Positions 1-64,000 of a DNA stretch of 64,000 nt are shown piece after piece. The stretch is from Deltaproteobacteria bacterium (GTDB taxonomy: Bacteria > Bdellovibrionota_C > UBA2361 > JAGFJO01). The notes under the pieces were generated by a model. The model saw only the letters and a program-made list of their open reading frames with translations. It had not been told where the DNA came from and ran no database searches. Within the stretch, counting starts at the first letter, position 1; each line of letters opens with the position of its first letter. Both the position numbers and the translations under genes were made by a program. The stretch lies in the NCBI GenBank assembly GCA_024102635.1, contig JAGFJO010000082.1, forward strand, positions 1-64,000, written 5' to 3'.

Positions 1-14
1 TAACCTTAGAAGCG

Positions 15-122
15 GCGAAAGTTTCGCACTCTGAGGTGCAGGGGGTACCCCTGCACCTCAGCAAAACACCCCGAAATTCTCAAAATCTTAACTTAAAAAA
101 GTGTAAAGGATCACCTGACACT
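15..122. repeat. Cluster of three palindromic elements
   Basis: The gene-free first 230 bases hold three inverted repeats. At 15-27, GCGAAA and TTTCGC flank a single G. At 32-60 a perfect 13-bp stem (TGAGGTGCAGGGG and its complement) flanks GTA. At 100-122, AGTGT and ACACT bracket a partly self-complementary core containing GGATCACCT. No T-run follows the 29-base palindrome, so it is not a classical terminator. The arrangement resembles extragenic palindromic (REP-like) elements. A terminator for the minus-strand gene ending at 231 is possible but less likely. Confidence 0.5.
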
Positions 123-230
123 TGACATTCTAAGTCGGCACAAGATGGGGCGAAGCTGGAGTGAACACCTTTGCCGTTCAAAAGTACAGCGCTTCGTTAA
201 TCCGCACTTATAAGCAATCGGGAGCAAAAG

Positions 231-2546
231 CTATAGCGCACTATCGATAAAGGAGATAAGCGCCGATTCGCTCATTTTCTGCTTACTTTTAATCTTCTTC
301 TTGACGTCGAAGGTGACAGCCGGATTAAAAGCGCCGTTGCTGCACTGAAGCTGGAAGAATATCTTGCCGTCTCCCGAGGAGACCCCCGGAAATTTTGTGA
401 ATGAGGCGGAGATATTGGAGCTGACAGCTCCGTTAAAGATCGTCACCGGATTGGACATATTGCTGCTGGTGCTGCCGAACACCGTAAGCGTATTGCAGGT
501 CTTAAGGCGGCTGAATCCCAATTTGACGTTCTTTTTCTTAGTGACCTTTATCTTAAGGAGCGGGCGTTGCTTAATTGGAAAGCTAGGCTCGCCGATGGAA
601 AGATTCACCACCGTGCCGTTCGGATCGGGATATGTCAGAGGCGTAGTGTCTCCTGCTGCTACGCGCGTGACACTTTTGGTGCAGCTAGTCTGGTTCCCGG
701 CGGTATCTGTTGCTACGATCTGTAAGGTATACGCTCTGATCGCCAGCCCGGTTGCATCGTACAGCTTCTGAAATCCAGGTGCGTTCGACTCAGCGTAGCT
801 TGAATAGGTATCTCGGGCGGTAAGGTGAAAGTTAGAAGGCTCTATGGAGGCAAAGTAGTTTCCATCCACAAGTACCTCTACTGTTGCAAGCCTTGTTTCA
901 TCAAGAGCATATCCTGCTACCTCAAGTTGAGTGTCAAAGGTGTAACCGTCCCCGGGCCGCTCACACTCCAATATCGGAGCAGTAGTATCTTGAACTAAAT
1001 CGTGGTTTATTCTAAGCCTTCCATCAGCCAGCCGTGCAACAGTGTGATTGTTCTTGGTGGCGGTCGCATAAATATAATAGGTGCCATTTGCTATATTAGT
1101 TGTATCGAACATTAGCACGTTAGTTTTTCGGCCGGCTGCCAAAGTGCCGATGTGAGCACCGCCGGAAGTGGAAGCAGTTGTGTTAATGTACACATCAACC
1201 TGTTGAGTGACATCCGCATCAACAACCACAGCATACTTGGTGTTAGCCTCGGCGTCGGCTCGAAGCGAGATATAGTCTACCGCTGAGTGATACGGGGTGG
1301 CCCCGCCATCTATCACCTCGTTCATATCGAGCCGCAGATACTGAATAAAATATCCGGCGTCCGAGATACTGGTCCATGGATTCGGCGATCCGGTGGGGAG
1401 GGCCGGCTCAAGCAGCGCCTCGTTTACCATATCCACGCAGTATTCTGTCATTCCGCGTGCCATAATAATATCGTCTCCGATCCTATATGAATCGGTGCTA
1501 TTGCCGTCTCTCGGGTCGGCCCAGAATATTCGCGCCACAGAGTTATAGGCGGTGTCGTCACGGTTGTAGCCGCGGAAACAGAAATTCACAAATCTAGTTG
1601 AGTCAATCTGCGCGGTTCTCGAAACGACCACGAGACCTGGATCGCCGTTGCCCTGGGCGTTTTCTGTGTAAACAAAGTCACCCTCATGTGCCGTTCCGAC
1701 CGGGTCAATCAAAGTGTTGAAAGGATGGATCTGCGCAAGCGCCACATTGCCGGCAGAGAAAATGTCTGCCGAACTATTCATATTCCACGAGTTGCCCAAT
1801 GCCGATTGGGCAAAGTCCAGGCCGCCTTTCTTGTCGGGTCTCTTTATATTTAAACTGAGATCACTTACGGTGCCGCCTGCGCCGCAGCTCGAGGTGGTAA
1901 GATAAATATAATCAATCTCTATCTGAACGCCGCTTTCATTGGTCGGCTGAAAAATAAGCCCCTCAGGGTTCCCATCAAGCCAGGCCGTGTTGGAGCCCTG
2001 CTCTGCTTGGAATGTAAGCTCGGTGGGGATGTCCTTGATATACTCATCCCAGTCTCGCTTTACCGGAAAACTTGCGATTCGCACACGGCTCTGGTCTTGG
2101 TACCAGATAAGACTAGCGTCGGTTGACTCGCTGGCCCGCATCCTTACGCGTAAAGTGCGGTAAAAGGAGCTATTAATCGGTTTCTTCTCGCCGTAGCGTG
2201 TTCCTACGGGGACCGATCCGTCCACGGTGTATTGAAGCAAAGTGACAAGCGGACCGGAGGTAGTGCTTGTGAGTGATAGAGTTCCATTGCTATATGTAAG
2301 GCCGCTCACATTGTGAGTCTGAAGAGAGGGGATATCATTAAGTACTCCATGGGCGGAGTCGGTCATATCGAGCCTTACTCCCCATTGATCGTTGAAATAT
2401 TCCGGGCAATCTTGCGAAAAAGCTGCAGATGGAAGCAGGGTGAGCACAAAGAAAAGAATAGCGCTCGGTAAGCCGATCAACACACCTCGATTACTGGTAG
2501 TAAGCATTAAACCCCCGAAATAACGTTCAAAACCGATAGATCTCAT
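231..2546 (-). CDS. Large secreted protein with lectin-like and Ig-like modules
   Basis: This encodes 771 residues with a signal peptide (hydrophobic core about residues 22-43, then SAAFSQ). Two beta-rich segments (about 45-220 and 270-435) resemble carbohydrate-binding jelly-roll modules. An Ig-like segment at about 525-630 contains the typical VLVDG and VATDTAGNQ strand motifs. The C-terminus is rich in Lys (KKKIKSKQK), a trait shared with other secreted proteins in this window. An internal ATG at 2507, preceded by GGGGG, is an alternative start giving a more ordinary 32-residue leader. It is probably exported to the periplasm or surface. The substrate is unknown and the module names are inferences from the strand pattern. 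Confidence 0.8.
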   Translation of the reverse strand: MRSIGFERYFGGLMLTTSNRGVLIGLPSAILFFVLTLLPSAAFSQDCPEYFNDQWGVRLDMTDSAHGVLNDIPSLQTHNVSGLTYSNGTLSLTSTTSGPLVTLLQYTVDGSVPVGTRYGEKKPINSSFYRTLRVRMRASESTDASLIWYQDQSRVRIASFPVKRDWDEYIKDIPTELTFQAEQGSNTAWLDGNPEGLIFQPTNESGVQIEIDYIYLTTSSCGAGGTVSDLSLNIKRPDKKGGLDFAQSALGNSWNMNSSADIFSAGNVALAQIHPFNTLIDPVGTAHEGDFVYTENAQGNGDPGLVVVSRTAQIDSTRFVNFCFRGYNRDDTAYNSVARIFWADPRDGNSTDSYRIGDDIIMARGMTEYCVDMVNEALLEPALPTGSPNPWTSISDAGYFIQYLRLDMNEVIDGGATPYHSAVDYISLRADAEANTKYAVVVDADVTQQVDVYINTTASTSGGAHIGTLAAGRKTNVLMFDTTNIANGTYYIYATATKNNHTVARLADGRLRINHDLVQDTTAPILECERPGDGYTFDTQLEVAGYALDETRLATVEVLVDGNYFASIEPSNFHLTARDTYSSYAESNAPGFQKLYDATGLAIRAYTLQIVATDTAGNQTSCTKSVTRVAAGDTTPLTYPDPNGTVVNLSIGEPSFPIKQRPLLKIKVTKKKNVKLGFSRLKTCNTLTVFGSTSSNMSNPVTIFNGAVSSNISASFTKFPGVSSGDGKIFFQLQCSNGAFNPAVTFDVKKKIKSKQKMSESALISFIDSAL

Positions 2547-2700
2547 CAGATCCAGTCTAATCTATCGGACCAAAACGCGACAACATCAAGGGCGCATCGC
2601 TACAAAGTCCACTCGATATAATCAATAATCCCGCACGCTTCGGCGCGTGATTCTCGAATGAGCGCTCTGCTTCAGCCTCACCTCTGGCTAACACCGCGAA

Positions 2701-3438
2701 TTACGGTTCCGCAGCTGGTGGGGTCGGAGTGTTGGTAGCTTCGCTCGGAGTTGGGGTAGGTGGCGGCGTTGGAGTCGATGTGCCCGCAGGTGTAGGAGTA
2801 GGCGGCTTTGCAGGCGGTTCAACCGGTGCGGTAGTAGGGGTCATCGTAGCGGTTGGCTGTTGTAACGGTACAGTTGCGGAGGGCGATGGCGTTGCCGTAC
2901 TTCCCGGTGATCCGGGAGGATTAGTTGTACGCGGAGTTGGCGTTTGACTGACTGCCGCAGTCCTAGTAGAGGTCACCCGCGGAGTAGGGGTGGCACGGAC
3001 ATCAGTTCTCTCCTTGATCTCCGCCTCATTCTCATTTTCAGCCACTTCAATCAGTATGATTATCTTGATGGTGTCGGCGCTTACTTCTTCTATGATGACC
3101 CTGGTTTCGGAGTTTGTGAGCTCTAGCAGCAGCGTAAGTGAACTGCCGGACCTACCAGTGTCGATTAAAAAATCTCCCTCGTTCCCTGTGACGGCAGAAT
3201 CACCGGTTTCGAGAACAGTTATCTGTGAGGATGTGACAGGTGAGCCCGAAGAACGTATTACTCTCCCTTCCACCTGAATATTACCGGTGCCGCCCGTTCC
3301 CGTAGTACCTCCGCCGCATCCGGACACGGCGAAAAAAAATGAGCTGATAGCTGCTAGCGCAAGCAGCTTCAGGCAATTCAGTGCCATTTCGCTTGATATA
3401 CCTTTCATCAGTGATGCCGCGCTAAAACCGATTCTCAT
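2701..3438 (-). CDS. Lipoprotein with Thr/Pro-rich tail
   Basis: The product has 245 residues. A hydrophobic stretch ends in the lipobox-like VSGC, followed by a GGGTTGTGG linker, so it is probably a lipid-anchored lipoprotein. Residues about 50-135 look like a small beta-sandwich of the carboxypeptidase-regulatory type (VEGRVIRSSGSPV, then GDFLIDTG). The last 100 residues are a Thr/Pro/Ala low-complexity tail (TPTP repeats), probably an extended spacer. The start codon overlaps the stop of the DUF6502 gene (TAATG), so the two are translationally coupled. This coupling favours the first Met over the internal ones. The function is unknown. Confidence 0.8.
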   Translation of the reverse strand: MRIGFSAASLMKGISSEMALNCLKLLALAAISSFFFAVSGCGGGTTGTGGTGNIQVEGRVIRSSGSPVTSSQITVLETGDSAVTGNEGDFLIDTGRSGSSLTLLLELTNSETRVIIEEVSADTIKIIILIEVAENENEAEIKERTDVRATPTPRVTSTRTAAVSQTPTPRTTNPPGSPGSTATPSPSATVPLQQPTATMTPTTAPVEPPAKPPTPTPAGTSTPTPPPTPTPSEATNTPTPPAAEP

Positions 3439-4250
3439 TATTCATCCTCTTCAATGTAACTGAAGGAGGTGTAAACCACTCTAACCCCCTTTTTCTTCCC
3501 ATGTTTAGCACTGGGATTAATGTCTTCGTCGTGTTTACTTACGGCCTCCCTTACCTTAGCGTGAAATACGTGCCCCTCTCGTAAAAACCAACGCTTTAAT
3601 TCTGTAATCGCCTCTGGGCGCACATTGTCAAACTCGGTGCGTGCATGCAGATGCGAGAGCGCAATCTCATCAATGACGTTCTCTTCAACTGCCCGCGTTA
3701 GATCTTGTGCATCCTTGGACATTATCTCAAAGCCCTGTGCGGGATCTCCCTTGGGAACGTGCGACTCTACTATTAATCTGAGTCCTCGAGGGCTTCTTAC
3801 GACGGCACCGATGCGCTCCAGTTCGAAAAGCACAGCTCCGCTGTTGACATCGGTACTTACTGCCGACACCAGCCGGGCAAAATCACTCCCGGCTCCTTCA
3901 AAGCTGAGTACACGGGGAGAGCGGTCCTTAGTGATAAATTCCTGATCAGTCAGCCACCTTCCTATCACTTTTGTTATCAGGTCCTTCTCGTACCCTTCCT
4001 GGCTGTCTTCTTTAAGTATGCGGATTACGTCCCGGCGATGCACCCCCGTCATTAGACTCAGCCGGCTTACGTTAACTTTCTTAGGAGGGGGGAAGGTGCG
4101 TCTAAGGGCCGATCTAACGAAGGTAGATTTACTGGCCTCAATGAGATCCTGAAGCCTCAGCGAGCGCCTTAGGCAAAAATCGACCACCGGGCGGAGGGCG
4201 ATCTGCAGCAGCCTGAATGCGAGTGATCGGTCTAAGCGCTTGTTAACCAT
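3438..4250 (-). CDS. DUF6502 family protein
   Basis: The 270 residues match the DUF6502 pattern. An N-terminal helix-rich region (RPVVDFCLRR, then LQDLIEASKSTFV) is followed by a helix-turn-helix-like SRLSLMTGVHRRDVIRIL at about 62-80 and a C-terminal region ending in a basic then acidic tail. The HTH-like segment suggests nucleic-acid binding, but no biochemical role is established for the family. The gene overlaps the downstream lipoprotein gene by one base, so they form a two-gene operon. No clear Shine-Dalgarno precedes the ATG. Confidence 0.8.
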   Translation of the reverse strand: MVNKRLDRSLAFRLLQIALRPVVDFCLRRSLRLQDLIEASKSTFVRSALRRTFPPPKKVNVSRLSLMTGVHRRDVIRILKEDSQEGYEKDLITKVIGRWLTDQEFITKDRSPRVLSFEGAGSDFARLVSAVSTDVNSGAVLFELERIGAVVRSPRGLRLIVESHVPKGDPAQGFEIMSKDAQDLTRAVEENVIDEIALSHLHARTEFDNVRPEAITELKRWFLREGHVFHAKVREAVSKHDEDINPSAKHGKKKGVRVVYTSFSYIEEDE

Positions 4251-4371
4251 TATTCGGGGAATTATTCACACCGCGTTAAATTAACCTCTAACAGGCATTC
4301 TTATAATAGCCTGATATTACGATTATATATCATTACAGCACACTTCAGCCAGAAGATAATATAACCCTATT

Positions 4372-4542
4372 ATGATTCCGGGATTAAATCCCATATTTAA
4401 GGAGGTCAGGCACGAGTATTACGTAGATCTCGTCCATAGCTCTTGTAAAGTTAAGGAGCTAACGCAGCTCTATTATCACATCCACAATCTCGTCACTGGC
4501 GAACTAATTCGCTTCTTTGGCGGCTCCTGCAAAATGTGCTGA
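4372..4542 (+). CDS. Possible small Cys-containing protein
   Basis: An ATG-initiated frame of 56 codons ends in TGA. The predicted peptide is hydrophilic with mixed residue use: FKEVRHEYYVDLVHSSCKV in the first half and an FFGGSCKMC C-terminus with a CxxC-like pair. It lies in an otherwise gene-free stretch between divergent genes. No strong ribosome-binding site is visible (only AGAAG about 16 bases upstream). I do not recognise a family. It could be a real short protein or chance. Confidence 0.35.
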   Translation: MIPGLNPIFKEVRHEYYVDLVHSSCKVKELTQLYYHIHNLVTGELIRFFGGSCKMC

Positions 4543-4962
4543 CCAACCCCATAACCTGCTGCGGAGAACTGAAGATGGGCAGTGCATTAGCGGGAGTCGC
4601 TTCTTTTCCCCACTAGTAAGCTACCCATAATCGCTTGTTAACATTGCCAGGCTGCTAACTTAATTTCAAAGATCATTAACGCTCCTCTAATCGATCGTTA
4701 GCCTTAGGCACGATTTATCAGGAGCCTCTTTTTCCGGGTAGCGGCCTGTAATGGTATAAAATCCCATATATCAAATTATATAGTGATTTTATGATTCTAT
4801 AGCGGCGGAACCCCGGGGGTCACCAGTGTAAAATACGGGAGATTCCTGCTGAATTAGGGGCCCTCCGGTGATTCTAATCAAAATGGAAATAAAGCCCATA
4901 TTATGGAAGACCTGGCGTATTATTATTGATTCGGCACTGACACTTGGGTATAAGCCAGTTCT
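4543..4962. other. Gene-free stretch upstream of thioredoxin-like gene
   Basis: No frame here looks coding. The right half is AT-rich, with several TATA-like runs (for example GGTATAAAAT near 4753), and probably contains the promoter of the gene starting at 4963. I could not pair a convincing -35 and -10. Confidence 0.3.
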
Positions 4963-6756
4963 ATGGCAGCGCCTATCTATTCCCATTCCAAGCCTCCGGT
5001 TATTCCTGAAGGCAGGCTTATCAGAAGCGGTCGCGCCAGCTGGATAACGGCTCTGTCGGCAGGTGTTGCGCTCTCAACGATAAGCGCGGAGCCGGAACGG
5101 CCTCTAATCTGGGGACACGAATCTCTTCCTGCGAGGACTAGGCCATTCGGCCAGGAGGCTGCGGAGAGATCCCCTTTGCAAGGGGAGCTTCAGCACGGCG
5201 AATTTATGCCGGGGGTGCGTATCGAGGGAATTTTCAACGCTCCTCGCGTAATCAGCCTGAGCGATCTTACTGGAAAGATAATTGTACTCGAGTTCTGGGC
5301 TACCTGGTGTCCGCAATGTATTAGAAACATTCCAGCTCTCGAATCACTTCAGCGGAAACATCGAGATAAGTTGGCAGTGGTTATGCTGACCGATGAATCC
5401 CGCCAGGAGGTTGAGAGGTTCTTCCGCCATAGAGGAGAAATTCCTTCGCTTCTTACGGCAACAAAGGCAGGCCAGGCGTTCTTTAGATTTGAAGTGGAGG
5501 CTCGCCCGCATGTAGTAGTAATCGCTCCTTCCGGAGAATTGGCATTTTCCGGAATTGCTCCGAACGAGCAGCAGTTTAAAGCCGTCATTGAGCCGTTATT
5601 AACCGGCACTGCCCCCACGCAGGTACTTCCACTACGGAGCGGCTATTTTGCAAATTTTTCGGGCCCTTCCCTTGAGCCAGGCACTAAACGCCATGATCTG
5701 GAGAAAACACAAGAGGTTCTACGAGCAAGTAAGCATCTCGCCAAACTTCTTGGCGAATCTGAAAACGAGGTTCCTGATGCGGCTAAAGAGGCACTTAGTG
5801 AGCTTCTAACCTACTTTGAAGCGGGAAGGGGCGAGAGCGATATGACTCAAGCTCGCGTCGAGGTTCTTGATACTATTATGTTCGCCTTTCACCACGAGGG
5901 CCTAGCTCCAGCAGTGCACAACATAATTAAGGAGCGGCTACTCGGATGGGCCGGAGCTGAAGCGGAGCAGGTTGCCGTTCGAGCTGCGCTGGCTGAAAAA
6001 TTTACCCATATCTCCGATTACCTTTCTCTATCCGAACGATACAAGGCAGCCGCGCGGTTAACCGCCTGGCTTCATGGTCGAACCAGTTATACTCCGTCGC
6101 AACAGGTCGATATTGAACGCGCTGCTGATACTTTAAAGCATGGAGTGCCGGCTGAGCCTGCCCCATCGCTGTTTGGACAGGCGCTTGCGGAGATGCAGAG
6201 AAACTTCGGGCGATGGGAGATCTTTCGTTCTCAGGAAGCGGCAGACTTTGCCCGTTTTCAGGAGCAATCAAAGGCCCGCCTGCGCCGATTAGGAGTAACA
6301 ATCGACGCGTTTGAAGCTGCGGACGGCGGCTTATGGACCTCTGGACCAGCCTCGCTGCAGCTTGAAGGAAACTTTGCAAAGGACAAGCAAAAGCTTCTTC
6401 ACCGTTGGTACCTGGCCACTACTACGGCTGAGCTCTGCCAGGGCTCGGTATTAAGTAGCGAGGTGCGGAGTTACCTATCAAGAAAGCATGCCGCTCTCTA
6501 CATATTGGAGGGGGGAAGATATCACGAGTATGACGGGGCCCTCCTTAACTCGTTAGCTGCAACCGGGGCGGACATGCTTTCAGGCTCCACCTTAGTTGAG
6601 CTGTCGAAAAAAATAAAAACCTCACGAAGCGGCTTTTCCAATAAATGGCTGGAGCGAAAAATTCAGCTCCAACTAGAGAGACGAATGACAATCGCCGGGG
6701 AGAGTCAATCCAGCGGGCAAGAGAACGAAGATATCAGTTTGAAAAATAAACCTTAG
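4963..6756 (+). CDS. Thioredoxin-fold (TlpA-like) protein with long helical C-terminus
   Basis: The product has 597 residues. Residues about 82-195 form a TlpA/thioredoxin-like domain: a beta-hairpin (APRVISLSDLTGK), the FWATWCPQC active site (C116 and C119) and the cis-Pro region at EARPHVVVI. The domain is likely an extracytoplasmic thiol-disulfide reductase. A weak hydrophobic segment at about 27-43 may anchor or export it. The C-terminal 350 residues are helix-rich and unlike known thioredoxin partners, so the protein is much longer than typical TlpA proteins of about 180 residues. The lipoprotein gene starts eight bases downstream, so the two form an operon. The start codon is the first ATG after an in-frame stop, without a clear Shine-Dalgarno. 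Confidence 0.8.
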   Translation: MAAPIYSHSKPPVIPEGRLIRSGRASWITALSAGVALSTISAEPERPLIWGHESLPARTRPFGQEAAERSPLQGELQHGEFMPGVRIEGIFNAPRVISLSDLTGKIIVLEFWATWCPQCIRNIPALESLQRKHRDKLAVVMLTDESRQEVERFFRHRGEIPSLLTATKAGQAFFRFEVEARPHVVVIAPSGELAFSGIAPNEQQFKAVIEPLLTGTAPTQVLPLRSGYFANFSGPSLEPGTKRHDLEKTQEVLRASKHLAKLLGESENEVPDAAKEALSELLTYFEAGRGESDMTQARVEVLDTIMFAFHHEGLAPAVHNIIKERLLGWAGAEAEQVAVRAALAEKFTHISDYLSLSERYKAAARLTAWLHGRTSYTPSQQVDIERAADTLKHGVPAEPAPSLFGQALAEMQRNFGRWEIFRSQEAADFARFQEQSKARLRRLGVTIDAFEAADGGLWTSGPASLQLEGNFAKDKQKLLHRWYLATTTAELCQGSVLSSEVRSYLSRKHAALYILEGGRYHEYDGALLNSLAATGADMLSGSTLVELSKKIKTSRSGFSNKWLERKIQLQLERRMTIAGESQSSGQENEDISLKNKP

Positions 6757-6764
6757 GAGGGAAA

Positions 6765-7472
6765 ATGAATAGAATAACCAAGCTTGCGCTAATCAGCGTA
6801 GTCTCGTTCATGACGGCTGCTTGCAGCAATAATCCGTGTGACAGTGACTACTCCGGTCCAGTTCCAGCCACACCCCCCGCGGGCGGATGCAAATGCTCAA
6901 CTCTGAATCACTGCTTGAGTTGCTGTAGAGTTACGAATCCAAATGGCCCGAACGGCAAGCCAACCTCTGGGCGCCGGACGTGCGATAGGTCCTGCTATGC
7001 AGCCCACCAGGCACCGACGCCGCAAGCTACTCCTTATTCGGGCTTGGAAAGCTCAACTTCCAGCCTCAGTTACCGTAGCCGGAGTTCTTTGGCCAGTTCG
7101 CCGGCTCCGTCGAACATTATGCCGCTAGTGCCGCCCGCAATCTCGGCCCACTTTTCACCTTCTCAGCTCAGTGAGGCAGAGGCCTTCTACGACACTCTAA
7201 CCGAGGACGAGAAGCAGAGGGCAGTCGCATCTCTGGAATCTATTACGCCAGCTCAATGGAGCAATCTAGACGGCGCAATAAGAATTGCTCTGCAAGAGGT
7301 GGACGCGCAGATTTTCTATCTGGCTGAACAATACAAATCCGATCCGAATAGCGACGCATTCCGGTTCTCCGTCTATTACTCTCTAATGACCAGATGGTTA
7401 GAGGATAGTGAGCTGAGAGCTTCTATTCTTGGCAGAGTTCAACCAACTCCCACGCCCTCTGCAATCGAATAG
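6765..7472 (+). CDS. Putative lipoprotein, Cys-rich N-terminal half
   Basis: The product has 235 residues with a signal sequence and lipobox MTAAC (lipidated Cys about residue 20). Residues 25-85 contain eight or more Cys (CKCS, CLSCC, CDRSC), suggesting disulfides or metal binding. A Ser/Pro linker follows, then a helical C-terminal domain and a final TPTPS. A strong AGGAGGG lies four bases before the ATG. It follows the thioredoxin-like gene by eight bases. A plausible inference is that its disulfides are substrates of that enzyme. Confidence 0.8.
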   Translation: MNRITKLALISVVSFMTAACSNNPCDSDYSGPVPATPPAGGCKCSTLNHCLSCCRVTNPNGPNGKPTSGRRTCDRSCYAAHQAPTPQATPYSGLESSTSSLSYRSRSSLASSPAPSNIMPLVPPAISAHFSPSQLSEAEAFYDTLTEDEKQRAVASLESITPAQWSNLDGAIRIALQEVDAQIFYLAEQYKSDPNSDAFRFSVYYSLMTRWLEDSELRASILGRVQPTPTPSAIE

Positions 7473-7486
7473 GGGATACTAATGAT

Positions 7487-7537
7487 GGCGGCAGACCGCT
7501 CTCTTCGCTGCTCTAGCAAGAGAATGCGGCTGCCGCC
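7487..7537 (+). terminator. Long GC-rich hairpin after lipoprotein gene
   Basis: GGCGGCAG at 7487-7494 pairs with CTGCCGCC at 7530-7537. Inner pairing (CCGC with GCGG, TCTCTT with AAGAGA) extends the stem around a 12-base loop. It begins 15 bases after the stop codon. There is no U-run, so it may act as a transcript-stabilising 3' hairpin or a Rho-assisted terminator. Confidence 0.5.
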
Positions 7538-7696
7538 CTCCGTTTAATGGTTCATTGCGCCGCCGCCGCGGTTAAGAACCCATTGCTCACGTCAAGCAGT
7601 TGACGTTCCCTCACCTTCTGAAGTCGGGGGTGGCACGATAGGTGGTGTCAGGGTAGAATTCCCGGAACTGTTAAATGAATTAAATGGAGGTTGGTT

Positions 7697-8068
7697 ATGC
7701 GCTATTTGAAGGCCATCGTTTTACTTCTCTTGATTGCTTTACTCGCAGGTTGTGTGTCAATGAAGGGTAAGAGCTGCACAAAGGGCGCATGCCCCAATGC
7801 AGAGAAGTGCTGCGCGGAGAAGGAGTGCCCATCTAAAGCTAAATGTACAGGCGATAAGGCTGACTGTAAGTGCGAGGGCTGTGATAAGTCGGATTGTGAG
7901 CACTGTAAAGGGTGCGACAAGGGTTGTCCGCATGCAAAAGCAAAAGCGGGTTCCTGCGATAAGTCAGAGAAGCCGGGCTCATGCAAGTCGGATGGCGGAA
8001 AGGGTGGATGCACCCGTGAAGGGAGCGCTAAGGATACTGCCGGCGCAAACGCAAAGAGTGCAATTTAA
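7697..8068 (+). CDS. Metallothionein-like Cys-rich lipoprotein
   Basis: The product has 123 residues: a short signal peptide with lipobox LLAGC (Cys19), then a region with sixteen further Cys between residues 27 and 105. Spacings such as CxC, CxxC and CxxxC are interleaved with Lys, Asp and Gly, and His occurs at ECH-like sites (CEHC, CPHA). There is no hydrophobic core, so folding probably depends on bound metal (for example Zn, Cu or Cd). It is predicted to be anchored on the periplasmic or outer face of a membrane. The ATG at 7697 is chosen because GGAGG lies six bases upstream; a TTG two codons earlier is less likely. No resemblance to a named metallothionein family is claimed. Confidence 0.8.
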   Translation: MRYLKAIVLLLLIALLAGCVSMKGKSCTKGACPNAEKCCAEKECPSKAKCTGDKADCKCEGCDKSDCEHCKGCDKGCPHAKAKAGSCDKSEKPGSCKSDGGKGGCTREGSAKDTAGANAKSAI

Positions 8069-8084
8069 TCTTCCATTGTGCGAA

Positions 8085-8135
8085 TCCGCCGCAAGATGAG
8101 TTCACAGCGGCTAATGCTAGAACCGCTGCGGCGGA
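8085..8135. terminator. Hairpin between convergent genes
   Basis: TCCGCCGCA (8085-8093) pairs with TGCGGCGGA (8127-8135), and inside it AGCGG pairs with CCGCT. The element lies between the plus-strand Cys-rich lipoprotein gene and the end of the minus-strand methyltransferase gene, whose last codons it overlaps. It could end transcription from both sides. A U-run is absent. Confidence 0.5.
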
Positions 8136-8731
8136 ACCTTTTGCGATATTATAACGACATGGTTTTCAGGATATTGGTCGTACTCTAAATGCCTGATTGC
8201 CATGCTGTTTCGCTCAAGTATCCGGATAAATTCCGGCAATCCGAGAGTACTGTAATAAAACTGCTTGCCCCCGAAGTCTCCGCTTGCCGATGAGCAGGTC
8301 TCCCCTCCACCGCAAGTGAATAGCAGCACGCCATTTTCCGTAAGTCCGCAGCAAAGTTTAGTAAGCACTGCCTCGTGACTCTCAAGCGGCAGGTGGAAGA
8401 TGCTGTCCCAAGCGGTGATGAGATCATATTTTCGAGGGAGGTCCCAAGAGCGAATATCCCCGATGACAAAATTGGCATCCGGTAGTCGCTCTCTGGCCAG
8501 CTCAATCATACGAGATGAACCATCGAGGCCGTCGCATATTATATTATTTTCCCCTAGCAGTTTGATAAATCGCCCTTCACATCCACAACCGACATCCAGT
8601 GCGTTCTTTGCTGACCCTAGGAATTTGAGAGAGCGCTTAAGTGCCGCGATTCCATATACTGAGCCGTTCATCTGTTCGAGCCACCAATCGGCGACCTGGT
8701 TATAGTGATCTGCGGTAGTATCCGTCTGCAT
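8117..8731 (-). CDS. Class I SAM-dependent methyltransferase
   Basis: The product has 204 residues with the Rossmann-type methyltransferase signature. Motif I is ALDVGCGCEGRF (about residues 44-55), the acidic strand-2 end is GLDGS, motif II is VIGDIRSWDLP and motif III-like is LTENGVLLFTCGG. The C-terminal part (YYSTLGLPEFIRIL) is a plausible substrate-binding cap. The substrate cannot be told from sequence. It is a small, single-domain, cytoplasmic enzyme convergent with the Cys-rich lipoprotein gene. No clear Shine-Dalgarno precedes the ATG. Confidence 0.85.
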   Translation of the reverse strand: MQTDTTADHYNQVADWWLEQMNGSVYGIAALKRSLKFLGSAKNALDVGCGCEGRFIKLLGENNIICDGLDGSSRMIELARERLPDANFVIGDIRSWDLPRKYDLITAWDSIFHLPLESHEAVLTKLCCGLTENGVLLFTCGGGETCSSASGDFGGKQFYYSTLGLPEFIRILERNSMAIRHLEYDQYPENHVVIISQKVPPQRF

Positions 8732-9253
8732 TATTGTTCAATTCACCAGGTGGAGATTGTTTAAAGAAGCCCCTAAGAAATTTTGAGCGGAAATTTCATT
8801 ACTGACATTATCAGTTATTATAAAGAGCGCCACTTACTCAAGCCACAAGAGCAGATTCGATCTCCTGAACCCAGCTGAGCGCCTTTTTTGCACCGAATTG
8901 CAGCAGCGAAAGATCTGGCTGAGAGGTGCAGCGAGAGGTTTCCTGATCGCCTCTGAACTGTGGTGGGGCTAAAATACCTCATTCTAATGGGCAGTCAATT
9001 AAAAGATCTTTCGCGATAATTGGGAGCAAGTTTTTAATCAGCCGAAGAATCGGGCTGTTGGGTTCTGTGACAAAAAAAGATAGATTCCGACAGCCTTGCA
9101 ATCTGCAAGAAAGCCTACCGCGACCTCAGCCGAGTGCATGGCGCGCAGGCGATGCATAGCCTCCTCAATCTTTTGAGAGGAGTGAGGACGCACTCCACAT
9201 TGTGCGCAATACTTATGATAGCAGTGGAGTTATCGGTCATTATCGAAATGTCC
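8732..9253. other. Gene-poor 520-base stretch
   Basis: I find no convincing gene. A minus-strand frame at about 9038-9157 (39 codons, GAGGAG just before its ATG) continues upstream in frame as a YCAQCG-containing reading frame. It is therefore a possible remnant of a zinc-ribbon-like peptide. One copy of the TTATCGGTCA motif lies at 9230-9239. Confidence 0.25.
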
Positions 9254-9829
9254 CTAAGGGCTGCCCTTTCTGCCGCCCTTTTTACTTTTTTTCTTGGATT
9301 TGCTTTTACCGGGTTTGATGAAATTTGGCTTGCTATCATCAGGCTTGAATAGCACTCCATTGGCTCCGGGGACGCCGGTACAGCGATCCGAGCGATACAG
9401 GGGCCCTTCATCAATACACTCAGACCCAACTCCCATATCATGCGGGACACAGATCTCGGTGCCGCCTTTGCACCACAGCCCATCTTCATCAACAGCGATG
9501 AAATCAATATGGTAGACGCGCCCTGTGCCTCGTCCATTTCTCTCGGCCAGTACGCTGGCAGTACCATCCTTATGAATATATGCATCGCCACAGGTGTTGC
9601 CGCTGCCGGGTTCCTGGGTCCTCTCGTCTTGAAAGATACTGGTAATGTTGACTGTGATTTCGTCGCCGTCTGGGTCGGTCACGCCTGTGACAGTGAAATG
9701 CACGAATTTGTGGTTTGGGGGCCAAATAACTGCACTGAGTTCTGGAATTTTGCAATTAGGAGGATGGGCAAGAAGAGGGGTCAAGGGAAGTAAGCATGCT
9801 AATGGCAGTAATAGTAAAGGGTATTTCAT
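9254..9829 (-). CDS. Secreted WPPNHK-domain protein with Lys-rich tail
   Basis: The product has 191 residues. A cleavable signal peptide (about 1-21) is followed by a beta-sandwich-like domain carrying WPPNHK, TDPDGDEITV, SIFQDE and GRGTGRVYHIDFIAVDEDG. This pattern recurs in secreted proteins of deltaproteobacteria and relatives, usually as one unit of larger proteins; here it stands alone. The final 25 residues are almost only Lys, Ser and Gly (KSKSKKKSKKGG). A role in binding anionic surface polymers is conceivable but not shown. Two Cys pairs in the middle suggest disulfides. Confidence 0.75.
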   Translation of the reverse strand: MKYPLLLLPLACLLPLTPLLAHPPNCKIPELSAVIWPPNHKFVHFTVTGVTDPDGDEITVNITSIFQDERTQEPGSGNTCGDAYIHKDGTASVLAERNGRGTGRVYHIDFIAVDEDGLWCKGGTEICVPHDMGVGSECIDEGPLYRSDRCTGVPGANGVLFKPDDSKPNFIKPGKSKSKKKSKKGGRKGSP

Positions 9830-10153
9830 AAGCGGCGAGCTCCCATGTTACAGGTCAAGAAAAGCCGGTCGGCTTCTGAAAGTAGCCAGAGCGGTACTAC
9901 GCATGCCATGACTAAGAACATTGCTGGTTTCAGTTTCCTCTTCCCCTGTCTCCTTAAGCGACCGGTCTATCTTTAAGCCGTAGACGAAAGGTACCAGTAG
10001 CCAGGGACGGCCAATGAAGTGGCGAAGTGATATCCGTCCGTACTTTGATCATGATTTGAATTGATTTGATTTGGGAATGGAACGTCCGTCAGCCCGTACT
10101 ATTGCCGCCGCCTAGCGCACTAGGCGCAAGGCGGCGGCAGAACCTCCATCATC
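9830..10153. other. Gene-free stretch
   Basis: There is no supported gene in these 324 bases between two minus-strand genes. It holds the GC-rich hairpin at 10104-10138, and its left edge must contain the promoter of the secreted protein gene ending at 9254. Confidence 0.35.
10104..10138 (-). terminator. GCCGCC-type hairpin after ACP-like gene
   Basis: GCCGCCGCCT (10104-10113) pairs perfectly with AGGCGGCGGC (10129-10138), with a GCGC/GCGC inner pairing. It lies 16 bases downstream of the stop of the minus-strand gene at 10154. It has no U-run but is very stable, and it resembles the hairpins at 7487 and 8085. Confidence 0.5.
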
Positions 10154-10408
10154 TCAGACGCTCGTAGCTCGGGGATCCTGTTTAAGCTCTAACAGGCGAA
10201 CGACAGATTCTACCGTCGACTCCGGTCCAATCTCTCGAGCACCGATGTCGACGTTGAACTCCCGCTCGGTCTCATAAACGATCTCTTCAAGGTCCTGCTC
10301 ATCTGCATACATGTGAGCAAAACTCTCATGATCTCGGATCTCCTCCACTTTTAAACCGAGCTGTCCACTCAGGATCTCAACAAAACGAGTCCTAGTTGTA
10401 GTTCTCAT
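10154..10408 (-). CDS. Acyl-carrier-protein-like protein lacking the pantetheine serine
   Basis: The product has 84 residues with the four-helix acyl carrier protein layout. Helix I and the loop are ILSGQLGLKVEEIRDHESF, helix II contains LEEIVYETEREFNVDI (matching the ELVMALEEEFDIEI region of ACPs), and helix IV is VESVVRLLEL. Where ACPs have DSL, this protein reads DEQDL, so the serine that carries 4'-phosphopantetheine is missing and it should not be an acyl carrier. AAGGAG lies six bases before the ATG. A membrane phospholipid synthase gene lies upstream on the same strand, separated by about 190 bases. A regulatory or structural role is possible. Confidence 0.65.
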   Translation of the reverse strand: MRTTTRTRFVEILSGQLGLKVEEIRDHESFAHMYADEQDLEEIVYETEREFNVDIGAREIGPESTVESVVRLLELKQDPRATSV

Positions 10409-10600
10409 CTCTCACTCCTTCTCTCGGGGCCAATTCTGTGCGAAGGCAAAGTGCTTCCGCATCGAACCGGCCCATAAAGAGAGTTTGATTGAGCTAACCT
10501 AAAAGCCTTTCGACGTTCCATAAATCACTATAGAGTTTGCATCCGGTTAGTCAAATATACAATACATGCCGCCAGTTAACGTAAATCGGTCGTTGTGAAC

Positions 10601-11167
10601 TTACGGCGGCGGTATATTCATTTCTCTGGAATCCTCGATGTAAAGTTTTGCCGACCATGCTCCTGTTATGAGTATCGCTCCCGCAAGAGGGGTCGAGAGG
10701 TATAGCATCACCGGATATTCCACGCTGAGAAGTAGAGCCGGAAGCGCAAATCCCTGCAGCATAGTGGTAACTTTGGCAACATAGCGGGCAGGGGGGAAGG
10801 GATCCCACCAGATAGCGGCCGCCAACGCGAAAGGGGCAGCAATAAGCTCACGGGTCATAATGGCGAAAAGCTGAAACAGGCGCAGGGTATCAAATATGCC
10901 GGTCAGGCCGTAGGCAAAAAACATAGCTGCCGCGCTTCCGGCCCACAGTACTCGGTCCGCAATCATGTCCGCATGAGCGCCAAGGCGGCTTACCATTCCA
11001 AACTTGCGGGCAATAATCCCATCAATATAGTCCGTGATTGCAGCCACGGCGAACAGCACAATCGTGAGAATAACTGAAGAGCGGGAGAGGATTAAATAGA
11101 TGACGGCGGGGGTAAGGATAATCCGCGCAATGGTTAGATAAGTGGGAATATTTATTGTGCCGGCCAT
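10601..11167 (-). CDS. CDP-alcohol phosphatidyltransferase
   Basis: The product has 188 residues and several membrane segments. The family signature D-x2-DG-x2-AR-x8-G-x3-D-x3-D is intact (DYIDG, IIAR, LGAHADMIAD) at about residues 46-72. This class transfers a phosphatidyl group from CDP-diacylglycerol to an alcohol such as glycerol-3-phosphate at the inner membrane. PgsA is the closest general model, but the acceptor is not identifiable here. GAGGAG lies just before the ATG. A cytidine-linked phospholipid pathway fits the membrane-biogenesis flavour of the region. Confidence 0.85.
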   Translation of the reverse strand: MAGTINIPTYLTIARIILTPAVIYLILSRSSVILTIVLFAVAAITDYIDGIIARKFGMVSRLGAHADMIADRVLWAGSAAAMFFAYGLTGIFDTLRLFQLFAIMTRELIAAPFALAAAIWWDPFPPARYVAKVTTMLQGFALPALLLSVEYPVMLYLSTPLAGAILITGAWSAKLYIEDSREMNIPPP

Positions 11168-11394
11168 CGCTCCTCACTGTGATTGTAGGTTAACCAATGG
11201 AGCGGAGGTTAATCTATGATATTTTGGGGGACGGGCAGGCGAACTGCGCTCTTATCGGTCAATTATTGGCTTTCCAAGTCACTCATTAATGGATATTTAA
11301 AACCGCATAAACAAGATGAAATTGCTGTTGATGGACCGCCGTTTTTAGGCAATCCTTCGTATTTGCAGTATAGTTAACGAGATATTTTTCGAAC

Positions 11395-13395
11395 GTGTAC
11401 TTTTCTATGTCAGTTACAACCACAAATTTTGGGACCGTTGCACAGGGCGCTCGAGGGGAGAAGGTTTTAAGCGAGCCTTGCATAATGGTGATCCTCGGAG
11501 CCTCAGGAGATCTTACTAAACGGCTTCTAGTGCCGGCACTCTACAATCTAGAGTGCGATGGGCTTTTGTCTCAAAATTTTGCGGTGCTTGGAACGAGCCG
11601 TACCGAGCTCAATGATGAGCAGTTCCGTGAGAATATGGCCGGGAAAGAGGACGGGCTGGAAAAGTTTCATACCCGGCAGCAGTTCGATCCAGCCGCATGT
11701 GATAGGCTAGTCTCTCGGATGCACTATACCACTACAAGTATCTCCGAGCAGGATTTTTTCCGCCTTAAGGAGCGGGTGGCTGAACTGGATAAAGTGTACG
11801 GCGCAAATGGGAATGTGCTTTTCTATTTCGCTATGGCACCGCGCTTTTTCGGGGCTCTATGTGAGAACCTATATAAAGCAGGCTTCAGAGATGGGCCGGG
11901 GTGGAAGAGAATAATAGTTGAAAAGCCGTTCGGTACTGATTTGGAGTCGGCTCGCCAGCTCAACGAGGAGATTTTAAAATATTGGGATGAGGAGCAGATC
12001 TATCGCGTTGATCATTATCTTGGCAAAGAGACGGTGCAGAACCTCCTAGCTTTCCGTTTTACTAACGGCATGTTCGAGCCGTTATGGAACAGCAACTACA
12101 TAGATAATATTCAGTTCAACGTTTGCGAGTCAGTTGATGTCCAGGGGCGCGGCGGGTACTACGACAGCTCGGGGGTGCTGCGTGATATGATGCAGAACCA
12201 TATGTTCCAAATGCTGGCGTATCTCTGCATGGAGCCGCCCGGCTCTTTTGAAGCTAACGCCATCCGCAATGAGAAAGCGAAGCTGCTTCAAGCGGTAAGG
12301 GTTTATGAACCGGCTGAAGTTCCAAAGTTTGTGGTCCGCGGGCAGTACGGCCCATCTTTTAGCAAAGAAGGAAGCGTTGAAAGGCCGGGCTACAGACAAG
12401 AAAAGGACGTAAACTCCAACTCGAGCACCGAAACTTATGCCGCTGCAAGGTTCCACATAGATAACCTTAGGTGGCAGGGAGTGCCGATATACTTACGGTC
12501 GGGAAAGGCGCTATGGAAGCGCGGCACTGAGATAGTCGTGGAGTTCAAAAAGCCGCCACTGGCAACCATGCGAGGCTCATCAGTATCGCGACTCGATTCC
12601 AATCGTCTGATATTTCACATCCAGCCCTATCAAGGAATCGGGCTCACGTTCCAAGCTAAAATCCCGGGCCCTACATTGGAGCTGCAGCAGGTAGATATGA
12701 AGTTCGGATATGGCGATGCTTTCAAGGCCTCGCGCTATACCGGATACGAAGTGATGATCTATTCATGCAGCCGCGGCGACGCCACGTTATTTTCAAGGGG
12801 TGACCTTGTCGAAGCTGCCTGGCAGATTGCCCAGCCCATACTAGACTACTGGTCGTCCCATCCTGCTGGCGATGAGTTCCCCAACTACATGCGGGGCTCC
12901 TGGGGGCCGAAGGCCGCAAATGATCTGGTGCGGAGCGAGGGCCGCAGGTGGCATGAGGTAGTTACTCCCGAAGTGCTTGAGCGCTCGCCTCTCTTCCAAG
13001 GCGCCGATCCGCTTCTTTTGAGAACCGTTATCATCTCTCTGCGCTCCATCTCTGTAGAAGCAGGCGAGACGATCATCGAGATCGGTACTCCCGCCCGAGA
13101 GATGTATCTTATCTGCCAAGGGGAGGCTGAAGTATTAGATGCCTCCGGTAAAGTGGTATCAACTTTAAAAGACGGCGACTTTTTCGGCGAAATAGGATTG
13201 CTGGTTTCTATTGATAGGACCGCTACCGTAAGGGCCAAGACGCAGTGCGACCTTTTCGTGCTCGAGCAGGGGGATTTCTCGCGCATTATGCGCGACCACC
13301 CGCAGCTAGCTGAAGCGATGACGAACGTGGCAAAGGAGCGGTACCAAGTGACTGTTTCGGCTAGTCAGCTAATGGGCCCGGCTGAAAATTCATAA
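11395..13395 (+). CDS. zwf: Glucose-6-phosphate dehydrogenase fused to a cyclic-nucleotide-binding domain
   Basis: The product has 666 residues. Residues about 28-525 are a full G6PD: the NAD(P)-binding GASGDLTKR (35-43), EKPFG (176-180), and the active-site DHYLGKE (206-212) with the catalytic His. The enzyme oxidises glucose-6-phosphate to 6-phosphogluconolactone and makes NADPH. Residues about 527-650 are an extra cNMP-binding domain with a complete phosphate-binding cassette: FFGEIGLL, then DRTATVRA with the conserved Glu and Arg. The dehydrogenase alone normally ends near 490-510 residues, so the fusion is real and in frame. The start is a GTG at 11395; an ATG four codons on (11407) is an equally good choice, and neither has a strong Shine-Dalgarno. 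The architecture suggests direct allosteric control of the oxidative pentose phosphate pathway. Confidence 0.93.
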   Translation: MYFSMSVTTTNFGTVAQGARGEKVLSEPCIMVILGASGDLTKRLLVPALYNLECDGLLSQNFAVLGTSRTELNDEQFRENMAGKEDGLEKFHTRQQFDPAACDRLVSRMHYTTTSISEQDFFRLKERVAELDKVYGANGNVLFYFAMAPRFFGALCENLYKAGFRDGPGWKRIIVEKPFGTDLESARQLNEEILKYWDEEQIYRVDHYLGKETVQNLLAFRFTNGMFEPLWNSNYIDNIQFNVCESVDVQGRGGYYDSSGVLRDMMQNHMFQMLAYLCMEPPGSFEANAIRNEKAKLLQAVRVYEPAEVPKFVVRGQYGPSFSKEGSVERPGYRQEKDVNSNSSTETYAAARFHIDNLRWQGVPIYLRSGKALWKRGTEIVVEFKKPPLATMRGSSVSRLDSNRLIFHIQPYQGIGLTFQAKIPGPTLELQQVDMKFGYGDAFKASRYTGYEVMIYSCSRGDATLFSRGDLVEAAWQIAQPILDYWSSHPAGDEFPNYMRGSWGPKAANDLVRSEGRRWHEVVTPEVLERSPLFQGADPLLLRTVIISLRSISVEAGETIIEIGTPAREMYLICQGEAEVLDASGKVVSTLKDGDFFGEIGLLVSIDRTATVRAKTQCDLFVLEQGDFSRIMRDHPQLAEAMTNVAKERYQVTVSASQLMGPAENS

Positions 13396-13487
13396 GAATT
13401 GGCTTTGCTTGCATAAGAGGAGGAATTGATTAACTACGAGCGGTGGATGGGTCAGTGAGGGAAAATGAGTCTAGAGCTCCAGCCGGC

Positions 13488-14018
13488 TTAGCAGCCCAGT
13501 TTCTCTCTGGCGGTATCAATTGCCGCAACGCTCTCCATAAAATCGTTGATTGCTTTGGAGGCGGCCGGGTCCAATCTGAAGCTTACCCTTTCGTTTCGAA
13601 CGGAAGCTGTATATCCATTCCTTTGTAACGCAGCCGCTACCAGCCCGGCTGCAGCTGTTCCCGTACCGCCGGAGGTAAACTCCGAAAAGGTGATGCGGTA
13701 CTTCCCCGAGAAGAAACCACGCTCCACGGGAGCTATTCCGTGAATAATCAAGCTCTCGACATCTCTTGCAAATTCCTCCCGGGCTTCAAGATACTTTGAC
13801 CTGTCAGGAAGAGTGATATTTTCGTCATGCCGGATTCCTGACCAATCAGGGGGAAGAGCGGCGCTAAGACCGGCAATCCCTTTAAGCGGGGTTCTTTCAA
13901 ATAGCTCTCGGGCATGCTGAATTGAAGCATCTAAGGATAGCGAGGCGAGCAATCCTTCAGATCCGAAGATGGCTTCAAGAGTTTCGGTAAGTTGAGTAGG
14001 GGTGGTTATTCTGAACAT
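13488..14018 (-). CDS. Hypothetical protein
   Basis: The product has 176 residues with no family I recognise. It has no signal peptide or membrane segment. A Gly-rich patch (TSGGTGTAAAGLVAAALQRNGY) precedes a beta strand (SVRNERVSFRLD) and a helical end. It is soluble and probably cytoplasmic. It lies between zwf-cNBD (convergent) and another orphan gene read in the same direction about 100 bases upstream. Confidence 0.6.
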   Translation of the reverse strand: MFRITTPTQLTETLEAIFGSEGLLASLSLDASIQHARELFERTPLKGIAGLSAALPPDWSGIRHDENITLPDRSKYLEAREEFARDVESLIIHGIAPVERGFFSGKYRITFSEFTSGGTGTAAAGLVAAALQRNGYTASVRNERVSFRLDPAASKAINDFMESVAAIDTAREKLGC

Positions 14019-14122
14019 AGAAGAATCTTGACCGACTACATGAAGTTATGGCGGGACTAGATTTGGCAGTGCCTTAAGCTTGTTTAAGTGCATGCCGGCG
14101 CGCTATGAGAGGCTTCGAGTAC

Positions 14123-14731
14123 TTATCGGTCATTCCGTCTTGGCGGACCAAAAAAAGCTCCGGCCAGATTATAGCCGACATAACAGGCTGCGGCCCCGGC
14201 TAAGACCGGAAGCGCCATTGCTTTAATCGAGGCACTGCCGAACGGAGTTTGAGGTGCCATTGGTGGATTCTTAAAATCCTCCCTGAGGGCGGCTACTTCG
14301 AAAGCTGCCAGGCATTTGTTGAATCTCTCTCTCCCTTCCGTAAAAGCCTCTACCGAAGAGGGGGTAAGCGGCAATCCTTTTGAGGCCATGTCGTGCTGTA
14401 GCTGTACCATTGAGTCTTTAAGATCGATAAGAGAGGCCATAAGTTTAATACCTTCCTCTGCAGCCTCATAACCTTTTCCGATCCAGTCGTTCATTGTGGC
14501 GATCATAGGAGGGTTGGCTATCTTAAAGGCTTTGAGGCCGTCCGATAACACTGCACTAAGATGTTGCGAGTGTTGAGTACTATCTTCCGGGTTGCAGCGC
14601 CACTCATTTTCTAGAATATGATCAATTCCCGCTGCGAGCTGCTCCGTTGCCAGTTTAAGGGAGCTGGCATAATCAATTATTCTATCTGCGGTGTTCCGGT
14701 CTCTAATGAATGATACAGCTGTGCTAGGCAT
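14123..14731 (-). CDS. Hypothetical helical protein with C-terminal membrane segment
   Basis: The product has 202 residues from the ATG at 14731, chosen because GAGG lies a few bases upstream (a GTG two codons earlier is also open). The first 150 residues are mostly helical and may form coiled coils (ATEQLAAGIDHILENE, DLKDSMVQLQHDM). A single hydrophobic helix near the end (MALPVLAGAAACYVGYNLAGAFF) would anchor the tail in the membrane. The layout is a cytoplasmic helical domain with a C-terminal anchor. I recognise no family. The stop codon lies inside one copy of the TTATCGGTCA motif. Confidence 0.6.
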   Translation of the reverse strand: MPSTAVSFIRDRNTADRIIDYASSLKLATEQLAAGIDHILENEWRCNPEDSTQHSQHLSAVLSDGLKAFKIANPPMIATMNDWIGKGYEAAEEGIKLMASLIDLKDSMVQLQHDMASKGLPLTPSSVEAFTEGRERFNKCLAAFEVAALREDFKNPPMAPQTPFGSASIKAMALPVLAGAAACYVGYNLAGAFFGPPRRNDR

Positions 14732-14736
14732 ATTCA

Positions 14737-14750
14737 CCTCACTTGTGAGG
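14737..14750 (-). promoter_or_regulatory. Palindrome covering the ribosome-binding site
   Basis: CCTCACTTGTGAGG is a perfect inverted repeat whose GTGAGG half overlaps the probable Shine-Dalgarno of the minus-strand gene starting at 14731. It could be a small operator or an mRNA hairpin that hides the ribosome-binding site. It may also be chance. Confidence 0.3.
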
Positions 14751-14938
14751 CGATATTAGCACCATGAGCTGGGTTAACACATTAAGAATTGAAGCTTAGA
14801 TTTGCGGGTCATATCAATCCCACGAAGCGCGATCTAGCGGAGGCGGGGCGCGGCGGCCAAAGCATTGAAGGCCTTAGCCGTCTATAACACACCTTCACAG
14901 GGATGAACCCTTAATTCCCAAGAAATTGTAGGCGATTT

Positions 14939-15913
14939 GTGCCTCTAAAGTTAATTGGAGAGCTGCCCGATTCTTATACCGTAGAGCTTTTGAATTACGC
15001 CATGCAAACGATCGCAACATTGAGGATAAAGCTGGGCGATGACCCGGAACGCACTTATCCGCTGGAGGACAACTGCACCTCCCGGATAGGGCGAGATCTT
15101 GGTAATGATATTGTTCTAGATGATCCGGCCGTATCACGGCTGCACGCTACCATTTCGACCTCGACGGCAGGAGTCGTCATCGCTGACAATAAGAGCACAA
15201 ATGGGACTTTCGTAAACGGTAAGCGGGTGTCTATGCGGCACTTGCAGCTCGGAGATATAGTCGATATCGGAGGGGCGAAGCTCTCGGTCGATATTCATAC
15301 GGAGAGAGCCCTGCGCTCTCTATCTTCGAGCTCGCGATCCAGAGCCTTGACGGCTCAACTAAAGCCTGTGGCAGTAACAATTCTTCTGGCTACGTTGCTC
15401 ACCAATGGAGAGAACGAGGAAGCAGCGGCTCCGCGCGAGAATGTTCTTAAATTCTGGCGGGATCAGGTAAGCGATATAGTTTGGACCTTCAGCGGAGTAG
15501 TGGACAGGGAATTTGGAAACCATCTGGTTGCGCTTTGGCTCGGTAGAGATGCTGCTACTATGGCTCATCACGGAGTGAAAGCGGCGCAAAAGATTAGAGA
15601 GATGACCGCAGCCCTTGCAAAGAGGGCAAGTGCAAGCCATCTGGTCGCTAAGCAGATTCTGACCTCCGGGCATGGCCTTACAGGGGTATTTAGCGGAACA
15701 CAGCTTCCTGATGGCACCAAATTCACAATACTAGGTGATCAGCTTAATTCTACCTTCATACTTGAGGATGGGGTGGTCGATTTATCAAAGGACGTTCTTA
15801 TCTGTTCCGCTACGGCAGAGCTCGTAAAGGCGCACTTTAGACTAGAAGCCTCAGCGATCGAGGATCCTCTCTCTCCGGGTAAACTTGAGATGTATACGGT
15901 GCGCCCTATATAG
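14939..15913 (+). CDS. FHA-domain protein with degenerate class III cyclase domain
   Basis: The product has 324 residues from a GTG. Residues about 25-120 are an FHA phosphothreonine-binding domain with the conserved G51-R52, S66, H69 and N88-G89-T90. Residues about 143-300 follow the class III adenylyl/guanylyl cyclase layout: a first strand VAVTILLATLL, a REFGNHLVALW hairpin, a DAATMAHHGVKAAQKIR helix, a GHGLTGVFSGT strand and FTILGDQLNSTFILED. Both metal-binding aspartates are missing (the first strand has none, and the GD of the hairpin is GN). The transition-state Arg after the conserved Asn is also absent. It is therefore probably catalytically dead and may sense a nucleotide or scaffold phosphoprotein complexes. 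The ATG at 15002 is a later alternative start, but it would trim the FHA edge. Confidence 0.75.
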   Translation: MPLKLIGELPDSYTVELLNYAMQTIATLRIKLGDDPERTYPLEDNCTSRIGRDLGNDIVLDDPAVSRLHATISTSTAGVVIADNKSTNGTFVNGKRVSMRHLQLGDIVDIGGAKLSVDIHTERALRSLSSSSRSRALTAQLKPVAVTILLATLLTNGENEEAAAPRENVLKFWRDQVSDIVWTFSGVVDREFGNHLVALWLGRDAATMAHHGVKAAQKIREMTAALAKRASASHLVAKQILTSGHGLTGVFSGTQLPDGTKFTILGDQLNSTFILEDGVVDLSKDVLICSATAELVKAHFRLEASAIEDPLSPGKLEMYTVRPI

Positions 15914-15956
15914 CTGATTCATTTTTTCTATAATCTTGAACTCGCAATTAGACTGC

Positions 15957-16487
15957 TCACTTGATTTTACGCCGGCGATTAGGGTCCTGATCATGAACCG
16001 AGAGCTTTCTCTTGGTACCACGCTGGCCGGTGGTTTGGCCTGAGCCCGCGCCTCGAATAGCAGGGCTTTCATGAACTTCCAAATTATTTTCAACCGCCTC
16101 GACTCCCAGCGTACGCCGAACTGCTTCACTTATTTCATTTATGGCATATAGGCTATCGGCTCTGCCTCGTAACATTACCTTGCCTTCAGCTACCGAAAGT
16201 ATGATTTGCGAGGCATCGATGGTAGGGTTTCTCTCCAGCCACTCTGCAATCTCCGTATGAATCTCTCTATCTGGCCTGCGGTAGCGGGAGTCGCTGGTGT
16301 CGGAATGGCGTCCGCTCTGATGAACACCTTCGGGATATCTGGCTACCCCTGTATCATCCCCCATAATGGCTCGCCGGCGGCTCTCCTCAACTAGGTCGCT
16401 GCCAGCAAAGGGTGGAGACTGCTTCGAGATGGGAACGTACTCTGTTGCCTTGCCGTTTCCGGAGCTTTTGTCTGATTTGGTTGTCAT
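15957..16487 (-). CDS. BON-domain protein
   Basis: The product has about 176 residues from the ATG at 16487 (a TTG at 16508 is also open). A BON domain lies in the centre: REIHTEIAEWLERNPTIDASQI, then VMLRGRADSLYAINEISEAVRRTLGVEAVENNLEV. BON domains, as in OsmY, bind phospholipids or act in envelope stress. No signal peptide is seen, so this copy is probably cytoplasmic or peripheral. The N-terminal 75 residues are polar and disordered, and the C-terminal 35 are rich in Arg and Lys. It is convergent with the FHA/pseudocyclase gene. Confidence 0.8.
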   Translation of the reverse strand: MTTKSDKSSGNGKATEYVPISKQSPPFAGSDLVEESRRRAIMGDDTGVARYPEGVHQSGRHSDTSDSRYRRPDREIHTEIAEWLERNPTIDASQIILSVAEGKVMLRGRADSLYAINEISEAVRRTLGVEAVENNLEVHESPAIRGAGSGQTTGQRGTKRKLSVHDQDPNRRRKIK

Positions 16488-16723
16488 TACGCGATTTTGA
16501 TACGCCAATCATTTGGCTACCATGAGCCGCAACATCCGCTCTGTAATTACTCTTGAAGCCTTTCTATCGGGGGAGGCAAGACGCTAAATTTCGGTGCCAC
16601 ATGGAGAGTAAATGCCGGCATAACTTATGTTTGAAGTTTTTTTTAACCGGAACCCTCTGTCCGCTTAAGAGCAACGAAAAGAAAGAGCAGAAAGAGAAGC
16701 GCAAAAAGTACGCTTGTTCTCCT

Positions 16724-17014
16724 ATGAAGGTAGTAAGCAAGTACCTTTCACGCCTCCTTAAAGTCTATGAAAAGGTAGAGGCGCACCGTTCGGAGATAAC
16801 CGAACTGCTTTCGAAGCCGAGTGTAACAGGCGGCGCCCCTGCCAAGAGATCATGGATGTTCGAGCTTCATCGCGCCGCCCAGTGCAGGAGACTTACAATC
16901 TGTTTTAGCAGCTATACCAAACCTGTCTCGATATCAGGCGAGGTTCGGGAAGGTATGGCGCCTAATAGTGACTTCGGCGCTATAGGTCCGGGAAGAGCTG
17001 TGCCAGTAGGTTAG
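16724..17014 (+). CDS. Doubtful small basic protein
   Basis: This is a 96-codon open frame from ATG 16724; upstream codons in the same frame stay open back to 16553. The predicted peptide starts with a helical YLSRLLKVYEKVEAHRSEI stretch and then becomes irregular. No ribosome-binding site or family is visible. It sits in an 840-base region that otherwise looks gene-free. Confidence 0.25.
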   Translation: MKVVSKYLSRLLKVYEKVEAHRSEITELLSKPSVTGGAPAKRSWMFELHRAAQCRRLTICFSSYTKPVSISGEVREGMAPNSDFGAIGPGRAVPVG

Positions 17015-17331
17015 TAATGATGTTCTGCGTATAGACTGCGTCAACGCCATTCATCGACCGTGATACAAAATCAGTTAGATCAGTTGATTCTCCCTCTGAC
17101 TTGACCTTCGTCAATATTAGGGTCTCAAGGGGTTATTGTAACACCGAATGCGGCATGGTAATGGTCCGAGGGCCGATTAATCTGCGCTGGGCGGTAAGAC
17201 ACTGCAGGGCGCTCGATGGAGGAGCGCCACCTAAAACCGCGAAACCTGAGAATGCTTAAAAGCGCACTATCTAAGATTAACAAGCGGTCTGGTGCCGAAA
17301 CATATTTAGCCGTTTTTAGGAGCGTTGCGAG
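17015..17331. other. Gene-free stretch with two hairpins
   Basis: It contains a small TTGAC/GTCAA hairpin at 17101-17114 and a GGCGCTC/GAGCGCC hairpin at 17208-17228. Neither is followed by a U-run. The right end should hold the promoter of the beta-barrel gene at 17332. I see no gene here. Confidence 0.35.
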
Positions 17332-18528
17332 GTGTTAGTCCGGGATCGCGCGCCCTATTTTCTGCTACAACTCCTGATATCTATCAACTCCGCTTTTGCA
17401 ATTGACCTTTCGGAGAGTGCGGGACCGGAATTCCGCTATTTCCCATCGCACTCTGCTACCGAGAATACTCACCACTCTAATTTCTCTTTCTATCTGGAGC
17501 CCAACTTCCGTTACAAACCCTCGAATGAATCAATTGTAGAGGTACAGCCTTTTGGACGGTTTGATGAACACGATGAGCATCGCACTCACGGTGATCTACG
17601 GGAAGCTTACTACGAGCAGCGCTTTGATAAGTTTCGTGTGAAGATCGGTGTCTCAAGAGAGAATTGGGGAGTTGCTTCATCGTATCATGTAATTCACATC
17701 ATTAATCAGACCGATCTTATTGAGCATCCGGTGTACCAGCGCATGCTCGGGCAGCCGATGGTAAATCTCAATTACGGGGGAGCGGAGCACGAGGCACAGC
17801 TTTTCCTCTTACCGTGGTTTAGGGAGCGCCCGTTTGCCGGTAAAGATGCTCGTATCCGGCTTACTCCACGTGTTGATAACAGCCGTCCGATATTCGAATC
17901 GGATGCGGAGAACGAGAGACTGGATCTCGCCGCCAGGTACCGTCTTGAAACCGAGCCGCTGAAGATGGGGATTTATCATTTCTGGGGAACCAGCCGGGAT
18001 CCATCGCCGGTACTTGGAAGCACGGCTGATGGAGAACAGGTGATACTCCCTTATTATCCCACCATCAGACAGGCGGGACTCGACGCGAAAGCTAAAATCG
18101 CCTCATCGTGGTATCCGAAAATAGAATGGATTCACCGCAAAGGGCAGGGACCGTCATTTAATGCGTTGATAGGCGGAATTGAGTACCTATGGTCAGACTT
18201 CAAAAACACAGGGGCCGATCTACTGCTGATCGCTGAGTATCACTATGGTGACAACGGCAGTCTAGTGGTAAGTCCCTTTGATAACGATTGGTTCGCAGGA
18301 TTTATTCTGTCGCTAAACGACGATCGAAATACTCAGATTATTTTAGGCGATGTATTCGACACAAAAAGCGATACCTCAACACCTCTTATTGGCCTGTTTT
18401 TGAACGTGGCAAAAAAATGCAGACTTGAGATTGAGTACCGTGGGCTACTTGGCAGTAATCCGGGCCACCCTCTACATCCGTTGGCAAAGGACGACTTTTT
18501 GCAGGTTGTTTTAATATTTTCTATTTGA
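17332..18528 (+). CDS. Outer-membrane beta-barrel protein
   Basis: The product has 398 residues with a signal peptide (about 1-23) and then alternating polar/hydrophobic strands typical of barrels (FSFYLEPNFRY, FRVKIGVSREN, ADLLLIAEYHYG). The final strand FLQVVLIFSI is amphipathic, as expected for an outer-membrane insertion signal. The DLREAYYEQRFDKFRVKIG segment resembles the LREAYLD..G..D.R.G motif of long-chain substrate porins (DUF1302-like), but the match is loose. The substrate is unknown. It starts at GTG with AGGAG nine bases upstream. Confidence 0.75.
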   Translation: MLVRDRAPYFLLQLLISINSAFAIDLSESAGPEFRYFPSHSATENTHHSNFSFYLEPNFRYKPSNESIVEVQPFGRFDEHDEHRTHGDLREAYYEQRFDKFRVKIGVSRENWGVASSYHVIHIINQTDLIEHPVYQRMLGQPMVNLNYGGAEHEAQLFLLPWFRERPFAGKDARIRLTPRVDNSRPIFESDAENERLDLAARYRLETEPLKMGIYHFWGTSRDPSPVLGSTADGEQVILPYYPTIRQAGLDAKAKIASSWYPKIEWIHRKGQGPSFNALIGGIEYLWSDFKNTGADLLLIAEYHYGDNGSLVVSPFDNDWFAGFILSLNDDRNTQIILGDVFDTKSDTSTPLIGLFLNVAKKCRLEIEYRGLLGSNPGHPLHPLAKDDFLQVVLIFSI

Positions 18529-18663
18529 AAGTCACCATGTTGGTCGCCTACTTTCTCGCTCAACAGAATACTTAATCTATTCCGGCCGGCTAACTCCGCT
18601 CGTTTATAATCGTTATAAGCGTTACCGCTTTAGAGTGGAGCGGCACCAGTCGATATTAGTCTT

Positions 18664-19656
18664 ATGTTGTTCCGAAATGAACGAGTAGAAAACTCTACTC
18701 ATCAAAATTTAATCATGGTGCGAACGGGAGATCAGTCTCTGCACAGGGAGTGGTTGAGGGAGGGGCACCTTAGAAACTTCGATATCCTGATCTCGTATTA
18801 CGGAACTATCGCCGGACGATTTCAGGAAGAGGCGGACTATTATCATGAGGAAAGGGGGCCTAAGTATCCCTCTCTGGCACGCTTACTGATTGAAAACTCC
18901 GAGTTGTTATCTCGATACGCATTTATCGCGATGCCTGATGATGATCTTCGAGCGAGCACACAGGCCTGGTACTATGTTTTTGAGATCTGTAAAAAGTTTA
19001 GGTTGGATCTGGCGCAGCCCTCAGTAACCGGTCACTATTACTGGCCTTGCGTGGCGCAACAAACCGGAAAGCTGCTGCGGTTCGGTAACTTTGTGGAGAT
19101 TATGACTCCCGTATTCAGCTGCTCTTGCCTTGAAACTATGGCGCCGTTCTTCAAAGAGAGCGTTAGCGGGTTCGGACTTGATCACCTTTGGGGGCATCTG
19201 CTTACTCAGCCGCAGCATAAGCTCGCTATAATAGATGCGGTTTCTGTTCACCATACGCGCCCTCCTAAAACTGGAATACTCTATGATGCGCTGAAATCGC
19301 AGGGGGTCAACGCAGAAGCCGAAGATGCTTATATACGAAGCAAATTTCAAATTCCTCAAACCTCTTACCTCGAGTACATGAGCATACCGCTGGACCTGCG
19401 GGCACAAGTCCTTGGTGATATACCTCTCGACAGTTTTAACTCCAGTTCAATACATGGGATCGAGAGATTGTATTGGCATACCGCGAAGGCGAAACAGATA
19501 GCTGCGCGGCTTCAAAAAGAGGAGCTAGTCGTAGGCGATTATCAAGATCGCGTGAAAAGATCGCGAATCGAGCTTGAGGAGGCTAATAAGCAGCTCAATA
19601 CGGTTATTGAGGAGCTTGGAAGTGGCGCTAATGCCCCTGCCATTCTTCAGCACTAG
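18664..19656 (+). CDS. DUF707 glycosyltransferase-like protein
   Basis: The product has 330 residues. The DUF707 pattern runs from about 15 to 205: VRTGDQSLHREWL, RNFDILISYYG, the acidic MPDDDL, LDLAQPSVTGHYYWP, RFGNFVEIMTPVFS and GFGLDHLWG, ending in IDAVSVHHTRP. The fold is expected to be GT-A-like, with DDD as the nucleotide-sugar/metal site. The last 60 residues are a charged coiled coil. There is no signal peptide, so it is probably a cytoplasmic sugar-transfer enzyme of a surface polysaccharide pathway. Substrates are unknown. Confidence 0.8.
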   Translation: MLFRNERVENSTHQNLIMVRTGDQSLHREWLREGHLRNFDILISYYGTIAGRFQEEADYYHEERGPKYPSLARLLIENSELLSRYAFIAMPDDDLRASTQAWYYVFEICKKFRLDLAQPSVTGHYYWPCVAQQTGKLLRFGNFVEIMTPVFSCSCLETMAPFFKESVSGFGLDHLWGHLLTQPQHKLAIIDAVSVHHTRPPKTGILYDALKSQGVNAEAEDAYIRSKFQIPQTSYLEYMSIPLDLRAQVLGDIPLDSFNSSSIHGIERLYWHTAKAKQIAARLQKEELVVGDYQDRVKRSRIELEEANKQLNTVIEELGSGANAPAILQH

Positions 19657-19732
19657 AGGGAAAGCCAAAACTGAGGCACGACTGAGAGGCTCAAGGAAGA
19701 ATGTGTGTTGCGCACTGATTTTTAGCACCGCT

Positions 19733-19996
19733 CTAAGAGTACGATCTGGCCGTTCGCCGCGTAAGCCCTCGAAAGACCCCTAGCAGTATCATGGCCCCTA
19801 GGACAGATGAGATGAACCCTGCCGGCTCACCAGCTTCGTACCATCCCAATGCCTGACCTAAAAGGGTGGCGAGCAGAGCTCCAACCACTCCTAGCATAGT
19901 GGTGATCAGAAAGCCGGCTTCGTCTTTTCCAGGCATCAGGGCCCTGGCGATTAGACCGACAAAGAAACCGATTATGATGGCCCAAATTAGCTGCAT
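19733..19996 (-). CDS. GlsB/YeaQ/YmgE family stress-response membrane protein
   Basis: The product has 87 residues, the usual length of the family once called transglycosylase-associated. Three membrane segments are visible, with the conserved GFFVGLIARALMPGKD loop and the later LGQALGWYEAGEPAGFISSVLGA. The role is poorly defined; members rise under envelope or acid stress. AGGAGA lies nine bases upstream of the ATG. It is convergent with the DUF707 gene. Confidence 0.92.
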   Translation of the reverse strand: MQLIWAIIIGFFVGLIARALMPGKDEAGFLITTMLGVVGALLATLLGQALGWYEAGEPAGFISSVLGAMILLGVFRGLTRRTARSYS

Positions 19997-20154
19997 GGTT
20001 ATGTTCTCCTAACTACCATGATAACTGGCTTAAGTTATGTCAGGACAAGCATCCATAGAATGATTTCAAGCAGGGGCTTAGGAATTAAGACGCCCTGATA
20101 CTTCGTTTGTCCAATACAATAAAGCAAGCCCAAGATCAGGCCGATAGGTGCTGC

Positions 20155-21288
20155 ATGACTTCGAGCTCACAGGGACGAAAGGGCGTGTATTCACAAAAGG
20201 AGAGGCTTGCAAACGGAGTGACCTTCGCTCTATTTGTAGAGACGCCGATCACCATCGGTGCGTTCTATCTAGCATACTCTCTTTTTCAGGCGTCCAGCCG
20301 CAACTTCGATACAGCTAATCTTGACGCTTTATTTTCGTTTCCGGTGGTCTGCTATTCTGGAATAGCTCTTTTTGGAATGGTCACAACACCGTTAAGAATT
20401 TTTTGGCTGGCGTGCTTTTTACTAGGAGAGAGACCCGCGGCCAATTACTCAAGGTATCTCGCTCTGCTCCTTCTATTAAGCGTACCAATAATGGCCCTGA
20501 TGACTTACCAATCGGCAGGGGAATTTTCCATCGGAGCGATGAAGGATTCCGCACTAAGCCAGTTTTACCTTCTTTTTCCGCTGCTCCTGTTAATAGGAGC
20601 ATTAATAGATGCCCGTCAGCGCTCTTATGCCGAGCGGGGCCTGTTGAGCGTAGAGAGCCCCGCCGCATTGGAGATTGCTCCCTCTGGCAGGAAATTCACG
20701 GCGTACAGAGTGTTATCTGATGGCGAGCGTCGAGCAATTGGCACCTCGCATGAGGAACAGGTTCTTGCTTTAAAGACCGTAGGGTTTACCTCCTTAGGTA
20801 TATGTGAAGAGTCCACAGCACCACTTTTGGCACTCGCCCTTCCAATTGCAGCTATTCAGATTAAGCTCAAGGAGAGGTCCAAGATCGATGCGCTCCTTAG
20901 ATTAAAGACATATTATCCGATTTTAGTCTCACAGTCCGGCGACACGGTGGCAACTATCACCCGTATCGGAATACGTTTCACCTCTTTCCTATCCGATGGA
21001 TGGCGCGTTGTGACCGTTACTAGTAAGGAGCCGAGCATGGTGGACCACAAAAAGCGCATGATGGTCACCCAGGTTAAGCAGAGTGCGGCGGATGCTTGGC
21101 GCGCTCACCAGGAGACACTATGCGACTTCGGAAAACAGGGCCGGGGAGCGATTACCGGCAACTTGTGGGATCACTACCGCGCCTACGGCGAGCAGAGCTT
21201 GAGACTTCAAGATATTGTGCTTGGTGGAGCCATTTCTTGGGGACTAATAATCCTATTCGGAAGTCAGCTTCTACGGGGCTACTACTAG
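20155..21288 (+). CDS. Hypothetical membrane protein
   Basis: The product has 377 residues from the ATG at 20155, selected for the AGGTG just upstream; a TTG 16 codons earlier is open. Hydrophobic segments occur at about 24-45, 57-83, 101-118 and 134-150, with one more at the C-terminus. Between them lies a soluble domain of about 190 residues. The pattern is a membrane bundle, then a cytoplasmic domain, then a C-terminal anchor. No family is recognised. Confidence 0.65.
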   Translation: MTSSSQGRKGVYSQKERLANGVTFALFVETPITIGAFYLAYSLFQASSRNFDTANLDALFSFPVVCYSGIALFGMVTTPLRIFWLACFLLGERPAANYSRYLALLLLLSVPIMALMTYQSAGEFSIGAMKDSALSQFYLLFPLLLLIGALIDARQRSYAERGLLSVESPAALEIAPSGRKFTAYRVLSDGERRAIGTSHEEQVLALKTVGFTSLGICEESTAPLLALALPIAAIQIKLKERSKIDALLRLKTYYPILVSQSGDTVATITRIGIRFTSFLSDGWRVVTVTSKEPSMVDHKKRMMVTQVKQSAADAWRAHQETLCDFGKQGRGAITGNLWDHYRAYGEQSLRLQDIVLGGAISWGLIILFGSQLLRGYY

Positions 21289-21387
21289 CGGGTTGCATGC
21301 TCAGCGCCATGCGCTGTTGTTAAAACCGGAGAATTTCGGCACATTTCTAGGTGTACCAGGGGGGCCTCCCCGGTCTATAAAATCTTA

Positions 21388-22704
21388 ATGCACCAAAACA
21401 ACAAGGAGCTGCCTAAAACGCTAGGGCTGACTGCTCTGGTTATATACGGTATCGGCGATATGCTCGGAGCCGGAGTTTATGGCTTGATTGGTGTTGCCGC
21501 GGGTGCTATGGGGAGCATGGTTTGGGCAGGATTTCTTATCAGCGCCGTTGCCGCTCTTTTAACTGCCCTCAGCTACGCGAGTTTAGGAAGCCGGTACCCG
21601 AAGGCCGGCGGTGCTGCCCACGTAGCCCAACGTGCTTTCAAACTTCCCGCAGTGTCTTACGTTTTGGGGCTTTCGGTAATGGCCTCCGGGTTAATCTCTA
21701 TGGCAGCCGCTGCTAGAGCTTTTGCGGCTTACGGAGCGCCATTTGTTCCTTCGGTGCCGCATTTCGTAACGGCCATTTCATTCCTTGCATTTCTGGCTTT
21801 CATTAATTTTCTCGGCATGCGCGAGTCAACCTGGATGAATGCTCTCTGTACGGCGATAGAGTTAAGCGGACTTCTGTTTATTATAGCTGTGGCACTTCCT
21901 TATTGGGGAGAAGCTGATCTTACACAGATTCCTAGCCGGGAAGATAACGAAGCAGCCCTTCTTATTCTCTTTCAAGGCGCAGTCCTTACCTTTTATGCTT
22001 TTATAGGGTTTGAAGATCTCTTGAATGTAGCAGAGGAAGTGAAAGACCCTGAGAGAAATTTCGCCGTTGGAGTACTCACAGCCGTACTTATTACTACTAT
22101 CGTTTACATGGCCGTTAGCATAAGCGCTGTATCGGTTATTCCTCACGGCGAGCTTGCGGCAGCTTCGAGCGGTCCGCTTGTACTTGTTGTTGAGCGCGCT
22201 GCCCCGTGGGTCAACTCATCCATATTTGCATTAATAGCGCTTTTTGCCATCGCAAACACAGCTCTTCTCAATTACATAATGGCTTCTCGGCTTGCTTTTG
22301 GAATGTCGAGAGAGAAGCTCTTACCCGAATTCATTGGGCGCTTGCACGGCCGTCGCAAGACGCCTCATGTCGCAATAACCATTATTTTAGTCATTGTTAC
22401 CGTTTTGGTACAGCTAGGGGACATATCTCAACTGGCGTCGGCAACGAGTATACTTTTGATCTCGGTATTCATTGTCATGAACGTCGCGCTTTTGGTTTTA
22501 AAGCGCAGGCCGGAGGAGCCGAAAGGAAGCTTTGAGCTGCCGTCGATTATCCCGATCGCAGCGATAGCCATCAACTTGACCCTTCTTTATGCGCGCCTTA
22601 GGGGGAGCGACTATCTTCCTTTCTACATTGCCGGGGCGTTTCTATTAACGATCTCGCTTCTTTATTTCCTGTCACCATCCAGAAAAGGCTGCAATAGACT
22701 CTGA
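21388..22704 (+). CDS. APC-superfamily amino acid permease
   Basis: The product has 438 residues and about twelve membrane helices. The N-terminal helix carries the unwound substrate-site signature IGDMLGAGVYGLIG (about 22-35), and FYAFIGFEDLLNVAEEVKDPERN is the characteristic helix 6 and loop. It imports or exchanges amino acids or amines by secondary transport at the inner membrane. The exact substrate is not predictable. A GC-rich inverted repeat (ACCAGGGGGG and TCCCCGGT) lies about 15 bases before the ATG and could affect initiation; no clear Shine-Dalgarno is seen. Confidence 0.92.
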   Translation: MHQNNKELPKTLGLTALVIYGIGDMLGAGVYGLIGVAAGAMGSMVWAGFLISAVAALLTALSYASLGSRYPKAGGAAHVAQRAFKLPAVSYVLGLSVMASGLISMAAAARAFAAYGAPFVPSVPHFVTAISFLAFLAFINFLGMRESTWMNALCTAIELSGLLFIIAVALPYWGEADLTQIPSREDNEAALLILFQGAVLTFYAFIGFEDLLNVAEEVKDPERNFAVGVLTAVLITTIVYMAVSISAVSVIPHGELAAASSGPLVLVVERAAPWVNSSIFALIALFAIANTALLNYIMASRLAFGMSREKLLPEFIGRLHGRRKTPHVAITIILVIVTVLVQLGDISQLASATSILLISVFIVMNVALLVLKRRPEEPKGSFELPSIIPIAAIAINLTLLYARLRGSDYLPFYIAGAFLLTISLLYFLSPSRKGCNRL

Positions 22705-22829
22705 GTTCAATGGATAATTTTTATTCAAGGTCTTAATTGTGGTATCTTCAAGTGCGCTAATTCACCGTCCTTGCTAGAAGGATAGGGCGGAGAATCGGCA
22801 GCTATATGTGATCTACAGAGGAGGGTAAC

Positions 22830-24068
22830 TTGAAAACAAGGCTTCTAGCAGCACTCATCTCAATCTGGCTAATAAGGCCGGTGCCGCTCCACGCGCAGGC
22901 CGGGGCTCCGTCGCCAGCCGCCTCCTTACTGATCCCTTACTTCGAGCTTGGAGCCGACGCTTGTAGCGGAGCGAGTACCACTAATACAACTGTTCGTGTA
23001 ACAAACTTCAGTGCCGCTTCGCAGCTTGCGCATGTAACTTTTTGGACAAATGCGGGAGTCCCCACATTTGCCTTTGATCTCTCCTTAATAGGCTACGGAA
23101 CTGAAAGCTTTGATGTAAAAGAGATCTTTTGCGGCGGTAAAGTTCCATTAACGCCGGAGCCTAGCACCGTATTCCCCGAACCGCTTACTCCTAGCAGCTT
23201 GGCGCATCTTCGCGCGTGGCATTCGGGAGAAGAATCTCCGGCAACCAAAAACTGCGCAGGACATCCGGTCCCTAGCGGGGCCGCTGTCGGATATATAACA
23301 ATAGATGATGTAATGAGATCAGGACTAGGCTTTCCATCAGACGGTGACGCCTACTTTTCCCAAGCCTCTTTTGATAATGTGCTGGTTGGCGATGCGTATT
23401 TTGAAACGTTTGAGCCGATCGAGCAGCTAGTAGAAGATCCCAATGCGGGCACGAAGCTGGGCACGAAAAACTGCAAGAGAAAGCGCGGCAAAAAAAAGGA
23501 GAGATGCCGCATTTACAATAAAGTGGTTAAGTCACTTCCTCCCCCGGCGCCGACATTCAAAAAGACGGAAGTCTTGAGATCTCGAGGGCTAAATGGAATT
23601 CCTGCGGTTCATTTAAAAGCATTAGGTAACCTGCTTGGTCCAGTTCGCACCTTTTACGGCAGGTACGTCACGAACGGATCCGATCGCCGCTCACCCCTCG
23701 CTTCCGCATACGGCGTGCAGTATAGCCAAGTGGAATCAGAAAATTCCTATGAGTTATTAGTGTGGCGCGAAGGGACCGGGAAAGCATCGCCATTTGCATG
23801 CAAGAGTGGGCAGCTAACCACGCTTGCGAATCAGGAGATCGTGGTTTTTGACGACTTCTCTAATGCGCAAAGCATTGAGGCGCAGGGAGGAAATATTTTG
23901 TTTCCTAGAGAGACCCAGCTGGAAGCAGGGGTCTTGAGCTTGCTCCCATTTCAGAGCGGCTGGATCTACCTCAACTTTCAAAAGAATATGAACGACCCGG
24001 CCCAGGCATGGGTGATAAGACGCCGAGACGGCCTTTTCGACGCTTCGGGGGTGGCTCCAGTAAACTAG
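22830..24068 (+). CDS. Secreted beta-rich protein
   Basis: The product has 412 residues from a TTG chosen for the strong GGAGGG upstream. A signal peptide (about 1-23) precedes ASLLIPYFELG, NTTVRVTNFSAASQLAHVTFWTNAGVPTFAFD and SLIGYGTESFDVKEIF. This signature occurs in a family of secreted proteins of unknown function in several delta-type bacteria. A Lys/Arg patch (CKRKRGKKKERC) between two Cys sits near residue 220. No enzyme motif is seen. It is presumably extracellular or periplasmic. Confidence 0.75.
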   Translation: MKTRLLAALISIWLIRPVPLHAQAGAPSPAASLLIPYFELGADACSGASTTNTTVRVTNFSAASQLAHVTFWTNAGVPTFAFDLSLIGYGTESFDVKEIFCGGKVPLTPEPSTVFPEPLTPSSLAHLRAWHSGEESPATKNCAGHPVPSGAAVGYITIDDVMRSGLGFPSDGDAYFSQASFDNVLVGDAYFETFEPIEQLVEDPNAGTKLGTKNCKRKRGKKKERCRIYNKVVKSLPPPAPTFKKTEVLRSRGLNGIPAVHLKALGNLLGPVRTFYGRYVTNGSDRRSPLASAYGVQYSQVESENSYELLVWREGTGKASPFACKSGQLTTLANQEIVVFDDFSNAQSIEAQGGNILFPRETQLEAGVLSLLPFQSGWIYLNFQKNMNDPAQAWVIRRRDGLFDASGVAPVN

Positions 24069-24196
24069 GCCAGCCGTTATGTTATGTTGTGCCTTTTTAT
24101 ATCGCTGGCGGAGTGCTTACGGATAGACGCCTCTTGAAACGGTAACTAGATTGCATAGAATGGAGCCCAGTGCACAAGATGTTGGCATAGCAGTAT

Positions 24197-26440
24197 ATGC
24201 AGTCTCTAAAACAACGGACGCCGATATCGGCGGAACTTTCTTATGCAGTAATTGATCTCGGTACTCTTAACCTTGCGCCGAACCGGCCGGTTGAGCAGAA
24301 GATTTATAGCGGCAGTAAGGCCGAGAACAATCGGCTTGGTTTGGAACTGCGCAGGGCGCAGGCAAATCCTGCAACTCTCGAGGGCGAGATAGGTTTTCAG
24401 TGTGCCAAGGCCAGAATCGAGGTTTTGGGATTAACAAAGAAGCGCTGCCTTGAACTAACAGGCCTTAGCACTTCGAATGTTCTCCGCTTAGCAGAGAGCG
24501 GGAAAGCTCACATTACGACCTATAGAAGACTTCTCGAGATGTGGCCAAAGCTGGCAAGTGAGCTAGATCCGCAAAACGAGCGCGGCGCACTTAGGGAGAT
24601 CGAGAAAATACGACCAAGGGTGGCGGCACTTCTAGCCAAGTGCTACAACTTGCATGCGGCTAACCAGCTGCTCTTGAATCTGAGCTTTTTATACGGCCAG
24701 GAAAAGTTCGAAGAAGCTGCCCAAATTCAAGTGGCTTCAGTTATAGCCAGGCACAGATCGCATCCCGGTCCGTTTCACACCAATTACTGGGCGGTGAGGC
24801 GGCTGGTAGAGGAGGAGATTCGCGCTCGTGCCCAAACGGATAACATAGATACATCGCTTGCAAGGTGGCAGCACCCGGTGCTAAGGAAGCTCATCGATTA
24901 TCACGTACAGGATACTCTTCACCCCTTCAGTTCCTCAGTTAATACAATCAGTGAAGGACAGAGGTTTATGGCGCTTGTTTATACCTTAGCGGGCACACTT
25001 ACCGGTGAGAGGCAAGATTCGCTTTGCAAATTGGGCTTTACGTCAGAGTCGGTTGATCGGATTGTGCGGCTTGAAGCAGTGGACCCGAAACCGGCCTCAG
25101 CCTTGTTTGCTGAGCTTGTTTCTCAGGAAGTAATGCCTCAGAGCGTAGCCGGCGATATGCTCAAGAGGTGGGAAGAGCTTTATAGCAAAAGCCCCGCTCC
25201 TCAAAGAATCGATATCGCAAATCAGATTATAAAGGGACTAGAGGCTCACCGCATCGATCTTTACCGCGCTTCGAAACTTCTAGGTATCGACTCGCATGAA
25301 CCCGGTACGGCAGTGCGCAAGATAATTCAAGGCCCTAAAGTTACAGGTGGTGTATCGCTTCACGCAATCTGCTCCCTGGCGGCACCGACTCTGAGCGACG
25401 CCGACAATTTGACAGAGATGCTGATCGTGGAGCGGCAGAGGATGCCCAGTTATAAGGGCAGGGAGCTCGCTTATGAGCGGCAGCTTATGATGCAATTCGG
25501 CCTGAGCGAAAAGGATCTGCCGCTGCCCAAAGATCTTCCGCTTTATGCAGAAGGCAGCTATAGAGCAGATCAAGAGCTGGTCGATCGTATTATGAAGTTA
25601 GGTGATAATCGATCCATCGACGCGGTTGCGCGATGGATCGAGCTGATGCGGCCAACTACAACTAAGAGCGCCGTTGGCTCCTTCCTTGCGATTGCTACTC
25701 CCTTACGTGAGCCGCTTGCTGATTTAGGGCTGGCGCTCGAAACACTGCATGCCGTTCAAGATGGGAAGACCGTTTTGCCGCTTAACCGCTTGAGAGCAAT
25801 GGTGCAGAGAGCCGGACTTGTGGAGTCGGAGCAGCTTATATGCAATTGGCATTTTGAGATGAGCGAGCTCTACTCTGAATCCCCACCGTTCGGCAGGGCC
25901 CTAAAAATTTTGGCGCTATCACAGGCCGACCATGTAAGAGGTTTTTATGATGTGCTGGCCGAGCAGAGCGGTAAGAGTTTGCCGATGGAATACCACCAGT
26001 TCCTGCAGATTGTGCGCGATTATCTCAAAGGTAAAGAGCCGGCGTATGAGCGCGACAGAAGCTACAGGCTGGAGCGTTTGCTCTCGGTCTTAGAGGAGGG
26101 AGGAGTTGACCCTGCCACAATCGAGTATCTCAAACTTTGCAGGGAGGAGCCGGACGGCGCTGGCCGCCTCAGAATCTGGCTCGATCGCTGTCCTGAACAA
26201 TCGCCGCATGAGAAGGTAAATGCGGTTGTCCATGCAGCCCGCCTTTTTAACACCGCAAGTTCTTATTCTACACTTCAGGAAGCATTCGATGCGAAGCAAG
26301 AAGTAGTAAATCGTTGGAGCGATCAGCCTCAGACGCCACCCGGACAGCATATACTGAAGGGCGGAGACCTTTTGAATCTTTTACCCGGAGTGCGCTTCAG
26401 CGACGTACTGGATTGGGCAAGGTCGGCAACTGACGAGTAA
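24197..26440 (+). CDS. Large helical protein with helix-turn-helix-like segment
   Basis: The product has 747 residues, almost entirely predicted helix, with no signal peptide or membrane segment. Residues about 68-115 (IEVLGLTKKRCLELTGLSTSNVLRLAESGKAHITTYRRLLEMW) look like an XRE-type helix-turn-helix. A second, weaker HTH-like unit occurs near 355-385 (LYRASKLLGIDSHEPGTAVRKII). Remaining stretches could be TPR-like helical pairs. A plausible reading is a DNA-binding or scaffold regulator with a helical repeat body. I recognise no named family and the gene stands alone. Confidence 0.7.
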   Translation: MQSLKQRTPISAELSYAVIDLGTLNLAPNRPVEQKIYSGSKAENNRLGLELRRAQANPATLEGEIGFQCAKARIEVLGLTKKRCLELTGLSTSNVLRLAESGKAHITTYRRLLEMWPKLASELDPQNERGALREIEKIRPRVAALLAKCYNLHAANQLLLNLSFLYGQEKFEEAAQIQVASVIARHRSHPGPFHTNYWAVRRLVEEEIRARAQTDNIDTSLARWQHPVLRKLIDYHVQDTLHPFSSSVNTISEGQRFMALVYTLAGTLTGERQDSLCKLGFTSESVDRIVRLEAVDPKPASALFAELVSQEVMPQSVAGDMLKRWEELYSKSPAPQRIDIANQIIKGLEAHRIDLYRASKLLGIDSHEPGTAVRKIIQGPKVTGGVSLHAICSLAAPTLSDADNLTEMLIVERQRMPSYKGRELAYERQLMMQFGLSEKDLPLPKDLPLYAEGSYRADQELVDRIMKLGDNRSIDAVARWIELMRPTTTKSAVGSFLAIATPLREPLADLGLALETLHAVQDGKTVLPLNRLRAMVQRAGLVESEQLICNWHFEMSELYSESPPFGRALKILALSQADHVRGFYDVLAEQSGKSLPMEYHQFLQIVRDYLKGKEPAYERDRSYRLERLLSVLEEGGVDPATIEYLKLCREEPDGAGRLRIWLDRCPEQSPHEKVNAVVHAARLFNTASSYSTLQEAFDAKQEVVNRWSDQPQTPPGQHILKGGDLLNLLPGVRFSDVLDWARSATDE

Positions 26441-26490
26441 AGCAGCCTAATGCCCTTCCAGCCACAGAACACTCCAAGCTGCCTGCCGGA

Positions 26491-27228
26491 TCACAACGTA
26501 CGACCCCCTTTATAGGGGCTGCCTTTCTCTTCTGCCAGCTCTTTTTGCACCTCGCCTTGATAGGCCTTGAGCATCTCTGGGGTCGCCCCTTCTAGTCGGG
26601 AGCCGAGCGGATTAAGGGGCGCTAACAATGGAAGCAAGAATCCAAATAGAGCCGCAGCAGTGCAGGCCATCGAGAGAGATGCCGCCCAATAAAGTTCTCC
26701 ATTACGTTGCAATACCATATAGAATATGACCGTAAATACATAGCAACAGAGAATATGTTTCGCACCCATCTCGCCAGCGGATGTATCGGCCCCACCGATT
26801 CCTTCATCTATCAGTGCTCTGGCCTCGTAAAGGACAATTAGTCCGTTTACAACTATTAGAATCTTGTAAAAGCTGCTCGCCTCCATCGAGTAGCTATGAA
26901 TGGTTAGCGCCGCGCCGCTTAACAGATTAACTAGCAAGACTATAAACTCGAAGTCCTGGCGTACCCAGCGCACATTCGGGAGTCCCGAGGCCGGGGTGCA
27001 AAGTATTCCGAGCGCCACCACTGGCGCGGCCACTATATATATTGAGAGGAAAAGATCCGTAAGCAGTTCGAGCCAGAAACTATCGAACTTTCTCGAAGTG
27101 ATCGGCCAGATAAGGTCGCTCCGCATCTGCGGGTCCGAAGCGAGAAGAATCAGAAAGAATAGGCTTATAACATAGGCCATAACCTCATTGAAGCTTTTCC
27201 CGTCTGGACTGAAGAATAATCGGCGCAT
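26491..27228 (-). CDS. Hypothetical polytopic membrane protein
   Basis: The product has 245 residues and about six membrane segments, followed by a charged C-terminal tail (EMLKAYQGEVQKELAEEKG). AAGGAG directly precedes the ATG. No family or catalytic motif is recognised. It is divergent from the glycosyltransferase-like gene at 27419, with a 190-base shared upstream region. Confidence 0.7.
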   Translation of the reverse strand: MRRLFFSPDGKSFNEVMAYVISLFFLILLASDPQMRSDLIWPITSRKFDSFWLELLTDLFLSIYIVAAPVVALGILCTPASGLPNVRWVRQDFEFIVLLVNLLSGAALTIHSYSMEASSFYKILIVVNGLIVLYEARALIDEGIGGADTSAGEMGAKHILCCYVFTVIFYMVLQRNGELYWAASLSMACTAAALFGFLLPLLAPLNPLGSRLEGATPEMLKAYQGEVQKELAEEKGSPYKGGRTL

Positions 27229-27418
27229 AGCTCCTTAGAGTATCGGGCAATTTAACAGAAAGGTTAAGATCGTCCGAGCGGGTCGGTGTATCAACCTGTT
27301 CCAAGACGCTTTCTATAAGATTTAGGGGCGCGCCTTTACCTACCCGGTGATATGCTGAGCGGCATGATTGTCGAACCGGCATGCCTAGCGCAGCGCATTA
27401 TATAAGGACAGAAAAGAA

Positions 27419-28942
27419 GTGCCATCGCATCGTATACGTATCGGTATTTTCTGGATTCTAATTGCGCTTCTTGAAGCCATCCCACCCTATCTCAATTCCG
27501 TCAGTGGCTATATCATTCACGATCTGGCAGAGACAATTTACCATGCTAAAGAGTTCACTCTCGGACGACTTCCGTACACTGAAATATTCAGTCACCACTT
27601 TTTAGGATATGTGATTCCTTTCTGGATTGTCGATGAGGTTTTTCGACTAGGTACGACCGAAGTGTTTGTCATGCAGTGGGCGTATCATATGTTATCAACC
27701 ATGCTGGTTTATTGTATAGTGAAGAACATTTCAGGCGATTTCCGCTTCGCTGCTCTCGGCGCTTTTGCGTCGAGTACCGCTGGATGGTTCCCGCTGTTTT
27801 TCGGCACTACCTTTAATTATCAGGCTTATTCCATTCCTCTTATCTACGCGGTTACCTATCTCATTCTAACCTCATTCCGCGCTGACAGCAGAGTGCGCCT
27901 TGGTCTAGCTGCTGCCATTCAGAGCTTCCTGGTGATGGGCGACCAGCGCTGCCTAGTTTTCCTGCTTTTATTCTCGGCAGCGTTTAGCGAACTTAAGAAA
28001 CTCGCTGTCCTCGGCTCGACGCTAGCAAGCTTTTTGGCACCGCTGTTGGTGGCCCTATGCTATCTGGTGTACACAGATGCCATTTCTCAGTTCTTTGAGC
28101 AGACGATTCTGTTCCCCATTTTTTACCGCAATGCGACTTTTGATGGAGGCGGAATAAGGGAAGGTATTGCACTACTCTCGGTGGGAGTGAGTTCGGAGCC
28201 CTTTGCATGTGCCGGATTTTTCGGGATGGCAGTGATGCTACTTCGGGAGAAGAGCGGGCGAATAAAGGTACTGCTGTTGGCTCTAATCGTAAGCTCTGGT
28301 ATCTACGTCTTAAGCGGTGGAAGATTCTTTCCTAACTACATGCAGGTGATGATGGCCCCGTTGCTCCTTGGGGCCGTGCTGTTTCCGTTTTACCTGAAGT
28401 CCTCACATCTGCCGATGAGAGCCGGGTTTATATTGATTTTAATCCTGGCGGTAAGCTCCTTTTGGCGAGTAATGGGCGTGGATTACCGAAGTAGGGATGC
28501 CGGCATTCTTAGAGAAATAAGTTCCGTGGTCTCTCAAAACTCCTCGCCCGGGGAGAATGTTTTGGTGTGGGGTTACTGCCCGCAAGTATATGTCTTTAGT
28601 AACCGGTTCAGTACGTTCAAAGATATGGGGCTCATTACCTTCGCTGGAGGCCTTTTTCATATCGCCCCGCCTGGTCAACACGAATATGGGCGTCAACTTA
28701 TGCATCAGTTTGAAGAGCATATTCGAAGTGAGCCGCCGCGCTTGATAATTATTGCTGATGAGTTGCACGGAAATGTAGGCCAGAAATTTCCGCTAGGTTG
28801 TATTTTTAGTTCAGCGGAAGAGGATGCAAAGCAAGACCTGAATCTTATCAGGCCTCGTCTTGTCAATTACGATCCAATCTATACGCGCGAGATAAGGGGG
28901 GTATCTATTGCAATATACAAAACTAAAGCCGCGAGCCGTTAG
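27419..28942 (+). CDS. Polytopic glycosyltransferase-like membrane protein (GT-C type)
   Basis: The product has 507 residues from a GTG with AAGGA upstream. About ten membrane helices are followed by a soluble C-terminal domain of about 130 residues. The first loop has the GT-C layout: HDLAETIYHAKEFTLGRLPYTEIFSHHFLG resembles the DE...GR.PY.D..H.P motif of ArnT/PMT-like enzymes that use polyprenyl-phosphate sugars. The final domain (VLVWGYCPQVYVFSNRF) is typical of this group. It probably adds a sugar to a lipid or surface molecule on the periplasmic side. The last 20 bases overlap the convergent GT87 gene. Confidence 0.75.
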   Translation: MPSHRIRIGIFWILIALLEAIPPYLNSVSGYIIHDLAETIYHAKEFTLGRLPYTEIFSHHFLGYVIPFWIVDEVFRLGTTEVFVMQWAYHMLSTMLVYCIVKNISGDFRFAALGAFASSTAGWFPLFFGTTFNYQAYSIPLIYAVTYLILTSFRADSRVRLGLAAAIQSFLVMGDQRCLVFLLLFSAAFSELKKLAVLGSTLASFLAPLLVALCYLVYTDAISQFFEQTILFPIFYRNATFDGGGIREGIALLSVGVSSEPFACAGFFGMAVMLLREKSGRIKVLLLALIVSSGIYVLSGGRFFPNYMQVMMAPLLLGAVLFPFYLKSSHLPMRAGFILILILAVSSFWRVMGVDYRSRDAGILREISSVVSQNSSPGENVLVWGYCPQVYVFSNRFSTFKDMGLITFAGGLFHIAPPGQHEYGRQLMHQFEEHIRSEPPRLIIIADELHGNVGQKFPLGCIFSSAEEDAKQDLNLIRPRLVNYDPIYTREIRGVSIAIYKTKAASR

Positions 28943-30215
28943 CCTTTCTACTGTTCCGCCTATAGAATAGTGCTGCATAGAAGAGCGCTGCCGCAACTCC
29001 CGACCATAACGATAGCATCTTAGCCGGCTGTGATTCGCCGGGGTTGATCGGAGCAATTATTCCCAAGAGTAAATAGGCCGCCGCCATTTTCGGTAAAGCT
29101 TCGATAAACGGAGCAGACTCTAAAAAGTAGAGAGTGAAGGGCAGGAGTAAAAGAACGTAGTAGTGAATCCAGCTAGTCGGTGCGGCTAAAAGCGAGCAAC
29201 ATAGAGCAAGGGTAATGTGAGCGGCGGCAGATCCGGGACCAGAGCGCATCCTCACAGCCATGGCCAGGTAGATTAATAAAACTACACAAGCTGAGACGGT
29301 AGAAATTAGCGAATAGGAGTCGTAATAGATGCCGCCCCGCCATACTTGGGGGGTGCCCCAGAGGGCATAACCCAGTCCTTTGTTCCCCGTCGTACGTGCC
29401 GCGCTTTCGGCTATATCAGGCAGAGCGACACTTACGAAATTAATATTGACCGAAAAGCCCAATAGCACAAATGATAGTAGATAAGGAGCCAGAAATCCTG
29501 CGATGAAAGCGAACGCTCCCTCTTTCCCAGAAGATTTATAGGCTGCGACGATAGCCGGAAATGTGAAGAGTTTGAGCGCAGTAGCAAAGCCCCAAAGGGC
29601 CGCTCCGGCCGCTCGGCCATCCTTTACAAAGTAAAGGCCGCAGGTAAACAGAAATAGCATCAGCATCTGAGTCTGGCCGTAATAAAGATGAGACAGGACA
29701 GGATTCAGAGGCAGCGCAAGTAGCAATAGCATAAATGCGGGCGAAAACTCCCAACGTCCAAGAACTATGCGCGTGGTGATAAAAACAGCTGCCAGAAGCG
29801 AGAGCAGTTGAACTGTGCTCCATAGGACAAAGGCCTGATACGGCGGAAGCAGCGCAAGCGGCACCGTAAGCAGCACCAGAGCGGGAGGATTGGTGGGGCG
29901 TTTCAGCTTGGGATCGTTAGAAAACCGGTACTTTTCGTACTCGGAATCGAGGTTGACCAAGTAAGGGTCCGCTCCTACCAAAACTGAACGGGCCGCGACA
30001 TAGTAGTGAGCAAAGTCATTTTGGTTATAAGGCAAACCATTGTCTAGGTAGTCATAGCGCCAGTTAATGCTTGCCAGTAAAGCCGCAAGCAGCATAAGTG
30101 ATAGAAAAAGGGGCCATCTGGTCGCAGTCTGCACGTCCCTCTGAAGTGGAAGGAAATTCGAGAATTCAAATCTAGCAGATGACAGGGATCCAGCCAGCCC
30201 CAAACTGAAGGGCAC
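28923..30215 (-). CDS. GT87 (DUF2029) polyprenol-phosphate mannosyltransferase-like protein
   Basis: The product has 430 residues and eight to ten membrane helices. The DUF2029/GT87 signature is clear: QNDFAHYYVAARSVLVGADPY, then RPTNPPALVLLTVPLALLP, then YYGQTQMLMLFLFTCG. Family members transfer mannose from polyprenyl-phosphate-mannose to glycolipids at the outer face of the inner membrane. The GTG start leaves an N-terminal cytoplasmic stretch of about 34 residues. It is convergent with the GT-C-like gene at 27419. The two together suggest a glycan assembly locus, an inference from position. Confidence 0.85.
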   Translation of the reverse strand: MPFSLGLAGSLSSARFEFSNFLPLQRDVQTATRWPLFLSLMLLAALLASINWRYDYLDNGLPYNQNDFAHYYVAARSVLVGADPYLVNLDSEYEKYRFSNDPKLKRPTNPPALVLLTVPLALLPPYQAFVLWSTVQLLSLLAAVFITTRIVLGRWEFSPAFMLLLLALPLNPVLSHLYYGQTQMLMLFLFTCGLYFVKDGRAAGAALWGFATALKLFTFPAIVAAYKSSGKEGAFAFIAGFLAPYLLSFVLLGFSVNINFVSVALPDIAESAARTTGNKGLGYALWGTPQVWRGGIYYDSYSLISTVSACVVLLIYLAMAVRMRSGPGSAAAHITLALCCSLLAAPTSWIHYYVLLLLPFTLYFLESAPFIEALPKMAAAYLLLGIIAPINPGESQPAKMLSLWSGVAAALFYAALFYRRNSRKANGSRL

Positions 30216-30258
30216 GCCAAGCGGGCCATTGTAAGGGTGAGATTTCTCCGGGCATGTC

Positions 30259-30310
30259 TAAGCTTCTATTTAAGCTTAATTAACATCTTTTATTGACGGC
30301 TTCGTGAAGC
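30259..30310. other. Two inverted repeats between minus-strand genes
   Basis: TAAGCTT (30259-30265) and AAGCTTA (30272-30278) flank CTATTT, and GCTTCGTGAAGC at 30299-30310 is a perfect palindrome. The pair lies between the stop of the DUF3859 gene and the start of the GT87 gene. They may serve as a terminator or an operator. Confidence 0.35.
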
Positions 30311-30318
30311 GCGTTACT

Positions 30319-31356
30319 TTATTGCGCAACTTCTACATAAAAGACTTGTCGCGCCAGCATCTCTGTGCCAAGGCGAATCTCAATTGTCCATTCACCAGCC
30401 ACAAGTTCTTCGCTGTGCTCAAATATCCACCCTGCGAAGCGCGGCTCGCCTGTCCTCATCGGGCTCTCCCATTCATCGGAAATCCCTTTCCCCTCAAAGG
30501 GCGGATGGGTAACTCTGGTGACAAGCTCTGAGATGATCTCTTTCTTTCGCTCTCCAATCACATTCACAATAATGCCGAAGCGCGTTCCAATTCTCGCCGA
30601 GATATTAGGACATCCCGGTTTGAAGCGAGGAATTTCTTCCGCTGCCATGACGGCTACTCTTCCGGTGTGGCTTCCAGGAGCGTCGATAGAATCAGTCGGC
30701 AAAGAGGCGTCGATTTCGCCGCAATTCTGTATCTCTGCCTTAAGCTGCGGAAGCCGCGTTACCTGCACCTCTACCAGCCGGCAAGCCGGGTCGGGTTCTC
30801 CTTGATCTATCCGCTCCTGGCAGTCCTGCTGCGTTTTTGTGTAGAGGGAGACTTTATTGCGGCCGGCCAGCCACTTTTCAGAAACTCCTGAGGACGGATT
30901 TTTTTTCCATCCGGCCTGCTCCAGAAGTGCCGATAACTCCGATATCAGTTTCTTGCTGTCGGCCAAGGTCGTGTATGCGTCTTGAGGATTGAAGCGCAGA
31001 GAGTTTACTTCGCCTGATTCATCGAAACTGACACTGCAGAACCGGCCGGGTGGAAATGAGAGCGAGAACTTCCCATTTTTCAGCTCGATGGATAACGGGG
31101 TCCCGAAAGTGACTCCGAGCGGAACGCCGTTGTTAACCTTCTTATCCGTTAGCGTAGCCGCAAATCCCGGGTAGTGGGAGCCCGGATTGCTTATTTCAAA
31201 GTCCTTCTTTATCTTTTCAAAGAGCTCAATGACCGGCTCGAAGCGCTGGCCTAATTGGATAGTAAGGTCGGTCGGATCGATTGTCTCCGCCGAGGTTGCC
31301 GGAGGCACAAAGCACATGGCAGCGAATAATAATATCGCAAAGAGTCTTGCCGACAT
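30319..31356 (-). CDS. Secreted protein with C-terminal DUF3859-like domain
   Basis: The product has 345 residues with a signal peptide ending about TSAET. The first 190 residues are a novel alpha/beta region. The last 110 match the DUF3859 pattern: ARIGTRFGIIVNVIGE, TRVTHPPFE and EELVAGEWTIEIRLGTEMLARQVFYV. The family is of unknown function and probably beta-sandwich. Four Cys in the middle may form disulfides. It is predicted to be periplasmic. Confidence 0.75.
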   Translation of the reverse strand: MSARLFAILLFAAMCFVPPATSAETIDPTDLTIQLGQRFEPVIELFEKIKKDFEISNPGSHYPGFAATLTDKKVNNGVPLGVTFGTPLSIELKNGKFSLSFPPGRFCSVSFDESGEVNSLRFNPQDAYTTLADSKKLISELSALLEQAGWKKNPSSGVSEKWLAGRNKVSLYTKTQQDCQERIDQGEPDPACRLVEVQVTRLPQLKAEIQNCGEIDASLPTDSIDAPGSHTGRVAVMAAEEIPRFKPGCPNISARIGTRFGIIVNVIGERKKEIISELVTRVTHPPFEGKGISDEWESPMRTGEPRFAGWIFEHSEELVAGEWTIEIRLGTEMLARQVFYVEVAQ

Positions 31357-31436
31357 TTCTTGAGGGTAGCCTAAGGATTAGTTTATGGCCAGGGGATCCT
31401 AACGCTTAAATTGCTAGTAAGGTGGCTGTTCGCTGC

Positions 31437-32219
31437 TTAAATCGGCGCTACCAGCTCGCGGCCAATTACAAACCGTTTACCGCAGCGCGGGCAAGTGATT
31501 AAGAGCTCTTTGTCGTCGCCGTATATCTCCTGCAGCTCTTTTTGGCTTAAGGCTCGAAAGAAAGGTAAAAGCTTCTCAGGGGAACAGTCGCACTTAAATT
31601 CAAACTTGCAGGTTCTCATGCGGGTCTTGGTCTCATTGTACCGTAGCAGCTGCGCAATATCCGCGCTCTCAAACCAATCACGGTCAAAACCCGGTAGCGC
31701 AATTATGCCCGCTCCCGTGTCGCTATTTGCGGAGAGCGCGATTCGAATGGGGAGCTGTTCGCTTTTTCTATAGAAATGCTCGACCATTCCGGCGATGCTG
31801 GAGGTGTCGCACGGAACATAACTATTAAAGGTGCTTCCCCGCCGTGTGCATTGAGCATGAAAGCCGTTTGTGTCCGAATGGCGAATGTTCTCTGTAAGAA
31901 CATTTCCTACAATGGTCGATTTTACTAATCCATTCTCGTCCATCTCTCCAGAGCTGCCTGTTACGAAAAGTGAATAAGGATGTTCGCTGACTATGTTTAG
32001 AGTCCAGGCATGTGTTTCAAAGGCCGTTCGCCCAGCCAGGTGGATTGCGAAGCAGCATATTAGATCCTTGAGCTGCTCATCCTGAAGTGAGCTGACGATG
32101 CCAGCATAATCCTTACGTTGAATGTAGTACTCCAGGAGATAAGCACTCATATCGACGTCAACGAGAAACACATTTTTGGATGGCAAGTAATCGGCTGTGG
32201 CTATTAGATCGTAAGGCAT
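31437..32219 (-). CDS. hslO: Hsp33-like redox-regulated chaperone
   Basis: The product has 260 residues. The C-terminal redox switch is conserved: C210-D-C212 and C243-P-R-C246, with CDCSPEKLLPFFRALSQKELQEI between. The middle has the Hsp33 features SEQLPIRIALS and a GAGIIALPGF segment. Hsp33 holds zinc in the reduced state and becomes a holdase when oxidised or heated. The N-terminal 70 residues are more divergent than in E. coli HslO. AAGGAG lies five bases before the ATG. It stands alone upstream of the DUF3859 gene. Confidence 0.82.
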   Translation of the reverse strand: MPYDLIATADYLPSKNVFLVDVDMSAYLLEYYIQRKDYAGIVSSLQDEQLKDLICCFAIHLAGRTAFETHAWTLNIVSEHPYSLFVTGSSGEMDENGLVKSTIVGNVLTENIRHSDTNGFHAQCTRRGSTFNSYVPCDTSSIAGMVEHFYRKSEQLPIRIALSANSDTGAGIIALPGFDRDWFESADIAQLLRYNETKTRMRTCKFEFKCDCSPEKLLPFFRALSQKELQEIYGDDKELLITCPRCGKRFVIGRELVAPI

Positions 32220-32322
32220 ATGTACTCCTTGTACTTATGCTACTTGCTCTGAAGTTAGAATAACAGGGGCAGCTAGAGCGTTCTTGCCCCGGGCTACCGT
32301 GAACTCGTAGAGAAAGGGTGTT

Positions 32323-33324
32323 TTACCACCTATAGTCGAGCCATGCGCGTAGCGAAGCGCCTATCGCATCATCACCGCCGCTCTCCGGAGAGTTGCTGGC
32401 TGAAAACGTAGCTCCGCCTGAGCAGGTGCTCCGCACTCCCTCGTAGCCCCAGTGCGAAATTGAAAAGGCCACATCTCCCTCTGCAGAGTAGGTAGTCTGT
32501 TCGTTTTCTCTTCGTGCGGCGATGTAGCCTGAAATGCTGCAAAATCTCGCAATCTCACGGCAGCTAAGCGAGCCGCCAACAGCGCCGTGAAATTCACCGC
32601 TTTCGGTGCACACACCCGACCCTGAAACCTGTCCGTGAGTAAGGGGAAAATTAAACTCCCCGCCGAAAAAGTCCTCCCCAAGACCCTGGCGACCGGTGAT
32701 AGAAACGGAGCCTGTTTCCCCCGTGCAGCTGTTGTACCTGTAGCTGGCCGAAAAGTTAAATACGTCATTTTGCGCGTCGCCGGTAGCATGCAGAAGATCT
32801 CCCGCCTGAAAAAGACTTGGAAAAGTAATTGAGCCCTGCTGCCGCGCATCGGTGATATATCCGGAAGCATAAAAATACGGCGTACTGCAGTAGCAGTTAA
32901 GGGCGCTTGAAGAAAAGACGTCATTCACAACATCTTCCATTGATATCTCTGAGCACCAAACATCAGCGAAATTAAAAGCGCTGTTAATATAGCAGGCTGC
33001 GTGAATATCTTGACCGGGGGAGTTGAATTGAATTTCAGTCTGAGTAGTACCGCTCAAAAATCCCGAGCAGCTGCAACTGGCGCTGGCGCTTAATGTCGTG
33101 CAAGTTGGGGTGGCTGTCGCCTGATAAGTAGGTGCAGGCGTGGGGTAATAGGTAGGATATGCCGGTGGGGTCTCTACCGGATAAAGTGTCGGGTAAGGGC
33201 TCTGGGTTGGCTGGTAGGTCGGGCTCGGATCGGGATAGTCATCTGCGGCGAGAGCATACTGGCCGCCAAATGAGGAGAGAAGTAAAAATAAACCGCCCAG
33301 TTGTCCCGCTATTCGATTCACCAT
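32323..33324 (-). CDS. Secreted Cys-rich beta protein with Pro/Tyr/Thr-rich linker
   Basis: The product has 333 residues. A signal peptide (about 1-26) is followed by a low-complexity linker of PTYQPTQSPYPT type up to about residue 72. A beta-rich domain of about 260 residues follows, with more than a dozen Cys (SCSCSG, CYCSTPYF), probably disulfide-bonded. No known family is recognised. It is probably secreted or surface-exposed. No strong Shine-Dalgarno is seen before the ATG. Confidence 0.7.
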   Translation of the reverse strand: MVNRIAGQLGGLFLLLSSFGGQYALAADDYPDPSPTYQPTQSPYPTLYPVETPPAYPTYYPTPAPTYQATATPTCTTLSASASCSCSGFLSGTTQTEIQFNSPGQDIHAACYINSAFNFADVWCSEISMEDVVNDVFSSSALNCYCSTPYFYASGYITDARQQGSITFPSLFQAGDLLHATGDAQNDVFNFSASYRYNSCTGETGSVSITGRQGLGEDFFGGEFNFPLTHGQVSGSGVCTESGEFHGAVGGSLSCREIARFCSISGYIAARRENEQTTYSAEGDVAFSISHWGYEGVRSTCSGGATFSASNSPESGGDDAIGASLRAWLDYRW

Positions 33325-33538
33325 GTGAAAACCATTATCTAGAAGTTGTCTAAGTGAGTACCTTTGATCGGCTTGAGTCAGCCATGTGATTCAGAAGAGT
33401 TGAGCAAGCGACTAAAAAAGGTCTATTACAGACAATTCAGTAAAATAGCTCCCCGCTATAGGCAAATATAGACGTTTTAGAAGCCGTTAGTTAAGTTGCG
33501 CCAGTGAGGCGCATAGACCCGCTTCAATCAATTATCCC

Positions 33539-33569
33539 TTGACATCCAGTAGGACCCGCTTTCTAGAAT
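33539..33569 (+). promoter_or_regulatory. Possible sigma-70 promoter
   Basis: TTGACA at 33539-33544 and TAGAAT at 33564-33569 are separated by 19 bases, longer than the optimal 17. It is positioned about 45 bases before the start codon of the PD40 gene. Confidence 0.4.
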
Positions 33570-33614
33570 ACTGGTCATTCTTGTCCCGCTTATCTATCTA
33601 CTTGAGGATACATT

Positions 33615-34887
33615 ATGAGAGTGCTGCTTATTTGCGTTTCCTTTATCGCCATTGCCCCCGCTTATGCGCAGGATTTGACTACGGAGCGTGTAAGCATCAG
33701 CAGTGCGGGCGAGCAGGGTAGTGATTCATCATCGGGCCCAAGTTTGAGCTCGGATGGCACATTGGTGGCGTTTTCTTCAACAGCCCCGAATCTTGTGACC
33801 GGAGATGGTAATACAAGAGGAGATGTGTTCGTCCATAACCGTAGTGACGGGTCAACTTCAAGAGTGTCTGTCAGCAGTGCGGGAGTTGAGGGGGACCAGA
33901 GCGCCAGCAATTAGTAATGGCGAAGCAGGGGATGACGAATCTATCGCGCCAGCCACGGATGGGGAAGGCGCTCTTGCGGCGTTTGAGTCTGCCGCAACCA
34001 ATCTCGTTTCCGGGGATACCAATGGAAAACGCGATATATTTCTCCGTGATATTGCCGGTAATACCACCACACGCATTAGCCTAGCCGTAAACGGAGCGGA
34101 GTCGAACGGGGATTCCAGCGAACCGGCGATGAGCGCAGATGGACGTTACGTTGCATTCACTTCAGCAGCAAGTAACTTGGTAGAAAGCGACGGCAACAAT
34201 GCTATAGATGTGTTCGTTTATGATCGCCAAAGCGGAGCAACGGCCCGTGCCAGTGTCAGCTCGGCGGGTGGCGAGTCAAACGGCGATTCTTACGGAGCAA
34301 GTTTAAGCGAGGACGGGCGATACGTCGCGTTTACTTCGACGGCAACTAACCTGACATCAAGCGCGCCAGGTGGCGGATTAACACACGTGTACGTGCGCGA
34401 CCTGTCGAGGGGAAAGACGTTTCTTGTCAGTAATGGCACAAGGGGGCAGGAGACAGAAGGTAATGATGAGGGGGCTTCAATAAGCGCGGACGGACATACT
34501 ATTGCATTCCAGTCTTCCTCTTCGATTCTCGTTCCTTCGGATAGCAACACCCGCTCGGATGTGTTCGTGGTAGAGGTTGTTTACCCTGCGGAAGCAGTTA
34601 TAAGTAGCGTGAATACTCTGAAGAACCTGGTAAAGTCATTCAAACTCTCCAGCAAGAAAAGCGCTAAATCGTCAATACAAGAGAGCGCGGCTGCAATTCA
34701 ATCACACATTGATTTTGATCCGGCAACAATAGCAGTCAAAGATGGTAGTAAGACAATTGAGGCTCTTAACACCAGCGTTCAGAAAACCTTAAAGAAACTG
34801 CTTAAAAGAAGGAAGGCAACGTTCAAAAGTGACAAAAAGCTGGCGCGTCGCGCGCTCAATCGGCTCTCAAATGCGCTGAATCCATGA
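33615..34887 (+). pseudogene. Frameshifted PD40/TolB-like beta-propeller protein
   Basis: The first 99 codons give a signal peptide (cleavage near AYA-QD) and propeller repeats of the form SLSSDGTLVAFSS..NLV.GD.N...DVFVHN, then stop at 33912. The same repeats resume in the +1 frame from about 33895 and run to 34887, with at least three more DGRYVAFTS repeats. They end in a Lys-rich helical tail (LKKLLKRRKATF). The break is near GGGGG at 33890-33894, where loss of one G would join the frames with one slightly long repeat. It is either a sequencing indel or a disabled gene. A whole product would be a secreted propeller protein of about 420 residues. GAGGAT precedes the ATG. Confidence 0.7.
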
Positions 34888-35076
34888 ACTGCTAAGGCCT
34901 CAAAGCAGCGGCAGTTTGCGTCTGCAGGCGGTATAGACTACTGCGCATTTTACTTACCGGCTGCTGCCGGCGGCGGCCATCAAACCGGATAACATTTGTC
35001 TTCGCCGTGTGTTATAGCCCCGAAGCCTGACTAGTACGGGAAATCACTAATCAAAAGGGAAAATGCTGCAGCGCTG

Positions 35077-35092
35077 GCTGCTAAAGAGCAGC
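35077..35092 (+). terminator. Hairpin upstream of response-regulator gene
   Basis: GCTGCT pairs with AGCAGC around AAAG and is followed by a partly U-rich GTTAATTTTG. It lies about 190 bases past the PD40 gene and may end its transcript. A GGC-rich stem also occurs near 34965-34980. No gene is seen between 34888 and 35154. Confidence 0.4.
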
Positions 35093-35154
35093 GTTAATTT
35101 TGCCGAGATACTATAGGGAAGTTCTCCATTAACAGCGTGGTGTTGGGTGAGTAA

Positions 35155-35934
35155 GTGAGTTTAAACAAAATTAGGCCTCCACAATTGCAGGCCGGCAGCT
35201 ATGTGCCGCCGCGCACTTTCGAGTTTCCGGAAAAGGAACGGAAGCAATGCGTCATACTGGTCGTCGAGCGGGATGAGGATGCGCGAACAAGCCTAAGGTC
35301 GGCTTTGCGGAATCTCGGATTTGGGGAGGTCACCAGCGTATTAGATCATTACTCTGGTATTAAGCGATTTTCGGATCGCCGTTTCACGCATGTCATTTTT
35401 GATGCGGTGGATACGAACGTCCCGGCTAGAGAATTCTTAACCCGGGTGCTGGAGATAAATAGCGACATTACCGCTATACCGAGCTCTTTTGATCCTACAG
35501 TTGATGATATATTCGAACTTCTAAAGCTCGGAGCCGACGGCTTTATTGTTAAGCCATTTACTCAAGAATCCGTTGAGGAGGCGATAATATTAGCTACTAA
35601 AGGAGAACCGGTGGCAGATGAGATTCTAAACGCATCCGACCGTAATCAAGCTCTCGCCTCGCTCGCCTTAACCGCTCTCGATTCGCTTGCAACGATTCTT
35701 CGTCATGCACGCAGTTATGAGACAGCCAAGAGGGAGATTCCGCGAACGCGGCAGCAGTTCGAAAGAGCTGTGCGAATGGGAAAACTTTTCGCACACAACG
35801 GGGATGCTGGCCTGGTTCTTGCTTACATTGAGCGTGCCATCGAATGCTCAGAGCAGTCCGCTTCGCGGCTCGGACGCACACGCCGGCGGCGGCGGCCCGT
35901 CAGACAGTCCGAGAGCGAAAAGGCCGCCCAGTAA
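35155..35934 (+). CDS. Response-regulator receiver protein
   Basis: The product has 259 residues from a GTG. Residues 32-155 form a REC domain: the acidic cluster VERDED (37-42), phospho-acceptor Asp83 in VIFDAVDT, Ser110/111 in place of the switch Thr/Ser, and the conserved Lys133-Pro134 in VKPF. The C-terminal 105 residues are helical with a basic end (RTRRRRRP) and match no standard output domain I know. No partner kinase is adjacent. It is a single-domain-type regulator with an unusual helical effector. Confidence 0.8.
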   Translation: MSLNKIRPPQLQAGSYVPPRTFEFPEKERKQCVILVVERDEDARTSLRSALRNLGFGEVTSVLDHYSGIKRFSDRRFTHVIFDAVDTNVPAREFLTRVLEINSDITAIPSSFDPTVDDIFELLKLGADGFIVKPFTQESVEEAIILATKGEPVADEILNASDRNQALASLALTALDSLATILRHARSYETAKREIPRTRQQFERAVRMGKLFAHNGDAGLVLAYIERAIECSEQSASRLGRTRRRRRPVRQSESEKAAQ

Positions 35935-35992
35935 GATGCCCTAGCCGGCAACTACTTTGCAGTGATAGTATTGCGCCATTGCAAAGCCCGCT

Positions 35993-37432
35993 ATGAGCCT
36001 TCCGTTATATCTAGTTTGCATCGTTGTAATTGTACTGCTGGTTTCGGCATTCCCTTTATATCAGGTCAGTACCAGCGGGTACCTTTTCTACGTAAACGGG
36101 TGGGACGAAGCAAGCTACCTGCAATACGATTATGCGAGGCACGTTCTCGAACTGTCTTCAAGCGGTCGAGCCTCGCAAAGTTTGGTGGTTCTGGCGCACG
36201 AGTTGGGCCTCTCGGGTGGTTGGATCAATTTCGTTCTTGACCTTGCCGTCACGATTTTCCTGCTGATATCTCTGCCGGCCTTGCTGCACCGGTTTTTTAT
36301 GGCGAAACGGGATGCACGTGTCACAGCAATTTCTTTGCTTGGTCTGCCGCTGCTGATCTCAAACCTTAATCCAATTGTTGAGGCTCTCAGCACAGCCAAT
36401 CTGAACTCCAACACACTCAGTTGGCTTACCGTACCGGTCATTAATGATCCCTTTTGGCTGCGAAGCCCGGAGCCCCAGATAAGCATTATTTTCGCCTCTC
36501 TATTTCTTTATTTATCTTCTTTGTTGGAAATATGGTGGCTAAGATTAGTTCCGCTGCCTCTGCTGTATCCATTCATTGCAATCCCTTTGACGTTCGTTTA
36601 TGCCGCTCTGCTCCTAAACCGATGCTTTAAGAAGATCTTTCCCGGTCCCATGCTTGCTTGCCTCGCAGCGGCCTTCTTAGTCTCTCTTGTGCTTAAAGTC
36701 TATTACGCTTTTTTTGCCGGGGAATTTTTAAAAGGGTATCTGATCCCAACTTATCTTCCGCTCATATCGTTTGGGGGGCTGCTAGCTCTCGGTGTTTATT
36801 GGCGTCACTCAAGAGAGCCATTTTTTTTTAAATCAGTAGCGTTATTTTCAATCTGGTTCGCTGTCAATTTTCAGATGGTGAGCGGGTTCACAATCCAACC
36901 AAACAATTTTGAACAGTACTGGTCAGCTGGGATGTTTTCGCTCCTGTTGCTTTTATCCGTTAACCAGAAGGCTCGAGCTGTACTTGGCCTTATTAGCATT
37001 TCTTTGCTTGCAGGGTGGTCTTACTCCAATTTCCGCTTAAATCACGAGATTTCACTCCGCTTGAATTTGACCCCAGATCTTATTAGCGATCTCGCAAGCA
37101 AAGATGTAATAGTGGCGATAAACGACATCCCAACAAGCACCCGGGCTGACATGCTGCTACCAAAGCAGGGGAATACGCTATTTTCGTACACCAGATTCTA
37201 CAAAAAGCTGCCTAGCCTTCGTTTCCCCGAATACGCATGCGCCAAACGGGCTCTGGGGGAGGATCAGCGATTCACGGCCGTTATCGAACAAGCAGACGCT
37301 TACTTTAAAGGAGGTGACCAGAATGCTCCGCTTAATACGATCTTGCGCGTCGAGCACCCCTCGCCGGTCTTGCCTGAAGGCGAGGCGGCCATATGCCCGG
37401 TATCGGTTTTTGTAACAAGGCACGAGCCGTAG
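35993..37432 (+). CDS. Polytopic membrane protein, GT-C-like
   Basis: The product has 479 residues with about ten hydrophobic helices and a soluble C-terminal domain of about 110 residues. The first loop (NGWDEASYLQYDY) has the acidic DE pair common at the first extracytoplasmic loop of GT-C glycosyltransferases. The rest is too diverged for a firm family call. It could modify glycans or lipids. It starts 58 bases after the response-regulator gene and is possibly cotranscribed. Confidence 0.6.
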   Translation: MSLPLYLVCIVVIVLLVSAFPLYQVSTSGYLFYVNGWDEASYLQYDYARHVLELSSSGRASQSLVVLAHELGLSGGWINFVLDLAVTIFLLISLPALLHRFFMAKRDARVTAISLLGLPLLISNLNPIVEALSTANLNSNTLSWLTVPVINDPFWLRSPEPQISIIFASLFLYLSSLLEIWWLRLVPLPLLYPFIAIPLTFVYAALLLNRCFKKIFPGPMLACLAAAFLVSLVLKVYYAFFAGEFLKGYLIPTYLPLISFGGLLALGVYWRHSREPFFFKSVALFSIWFAVNFQMVSGFTIQPNNFEQYWSAGMFSLLLLLSVNQKARAVLGLISISLLAGWSYSNFRLNHEISLRLNLTPDLISDLASKDVIVAINDIPTSTRADMLLPKQGNTLFSYTRFYKKLPSLRFPEYACAKRALGEDQRFTAVIEQADAYFKGGDQNAPLNTILRVEHPSPVLPEGEAAICPVSVFVTRHEP

Positions 37433-37517
37433 CATTTTATCGGTATTTTTAGTTATGTTATGAGTCGTGTATGGTGGTTGGCCATAGCATTTGCCTCCTT
37501 TAAATGAATAGGACTAG

Positions 37518-39575
37518 ATGACTGCCACGAGTGAACTACGGCCCCGCGCAGGCCTTGATACCGAACAAAAGAGGTCCCGTACAGACGGCAAGAGGCTGGT
37601 GGGACCTCCTCCGCCTCCACGTAACGCCTGGCTCTGGTTTCTAACCATCTTAGTTATCGGCTACTCGGTTGCTCGCCAGCTTGCGCCCGGGGCAGACGAT
37701 CCTACTGAGATTTCCTATACGTTCTTTAGATCCGAGGTCGGACGGAACAATGTTGAATCGGTACATACGCTTGGAGAGATCTTAACCGGCCGATTTGTTA
37801 GCCCGGTTCACTATCCACCTTTAGTCGAGGGCGGCGGCGAGGAAGCTGCAAAGGAGGATCGGAGAGAAACAGCGGTTAAGCCTGTTGAGACAGAAAAATT
37901 CACCTTAGCACTACCCTCATTTGTTGATCCAAATTTAGAAAGTTATCTTATCGAGCACGGGGTTGAGATTACCGCGGAGTCCGCCCAGGAGGGAGGCGTA
38001 TGGTGGTCATTATTCTTTAGTTTTGCACCGCTGCTTGTAATCGTTGCCTTCTATGTATGGATCTACCGCCGGGCTACACAGGCGGGTAGTTCTGCAGGCG
38101 GCGTCTTCGGCCTTGGCCGAAGCAAAGCGCGGCGCTTCGATAAAGAGTCGGAAGAGAGGGTTACATTTGACGATGTTGCAGGAATTGACGAGGCCGAAAA
38201 CGAATTGGTTGAAGTGGTCGATTTTCTTCGTGATCCAAAAAAGTACACACGTCTGGGAGGCGCGGCCCCGAAGGGAGTGTTGCTTATAGGCGCTCCGGGC
38301 ACCGGAAAGACTTTGTTGGCGCGTGCTGTAGCAGGAGAAGCTGATGTGCCGTTTTTCTCGATGAGCGGCTCAGAGTTCGTAGAAATGATAGTGGGGGTAG
38401 GGGCGGCGCGAGTACGCGACCTGTTTAAACAGGCGCGTGAACATGCTCCTGCAATAATTTTCATCGATGAGCTGGATTCCATCGGAAGAGCGCGCGGACA
38501 GATGGCCTTCAATGCCTCCGGCGAGCAGGAACAGACCTTAAATCAGATTCTAACCGAGATGGACGGCTTTTCAAGCCGCCAGGGCATTATTGTGCTGGCG
38601 GCTACAAATCAGCCGGATGTACTGGATAAAGCGCTTCTCAGGCCGGGCCGCTTTGACCGGCGGGTCATTGTCAACCTTCCGGACCGTGTCGGGCGTGAGG
38701 AGATTTTGAAAGTTCATACCCGCAACGTCCCTCTTGCGCCGGGTCTGACACTCTCGGAGATAGCGGCCGCAACAGCAGGCTTAGCTGGCGCAGACCTTAA
38801 GAATCTGGTAAACGAGGCTGCTTTGCTGGCTGCTCGGCGTGAACGCGATTCAGTGATGCGCACCGATTTTTTCGATGCACTAGAAAAGATAGTATTAGGT
38901 CCGGCACGCTCTCTACTGATGAGCCCAAATGATCGTGAGCGCATTGCCTATCATGAAGCAGGACATGCAATCTTAGCGTTGCTCGTGCCCGGTGCCGACC
39001 CGGTGCAGCGTGTCACCATCGTCCCTAGGGGACAGGCCTTGGGAGTAACCTATCAGAGACCAGAAAGTGATCGTTATAACTATCCTGAATCGTACCTGCG
39101 CGGACGGATTATAGGTATGTTGGGTGGCCGTGCTGCGGAGGAACTTGTATACGGTGCCAAAACAACTGGAGCTGAAAGCGACATCGAACAGGTAACCCAG
39201 CTTGCCAGGTCAATGGTCACTCGCTGGGGTATGAGCGACAAACTGGGAATGGTGAAGTTGGCGCCGCGGGAGAACCCGTATCTACAGGGGCCCAATGAAT
39301 ACCTTGGGTCCAAACCATATAGTGAGGAAACGGCACGCACCATTGATGCCGAGGTCGCTAAAATTATAGGAGAATGTTTCAATGAAGCACGCACATTTCT
39401 TATTCAACACAGAGGGCAGCTTGATGCACTTGCTTCCGCGCTGCTAGAGAAGGAAACCTTAGATTTAGCCGAAATTCAGAGCGTAACTGGATTAAGGCCT
39501 AGACCAGCTAAGGAGGAGAAAACTTTAGAACCTCCGGAGAGGCCAAACGGCTCCCGCGGGGTAGCGAACGTTTGA
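37518..39575 (+). CDS. ftsH: ATP-dependent zinc metalloprotease FtsH
   Basis: The product has 685 residues with membrane helices at about 38-56 and 163-183 flanking a periplasmic domain. The AAA domain has Walker A GAPGTGKT (258-265), Walker B IIFIDELD (313-320), pore loop [10 protein letters not shown] and arginine fingers near [10 protein letters not shown]. The protease site is HEAGH (479-483), with Asp555 as the third zinc ligand. FtsH degrades misfolded membrane and short-lived cytoplasmic proteins. The periplasmic loop carries a Glu/Lys-rich stretch ([13 protein letters not shown]) not typical of E. coli FtsH, and the N-terminal 35 residues are polar with a PPPPP run. AGGA precedes the ATG. 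Confidence 0.97.
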
Positions 39576-39856
39576 CTCTTTGGCAAAACAGTAGTGACTG
39601 TCGTTCCGAGTCTGCAAAGCAGCGTCGCCAGGTAAGAGGGCGCTCTAAAAGGCATTACTGGCAATGTCTCAAACAGGGCACGATCTTTTAAAGCCTGATG
39701 GTTAGCTCCAGGATATCAAGGTTCGTGCGTTGTGGCCGATCTTTATCTTGACATAGTAGGAGTACCAGGTACTTGAATGATTCGTCACATCTAATTGCGG
39801 TGGCCGGCCGGCCACTGGCTAGGTATTTGCATGAACGTCTATGAGAGGACTGTAAG

Positions 39857-41383
39857 GTGCAAAGGCTCGTTTCAAGAGAATTGCTTGCGGCGGTTATACT
39901 GCTATCGCCGCTTTCTGCCCTTGCCCAATCTCCAGCTGATCTCCCGTTGTTATCTCTGAGTGATTTTGAATATGCGGGTGCTTTTCGGCTGCCCGCTGAC
40001 CAGTTCGGCTCTTCGAGTCTTAATTACTCGGAGGGGCCAATCGAGTATAACCCGGCTCGCAATTCAATATACATCGTCGGGCACAATCACCACCAAGAGA
40101 TAGCCGAGTTTCAGGTTCCCGAGTTGGTGCAGAGCACGGAACTTGAAGATCTCAATATGGCTGGAGCACCCCTGCAACAATTCTCTGACAGCGTTCTTGG
40201 CCGCGCGTCACAGGGGAACTCGCAAAATATAAACAGAATTGGCGGCCTTCGCCTTATTAGCGGTGCACTCGTAGTAAACGCCTACGAATATTATGATGCT
40301 GACGGCAATGCAAACCATACAACACTTGTGGTTCGTGATGCTGACTCGCTCGATACTTCGGCTGTTAATGGGTATTACTCTTTCATGGGGGGCGCCGGCC
40401 ACACCTCTGGATGGATCTCTCCAGTTCCAAGTGAGTGGCAATCGCTTGTCGGATCGGCTTATATTACCGGACAGTCGAGCGGGATTCCTATCATTAGCCG
40501 TACGAGTGTCGGGCCCTCAGCTTTTGCCTTTGATCCGGCCTCGTTGCTGGACAGCGGTCCGGGCGAGGTGCCGACGGTAAGGCTGCTTGATTTTAGTCTC
40601 GATAATCCTCTGCATTCCGACCTTAGTAACGACAGCCGATCAAATGATGCATGGACGCATCTTTCCCGAGCGACCTATGGCTTTATCGCCCCAGGCAGTC
40701 GCACTTATGTAACTATTGGAAGCTCCGGAGGCCACAACAGCGGTGTGTGTTACAAGTGCACTCCCAGCGGCGCCTCTCAAGCCTGCGGCGGTTACTGTGC
40801 CCGTAATGTAAATGATAATAATAAGTACTACTGGCTATGGGACGTAAACGATCTTGTAGCAGTAAAAGCCGGGCAGAAAGCTTCTCATTCCGTACGCCCC
40901 TACGAGTACGGAGTATTTCCTGCGCCATTCAATTCTGACTCAATAGGCGGCGGGTCTTTCGATCCGGCTTCGGGGCTGCTCTATCTCTCGGTGCAGGGCG
41001 CAGATGACGGGCAAGGAGCCTATTCTAATCCGCCGGTCATCGTTGCATATCGCTTCAATCCCGACCCAGGTAATGGCGGCGGTGGAGGAGGCGGAGGAGG
41101 CGGATCTCCCAAGTCAGCCATTATCGGTAGGGCGGGCAATTTCAAATTGCTGTGTGTAGAAGAGGGGCAAATTAACATGGTACGTTTTGACAAGCTCTCG
41201 CAAGAAGGAGAACTCCGTACTGCTTCTGACGCAATCACATTTATCAAGAAGAAATTAGCGAAGGCAAGAGCAGGCCTATCATTGAGTAGTAAGCGTGACT
41301 TAATGAAAAAGCGTTACCGCAGCCTTAAGAGAGTTCTACGCAAAACTCGAAAGTGCTCCACCGGTAGCTTGCCGCTTTCTTAA
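39857..41383 (+). CDS. Secreted beta-propeller-like protein with Gly linker and Lys-rich tail
   Basis: The product has 508 residues from a GTG with GAGAGGA upstream. After the signal peptide, residues 30-400 form beta strands rich in aromatic, Asp and Gly residues (SLSDFEYAGAFRLPA, SIYIVGHNHHQ, SYVTIGSSGGHNSG), consistent with a propeller or related repeat fold. A pure-Gly linker follows. The last 90 residues are helical and Lys/Arg-rich (RSLKRVLRKTRK), like the tails of other secreted proteins here. Four close Cys (CYKCTPSG, CGGYC) may form disulfides. No catalytic motif is seen. Confidence 0.75.
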   Translation: MQRLVSRELLAAVILLSPLSALAQSPADLPLLSLSDFEYAGAFRLPADQFGSSSLNYSEGPIEYNPARNSIYIVGHNHHQEIAEFQVPELVQSTELEDLNMAGAPLQQFSDSVLGRASQGNSQNINRIGGLRLISGALVVNAYEYYDADGNANHTTLVVRDADSLDTSAVNGYYSFMGGAGHTSGWISPVPSEWQSLVGSAYITGQSSGIPIISRTSVGPSAFAFDPASLLDSGPGEVPTVRLLDFSLDNPLHSDLSNDSRSNDAWTHLSRATYGFIAPGSRTYVTIGSSGGHNSGVCYKCTPSGASQACGGYCARNVNDNNKYYWLWDVNDLVAVKAGQKASHSVRPYEYGVFPAPFNSDSIGGGSFDPASGLLYLSVQGADDGQGAYSNPPVIVAYRFNPDPGNGGGGGGGGGGSPKSAIIGRAGNFKLLCVEEGQINMVRFDKLSQEGELRTASDAITFIKKKLAKARAGLSLSSKRDLMKKRYRSLKRVLRKTRKCSTGSLPLS

Positions 41384-41420
41384 AAATGCCTCCTGCCAGA
41401 AGAGCCTCCCCACACGCCTC

Positions 41421-41862
41421 TTAGTCTCCATCATGATGGGTAAGCAGCGAAAGATATCCCAAGAGAACAGCAGAGAGTACAAAGGCCATATGGATAAGTG
41501 TTTGCCATACCACATGCCACTGTTCCTTGGCTTGGCTTATATTCAGGAAGACTTGCAGCAGGTGAATTGATGAGATAGCAACGATTGACGAGGCTACTTT
41601 TACCTTGATACTTCCCGGGTCTAACTTACCCAGCCATGAAAGTGTATGGTTCGAACCATCGACATCTATACGACTAATGAAATTCTCATATCCGCTAAGC
41701 ATTACCATTACGATCAAACTTGTCACCAAAGCTTTATCGATAAACACCAACATCAGCGGTGTAAGATTTCAGGCGGTGTATGGCTAGACAAAAGCGCTGC
41801 CAGAAAGCTTTTTTACCTTGTAGAGCAAGGGTGATCGCGGCGAGAGCAAAGCAAGGAGAGAA
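41421..41862 (-). pseudogene. yqhA: Decayed yqhA (UPF0114) membrane protein gene
   Basis: The frame 41421-41753 (110 codons) matches the C-terminal two-thirds of YqhA: VMVMLSGYENFISRIDV, NWLG-like SWLGKLDP, KVKVASSIVAISSIHLLQVFLN and LTHHDGD. The family normally has about 55 more N-terminal residues. These are partly recoverable upstream in another frame (CFALAAITLALQGKKAFW), before a shift near 41757 that looks like a small deletion. That frame has no start codon and runs directly from the stop of the HEAT-repeat gene at 41863. The gene is therefore truncated and shifted, and is not expected to make a whole protein. The intact C-terminal frame could still be expressed from an internal ATG. 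Confidence 0.6.
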
Positions 41863-43257
41863 TCATCGGCTGAAAACGAATCCTTTTTCTCTCACCAACT
41901 TTTCAATCACTCGCCTAACCACACCGTTATCTTCATATTTTAATCGTAATTGCAGCGCCTCAATTGCATCCGCAGTGCCTATCTTGCCCAGGGATTTCGC
42001 TGCCATTCCGCGAACAAGAAAGTCCGGGTCGACCAGCAGCCGAAGGAGAGATCTCATTCTTTTTGGGGATGAAACCTCTGAACCGTAAGCAATCGCCTGG
42101 GCCACTGAAGCCCGCACGACAGAATCCTGATGATCACTAAGATTAATCAGCTCTTCGAGTATCTCGCCGTTCTGGCTATGAGCAGCTACTCTTATGATGG
42201 CGGCTATATTCTCACTCTCTGATGCATGGTCCTTGAGCTCCTTCAGGATTTGCCTCTCTAGCGGGCCAACTAGTTGAGAGCCGGTGGGAGAGAGGCTGCC
42301 TGTATGTGCAGATTCTGCCGTACTTGCCGATAGGGAAGACGCTATGCTTTCCTTGGCGCTTGAGTAGAATCCGCCAAATAGTACGAGCAGAACAAAGGCG
42401 ATCGATGGAAGTACTAGGCTGGGAGCGCTCATATGAGCGGTAGGTCGCACCGGTATTAATTCTTCCTTGTGGCTCATAACTTCTTCTATCTCTGCATCCT
42501 CCGGTAGAGCGTGTTCTAGAAGTATTGTGGGAACGGGAGTTGAATTCTCTGTTGCGTCATCTCGGAAGACATCGTCTCCTATATCCGGGTTTAGGATGGT
42601 GATGAATGCGTTGGCAGAACCTACGGCCTCATCGGTAATCACACTTTGCGACCGTTCAAGACCACGGCCCTTAAGCTGGTTACATATATTTCTCCAGCGG
42701 TTCGGCTCTTTATTCGCTGGGTCCCATAGGCCTAGGATTACGGTTTCGCCGGATTCAGCCCTTCCGATGCAATAATCCAGTTCGAGCGGATGAGGGCAGC
42801 TACTAGGAGCTGTTACGCGTAAAGTCCCTATCAATAGCGACTGCCATTCGGAGGCGAGCGGAGTAGTGTGTAGCGACTGGATGCGGCGTGAAAGCTCATA
42901 TCCAAAGCTGTGTATAAGTTGATCAGTTGGGGGTTCACCTAGAATTTCGCTCATAAATCGCCGCATGTTGACGGCGTCGCAGAATGGCAGAGCTAAGAAA
43001 TATTTCACATCGGGTTTCAGTTTCAATTTAGGTCCGGATAACAAGAACGAGAGAGAATCAGTAAAGGGCGATTTCATTCGTAAACTACCAATCCGAGACC
43101 GGACATTGATCTGTTCTTGGTGCATTGTAGCTCCCGGGTTCTCTTGCTCGAACATACAGAGAAGGATCGCTTCCAGAGCCTCCCTTAATAGATACCGTTC
43201 TATTACTGATCTCAGTGCGATCTTGGAGCTGAGCTTATTTGGCCGGGTACTATTCAT
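41863..43257 (-). CDS. Membrane-anchored HEAT-repeat protein
   Basis: The product has 464 residues from the ATG at 43257, chosen because GAGGAT lies just before it. An N-terminal soluble region of about 275 residues is of unknown family. A single membrane helix follows (LVLPSIAFVLLVLFGGFYSS), then a C-terminal domain of four or five HEAT/PBS-lyase-type helical repeats (DHQDSVVRASVAQAIAYGSE, DPDFLVRGMAAKSLGKIGTADAIEAL). HEAT repeats usually bind proteins. The topology puts the two soluble parts on opposite membrane faces. Confidence 0.8.
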   Translation of the reverse strand: MNSTRPNKLSSKIALRSVIERYLLREALEAILLCMFEQENPGATMHQEQINVRSRIGSLRMKSPFTDSLSFLLSGPKLKLKPDVKYFLALPFCDAVNMRRFMSEILGEPPTDQLIHSFGYELSRRIQSLHTTPLASEWQSLLIGTLRVTAPSSCPHPLELDYCIGRAESGETVILGLWDPANKEPNRWRNICNQLKGRGLERSQSVITDEAVGSANAFITILNPDIGDDVFRDDATENSTPVPTILLEHALPEDAEIEEVMSHKEELIPVRPTAHMSAPSLVLPSIAFVLLVLFGGFYSSAKESIASSLSASTAESAHTGSLSPTGSQLVGPLERQILKELKDHASESENIAAIIRVAAHSQNGEILEELINLSDHQDSVVRASVAQAIAYGSEVSSPKRMRSLLRLLVDPDFLVRGMAAKSLGKIGTADAIEALQLRLKYEDNGVVRRVIEKLVREKGFVFSR

Positions 43258-43516
43258 GGCATCCTCATAACATTCGAACAAAGAAGGGTAGGCGGAGTAT
43301 AGGTACCTGGGTGCAGGGGGAGCTACCTTAAATCCCGCGTTTTAAGAGGAATGCATAAAGAATGCCAAGTAATGGCGACAAGTCTTTGCATTGTAATGCC
43401 TGAACTTTGGTAACCTTTGATGCCAGCTGTGCAATATTGCGTGTCATGCATTACATGGACTTTGCAAAATAGGCGTCTGACGACAGAGAACCGTTAGCCG
43501 GTGAGAGCGGGGTGCA

Positions 43517-44302
43517 TTACGGCAGTCCGGTGAGATCGGGCAGGCGCTCGGTTCCTAAAAGCATATCGCGGTCAATTCGGCCAAGAGCTGAATAGCGTTC
43601 GAGCGATTTGGGAATCTTGCATCCGGAATTCTGACGCATTAACTCCAGCTCCTTATAAATTTCATCGGCTCTCTTCAGTGCCGAGATTTGCGACACTCTT
43701 GCCATCTTCAGCACTCTTTCATCGGGGTCATAGTCCGGCTGATTCATAATCTCATGAATTATAAAATTTTTGGCGGCAGGCAGGTCGCTCCATTTAAGCC
43801 TTAGAGCCCAAGTGTTCGGACTCACCTCTGGTGGAATATAAAGCAAAAGATCAAGATTCTCGGCGGTGAGCAAGGGATAACTTGAAACTGCTTGCTCGAC
43901 TACCGCTCCTTTCAAAGCTTCAATAACTGAGTCCCCCCCCAGGGCACGCCACGCGGTTTTTGACCAATCATGATGGAGACGGTGAAATCCGATCACTCCG
44001 TTCTGTGTAAGCATCGGATTATCGGAGGGGAAGGGGCGGGGCAGTTGTGACAGTAGAGAATCGTCTCTCAGCACGAAGTCCCAGTCTGAGTCGGGTTTGA
44101 AGGAATGAAGCTGAGATCCGATCAAATATAGCTGGCCTTCAGAGCGGAGAGGAGCAGCATCCGTTCCTGATGAGATAGGTGTATCGATCTTTAGTGGCCG
44201 CTGGTGTTCTATCATGTACACGATATGCCCGGAATAAAGGCCTAAGATACATTCTGCATTCTGTGATAATCCTGCCGAGTAGGTGCAAGATAATGCTGCC
44301 AA
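43517..44302 (-). CDS. Nucleotidyltransferase-like protein
   Basis: The product has 261 residues. A GSx(8)SDWDF signature (GSQLHSFKPDSDWDF, about 62-77) resembles the GS...D.D motif of minimal nucleotidyltransferases. The rest includes a helix-rich C-terminus. The first 29 residues, up to an internal ATG at 44215, may be untranslated. Without a partner HEPN gene it is not an obvious MNT/HEPN toxin-antitoxin pair. The reaction is unknown. It lies upstream of the HEAT-repeat gene on the same strand, separated by 260 bases. Confidence 0.55.
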   Translation of the reverse strand: MAALSCTYSAGLSQNAECILGLYSGHIVYMIEHQRPLKIDTPISSGTDAAPLRSEGQLYLIGSQLHSFKPDSDWDFVLRDDSLLSQLPRPFPSDNPMLTQNGVIGFHRLHHDWSKTAWRALGGDSVIEALKGAVVEQAVSSYPLLTAENLDLLLYIPPEVSPNTWALRLKWSDLPAAKNFIIHEIMNQPDYDPDERVLKMARVSQISALKRADEIYKELELMRQNSGCKIPKSLERYSALGRIDRDMLLGTERLPDLTGLP

Positions 44303-44417
44303 CTGCTCCAGAATCTTAGAAAGAGGGAAAGATGTCGCCTGATTCGAAAAATAAAAATCATCGAGATCCTCTTACGCATTGAAGTCATTAATAAATTTTA
44401 TAGATGCAGAGATGATC

Positions 44418-44445
44418 TTACATAAGTTTTTAATTTCTTTATAAT
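44418..44445 (+). promoter_or_regulatory. Sigma-70-type promoter of haloperoxidase gene
   Basis: TTACAT (44418-44423) and TATAAT (44440-44445) are spaced by 16 bases in an AT-rich segment. The start codon is about 115 bases downstream. Confidence 0.6.
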
Positions 44446-44562
44446 GCTTGCATGTCCGTTCGGACAGGTTTTCTATAGGTCGTTCTAAACTCAATTTTCA
44501 AGAGAGATTAACGCTTGTCTCGGATGCCCGAGCGATAGCTTTTTACGTGGATAGTTGTAGTG

Positions 44563-46440
44563 ATGAAAATATTCAAATCCTTCATTTTATCTTTCTGTCT
44601 ATTGATTGCATCCCCTGCCTTCGCGCAGAGCCCTACTTGTGAAGTATCATCCATCCTGACAGAGCTTGATTCGGGCGTTAGCTTACAACGCAAAGCCATA
44701 ATGAACGGCCTAAGAAACCTTAGAGCCATCTCTAAGAAAGAGAGACGTTTTGCAAGGAAGAGTACTACCGCTGCTGATACCGCTTATAATAATGCGCTCA
44801 GAATAGTGCTCTCGGTGCCTTTTGAAATTCAGTCCTGCCAGTCTGACAGCGCCTGTAGCAAAGTAAATTTCACTGCATCAACAGCGGCCTACACTCAGGC
44901 TTCGTCGGCTCTAAAAAAACTTGCGGAAAAGGTCGCTACTAAACTCTCAAAGTCAAAAGGCACTCGCGCAGTGAAATCGGCCAAGAAGCTGAGAAATAAA
45001 TCTACCAAGCTTTATAACGCAAACCTAAACGGGACAGCGGCGTTGCACGCAATGGATTGTTCGGGAGGAAAGGGTATCGTTCCGACCCCGATTCCGACTA
45101 TTCAGCCCACAGTTAATCCGGAGGACAATCCGCTTCTTCGCACTATGGCCGGGCACTGGAACCATGTAGCGATAAATGCCAGCGGTTTCGACCATACGGC
45201 ACTTGGGACGAAAGAGCAGCTGGGACCGGTCAGATCCGCAAGGGCTATGGCGATAGTGCACATAGCGATATTTGATGCGGTGAACGCAGCTACCGGACAG
45301 CGCTACGAGCCGTATTTGCTTAACGAAACTAGGCCCGGCGCTTCGGTAGACGCCGCCATTGCCTATGCATCCTATGAGACTTTATCTAAGCTTTATCCGT
45401 CGCAAGCAAGCGACTTCGCCAAAGAGCTCTTAACGGACTTGGCAGGTATTCCCAATGATCAGGCCAAAGAGGACGGGATCCACCTTGGAAAGGAAGCCGC
45501 CAGATTAATCCTTGCTGATCGCGCAAACGACGGCTCCGACGCGCTGTCTCAAGATGAGCCTTATGAATTCAGGGAAGGGCCCGGGTTCTGGAGCATTGAT
45601 CCGATTAACCCCGATCAAACTCCGCTTGGCGCCAACTGGTACAAGGTACGCCCCTTTATTATCCCAAGCGCCTCGGTCGTGCGTTCAAAGCCGTTCCCGG
45701 CGCTGACCAGTGACGAGTATGCGGAAGCTTATGCCGAAGTTCTCCGGCTTGGTGGTGACGGAAAGACCACTCCGACTGAGAGAACTCAGGACCAAACTGA
45801 GGCAGGAATATTCTGGGCTTACGATGGCACTCCCTCACTTTGTGCCCCGCCCAAGCTCTTCAATCAGATTGCGATGCATATCGCCAATCAGGAAGGTCTG
45901 ACGGATGTCGTAGAGCTTACCCGCATGCTGGCTCTTGTAAACGTGTCCATGGCCGATGCAGGGTTAGCCTCATGGGAGACAAAGTATCACTACAACATCT
46001 GGCGCCCAATTACCGCGATTCGTCAGGGGCACTTGGATAATAATCCGAACACACCTCGAATAGAAAATTGGACGCCCCTTGGCGCGCCTGCCTCAAATCT
46101 TAGCGGTCCAAACTTTACGCCGCCTTTTCCGGCATATGTTTCGGGGCATGCCACCTTTGGCGGAGCCGTATTTCAAACACTAAGGAATATACTAGGCACC
46201 GACAACATCAGCTTTACCTTCGTCTCTGATGAAATGAACGGCATCACTCCTGGTAATGACGGAGTGGTCCGCCCCAAAAAGCCCCGCTCATTCAAGACGC
46301 TCTCGCAAGCGGAAGAGGAGAACGGTCAGAGCCGCATCTACTTAGGAATTCATTGGAGCTTTGATAAGACCGAAGGGATTAAGATGGGCAGGACTGTTGC
46401 CAATTATATTCTCCTTAATCGGTTCAGGCCCAGAAATTAG
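44563..46440 (+). CDS. Vanadium-dependent haloperoxidase-family protein with helical N-terminal module
   Basis: The product has about 625 residues. A signal peptide (about 1-22) is followed by a Lys/Ser/Ala-rich helical module (about 24-165) and a PTPIPTIQPT linker. A PAP2/vanadium chloroperoxidase domain follows from about 190 on. Vanadate-site motifs are present: K474, WRP (480-482), SGH (527-529), SR (590-591) and the catalytic-type His in LGIHWSFD. Such enzymes oxidise halides with peroxide, or in relatives hydrolyse phosphate; the activity of this copy is not proven. The GTG just before the ATG could also start. It is probably exported. Confidence 0.82.
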   Translation: MKIFKSFILSFCLLIASPAFAQSPTCEVSSILTELDSGVSLQRKAIMNGLRNLRAISKKERRFARKSTTAADTAYNNALRIVLSVPFEIQSCQSDSACSKVNFTASTAAYTQASSALKKLAEKVATKLSKSKGTRAVKSAKKLRNKSTKLYNANLNGTAALHAMDCSGGKGIVPTPIPTIQPTVNPEDNPLLRTMAGHWNHVAINASGFDHTALGTKEQLGPVRSARAMAIVHIAIFDAVNAATGQRYEPYLLNETRPGASVDAAIAYASYETLSKLYPSQASDFAKELLTDLAGIPNDQAKEDGIHLGKEAARLILADRANDGSDALSQDEPYEFREGPGFWSIDPINPDQTPLGANWYKVRPFIIPSASVVRSKPFPALTSDEYAEAYAEVLRLGGDGKTTPTERTQDQTEAGIFWAYDGTPSLCAPPKLFNQIAMHIANQEGLTDVVELTRMLALVNVSMADAGLASWETKYHYNIWRPITAIRQGHLDNNPNTPRIENWTPLGAPASNLSGPNFTPPFPAYVSGHATFGGAVFQTLRNILGTDNISFTFVSDEMNGITPGNDGVVRPKKPRSFKTLSQAEEENGQSRIYLGIHWSFDKTEGIKMGRTVANYILLNRFRPRN

Positions 46441-46444
46441 CTCC

Positions 46445-46461
46445 GTCACTCCTTGAGTGAC
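46445..46461 (+). terminator. Short hairpin after haloperoxidase gene
   Basis: GTCACTC (46445-46451) and GAGTGAC (46455-46461) flank CTT immediately after the stop codon. No U-run follows. A TTATCGGTCA motif occurs 13 bases later. Confidence 0.4.
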
Positions 46462-46513
46462 AACCGCCAGGAACTTATCGGTCAAAATAGCTTGGATGTT
46501 CGATTGTAGGAAG

Positions 46514-47158
46514 CTAGCGGGCGATAGCTAAGTTACGCCACTCTTTCTTGCCGCTACCTAGGCTCCATAGTCCCAGCTTGCCTGTCTTGATGCGAATATC
46601 GCTTGAATCGGAGCAATCGATCTGCCAGCCGGGCTCTTTGCCGTTTATCCTCCAAACTTTCGCCCGAATGCGGGTGCTCTTTTTCGTAGTTCTTACCATA
46701 ACCTTAAAATTATACCATTTGCCTGGCGAAGGAGCGACTTCGGTATCTATATCCCCCTCAGTTATATTCTGAATTCCGTCTGGATGCGGGGCAATTTTGA
46801 AAGAGGGATCTCCGGGGAAAGAGCGCAGTCTGTAGTACTGATCCTCTGATGGATACTTTGAGTGAAATGTTACGCCAATTCCCCCATCTGCATTAGCAAT
46901 GCGGAACTGCCCTGAGTACGTGTAGTTCTTCAATGCCTGAAAAGGCTTTGCCTTGTAGTGAGCATGGATATTCGTCTCTTCCGACTTAGTGCTGATGACT
47001 CTCCCGAATTTGAAAAGTCCCTTAGCTTTTTCCAGGCTGTTGGAGGCAGCGGTGCTAATCCACTCCTTCTTATCGGTGGAAAGATTCTGAGCCGATACCT
47101 TAGTAGAGAGAGTAACTACTAAAAGGCCTGTGATTAGAAATGTACCTAGCTTGTTCAT
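46514..47158 (-). CDS. Secreted concanavalin-A/LamG-fold-like protein
   Basis: The product has 214 residues from the ATG at 47158, with GGGAGA upstream. A signal peptide (about 1-24) precedes a beta-sandwich of the lectin/LamG or DUF1080 type. The motifs are NYTYSGQFRIANADGGIGVTF, YYRLRSFPGD, PGKWYNFKVMVRTT, RIRAKVWRINGKE and IKTGKLGLWSLGSGKKEWRNLAI. This fold binds or cleaves carbohydrates, but no clear catalytic acid is identifiable. It is probably extracellular or periplasmic. Confidence 0.75.
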   Translation of the reverse strand: MNKLGTFLITGLLVVTLSTKVSAQNLSTDKKEWISTAASNSLEKAKGLFKFGRVISTKSEETNIHAHYKAKPFQALKNYTYSGQFRIANADGGIGVTFHSKYPSEDQYYRLRSFPGDPSFKIAPHPDGIQNITEGDIDTEVAPSPGKWYNFKVMVRTTKKSTRIRAKVWRINGKEPGWQIDCSDSSDIRIKTGKLGLWSLGSGKKEWRNLAIAR

Positions 47159-47306
47159 GTGTTCTCCCAACGGGCAATAGATCGCCACTAATGGCGATCT
47201 AATGAGTAACTATTTAGACCAACTACATCCTATAACTAGCACGCGTATTGCCCTTGGAGCCATCCCATTAAGTAAAGCCGGAGTTGAAACGTAGGGAGAG
47301 CTTTAA

Positions 47307-47720
47307 TTAGTCCACATTGTGCGCTGTCAAAAACATCGACTTCTCAAGGGCCGTGAAAAATTGCTGGTAGGGGAGAGGATCCGAAACAGGGTGAATGTTG
47401 TATTGGGCGTTTGCCCGTATCAGGGTTTGAGTGCTCCCCCGAGGCCTGGCTGTGACTGTCATTCGAAGCCGATAGCCATCGAGTTTAGTACCGCTAACCG
47501 ATCCGAGACCGTGATCGGCCTTGTCTATTACGAATCACAAATCTGGAAGAGTAGAAATTATCGTCCGCAGCGTCTTACATTGATCGGTGGTATCGAAGGC
47601 GCGAGTCAGAATCTGCAGCAGGGCTACCTGAGACTGGTCGCTATCTAAAATCCTATCCCGGTTGTTAACGCAGCTTGAAAAGATCGCCGCGATTGCGGCA
47701 TAAAGAATAATTCGTTTCAT
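47307..47720 (-). pseudogene. Lipoprotein paralogue interrupted by an in-frame TGA
   Basis: The frame starts at 47720 (ATG; lipobox IFSSC), reads 61 codons, meets TGA at 47537-47535, and then continues in the same frame to TAA at 47307-47309. The second part (VIDKADHGLGSVSG.., RMTVTARPRG, NAQYNIHPV, QQFFTALEKSMFLTAHNVD) follows the family pattern of the neighbour gene at 47733 (GFNIDESETELGV, EKLSKSVFLEAHSI). The neighbour has Gly (GGA-like) where this copy has TGA, so one base change explains the break. The protein is probably lost. It is the third member of a lipoprotein cluster. Confidence 0.78.
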
Positions 47721-47732
47721 CTATTCTCCTGC

Positions 47733-48254
47733 TTATATTGAATGGGCTTCTAAAAACACGGACTTCGACAATTTCTCTAAAAATTCCTGATAGACCTCCG
47801 GATCCTCAATGCTTTCTGTTTTTGAGATCTCGTTCCGTGTGTTCCAAACAATTCTTTGAAAGGTGACTCGAAGGCTCGTGGAGTTCTCGTGCTGCGCAGA
47901 AACAACCGATGCCCGGATCTTTTGCTCTTTGTCGACGTCTACTCGGGTATTGAATATGATCGCAAAAACAACGGCTCCGACAACTTGTCCGGCATCGGTG
48001 GCATCACGACTCTTCGATCCCACTATTACACCCAGCTCAGTCTCTGATTCATCGATGTTAAATCCGAGATCCTGAAGCACAGCAGCCGATGCCTGAAGGA
48101 GATCTTTCTCTTTAGCGGTGTCAAAGCGCCTGGTCTGGAGCTGCCGCAGCGCCAAGCTCTCTGGTTGCAGCATTAGCGCATCTCTCGGAATACGCGGGGT
48201 GCAAGCCGGCAGGGAGAATGCGATCAGCAACATCATTAGAAAGGGGCGTGCCAT
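47733..48254 (-). CDS. Putative lipoprotein (LALRQLQTRRFDT family)
   Basis: The product has 173 residues from the ATG at 48254. Lipobox SLPAC is followed by ESLALRQLQTRRFDTAKEKDLLQASAAVLQDLGFNIDESE, then a hydrophobic GQVVGAVVFAIIF segment and KIRASVVSAQHENSTSLRVTFQRIVWNT. This family of outer-membrane-type lipoproteins is common in marine and delta-type proteobacteria and often occurs in tandem copies. The role is unknown. The start overlaps the stop of the BamE-like gene, so translation is coupled. Confidence 0.85.
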   Translation of the reverse strand: MARPFLMMLLIAFSLPACTPRIPRDALMLQPESLALRQLQTRRFDTAKEKDLLQASAAVLQDLGFNIDESETELGVIVGSKSRDATDAGQVVGAVVFAIIFNTRVDVDKEQKIRASVVSAQHENSTSLRVTFQRIVWNTRNEISKTESIEDPEVYQEFLEKLSKSVFLEAHSI

Positions 48255-48256
48255 CA

Positions 48257-48706
48257 CTAGAACCTCGAGGTATGGTATGCGAAATCTCTAACTTTGCCTT
48301 GTTCGTTGAACTTGATGATGACAGTAAGGGTACGCTGTGACCTGGAGCTAGCACCGGACCCCGCAGAGTATCCAGTGCTCCCTGCGCCGCCGAGCAATCC
48401 CGCACCTACAGGGCCTCCGCCAAGTATAAGGGCAGAGACTCCTCCGCTATCGGAGGAGTAAACATTATCGGTAGCAATCTTATCATAGATCCATACCTCC
48501 CGGCGTTGCTCGTCGGTGCTCACAATATTAGGGGAGCCAAGGACAGCCGCAACGTCCGCTCCCGACATTCCGACCCGTATCTCGCGTTGGACCTTTCCTA
48601 CCGTAAGATCAGCATCAGCCGATACGGCTTGGCGGTGATGCTGTGCAGAGCTGCAGCCGCTGATCACTAATACAACGGAAAGTGTCACGAGAGTAATTAG
48701 TTTCAT
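48257..48706 (-). CDS. BamE/SmpA-like lipoprotein
   Basis: The product has 149 residues from the ATG at 48706. Lipobox VISGC is followed by an SmpA/OmlA-type domain: VGKVQREIRVGMSGADVAAVLGSPN, then REVWIYDKI and the strands RTLTVIIKFNEQGKVRDFAYHTSRF. A Gly-rich stretch (GGGPVGAGLLGGAGSTG) sits between the strands. BamE belongs to the outer-membrane beta-barrel assembly machine; this copy may be a divergent relative with a different role. It begins a three-gene lipoprotein operon. Confidence 0.75.
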   Translation of the reverse strand: MKLITLVTLSVVLVISGCSSAQHHRQAVSADADLTVGKVQREIRVGMSGADVAAVLGSPNIVSTDEQRREVWIYDKIATDNVYSSDSGGVSALILGGGPVGAGLLGGAGSTGYSAGSGASSRSQRTLTVIIKFNEQGKVRDFAYHTSRF

Positions 48707-49014
48707 TGGAATAGCCTGATAGGTAATTTGCCACCGGTGGAATGCATCAAGAGTATGCATTAACAGGTGAATCGGAGTTAGTCCAGTCAAAATTTCTTAT
48801 ATGTCACCGTGTGGTGAACGTGTAACGCCAGGGCTACCCTATCATGCTGCTGCCCGGTAGCTTCTGGGTCGGCTCTTTCAGATTCGGGGGAACCACCCTA
48901 CCGCCAAAGTCGTATTCTCTTGGCATAGAATCTGCAAAGTTGAAGTTATTCAGCTTATTTGCTGTATTGCGACAGCCGTCCCGCCGAGATATCTCCCCGG
49001 GATAGCGAATGTAA

Positions 49015-52000
49015 ATGGTGCTTGTTGTTGTCATGCGAAATTCTCTTACTGCTTTCAGAATCTGCACCTGCATAGTCTTCGGCTTCCTATTGCTGACAGC
49101 GAGCCCTCTTGAGGCTCAGGTTTTCCCCGGTGCTGAATGGGATGTGCGCACGCCTTCCGAGGTTAATCTCGATGACGCAAAACTCAATCAGTTCATCTCG
49201 AATGTTGGTGGACAGGGGTGCATTATAAAGGACGGCTATCTTGTGAAGAGTTGGGGATCGTTATCAGCAAAGGCTGATTGGGCCTCAGCTTTCAAGCCCG
49301 TTACAAGCACACTATTAATGTTCGCCCTCAAGGAAGGATTGATCTCTTCTGTCGATGCTGCTGTTGATCCATTTGTCATCGATGCAATCGGTAAGGGGCT
49401 CAAACCTGAGGATCAAGTGATGACGTTCAATCATTTGGCCAACATGGTGAGCGGATATGCACTCCCTGAGCTGCCGGGCGCCAGATGGGGGTATAATGAT
49501 TATGCAATTAAACTCTATTCCTTGGCACTCTTTAACGGCGCGTTCGATGAGACGGCCAATACGGCAGCGCTAAATCCCGGGAGGCTTGGAGTGTTGGGAT
49601 TCCAGGATGGATCGCTTTATAGTTCACGCGGAGGATTTGGCATCTCGACCTCACCGCGCGATATGGCTCGTATAGGGTGGTTCTGGCTTAATAAAGGAAG
49701 GTGGCGAAATGAGCAGATGCTTCCCAGCGCATACTTCGATAGCTATATGCGTCCGGTTGTGCCCAGCACGACGGTACGAACTGCCGGTGGACTTGATGAT
49801 TACCTGGCAGTAGGAACCATAGGAGGGGGCACAAATCAGACTCAACACGGACCGGGCCGATACGGATATGGATGGTGGTTTAACTCTGCGGTAAATGGAG
49901 TGCGCACCTGGCCTGATGCTCCCCCTGACACCTTCCAAGCCAACGGACATTTCGACCGTGAGATAGTAACCGTAATCCCGAGCCTTGGTATGGTCGTAGC
50001 CGCTCGCGGAAGTTGGGGCAGTTTTGACCCGGGCAATGCATCAGCGGGAATGAATCTTAATCTTAAGCTTCTTAAAGATGCAGTACTGAGCGGCCCTCTG
50101 CCCGGACAGATAAGAGTGCATCCTCAGGACCCGTCTCAACTGGTCTATAACCGCGACAACAATCAAGATGGAGAGCTCGATCCGTTCTTCATGAGCGGGC
50201 CGGGCGATCCCGAGGACTTCCTCTATAGAGGAACGCGGCAACCCGATGGGACACGGAGCGGCGATCAGTTAAACTTAATAAATAAGCTCACAGGTACGAG
50301 TGCGAACTCTATCTATTTTCAAGCTATCCGTTCGCATGGTGGCGACGGAGCGGCAGACCACAACCCTTTCATAAACTCTAATCCGGCAAACCCACTTGAT
50401 GAAGATATTTTAAACCAGTGGGAGACTTGGCTGAGCGCCATGGATAATCAAGGGGTAGTGGCCTACTTTTTCTTCTATGATGATGCCGTTAAAGTTGCGG
50501 CAAATCTTGGCTGGCCGCTTGATTCTTCGGGAGATCTTCACCCTCAAGAGCGATATTTCATTGAGGCACTTGTTAATCGCTTCAAGCACCACAAACACCT
50601 CGTCTGGGTAATTATGGAGGAAGTGGAGGAGATGGGAAGTGATTATGTGCCGCACGCCAAAAAGATCGCCGATGTAGTCCGTAAGGCCGATACCCATGCC
50701 CATCCGATCGCCGTCCACAGGCTAAGCAAATTGACTTTTACGGAGTTTGCCGACGATCCGAACATCGATCAGTTCGCAATCCAGTACAATGTCAACACCG
50801 CCGAGCTCCTTCATCAAGGAATGTTGACGGCACGCAACAACGCCTCCGGCCGCTATAGCATCAATATGGCGGAAGCCGCGGGGCATTACTCCTCCGATCG
50901 TGCATCAGTGAGGCATAAGAGCTGGGCGGCAGCGATGGGAGGAGCGCATGTGATGGTATACAATATGAACATCGCCAGTACTCCGCTGGATCACTTGAGG
51001 GATGCTGGTAGGCTCAGAGTATTCATGGAAGCGACTGATTTTTACAAAATGGCGCCGCGTGATGATTTAGCCTACGGCGGCACGCAGTACCTCTTAGCCT
51101 CACCTGCGAGCGCTTACATTGCGTATGCCTCTTCAAGTCAAGGTTCACTCGGCGTGCGTCAACTAGCGAGCGGTCGCTATAATTTATTCTGGTTTAGTCC
51201 CGCTACAGGTGCTTCTGTGGTCCAATCCGATACTATTGTTACCGGTGGAGACACTACTTTTACGGTCCCAGCTGTAATTGGCAGCGAAGTAGCTCTGTAT
51301 ATAAAAAGGGAGGGCGCCTCTCCTCCCGCTACACCAACCGCTACTCCTACGGCCACAAGAACAGCTACCCGAACACCCACCCGTACTGCTACGGCAACAA
51401 GAACAGCAACTAGGACCGCTGTCAGCACGGCAACTCCCACCGCCACCCGAACCGCTGCTAGGACGGCTACCCCAACAGCCACTCCCACTAGAACTCCTAC
51501 ATACACTCAAACCGCTACGCCAGCTCTAACAGTTACACCGACCGCAACGGCCTCAGCGACCGCTACCACCATGGTGGAGCGCCCCTCCGGCACTCCGACT
51601 CCAATTACCGTTTCGACCGGATCTCCCACTCCTATTGAAACCGTTCCAGGAGATTATCAGAAAACAAAGATCTGTTCAGACTATGATGGTGACGGCCAAA
51701 GCGATATCGCGTTGATCGAACGCTCGGGCAGCTCGCATCGTTTCCATATAAAGTTGTCGAAAAGCGGAAAAGAGACGTTCGCTCAGTTTGGAGAAGCAGG
51801 CTCCGTTCCGATCTCCGCGGACTATGACGGGGACGGAAAAACGGATTTAGGATTCATTACACCGGGCCGGGAGCTGAAGTGGTCGTTTGCAAACTTAAAG
51901 GCAAAAAAGGTTAGAACGTTTGTATTCGGGAATTCGGGTGATCTCGCGTTAAGCGGATGCGATATTGATGGCGACGGAGGCGATGATCTGGCTGTTATAT

Positions 52001-52587
52001 CAAAAGGAAAAAACCTAAGGTATTTCAACACCACCACGATGAAGGGGAAGAGGATCAAGCTTCCACATATGATAAGAAATGCAAGGGAAATCTTATGCTC
52101 GGAAATGAACGGAAGCCCCGGAGATGAGCTTATAATGCTCGCCAAAGTGCCGGGTACCGGCAGCGTAGCGGGCGGCAGGAGCTTCGCGCTACACACTTAT
52201 TCTACCGCAAAGAATCTTAAGGGGGCGGGCACTGGCCTAGTTCGGGAAAGAGAGCAGTTACTGACAGCGCGACCGCTATCGCTAGTTTCAACCAGCTTGG
52301 ACGGCAAAACGCCGCTATTAGGAATAATCGAGAAGGCTGGCAAGGGGTTTCTGAAGCTTTCTTTTCTTTCGGGCGACTCGGTTGAAAAGGTATTCGACAT
52401 CCCCCGCTTCACTCAGCTCTTTATTCATCGAACTATAGGAGGGGAGGGGGTGACGTTGTTGACAAAGCGTTCTGCCTTGTTGCGACTGGACTTTAGGGAC
52501 GAAGACCCCAAGGTGCTTGAGTTCGAAAATCAGTTGCCTGAGCTGTTCGAATTGCTGACCTGTCCTGCAATCATTTCTGTGCGATAG
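49015..52587 (+). CDS. Secreted beta-lactamase-fold/glycosidase-like/FG-GAP fusion
   Basis: The product has 1190 residues. A signal peptide precedes a serine beta-lactamase/penicillin-binding-like domain at about 40-370: SxxK at S91-K94, Tyr160 in the WGYNDY motif, GYGWW and the NGHFDREIVTVIP strand. Residues about 375-765 resemble the apiosidase-like TIM barrel (DUF4038) with its collagen-binding-type C-terminal strand (FRxx then QYLLASPASAYIAYASS). A Thr/Pro/Arg linker (TPTATRTATRT) occupies about 768-878. Three calcium-loop-bearing FG-GAP-like repeats (DYDGDGQSD, DYDGDGKTD, DIDGDGGDD) end the protein. An internal ATG at 49033 could also start. Fusing two hydrolase folds is unusual. It is probably extracellular. 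Confidence 0.75.
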   Translation: MVLVVVMRNSLTAFRICTCIVFGFLLLTASPLEAQVFPGAEWDVRTPSEVNLDDAKLNQFISNVGGQGCIIKDGYLVKSWGSLSAKADWASAFKPVTSTLLMFALKEGLISSVDAAVDPFVIDAIGKGLKPEDQVMTFNHLANMVSGYALPELPGARWGYNDYAIKLYSLALFNGAFDETANTAALNPGRLGVLGFQDGSLYSSRGGFGISTSPRDMARIGWFWLNKGRWRNEQMLPSAYFDSYMRPVVPSTTVRTAGGLDDYLAVGTIGGGTNQTQHGPGRYGYGWWFNSAVNGVRTWPDAPPDTFQANGHFDREIVTVIPSLGMVVAARGSWGSFDPGNASAGMNLNLKLLKDAVLSGPLPGQIRVHPQDPSQLVYNRDNNQDGELDPFFMSGPGDPEDFLYRGTRQPDGTRSGDQLNLINKLTGTSANSIYFQAIRSHGGDGAADHNPFINSNPANPLDEDILNQWETWLSAMDNQGVVAYFFFYDDAVKVAANLGWPLDSSGDLHPQERYFIEALVNRFKHHKHLVWVIMEEVEEMGSDYVPHAKKIADVVRKADTHAHPIAVHRLSKLTFTEFADDPNIDQFAIQYNVNTAELLHQGMLTARNNASGRYSINMAEAAGHYSSDRASVRHKSWAAAMGGAHVMVYNMNIASTPLDHLRDAGRLRVFMEATDFYKMAPRDDLAYGGTQYLLASPASAYIAYASSSQGSLGVRQLASGRYNLFWFSPATGASVVQSDTIVTGGDTTFTVPAVIGSEVALYIKREGASPPATPTATPTATRTATRTPTRTATATRTATRTAVSTATPTATRTAARTATPTATPTRTPTYTQTATPALTVTPTATASATATTMVERPSGTPTPITVSTGSPTPIETVPGDYQKTKICSDYDGDGQSDIALIERSGSSHRFHIKLSKSGKETFAQFGEAGSVPISADYDGDGKTDLGFITPGRELKWSFANLKAKKVRTFVFGNSGDLALSGCDIDGDGGDDLAVISKGKNLRYFNTTTMKGKRIKLPHMIRNAREILCSEMNGSPGDELIMLAKVPGTGSVAGGRSFALHTYSTAKNLKGAGTGLVREREQLLTARPLSLVSTSLDGKTPLLGIIEKAGKGFLKLSFLSGDSVEKVFDIPRFTQLFIHRTIGGEGVTLLTKRSALLRLDFRDEDPKVLEFENQLPELFELLTCPAIISVR

Positions 52588-52607
52588 TCGTAATTGAATA
52601 GAGCCAC

Positions 52608-52964
52608 TTATTCGGTAAAGAACATATCAGTGTTTTCTCTGTCGATAGGATTCCAGAGGTAGACCTCCTGGCCGATGGCGATTACGACAATGGCCTTGGG
52701 CTTAGTCAGGTACAATTCATTACTAAGAGAGGTCGACTCGTTGATCTCCTTAAAATGAACTGAGAAGGATGTCCCCTGAGCGCGGAGCTTCTCTACCAGC
52801 TTTGCAGCGGAGTATCTCTCGGCATCCGAGCTTTTTGCGGAAAACAGTTCAGATATCAGATTGAAAGCTGAAAAGGCTTTGCTATTGGCGAAGGGCTTAT
52901 CTTCGGCGCATAAGGAGGCCGGTGCGAATGTCAAAACGATTGCCGCTGTTATCCTATAAAGCAT
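52608..52964 (-). CDS. Small secreted hypothetical protein
   Basis: The product has 118 residues from the ATG at 52964, chosen for the strong AAGGAGGGG upstream. A signal peptide ends about SLCAED, followed by a mixed helical and strand domain with FSVHFKEINESTSL and a C-terminal AIVVIAIGQEVYLWNP. No family is recognised. It is probably periplasmic. Confidence 0.65.
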   Translation of the reverse strand: MLYRITAAIVLTFAPASLCAEDKPFANSKAFSAFNLISELFSAKSSDAERYSAAKLVEKLRAQGTSFSVHFKEINESTSLSNELYLTKPKAIVVIAIGQEVYLWNPIDRENTDMFFTE

Positions 52965-53148
52965 TGTCTGCCCCTCCTTGTTAATACGGAACCCCTTAGA
53001 ATTATTAGGCCGGATTCTTGAGAATTTCACAAAAAAAGTTGGCGCAAAATACGATTTTTTCGATCTTTAGAGGAAACTTTCGATTGATACCGCCGAGAAT
53101 GGAAGTGGGTGCCCAAAAGGGCGCAATACTATCAGAAGAGAGGCAGAT

Positions 53149-53484
53149 ATGGCTCAGAAAGCACGCAGAAAGAAAGATCGCATAAGGGTAGGGGAAGTAA
53201 TCTCAATTACATCACTCTTTGGCACACCACCGGCGGGGATGTATCGTGTGGATGGAGTTGTTGGCGACTTTTTGATGTTGTCGGCAGGCAGGATTCGAGC
53301 AGGAATTTCACGAAAGCACATAAAGATTACCGCCCGGCACCTTCCCACGCCCGTTTCTTGGCATAAGCGTGAAATTGAGATTCTCAAGGAGAATGCCTGT
53401 GACTGTAACGAATGCAGGCAGCTCCTAGAGCAAAAAATGGCGCGGCCCGAAACGTTTGTAGAAGCAGGCCAACTGGTTCAGTAG
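53149..53484 (+). CDS. Small basic hypothetical protein
   Basis: The product has 111 residues with a Lys/Arg-rich N-terminus, a short beta-rich core (RVDGVVGDFLMLSAGRIRAGISRKHIKITAR) and a C-terminal helix containing CDCNEC. The Cys triplet could bind metal. RBS-like AGAGAGG precedes the ATG. No family is recognised. It could be nucleic-acid binding given its charge. Confidence 0.55.
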   Translation: MAQKARRKKDRIRVGEVISITSLFGTPPAGMYRVDGVVGDFLMLSAGRIRAGISRKHIKITARHLPTPVSWHKREIEILKENACDCNECRQLLEQKMARPETFVEAGQLVQ

Positions 53485-53656
53485 TCTCATTTACCCTTTG
53501 GGCTTTGGGAAGACTCTGTGCCGTTTGCAATGATGGAATAAACAAAACTGCACCGTTTACCACGCGGCTTCTTAATCGATACCGAGTTGACGAAGTAAAC
53601 AGCACTGCTTGTCGTCTTGCGGCCGTCTTGAAATTGTACTTATCGGGCATTTAGAG

Positions 53657-53920
53657 CTAGACGATCTTTATCCTCAGGGTCCTCTCAGTCAGGTTGTTTT
53701 GAATGTCGCGGATGGAGAACCTGACCTTGTGACTTCCACTTGGGAGATCGGCTTTCGCGATATCGATTCCGCGTTCGGTCACATACGGCTTGACTCGATC
53801 AGTAATATCAACTGAGAAAAGCTTTAGATACGTGACCTCAAGGGAACTGATGGCAACTGCCGTGTTAGCACAGGCCAACCAGCAACCGGCGCTTGCTGTA
53901 AATCTTCTCTCTATAAGCAA
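53657..53920 (-). CDS. Possible secreted Ig-like fragment
   Basis: An 87-codon frame from TTG, with GGTGGAG upstream. The second half (VDITDRVKPYVTERGIDIAKADLPSGSHKVRFSIRDIQNNLTERTLRIKI) has the strand pattern of an Ig-like domain (DLPSGSHKV.FSIRD..NN). The first half is poorly structured. It may be a short gene or the remnant of a larger surface protein. No other support. Confidence 0.35.
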   Translation of the reverse strand: MLIERRFTASAGCWLACANTAVAISSLEVTYLKLFSVDITDRVKPYVTERGIDIAKADLPSGSHKVRFSIRDIQNNLTERTLRIKIV

Positions 53921-54042
53921 CTGATTTCTCCACCTGATGACATAAAGCGGAGCGGGTGCCCATACTAGCTTCGGAAAGGTGGATTTTTAATGAGTTCGCA
54001 ATATACTTATATGGCAATTCAGCGTTTCGATATAAAGGCACT

Positions 54043-54384
54043 ATGGCTGACCTTCCTAATTGTCCCAAATGCAGCTCTTCATATACCTATGAGGATCAAG
54101 CAATGTACGTTTGCCCCGAGTGCGCCCACGAGTGGCCGATCCATGCCGAAGAGGTACCACCAGAGACTCCCAAGGTAGTCAAAGATGCAAACGGCAACAC
54201 GCTTCAAGATGGCGACTCCATCACGGTCATAAAAGACCTAAAGGTCAAAGGCGCATCTTCTGTGGTTAAGGTCGGCACAAAGGTTAAGAACATTCGCCTC
54301 GTGGAGGGCGATCATGACATTGACTGCTACATAGATGGGATCGGCGCAATGAAGCTTAAATCGCAGTTCGTGAAAAAGATCTAG
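54043..54384 (+). CDS. yjdM: YjdM (PhnA) family protein
   Basis: The product has 113 residues from the ATG at 54043, preceded by AAAGG. The protein is nearly canonical: a zinc ribbon [25 protein letters not shown] at the N-terminus and [25 protein letters not shown], then [24 protein letters not shown]. YjdM was once named for alkylphosphonate uptake, but its role is unclear; it probably binds a small ligand or nucleic acid. No other phosphonate gene is nearby. Confidence 0.95.
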
Positions 54385-54571
54385 CGAAATGTCCAGTGGA
54401 GCACTTCAAGATGTGTTCCAACACTTGTGCCCTTCGCGCTGGAGCTAAGAATGGCCGAATATTGCGCGGCCAACTCCCATTATCATCAATAATCGCACTG
54501 GCGGATCTTATATCATTAGGCAGACTGACGGTAGCACTGGGTAAGAATGAGTGATGGCCGGGCTCCCGGAT

Positions 54572-55087
54572 CTACCGCCTAGTTAGAACCGCAAGCATGT
54601 CATCGACCACGTTCCAATAATGTTTGATCGCATACTCGATTTCGGCCCTAGACTCGGGATCTTTAGCCTTCTCGCGCCAGCTCTTCTCGAGAAGATAGGT
54701 AATCTCAAAGTCAAAGTCGGCTGTAATCGGATAATGGGTTAGTTTATTAGCTTCACGCCACTTCTTATTAAAGTAAAGAAAGCTGTCTTGTGAAATGGCC
54801 CTAACATGGGTCGGATCCTGCCAGCACCGGATAGAAGTATAATAAGGGACAATGATTTTGACCTGCCCTCCGGGCTTTGTAATGCGGTAAGCCTCGTTCA
54901 TGAACTTAATTAGGTCGGGAACATGCTCCACAAAATGCGAGGCTAAAATCTCCTCAACCGATTCGCTTTCGAAGGGCCATGGAAATGAGAAAAGGTCGGC
55001 GACTATGTCCACTCCAGGGAGCTCAGCGATGTCTACGCCGAGATACCCAGGGTGTTTACTCGCTCCGCATCCAAGATCCAATTTCAT
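54572..55087 (-). CDS. SAM-dependent methyltransferase (type 11)
   Basis: The product has 171 residues from the ATG at 55087 (a TTG five codons earlier is open). It has LDLGCGASKHPGYLGVDI (motif I), ADLFSFPWPFESESVEEILASHFVEHV (motif II region) and ITKPGGQVKIIVPYYTS (motif III). The domain fits small cell-surface or sugar methyltransferases. The substrate is unknown. It lies divergently from the glycosyltransferase at 55267 with 180 bases between. The pair may act on one glycan, an inference. Confidence 0.85.
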   Translation of the reverse strand: MKLDLGCGASKHPGYLGVDIAELPGVDIVADLFSFPWPFESESVEEILASHFVEHVPDLIKFMNEAYRITKPGGQVKIIVPYYTSIRCWQDPTHVRAISQDSFLYFNKKWREANKLTHYPITADFDFEITYLLEKSWREKAKDPESRAEIEYAIKHYWNVVDDMLAVLTRR

Positions 55088-55266
55088 AGCCGTAGCATGC
55101 AACTAAAGGCGGCCGGCGCATCTACGCAGGGTGATTCCGGCGATCGATAGCAGTCCTAAAAACATTGAAGCTCAGCCTATTAACAGTGCTCTTCAAAGCT
55201 AGACCGCAGCAACATTCGCTATTACACTATACTCATATAATGGGAATGGAAAGGAGAAAGCTTTAG

Positions 55267-56973
55267 GTGCAAAAGGCGCAGGAACAGTACTCTATTGTCC
55301 AAACAGTGCAGCTCGATGGCGGCGGCGACAGCCACTATAGGATGGAGTGGCCGGCAAAGCATCTGGCCAAGCAGGCTCCGGCTTGGAGAGTCATTAATGT
55401 AGACGCGCATGCTCTTGAGCGGTTCTCGTTATGCGAGAAGGCCGATCTGCTTGTCATTTATCAGTCTAACGATGTCGACCTGTTTCCAATCATTCGGCGG
55501 CGGCGGCAAGCGGGGAAAAAGACCTTAATAGAGTTTAATGATAATTTTTATGATCCGCCCGCGAGTTCACCTGTTTTTCAGAAGTGGAGCTCTTTTCAAA
55601 TAAGGGAGATTTATCGGAAGCTAATCGAAAATTGCGATGCGCTTATAGTCACAGGGGAGGGGCTTAACCAGCTTTTTGCGGGCAAACTCGACGTGCCTAT
55701 TCATATCCTTCCCAATCAGCTCGCGCTCTCTCCCGAGCCGCTTAAACTTGCCAAGAGAGGAGCGGACGGCAAGTTTCACGTCGGATGGGCCGGTTCAGGA
55801 GGCCACTTTCCAGATATCCTCTCGATCGTTCCCGTAATCAGAAAGTTAATGGACGCCATCCCCCAACTGACCTTTCATGTTATGGGCAATGAAGCCATAC
55901 CTTACATGCTTAAGCTTCCGCCTGAGCGGATGACCTATACCCCTTGGGGCACGGTAGGGGAGTATCTGAGGTTTTGGCATAAGGTTCAAATTGGACTTGC
56001 TCCGCTTATCGACAACCCCTATAACCGCTGCCGCAGCGACATCAAGGCAGTAGAGATGGCCGCTGGAGGAGCCTTGCCGCTGCTTGCTGGCCTACTGCCA
56101 TATCAAAATTTCTTAAATGCCACGGGACTTAAAAGCTTCAGTTCGCGGGAGGAGCTTTATTCGTTGGTCGAGTCGTATTGGAAGAATGGTGATGCTCTCA
56201 AAGAGCAAGTGACGAAGTGTTACAACTATGTGTGTGATAGCCGCTTAGGTAGTAAGGATCTCTCCAGATTGCTTCTTTATGGGCAGTATCTTCCTCCAAA
56301 TCCGCTGCATGAACTGGCGTCCTTCAATACTGGATATAATGAGGTGCACGGCACGCGCCAGAAAGATTCCAAGGGAAAGCTAGCGTTTCTGGCTGCTGAG
56401 CAGGCTATACAAAACGGTGACGAAAGCGGTGCGAAAGTCGCCCTTGAGCTTGCCTTGGAAGAGAACCCTGAGGATGCCAATCTCGCCATCGAACTTATTA
56501 AGAAATTCTGGCTTAAAGACCCGTCTCAGGCCATCCGCAGGATCGCCGAGGTAAAAAAGCACCATCCGCGCGACCTCCGTTTTGACCTGCTTATCCTCGC
56601 AGCTTTGACGGCGAGCGACTCATTACCAGATGAGTGGCAGAGCTTCATCTCACGCCTCAAACAATTTGAGAACTTTGCGCAGACTCACTACCGTCAGGCG
56701 GTGCTTAAAATTTTCCTCCCTCAGCTAAAGGAACAACATCGACTAGCTGACGCCGGGGTGGAGCTTCTGCTGTTGTACCCTCGCAGTCTTGATCTCCGGC
56801 TGGCAGTGGGTGAAGCGTTGATTGCGAGAGGAGACGACCTATCGGCACTGGAGCAGTTCGAGGCACTAGTGGCCGAATATGAGGCTCTCGAGGAGAATCA
56901 TGAGTTCTTGGGTGCTGTCACCTCGGTCTATCTTCGCACCTGGAGGGATGCCTTGTACGCGCGGTGCAAATAG
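55267..56973 (+). CDS. GT4-like glycosyltransferase with C-terminal helical repeats
   Basis: The product has 568 residues from a GTG with AAGGAG upstream. The N-terminal 360 residues form a two-domain GT-B fold: EFNDNFYDPP, the GWAGSGGHFPDI nucleotide-sugar loop and the conserved IKAVEMAAGGALPLLA with its acidic residue. The C-terminal 200 residues are TPR-like helical pairs (AEQAIQNGDESGAKVALELALEENPED). It is cytoplasmic. Flagellin lies 16 bases downstream on the opposite strand, which makes flagellin a candidate acceptor; this is not shown. Confidence 0.85.
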   Translation: MQKAQEQYSIVQTVQLDGGGDSHYRMEWPAKHLAKQAPAWRVINVDAHALERFSLCEKADLLVIYQSNDVDLFPIIRRRRQAGKKTLIEFNDNFYDPPASSPVFQKWSSFQIREIYRKLIENCDALIVTGEGLNQLFAGKLDVPIHILPNQLALSPEPLKLAKRGADGKFHVGWAGSGGHFPDILSIVPVIRKLMDAIPQLTFHVMGNEAIPYMLKLPPERMTYTPWGTVGEYLRFWHKVQIGLAPLIDNPYNRCRSDIKAVEMAAGGALPLLAGLLPYQNFLNATGLKSFSSREELYSLVESYWKNGDALKEQVTKCYNYVCDSRLGSKDLSRLLLYGQYLPPNPLHELASFNTGYNEVHGTRQKDSKGKLAFLAAEQAIQNGDESGAKVALELALEENPEDANLAIELIKKFWLKDPSQAIRRIAEVKKHHPRDLRFDLLILAALTASDSLPDEWQSFISRLKQFENFAQTHYRQAVLKIFLPQLKEQHRLADAGVELLLLYPRSLDLRLAVGEALIARGDDLSALEQFEALVAEYEALEENHEFLGAVTSVYLRTWRDALYARCK

Positions 56974-56988
56974 GCAGCATGGCTAGTT

Positions 56989-58857
56989 CTAACCCGAGTC
57001 ACCAAGAAGTTGCAGAGCAATGTTTGGAGCGATATTGGCCTGGGCCAAAATGGCAGTTGCAGCGTTTTGCAAGATCTGAAGACGGGACATCTTTCCTACT
57101 TCTTCAGCAACATCGACGCTAACAATACGTCCGTAGGCGGCATCAAAATTGTCTGTGGCAGCGGCCAGATTAGCCAAAGCAACAGAATAGCGCCCCATAG
57201 TCGCGCCGATCTCGCCTCGTTCAAGAGCTATTCTAGTGAGCGCACCTTCCAAGACAGGCAGCGCTTCAAGAGCGCCCGCGCGGGTATTAATATTAAGATA
57301 TTGGAGTGTACTGGTGCGCTCCGTATTTGCCAATGATACTCTGGCACCACTACTTGAAAAACTTGACGCGAAATCTAAAGCTCCATCCCCGTTGAAATCG
57401 CCGAAAGCCAATTTATCGCCGTGCTGGTCGGGAACCGTTATGTAGGCATTAAAAGTTCCGTCGGCATTGCCGAGAAGAATTCCCACGCTGCCCATGCCGC
57501 TAGCGCTCGAAACTAGATCAACAATACCGTCTCCATTGTAATCGACCGCATCGATCGCAAATGCCTGAGTAGGAGAGGAGTAAGTGTAGGTCGTGAAACG
57601 CCCGTCTCCATTGCCTATTAGCACTTTTAGCGTGGAAGCGGGCCCGTCAATAAGAACGTCATCAAATCCATCTCTGTTGAAGTCTTCTACTACCACTCTG
57701 GTTGGAGATGCAGATACTACGTTGCGGACGGAGGTATTGAAGGTGCCATCACCCTTTCCAATCAGCACGTGAACCTCGTTCCCGCTACCGTTGGTTATTA
57801 GATCAACAATCCCGTCCCCGTTGATATCTCCCGGGCTAACTCTAGACACTAAAATCGTGGCTGTAGTAAACGAGGAGGCTGCTTTGAAAGTACCATCTCC
57901 ATTCCCTAAACGCACCGCAACTCCGGCGCTTGTGGCATATATAAGGTCGAGGAACCCGTCATTATTTAGATCTGCCGGTTCACCGGCCCTTCCGCTGCCG
58001 ACCCCAACCATTTCCCAGCTCTGGGCTGCTCTAAAGGTGCCGTTGCCGTTGCCGAGAAAGACATTTATCGATTGGTCGCCCCCGCTGCTCGAGGAGGTGA
58101 TAAGATCTAGGACCCCGTCATTGTTAAAATCCGCAATTTCAACCTCTTCTGTATCGGTGCCGAGAGTCTGATAGACTGTGCGGACATTGAAGCTGCCGTC
58201 ACTGTTGCCGAGTAATACGCTAACTCCCGTATTAGTTTGTCCCGCCACCAGATCAAGAACACCGTCGCCATTTAAGTCCGCAGTTTCCAGGTCCGCGATT
58301 GTGCCGGCCGCTTGATAACTCGTGACCGCCTGAAAAGTGCCGTCGCCTATATTTCGGGCAAGTTCTTCCGTAAGGCCGGACTCTATGCTGCCGTCTACCC
58401 CGTAACCCGCCTGTATTCTAAGACTGTCAACTGAGGTATCAAGCAGCCGGCGGCCATTGAACTCAGTGCTGTTTATTATCCGGTTAAACTCGTCGACAAG
58501 AGCATTTGCTTCGGAATTAAGGGCTCTCCGCTGTGCCAGGGTATAGGAGCCGTTAGCAGCCTGTTGTGCCAGTTCACGCTGCCTTTCTACTATGGTGGTA
58601 AGCTCGTTCAGTGCTCCGTCAGCGATGTTTAGTAAGCTCATACCATCGTTGAGATTTGCGATGCCTCTTGCATAAACGCGGCTATCAGCTTTTAGAGCAG
58701 TTGCTACCGCTAGTCCGGCGGCATCGTCACTTGCGCGGTTTATTCTTAGTCCACTCGAGAGAGCCTGAAAACTTTTGGAAAGCGAGGATGAGTTATCGGA
58801 AAGGTGTCTTTGGACCTTCAGCGAGTTTATGTTCTTCCCTAATGTAACCGTCGACAT
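56989..58857 (-). CDS. fliC: Flagellin with inserted seven-blade FG-GAP propeller
   Basis: The product has 622 residues from the ATG at 58857 (GGAAG upstream; an upstream TTG is rejected because it would overlap the ribosome-binding site). Residues 1-170 are canonical D0/D1 flagellin: NINSLKVQRHLS, SSGLRINRASDDAAGLAVA, LNEL..VERQRELAQQAANG and LNSEANALVDEFNRIINSTEFNGRRLLD. Residues 540-622 are the C-terminal D1/D0 (ERGEIGATMGRYSVALANL, QILQNAATAILAQANIAP, LQLLG). Residues about 180-515 hold seven FG-GAP repeats, each with a DxNxDGxxD calcium loop (near 194, 243, 297, 344, 392, 439 and 487). They are spaced 47-54 residues, as in integrin-alpha propellers. The ends should assemble into the filament and the insert should lie on its surface. 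A longer form of variable D2/D3 domain is expected by the family. Confidence 0.92.
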   Translation of the reverse strand: MSTVTLGKNINSLKVQRHLSDNSSSLSKSFQALSSGLRINRASDDAAGLAVATALKADSRVYARGIANLNDGMSLLNIADGALNELTTIVERQRELAQQAANGSYTLAQRRALNSEANALVDEFNRIINSTEFNGRRLLDTSVDSLRIQAGYGVDGSIESGLTEELARNIGDGTFQAVTSYQAAGTIADLETADLNGDGVLDLVAGQTNTGVSVLLGNSDGSFNVRTVYQTLGTDTEEVEIADFNNDGVLDLITSSSSGGDQSINVFLGNGNGTFRAAQSWEMVGVGSGRAGEPADLNNDGFLDLIYATSAGVAVRLGNGDGTFKAASSFTTATILVSRVSPGDINGDGIVDLITNGSGNEVHVLIGKGDGTFNTSVRNVVSASPTRVVVEDFNRDGFDDVLIDGPASTLKVLIGNGDGRFTTYTYSSPTQAFAIDAVDYNGDGIVDLVSSASGMGSVGILLGNADGTFNAYITVPDQHGDKLAFGDFNGDGALDFASSFSSSGARVSLANTERTSTLQYLNINTRAGALEALPVLEGALTRIALERGEIGATMGRYSVALANLAAATDNFDAAYGRIVSVDVAEEVGKMSRLQILQNAATAILAQANIAPNIALQLLGDSG

Positions 58858-59189
58858 CGTTCTTCCTTGAAGTGTCAACTACACGGTCGGCGCCCCCGCC
58901 TCACCGCTGAACGATAGGGCGCTCTTTCTAGGGCATGCCGCCTCACGGCGAATAAGGCCCTTTTTAATGCTAAGCTATTGAAGTTCTTAAAATAAAAGGG
59001 CAGAAGGTTCGTTGCAGGTGTAGAGCGAATCGAAATCTAGCGAGTGTTAGGAATCGTGATAACTATCAAATTTCGTTGAAGAGATGAAGTTTGAAGTTCT
59101 TGCCGGCTATATTGGATACCGTATTCCCAGTATAGGTTTGCTGCACCCAGGCATGGCTACCGGATGTACCTATCAGCCTTCATAGGTTC
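58858..59189. other. Flagellin promoter region
   Basis: The 330 bases between the flagellin start and the end of the M16 gene have no gene. The part nearest flagellin should contain its promoter. TTAAAAA and GCCG elements resemble a sigma-28 box but with incorrect spacing (13 not 15 bases), so I do not call one. An AT-rich block with inverted repeats occurs near 58930-58960. Confidence 0.35.
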
Positions 59190-60608
59190 TCAATTTAACC
59201 GAGTAGCGGAACCTCTATTTTCTTGCTCAATGGTACCGTTGAGATACACCTTCTTTAGTAATGCGTTATCGAGCCCCCCGTTGATGAACAAAAACATATT
59301 GCTATCATCAAGCACCTGCATCGCAGTGTTATGAATGGAGTCAATAGTTACGTTTGAGAGCGAGTCCAGCAGCCTCCCCGGCCTGCCCAGATGAGGAACC
59401 GTCAGCTGCAATGCGGACGTCTGAAAGGCCGCTTGCAGCGGATCTGCGGCCTCGTGGAGTAATTGAAACTTAAGCCGTTTGACGGCTTCAAGCTTGTCTT
59501 CCTCCGTGAAGGGTCTTCGCAAAAAATCCTGAACTGCCGACCGGACGGTTGAGATTCCAACACCGGAGGCTTCTACCGGAAGCTCAGTGCGTAGGTCGAT
59601 CCATGAATAAGACCTAAGCCTTTCCATGGTTGCAGAGGCGTTGTAAGCGATTCCTAAGCGTTCTCGAAGTATAGCATTAAAGGAGCGATCCGTATCTCCA
59701 TGAAGGATAAGCTGAAGGACCTTCGAGGAGTGCATGTCTGCGATTGAGCCGATCGGGGTAGGAAAAATGAAGCTTATGCGGGAATGCGAAGAGCCCCATA
59801 GGTCAAATCGTGCGTCGGCTGGAATCTGCACTTTGGCTTCGTTAAATTGCCTCTGATGGGCATTCGAAGTATCCGGATAGCCGCCAAAATAGCGCTCAAT
59901 TAGTGTTGGAAAATCCGGCGATATCTTCCCGACGACAACAAGACTGATATTACTCGGCGTATAATAAGCGCTCCGAAAGCTCTCTAATGAATCTACCGTA
60001 ACTCGATGGAGATCTTCATTAGAACCGCATATTGCTCTGCATAGGCTGGGCTGGCCGAATATGTCAGCAAGAAGCTGCTGTTTGCCGTCCACGCGGTAAT
60101 CACCGGCTTCGCTTAGTATTATACCCCTGTGAAGATTCACTACATCGGGGGTTATTAATGCATGAAAAAGGAGTTGCTGCACCCCATATAGCCCATCCTC
60201 AGCCGACTCTGCCGGCAGTTGGATATGATAGGCCGTGCGTTCCCGTGAGGTGCAAGCGTTAGTCGACGCGCCCCTGGCCTGCACGAACTCGGCCAACGAC
60301 CCTTTGTCCGGAAAGTCCGCTGTCTTCTCGTGAACAACGTGCTCTAAATAGTGAGCGACACCGTAAGAGCCCTCTGCTTCATCAAGAGTTCCTGTATTAA
60401 CGGTCGCTAGTATCGTGACAGTCGGACTGCCGGAGCGCGGCACAATTGTAACCGGTATTCCATTAGAAAGATGAAATCTCTCTACGTGACCAAGTACTGG
60501 GTCGTCAACTACCGCAAAATCGGTTGCCGATGGAGGACGGGGCAGGGCGCTTTCATTGAGCGCCACTAACTCTCGTGGAACGGCGTGTCCGGGAGATCCT
60601 ATCTTCAT
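59190..60608 (-). CDS. M16 family zinc metallopeptidase
   Basis: The product has 472 residues. The inverted zinc motif HxxEH is present (H86-Y-L-E89-H90) with the distal Glu167 (IILSEAGDY) about 76 residues on, so the catalytic site is complete. The N-terminal half is the peptidase domain and the second half is the partner-like domain (FIFPTP, REs near RERLGIAYNASA). Family members degrade peptides in the cytoplasm, periplasm or mitochondria; no signal peptide is visible here. It is divergent from the flavin oxidoreductase gene. The ATG is preceded by no strong Shine-Dalgarno. Confidence 0.9.
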   Translation of the reverse strand: MKIGSPGHAVPRELVALNESALPRPPSATDFAVVDDPVLGHVERFHLSNGIPVTIVPRSGSPTVTILATVNTGTLDEAEGSYGVAHYLEHVVHEKTADFPDKGSLAEFVQARGASTNACTSRERTAYHIQLPAESAEDGLYGVQQLLFHALITPDVVNLHRGIILSEAGDYRVDGKQQLLADIFGQPSLCRAICGSNEDLHRVTVDSLESFRSAYYTPSNISLVVVGKISPDFPTLIERYFGGYPDTSNAHQRQFNEAKVQIPADARFDLWGSSHSRISFIFPTPIGSIADMHSSKVLQLILHGDTDRSFNAILRERLGIAYNASATMERLRSYSWIDLRTELPVEASGVGISTVRSAVQDFLRRPFTEEDKLEAVKRLKFQLLHEAADPLQAAFQTSALQLTVPHLGRPGRLLDSLSNVTIDSIHNTAMQVLDDSNMFLFINGGLDNALLKKVYLNGTIEQENRGSATRLN

Positions 60609-60852
60609 TATGTCTTTTAACTAATCGATTAAGTGCAGAGTTAATTCTAAAGAAATGTGATTACTAGTCAAAATTTTCACTCGAAATTGAGCCGCCAAAC
60701 TAGCTGGTAGCCGTTCTCCTTTTACGGCAGGGCGATCTGGTAAATCCTTTAGAATTCAGCGTAAAAACGGCAATAATGATGTAGATCTTCCGCTTTAAGT
60801 TTTAGGAGACTTCTAAAGGATCCTCTATAATAACTAAGTAGAGGAAGTGTAA

Positions 60853-63720
60853 ATGCGTAAGCCAGGAGCAGATTTCAACCAACCACGGCAATTTGAATCT
60901 GAACGACATCACGATCTGGCCACTGATTCCCTTACATTAAAAGGCTATAGGGAGATAAGGGAAGACCTTTCGGTCTTCATTGAGACCAATCCATTCAAAA
61001 CTTTAATTGCAAATGTAAAAAACCCTGCTCTTAGGGAGCGTTTGCAGTCAGCCGCAATCGATGAAGGTTCTGCCAAGTTGGCAATGCTTGCGGAGATTCC
61101 AAACGAAATTCACCGTCTGACACGAGTGGCTCTTGGCGCAGCGGTCGATCTGCTCGCAAGCCCGGTTTCTCCCGATGATAAAGACTTTAAAAGCTGCATT
61201 AAGGCAAGCAAATGGAAGGACGCGTGCAGAATAGAAAAAACATGGGAGGAAACAATAAAATCGCTGCGGACTGCGCTAGATCTCCCAGGTCAGGACAATC
61301 AAGAGTTACTTAGGAAGATCGGAAAAATTTCGTCACTATTGGAAAAGTTTGATAAGGAGCTGTCACCGTATGGGGATTATTTCGAAAGGAAGCTTTTTGG
61401 CAATAAGTATGCAAGGGCAGTGACCGTTCGGGGACTAGCCAATGGCAAGGTAAGATCCCTTTGTGAGACCTTGGGTGAAATGCTGCGTTATGAATCGACT
61501 TCGCCGGGGGCTTTGGACGATACAACTGACCCTGTAGAAGCCCGAAGGCACTATTCAGCCTTCGATAGGAGAGTGGAGCGTACTGTGGCAGATCTAAGGG
61601 CAGCAGAGGCGGCAGCGCCGCGCGGCCGTTCATTCGAAAGTCGTCTCCAACTACTTTTGCAGAACATAGAAGAAGTCGAAGCAATGTCGGCGCTGTTAGG
61701 GGTTGTGAGAGAAAGTTCCCTTAACTCATCCGACGGGCTTTATAAAAGTAAAACCTACTACCAGTCGCCGGAGGTGTTCAAAGGGCTTCGGAAAGCGGCT
61801 GGGTTAGATCCACAGATTTGTGAGGCGGTAGTAGTTGGCGGAGGTCCCGGGGGTATTGCCACCGCACATCATCTCGCTCAGCGAGGGGTGGACGTTGTTT
61901 TGTTTGAAGCTGGGAGCTTGGGCCAAGCTTTTAGCGATGCAGGAGCGGGGCACACGCACGAGCTTAGGACAAATCAGTATCAAAGTTCTCTGGCCAGGGA
62001 CAAGGTGGTCTCAAGAAGCGTCCTCTCCGATGCCGGTATGCAGTATGTGGTGCCGGAGCTCGGACTAGATGGCTTTGCCGAGAAGGCAAGGCAGGCGCGT
62101 GCTGATTTCTTAGATATGAGCTTGGGGACGGAGCGCATGAGCCCCAAGGAGAGGATGGACCCTCTCTATCCAGTCAATAGGAACCTCTTTTGGAGCTATC
62201 TCGCTACTCTGGCTGACAAAGCGGTTGAGGCAGGCTCCGCTACTATAATCGAACATTCGCCGCTATCTCCCCGCTATCCATTGTGGGATGCGAAAAGAAA
62301 CCTATGGTGCGTTCAGACCGCACAAGGACACGAGATATACGCGCAGAAGTTGGTGCTCGCAACAGGGCTGCAAGGCTCAAGTGTTGAGAACTCAAGGCTG
62401 CCGGACATTTTTCAGAAATTTGCGGCGCAGAATGAAGAAAATACATTAACGTTACTTAATCGAAAGCAGTTGCGTGAGAAAGCCGACGAAATCGCAGCTT
62501 TGATGTCTAATCAAAGTACGCCTTCGGAAGCTCCGCAAAAGAAGGTTATTCTTCACGACTCAAATCTGGGGCAGCCCGAAATCCAGAGCTATATTCGTGG
62601 CCTTAAAGAGGGGACGCGCGCAGTTCTAGTGGGAAGCGGCGAATCTGCAATTAAAGCTGCGCTCGATTTTCTTGACCAGAACCCAGGATGTAATCTGGAT
62701 TTTTATTGCAAAGGAAAGCTCTATCCCTATCAGGTGCAGTTTCCGATAGTCACAAGGGGAGATGAGCCCTTCGAGCGTGCTGTCTTTGACGAGGAGTTCG
62801 CAAAGATAACACTTGCCCAGGTTGGCAAAGTGTTTGGCTCGCCAGTAACTCCGCGAAGCCTGGCGGACCTCCTGAACGCTGTGAAGGACGGGCGGGTCCG
62901 GCTCTTTGAAATGGGGGAAAAGTTTGACGATTCGTCAGTTGAGCTGATGCCGGGAGAGGGCGGAAAAGCAGTTATTAGACTCAATCCGAAAAACGATAAG
63001 ATTTGGACCCAGCTAAAAGAGCAGGAGGTAGAGTTTAAAGCACACGGCATACTCGATTCCGCGCAGACCATGCTTCCTCGAACGAAGTGGCAGCCCCTTA
63101 CCGAATGTGACGGCCCGATCATAATCGCGACTGGGTATGACCAGGAAAGAGCATCTCAGCGCAATCAATTCGCGCCGTATCTTTTTGATGCGAAGCAGAT
63201 TGTGGCGCTGAATCGGGACGACTTTCTCCCGGCACAGTACGAAATGGCTGGTGAGGGTAGCGTAGCGTCCAAGTCTAATTCGCATCTATTTACGCTGGGA
63301 ACAGTAAACCCGCAGTCTGCCTACGATACCAATCTAACAGGCATAGGCACTCGCGCTCATTTTATAGCAGCTGAAATAGCAGCGTCCCTTGGGAAGGGGC
63401 TACCGGAAGAGAAATTTGAACCAGGCGTACCTAGAGAACCGGAGGGCAGGTTAATCTATGAACAGATGCAGGCTGATTCACAGCGGAGAAGGGCGGTCTT
63501 TCAGCATGCTGACGATCTATACATCGCGCAGCTGGCAGATAAAGAGTCAAAAGGCACCTTGGAGCCGGTAGAGCGGGTTGTGCTGGATCGATTTCGCACC
63601 CTGCACGACAAAGTTGACACTGCGCTGATTGATTGGACAATCGACCGCGGGAGCTACACAAAGCCGCTTTTTGAGAACCTGGCCAACGTTTCTGACCGCA
63701 TAGTTCGTTCGAAGAATTAG
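60853..63720 (+). CDS. Large FAD/NAD(P)-dependent oxidoreductase with novel N-terminal domain
   Basis: The product has 955 residues. Residues about 1-320 are a charged helical region with no recognised family. A first dinucleotide fold starts at EAVVVGGGPGGIATAHHL (about 325-341), followed by VVLFEAGSLGQ. The second nucleotide-binding motif is AVLVGSGESAIKAAL (about 590-605), and ATGYD marks the flavin domain end. The arrangement resembles flavin-dependent N-hydroxylating or FMO-type monooxygenases. The reaction and substrate are unknown. The gene is AGGAAG-preceded (GAGGAAGTGTAA before ATG). Confidence 0.8.
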   Translation: MRKPGADFNQPRQFESERHHDLATDSLTLKGYREIREDLSVFIETNPFKTLIANVKNPALRERLQSAAIDEGSAKLAMLAEIPNEIHRLTRVALGAAVDLLASPVSPDDKDFKSCIKASKWKDACRIEKTWEETIKSLRTALDLPGQDNQELLRKIGKISSLLEKFDKELSPYGDYFERKLFGNKYARAVTVRGLANGKVRSLCETLGEMLRYESTSPGALDDTTDPVEARRHYSAFDRRVERTVADLRAAEAAAPRGRSFESRLQLLLQNIEEVEAMSALLGVVRESSLNSSDGLYKSKTYYQSPEVFKGLRKAAGLDPQICEAVVVGGGPGGIATAHHLAQRGVDVVLFEAGSLGQAFSDAGAGHTHELRTNQYQSSLARDKVVSRSVLSDAGMQYVVPELGLDGFAEKARQARADFLDMSLGTERMSPKERMDPLYPVNRNLFWSYLATLADKAVEAGSATIIEHSPLSPRYPLWDAKRNLWCVQTAQGHEIYAQKLVLATGLQGSSVENSRLPDIFQKFAAQNEENTLTLLNRKQLREKADEIAALMSNQSTPSEAPQKKVILHDSNLGQPEIQSYIRGLKEGTRAVLVGSGESAIKAALDFLDQNPGCNLDFYCKGKLYPYQVQFPIVTRGDEPFERAVFDEEFAKITLAQVGKVFGSPVTPRSLADLLNAVKDGRVRLFEMGEKFDDSSVELMPGEGGKAVIRLNPKNDKIWTQLKEQEVEFKAHGILDSAQTMLPRTKWQPLTECDGPIIIATGYDQERASQRNQFAPYLFDAKQIVALNRDDFLPAQYEMAGEGSVASKSNSHLFTLGTVNPQSAYDTNLTGIGTRAHFIAAEIAASLGKGLPEEKFEPGVPREPEGRLIYEQMQADSQRRRAVFQHADDLYIAQLADKESKGTLEPVERVVLDRFRTLHDKVDTALIDWTIDRGSYTKPLFENLANVSDRIVRSKN

Positions 63721-63851
63721 GATCAAGTACTTCCTATTGGATTAGAAGCTCGCGGGTGGAACAATGGCCTTAATTATATCCGCCTAGATAGGACTCCAAC
63801 CGTTTTAAAATTGGGCTTCCAAACCTTTTTTGCCACCGCCGAGAACTGGAT

Positions 63852-64000
63852 CTACTCCCACTCCAAATCCGTCGAAGGAAGACGATTTTTTCGAAGAGCT
63901 ACGGTCTCCGTCACCATCTGTTTAAAGCGAGATCTCCCCTCCAGCAGAAGTGATACCTTAACCTCCGCGCCTACTTCGTCAAAGGTAATGATGCCGGATT
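63852..64000 (-). CDS. C-terminal end of a gene running off the window
   Basis: The last 49 codons of a minus-strand gene end in TAG at 63854-63852. The peptide (GIITFDEVGAEVKVSLLLEGRSRFKQMVTETVALRKNRL) is a strand-helix unit typical of a folded protein. The frame is open to the window edge. The family is not identifiable from this short part. Confidence 0.55.
   Translation of the reverse strand, partial: SGIITFDEVGAEVKVSLLLEGRSRFKQMVTETVALRKNRLPSTDLEWE

Follow-up and report, generated by a model that had tools for sequence, protein, structure and literature searches.

The gene at positions 56989 to 58857 of the window, meaning the whole 64,000-nt stretch of DNA analyzed here, encodes a protein of 622 amino acids. 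On balance, we read this protein as a true flagellin with a closed seven-bladed VCBS/FG-GAP β-propeller as its outer domain, belonging to a class-wide multigene family whose members would be displayed on mosaic filaments and serve in surface recognition or adhesion. The coordinates are those given in a preliminary description of this DNA, but the gene is oriented on the minus strand (58857..56989), with its ATG at 58857 and the stop codon at 56989-56991. This ATG is favored over an upstream TTG at 58878 because an AAGGAAG ribosome-binding-like site lies a few nucleotides 5' of it. The gene and its parts are as follows.

56989..58857, minus strand: propeller flagellin gene, 622 aa (open reading frame and Pfam)
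58887..58911, minus strand: weak sigma28-like promoter candidate, TTCAG-N15-GCCGA (pattern match)
58862..58868, minus strand: AAGGAAG ribosome-binding-like site, 5' of the ATG (sequence)
58432..58836, minus strand: Flagellin_N (PF00669), D0/D1 N-terminal helices, residues 8-142 (Pfam, 9e-33)
58333..58437, minus strand: D1 hairpin and linker into the propeller, residues 141-175 (low confidence in the full-length model)
57325..58332, minus strand: seven-bladed VCBS/FG-GAP β-propeller, residues 176-511 (Pfam, AlphaFold, Foldseek)
58252..58278, minus strand: putative calcium loop 1, DLNGDGVLD, residues 194-202 (motif)
58105..58131, minus strand: putative calcium loop 2, DFNNDGVLD, residues 243-251 (motif)
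57946..57972, minus strand: putative calcium loop 3, DLNNDGFLD, residues 296-304 (motif)
57802..57828, minus strand: putative calcium loop 4, DINGDGIVD, residues 344-352 (motif)
57658..57684, minus strand: putative calcium loop 5, DFNRDGFDD, residues 392-400 (motif)
57517..57543, minus strand: putative calcium loop 6, DYNGDGIVD, residues 439-447 (motif)
57373..57399, minus strand: putative calcium loop 7, DFNGDGALD, residues 487-495 (motif)
57004..57252, minus strand: Flagellin_C (PF00700), D1/D0 C-terminal helix, residues 536-618 (Pfam, 9e-17)

Both flagellin ends score above the Pfam cut-off, and the solved chains closest to them are flagellins from solved filaments. Between the ends, FG-GAP_3 matches in seven stretches (6e-53), bearing out the earlier view that a flagellin head and tail bracket seven FG-GAP repeats. 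The seven DxNxDGxxD loops described before were likewise all located under the strict motif, at a spacing of 47-53 residues, and a chance occurrence was rejected, as 20,000 shuffles of the window protein never produced more than two. This layout supports placing the propeller at the outer-domain (D2/D3) position of a flagellin. For the HExxH metallopeptidase insert of flagellinolysin, a search of the same protein gave a score of 19.8 bits, far below the cut-off of 205, the match covering residues 113-175 only.

A complete propeller had been predicted in the preliminary description, and structure prediction concurs. The AlphaFold model places helices at residues 7-35, 46-101 and 107-130 and a C-terminal helix at 526-609, and folds residues 176-509 into 28 strands forming seven four-stranded blades, with pLDDT values mostly of 85-95. 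The calcium motif sits between the strands designated A and B in each blade, and a strand at 176-181 precedes the first A strand of blade 1 and would, as expected, complete and close blade 7. The full-length model, computed from 20 homologous rows with paralogues left out, reached a pTM of 0.58 with an uncertain linker (141-175), and the propeller domain modeled alone a pTM of 0.84. Foldseek aligned it to the EPTP propeller of LGI1 (TMt 0.78 over 343 columns) and also to BBS1, integrin alpha chains and a fungal PVL lectin, all complete propellers; the nearest solved sequences are PVL lectins (6e-6). The domain is thus predicted to be a closed ring of seven four-stranded blades.

Flagellins with inserted domains are a known kind of protein: a 2017 survey reports 61 domain families, and its top-ten list includes neither FG-GAP nor VCBS (PMC5595980). 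Two surveys of propellers (PMC8023676 and PMC9218822) make no mention of flagellins. No description of a flagellin with FG-GAP repeats was found in the literature searched, in line with the earlier statement that no characterized system of this kind was known. Flagellinolysin (PMC5595980) likewise carries a foreign functional domain at the hypervariable position and displays it on the filament; it is, however, an enzyme scattered by lateral transfer, whereas the propeller is class-restricted among the sampled genomes and occurs in ~10-20 versions in some of them. Flagellins with D2/D3 and other outer domains share the core and the insertion position, but their outer domain is not a propeller and their genes are few per genome (PMC8931119 and PMC10256154). 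The supercluster of PVL, integrin alpha and tachylectin-2 shares seven blades, a DxDxDG loop in AB and the strand layout (PMC8023676). What appears unusual here is the scale and the mode of evolution.

The window gene is no lone oddity. In the genome it belongs to (3.88 Mb in 154 contigs), Flagellin_N matches 20 times, 18 of these above cut-off. Ten are propeller flagellins of 601-646 aa on ten contigs; others are plain flagellins of 272-287 aa, and a further one, of 439 aa, also lacks FG-GAP. Each of the ten copies stands alone among functionally unrelated genes, away from flagellar clusters. The preliminary description had asked for a search of other genomes for FG-GAP insertions. With a family profile built from 20 members, we found ~115 near-full-length propeller flagellins, up to ~20 per genome, in 19 of 46 class genomes, which represent 12 of the 24 families; a twentieth genome has a single weak candidate. 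The genome with ~20 copies (G003) holds some of them in tandem arrays. A single recent oddity is therefore rejected, and mis-assembly, raised earlier as a ground for doubt, is excluded because ten genes of this genome share the layout and 18 other genomes have it too. Several propeller flagellins of another genome, G035, lie less than 500 bases from a contig end (contigs C3, C7, C34, C49 and C71), which suggests that repeats lie nearby and that copies are undercounted.

Among ~750 sampled genomes of other phyla, in scans that scored the top few candidates per genome and could let a rare case slip by, no propeller flagellin was found, the matches at threshold being FG-GAP proteins without flagellin ends; the plasmids and phages searched gave no full-length match. 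Class genomes carry up to 36 Flagellin_N matches each, a number that includes FlgL-like matches, compared with the 15 flagellins of Magnetococcus MC-1, the maximum quoted in PMC6299084. The same genomes also encode a second class of flagellins of 434-475 aa whose outer domain matches no named family (L100:13570-14889, L141:2587-3909, L124:5640-7001 and L168:2917-4221), and one 983-aa flagellin (L159:3601-6552, G041:C88) combines FG-GAP repeats with additional sequence without assignment.

Across 73 aligned members, sequence constraint is distributed unevenly over the propeller. Exactly seven loops are present in 66 of the 73 under a slightly loosened motif. The AB and CD loops have a mean entropy of 1.30 and essentially constant length, and are thus conserved about as strongly as the flagellin core (entropy 1.43), which has invariant residues across both ends. 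In contrast, the DA and BC loops have entropies of 3.0-3.15 and lengths of 0 to 12. From integrin-type propeller topology, we take AB/CD and DA/BC to lie on opposite faces. Conserved calcium loops together with variable, length-varying loops on the opposite face suggest that the propeller is a displayed, diversifying surface, although the same pattern may be a general mode of FG-GAP propeller evolution and no more. The GW sugar-pocket motif in loop DA, which characterizes PVL and tachylectin-2, is almost absent from the flagellin propellers (6 GW in 24,484 residues of 73 propellers), so that a PVL-type lectin was rejected. The preliminary description spoke of a ligand-binding domain; with the pocket of the nearest solved relatives nearly missing, we prefer to speak of presumed ligand binding.

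The constant number of seven blades, the free surface residues and the lack of a conserved ligand pocket are also what one would expect if the propellers formed a structural shell that thickens, stiffens or spaces the filament, much as sheets of D2/D3/D4 outer domains do in certain bacteria. Their sequence drift would then reflect a robust repeat fold under relaxed constraint and no selection for binding. Flagellins are known whose outer domains play a part in viscous motility (PMC8931119 and PMC10256154). We hold such a shell to be rather unlikely, for it leaves unexplained why one genome should keep 10 to ~20 different versions, and why cores are homogenized and propellers are not.

Within genomes, cores are on average 67% identical and propellers 33%; between genomes, the values are 53% and 31%. 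Two copies from one tandem array of G003 share 95% of their core but 31% of their propeller, which equals the family background, and two G035 copies share 94% and 34%, respectively. At the DNA level, the cores of such pairs are ~74-85% identical, too low a value for confusion by the assembler. If core and propeller of a pair were equally old, they should be equally diverged at fourfold sites. Within-genome pairs with core identity of at least 85% showed a fourfold divergence of 0.55 in cores versus 0.69 in propellers (Wilcoxon 2e-5, the pairs not being independent), and G035 gave 0.51 versus 0.69. For the window genome, both values are 0.72 and mean core identity is 54%; its own cores show no homogenization.

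Phylogenies agree with this picture. On the carefully computed core tree, the eight G035 copies form one clade (100/100), whereas the starred branches of the propeller tree force three changes for them and no bootstrap tree unites them. Genome labels change 28 times on the core tree versus 39 times on the propeller tree. AU tests on quick trees had not rejected a single clade of propellers, but they were uninformative, as better trees had escaped the free search, and the careful trees were used instead. The core of a G035 flagellin without FG-GAP falls inside the same G035 core clade, so outer domains appear exchangeable on the core of one genome. We read the uniformity of cores as probable recombination or gene conversion in some genomes, and strong diversification of the propellers may add to the discordance.

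Propellers can also be renewed from within. Two members, one each from G045 and G035, have blades with 71% protein identity and a repeat period of 147 nt at 73-81% DNA identity; both propellers were recently re-amplified from few blades, a process known in other propellers (PMC9218822). The recently amplified propellers of that study likewise have blades highly similar at the DNA level, as do some members here, but its amplified VCBS propellers vary in blade number and the flagellin family is held at seven. The window copy, with 29% identity between blades, carries an old propeller. A general tendency of blades to be more alike within one protein was dropped, since it holds in 23 of 73 proteins and is driven by few amplified propellers. 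Giant FG-GAP proteins at L148/L224 (G035:C60) and L225 (G003:C14), whose open frames span 4585 and 3898 aa, have propellers that closely resemble the flagellin ones and show the same depletion of Trp and Cys; they are a possible source or sink of blades.

Copy number, dispersed loci and background-level divergence of propellers inside one tandem array would also suit antigenic variation or phage escape, with propellers as decoys exposed one or few at a time whose sole job is to differ, and flagella do serve as phage receptors (PMC10399903). Every copy, however, has its own start and is intact as a gene rather than a silent cassette, and we consider variation as the sole purpose unlikely.

In the reading we prefer, of propeller flagellins assembled into the filament for recognition or adhesion, the following steps are envisaged. 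The flagellar exporter passes unfolded chains. The propeller flagellin would leave the cell unfolded by this type III route, and outside the cell calcium at the seven DxNxDG loops would let the propeller close; we infer this calcium-dependent closure from the motif and the general rule of export. The genome encodes the export apparatus and flagellin chaperone, as judged from FlhA and FlhB above the NCBIfam equivalog cut-offs and the presence of FliS and FliO. Depletion of Trp and Cys was dropped as proof of flagellar export, as it is equally strong in giant FG-GAP proteins from these genomes that are not flagellins. Two further FHIPEP proteins of the window genome (G000:C99:19421-21424, followed by a protein-kinase-like gene, and G000:C73:2679-4448) are nearer to SctV than to FlhA, below the SctV cut-off, and possibly belong to non-flagellar type III systems.

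The D0/D1 helices would then polymerize the propeller flagellin alongside other flagellins into a propeller-covered mosaic filament, and conservation of the D0/D1 ends argues for such polymerization. Both ends are present in full and belong to the best conserved regions of the protein, which would be needless in secreted or cell-surface proteins that derive from flagellins and have lost polymerization; despite the orphan loci, some divergent cores and weak promoter evidence that could point that way, we regard a role off the filament as very improbable. As to promoters, the pattern TT[CT]A[AGT]-N15/16-GCCGA occurs in 11 of 70 upstream regions of propeller flagellins versus 2 of 512 of other genes; it was picked on the same regions that were counted and is looser than the textbook motif, and amounts to an enrichment, with the motif present in a minority of the genes. 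Textbook sigma28 and sigma54 promoters were absent from the upstream sequence searched.

The flagellar lattice has a rise of ~52 Å along 11 protofilaments. A propeller ~50 Å wide would by our estimate fit one lattice cell at a radius of 70-80 Å, so that a near-continuous shell could form. The earlier figure of about 20,000 copies per filament presumes a sole flagellin; with ~18 flagellin-type genes in the genome, it is equally likely that the filament is a mosaic or that this flagellin has a minor role in it. On such a filament, the calcium/CD-loop face would be kept constant for folding and the varying DA/BC face displayed. Recombination or conversion would keep cores compatible in some genomes, with propellers diverging or being renewed by re-amplification of blades. 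The most likely payoff would be recognition of or adhesion to glycans, surfaces or other cells, and a second benefit may be escape from flagellotropic phages or grazers. More speculatively, and with considerable doubt, the whole class might carry a flagellar recognition or adhesion repertoire in which recombination-uniform cores bear blade-amplified, diversified propellers and 10-20 variants co-assemble in mosaic filaments.

Flagellins with inserted domains are usually one odd gene, while here core and displayed domain evolve by different rules within one family of up to ~20 versions per genome. This makes directly testable why many bacteria keep several flagellins. It would also offer a natural scaffold, as whole propellers with calcium motifs would pass the flagellar channel and be displayed in a regular lattice.

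Next to the flagellin gene, a convergent gene for a 568-aa protein (55267-56973, plus strand) ends 15 bp from the flagellin stop. A Pfam search gave no match for it; our impression is of a glycosyltransferase whose C-terminal half is rich in repeats, which could bear on glycosylation of the flagellin, and the other propeller flagellin copies have no evident neighbor of this kind. Farther along, positions 49015-52587 (plus strand) encode a 1190-aa protein with an apiosidase-like match, a long Thr/Pro/Ala linker and FG-GAP repeats.
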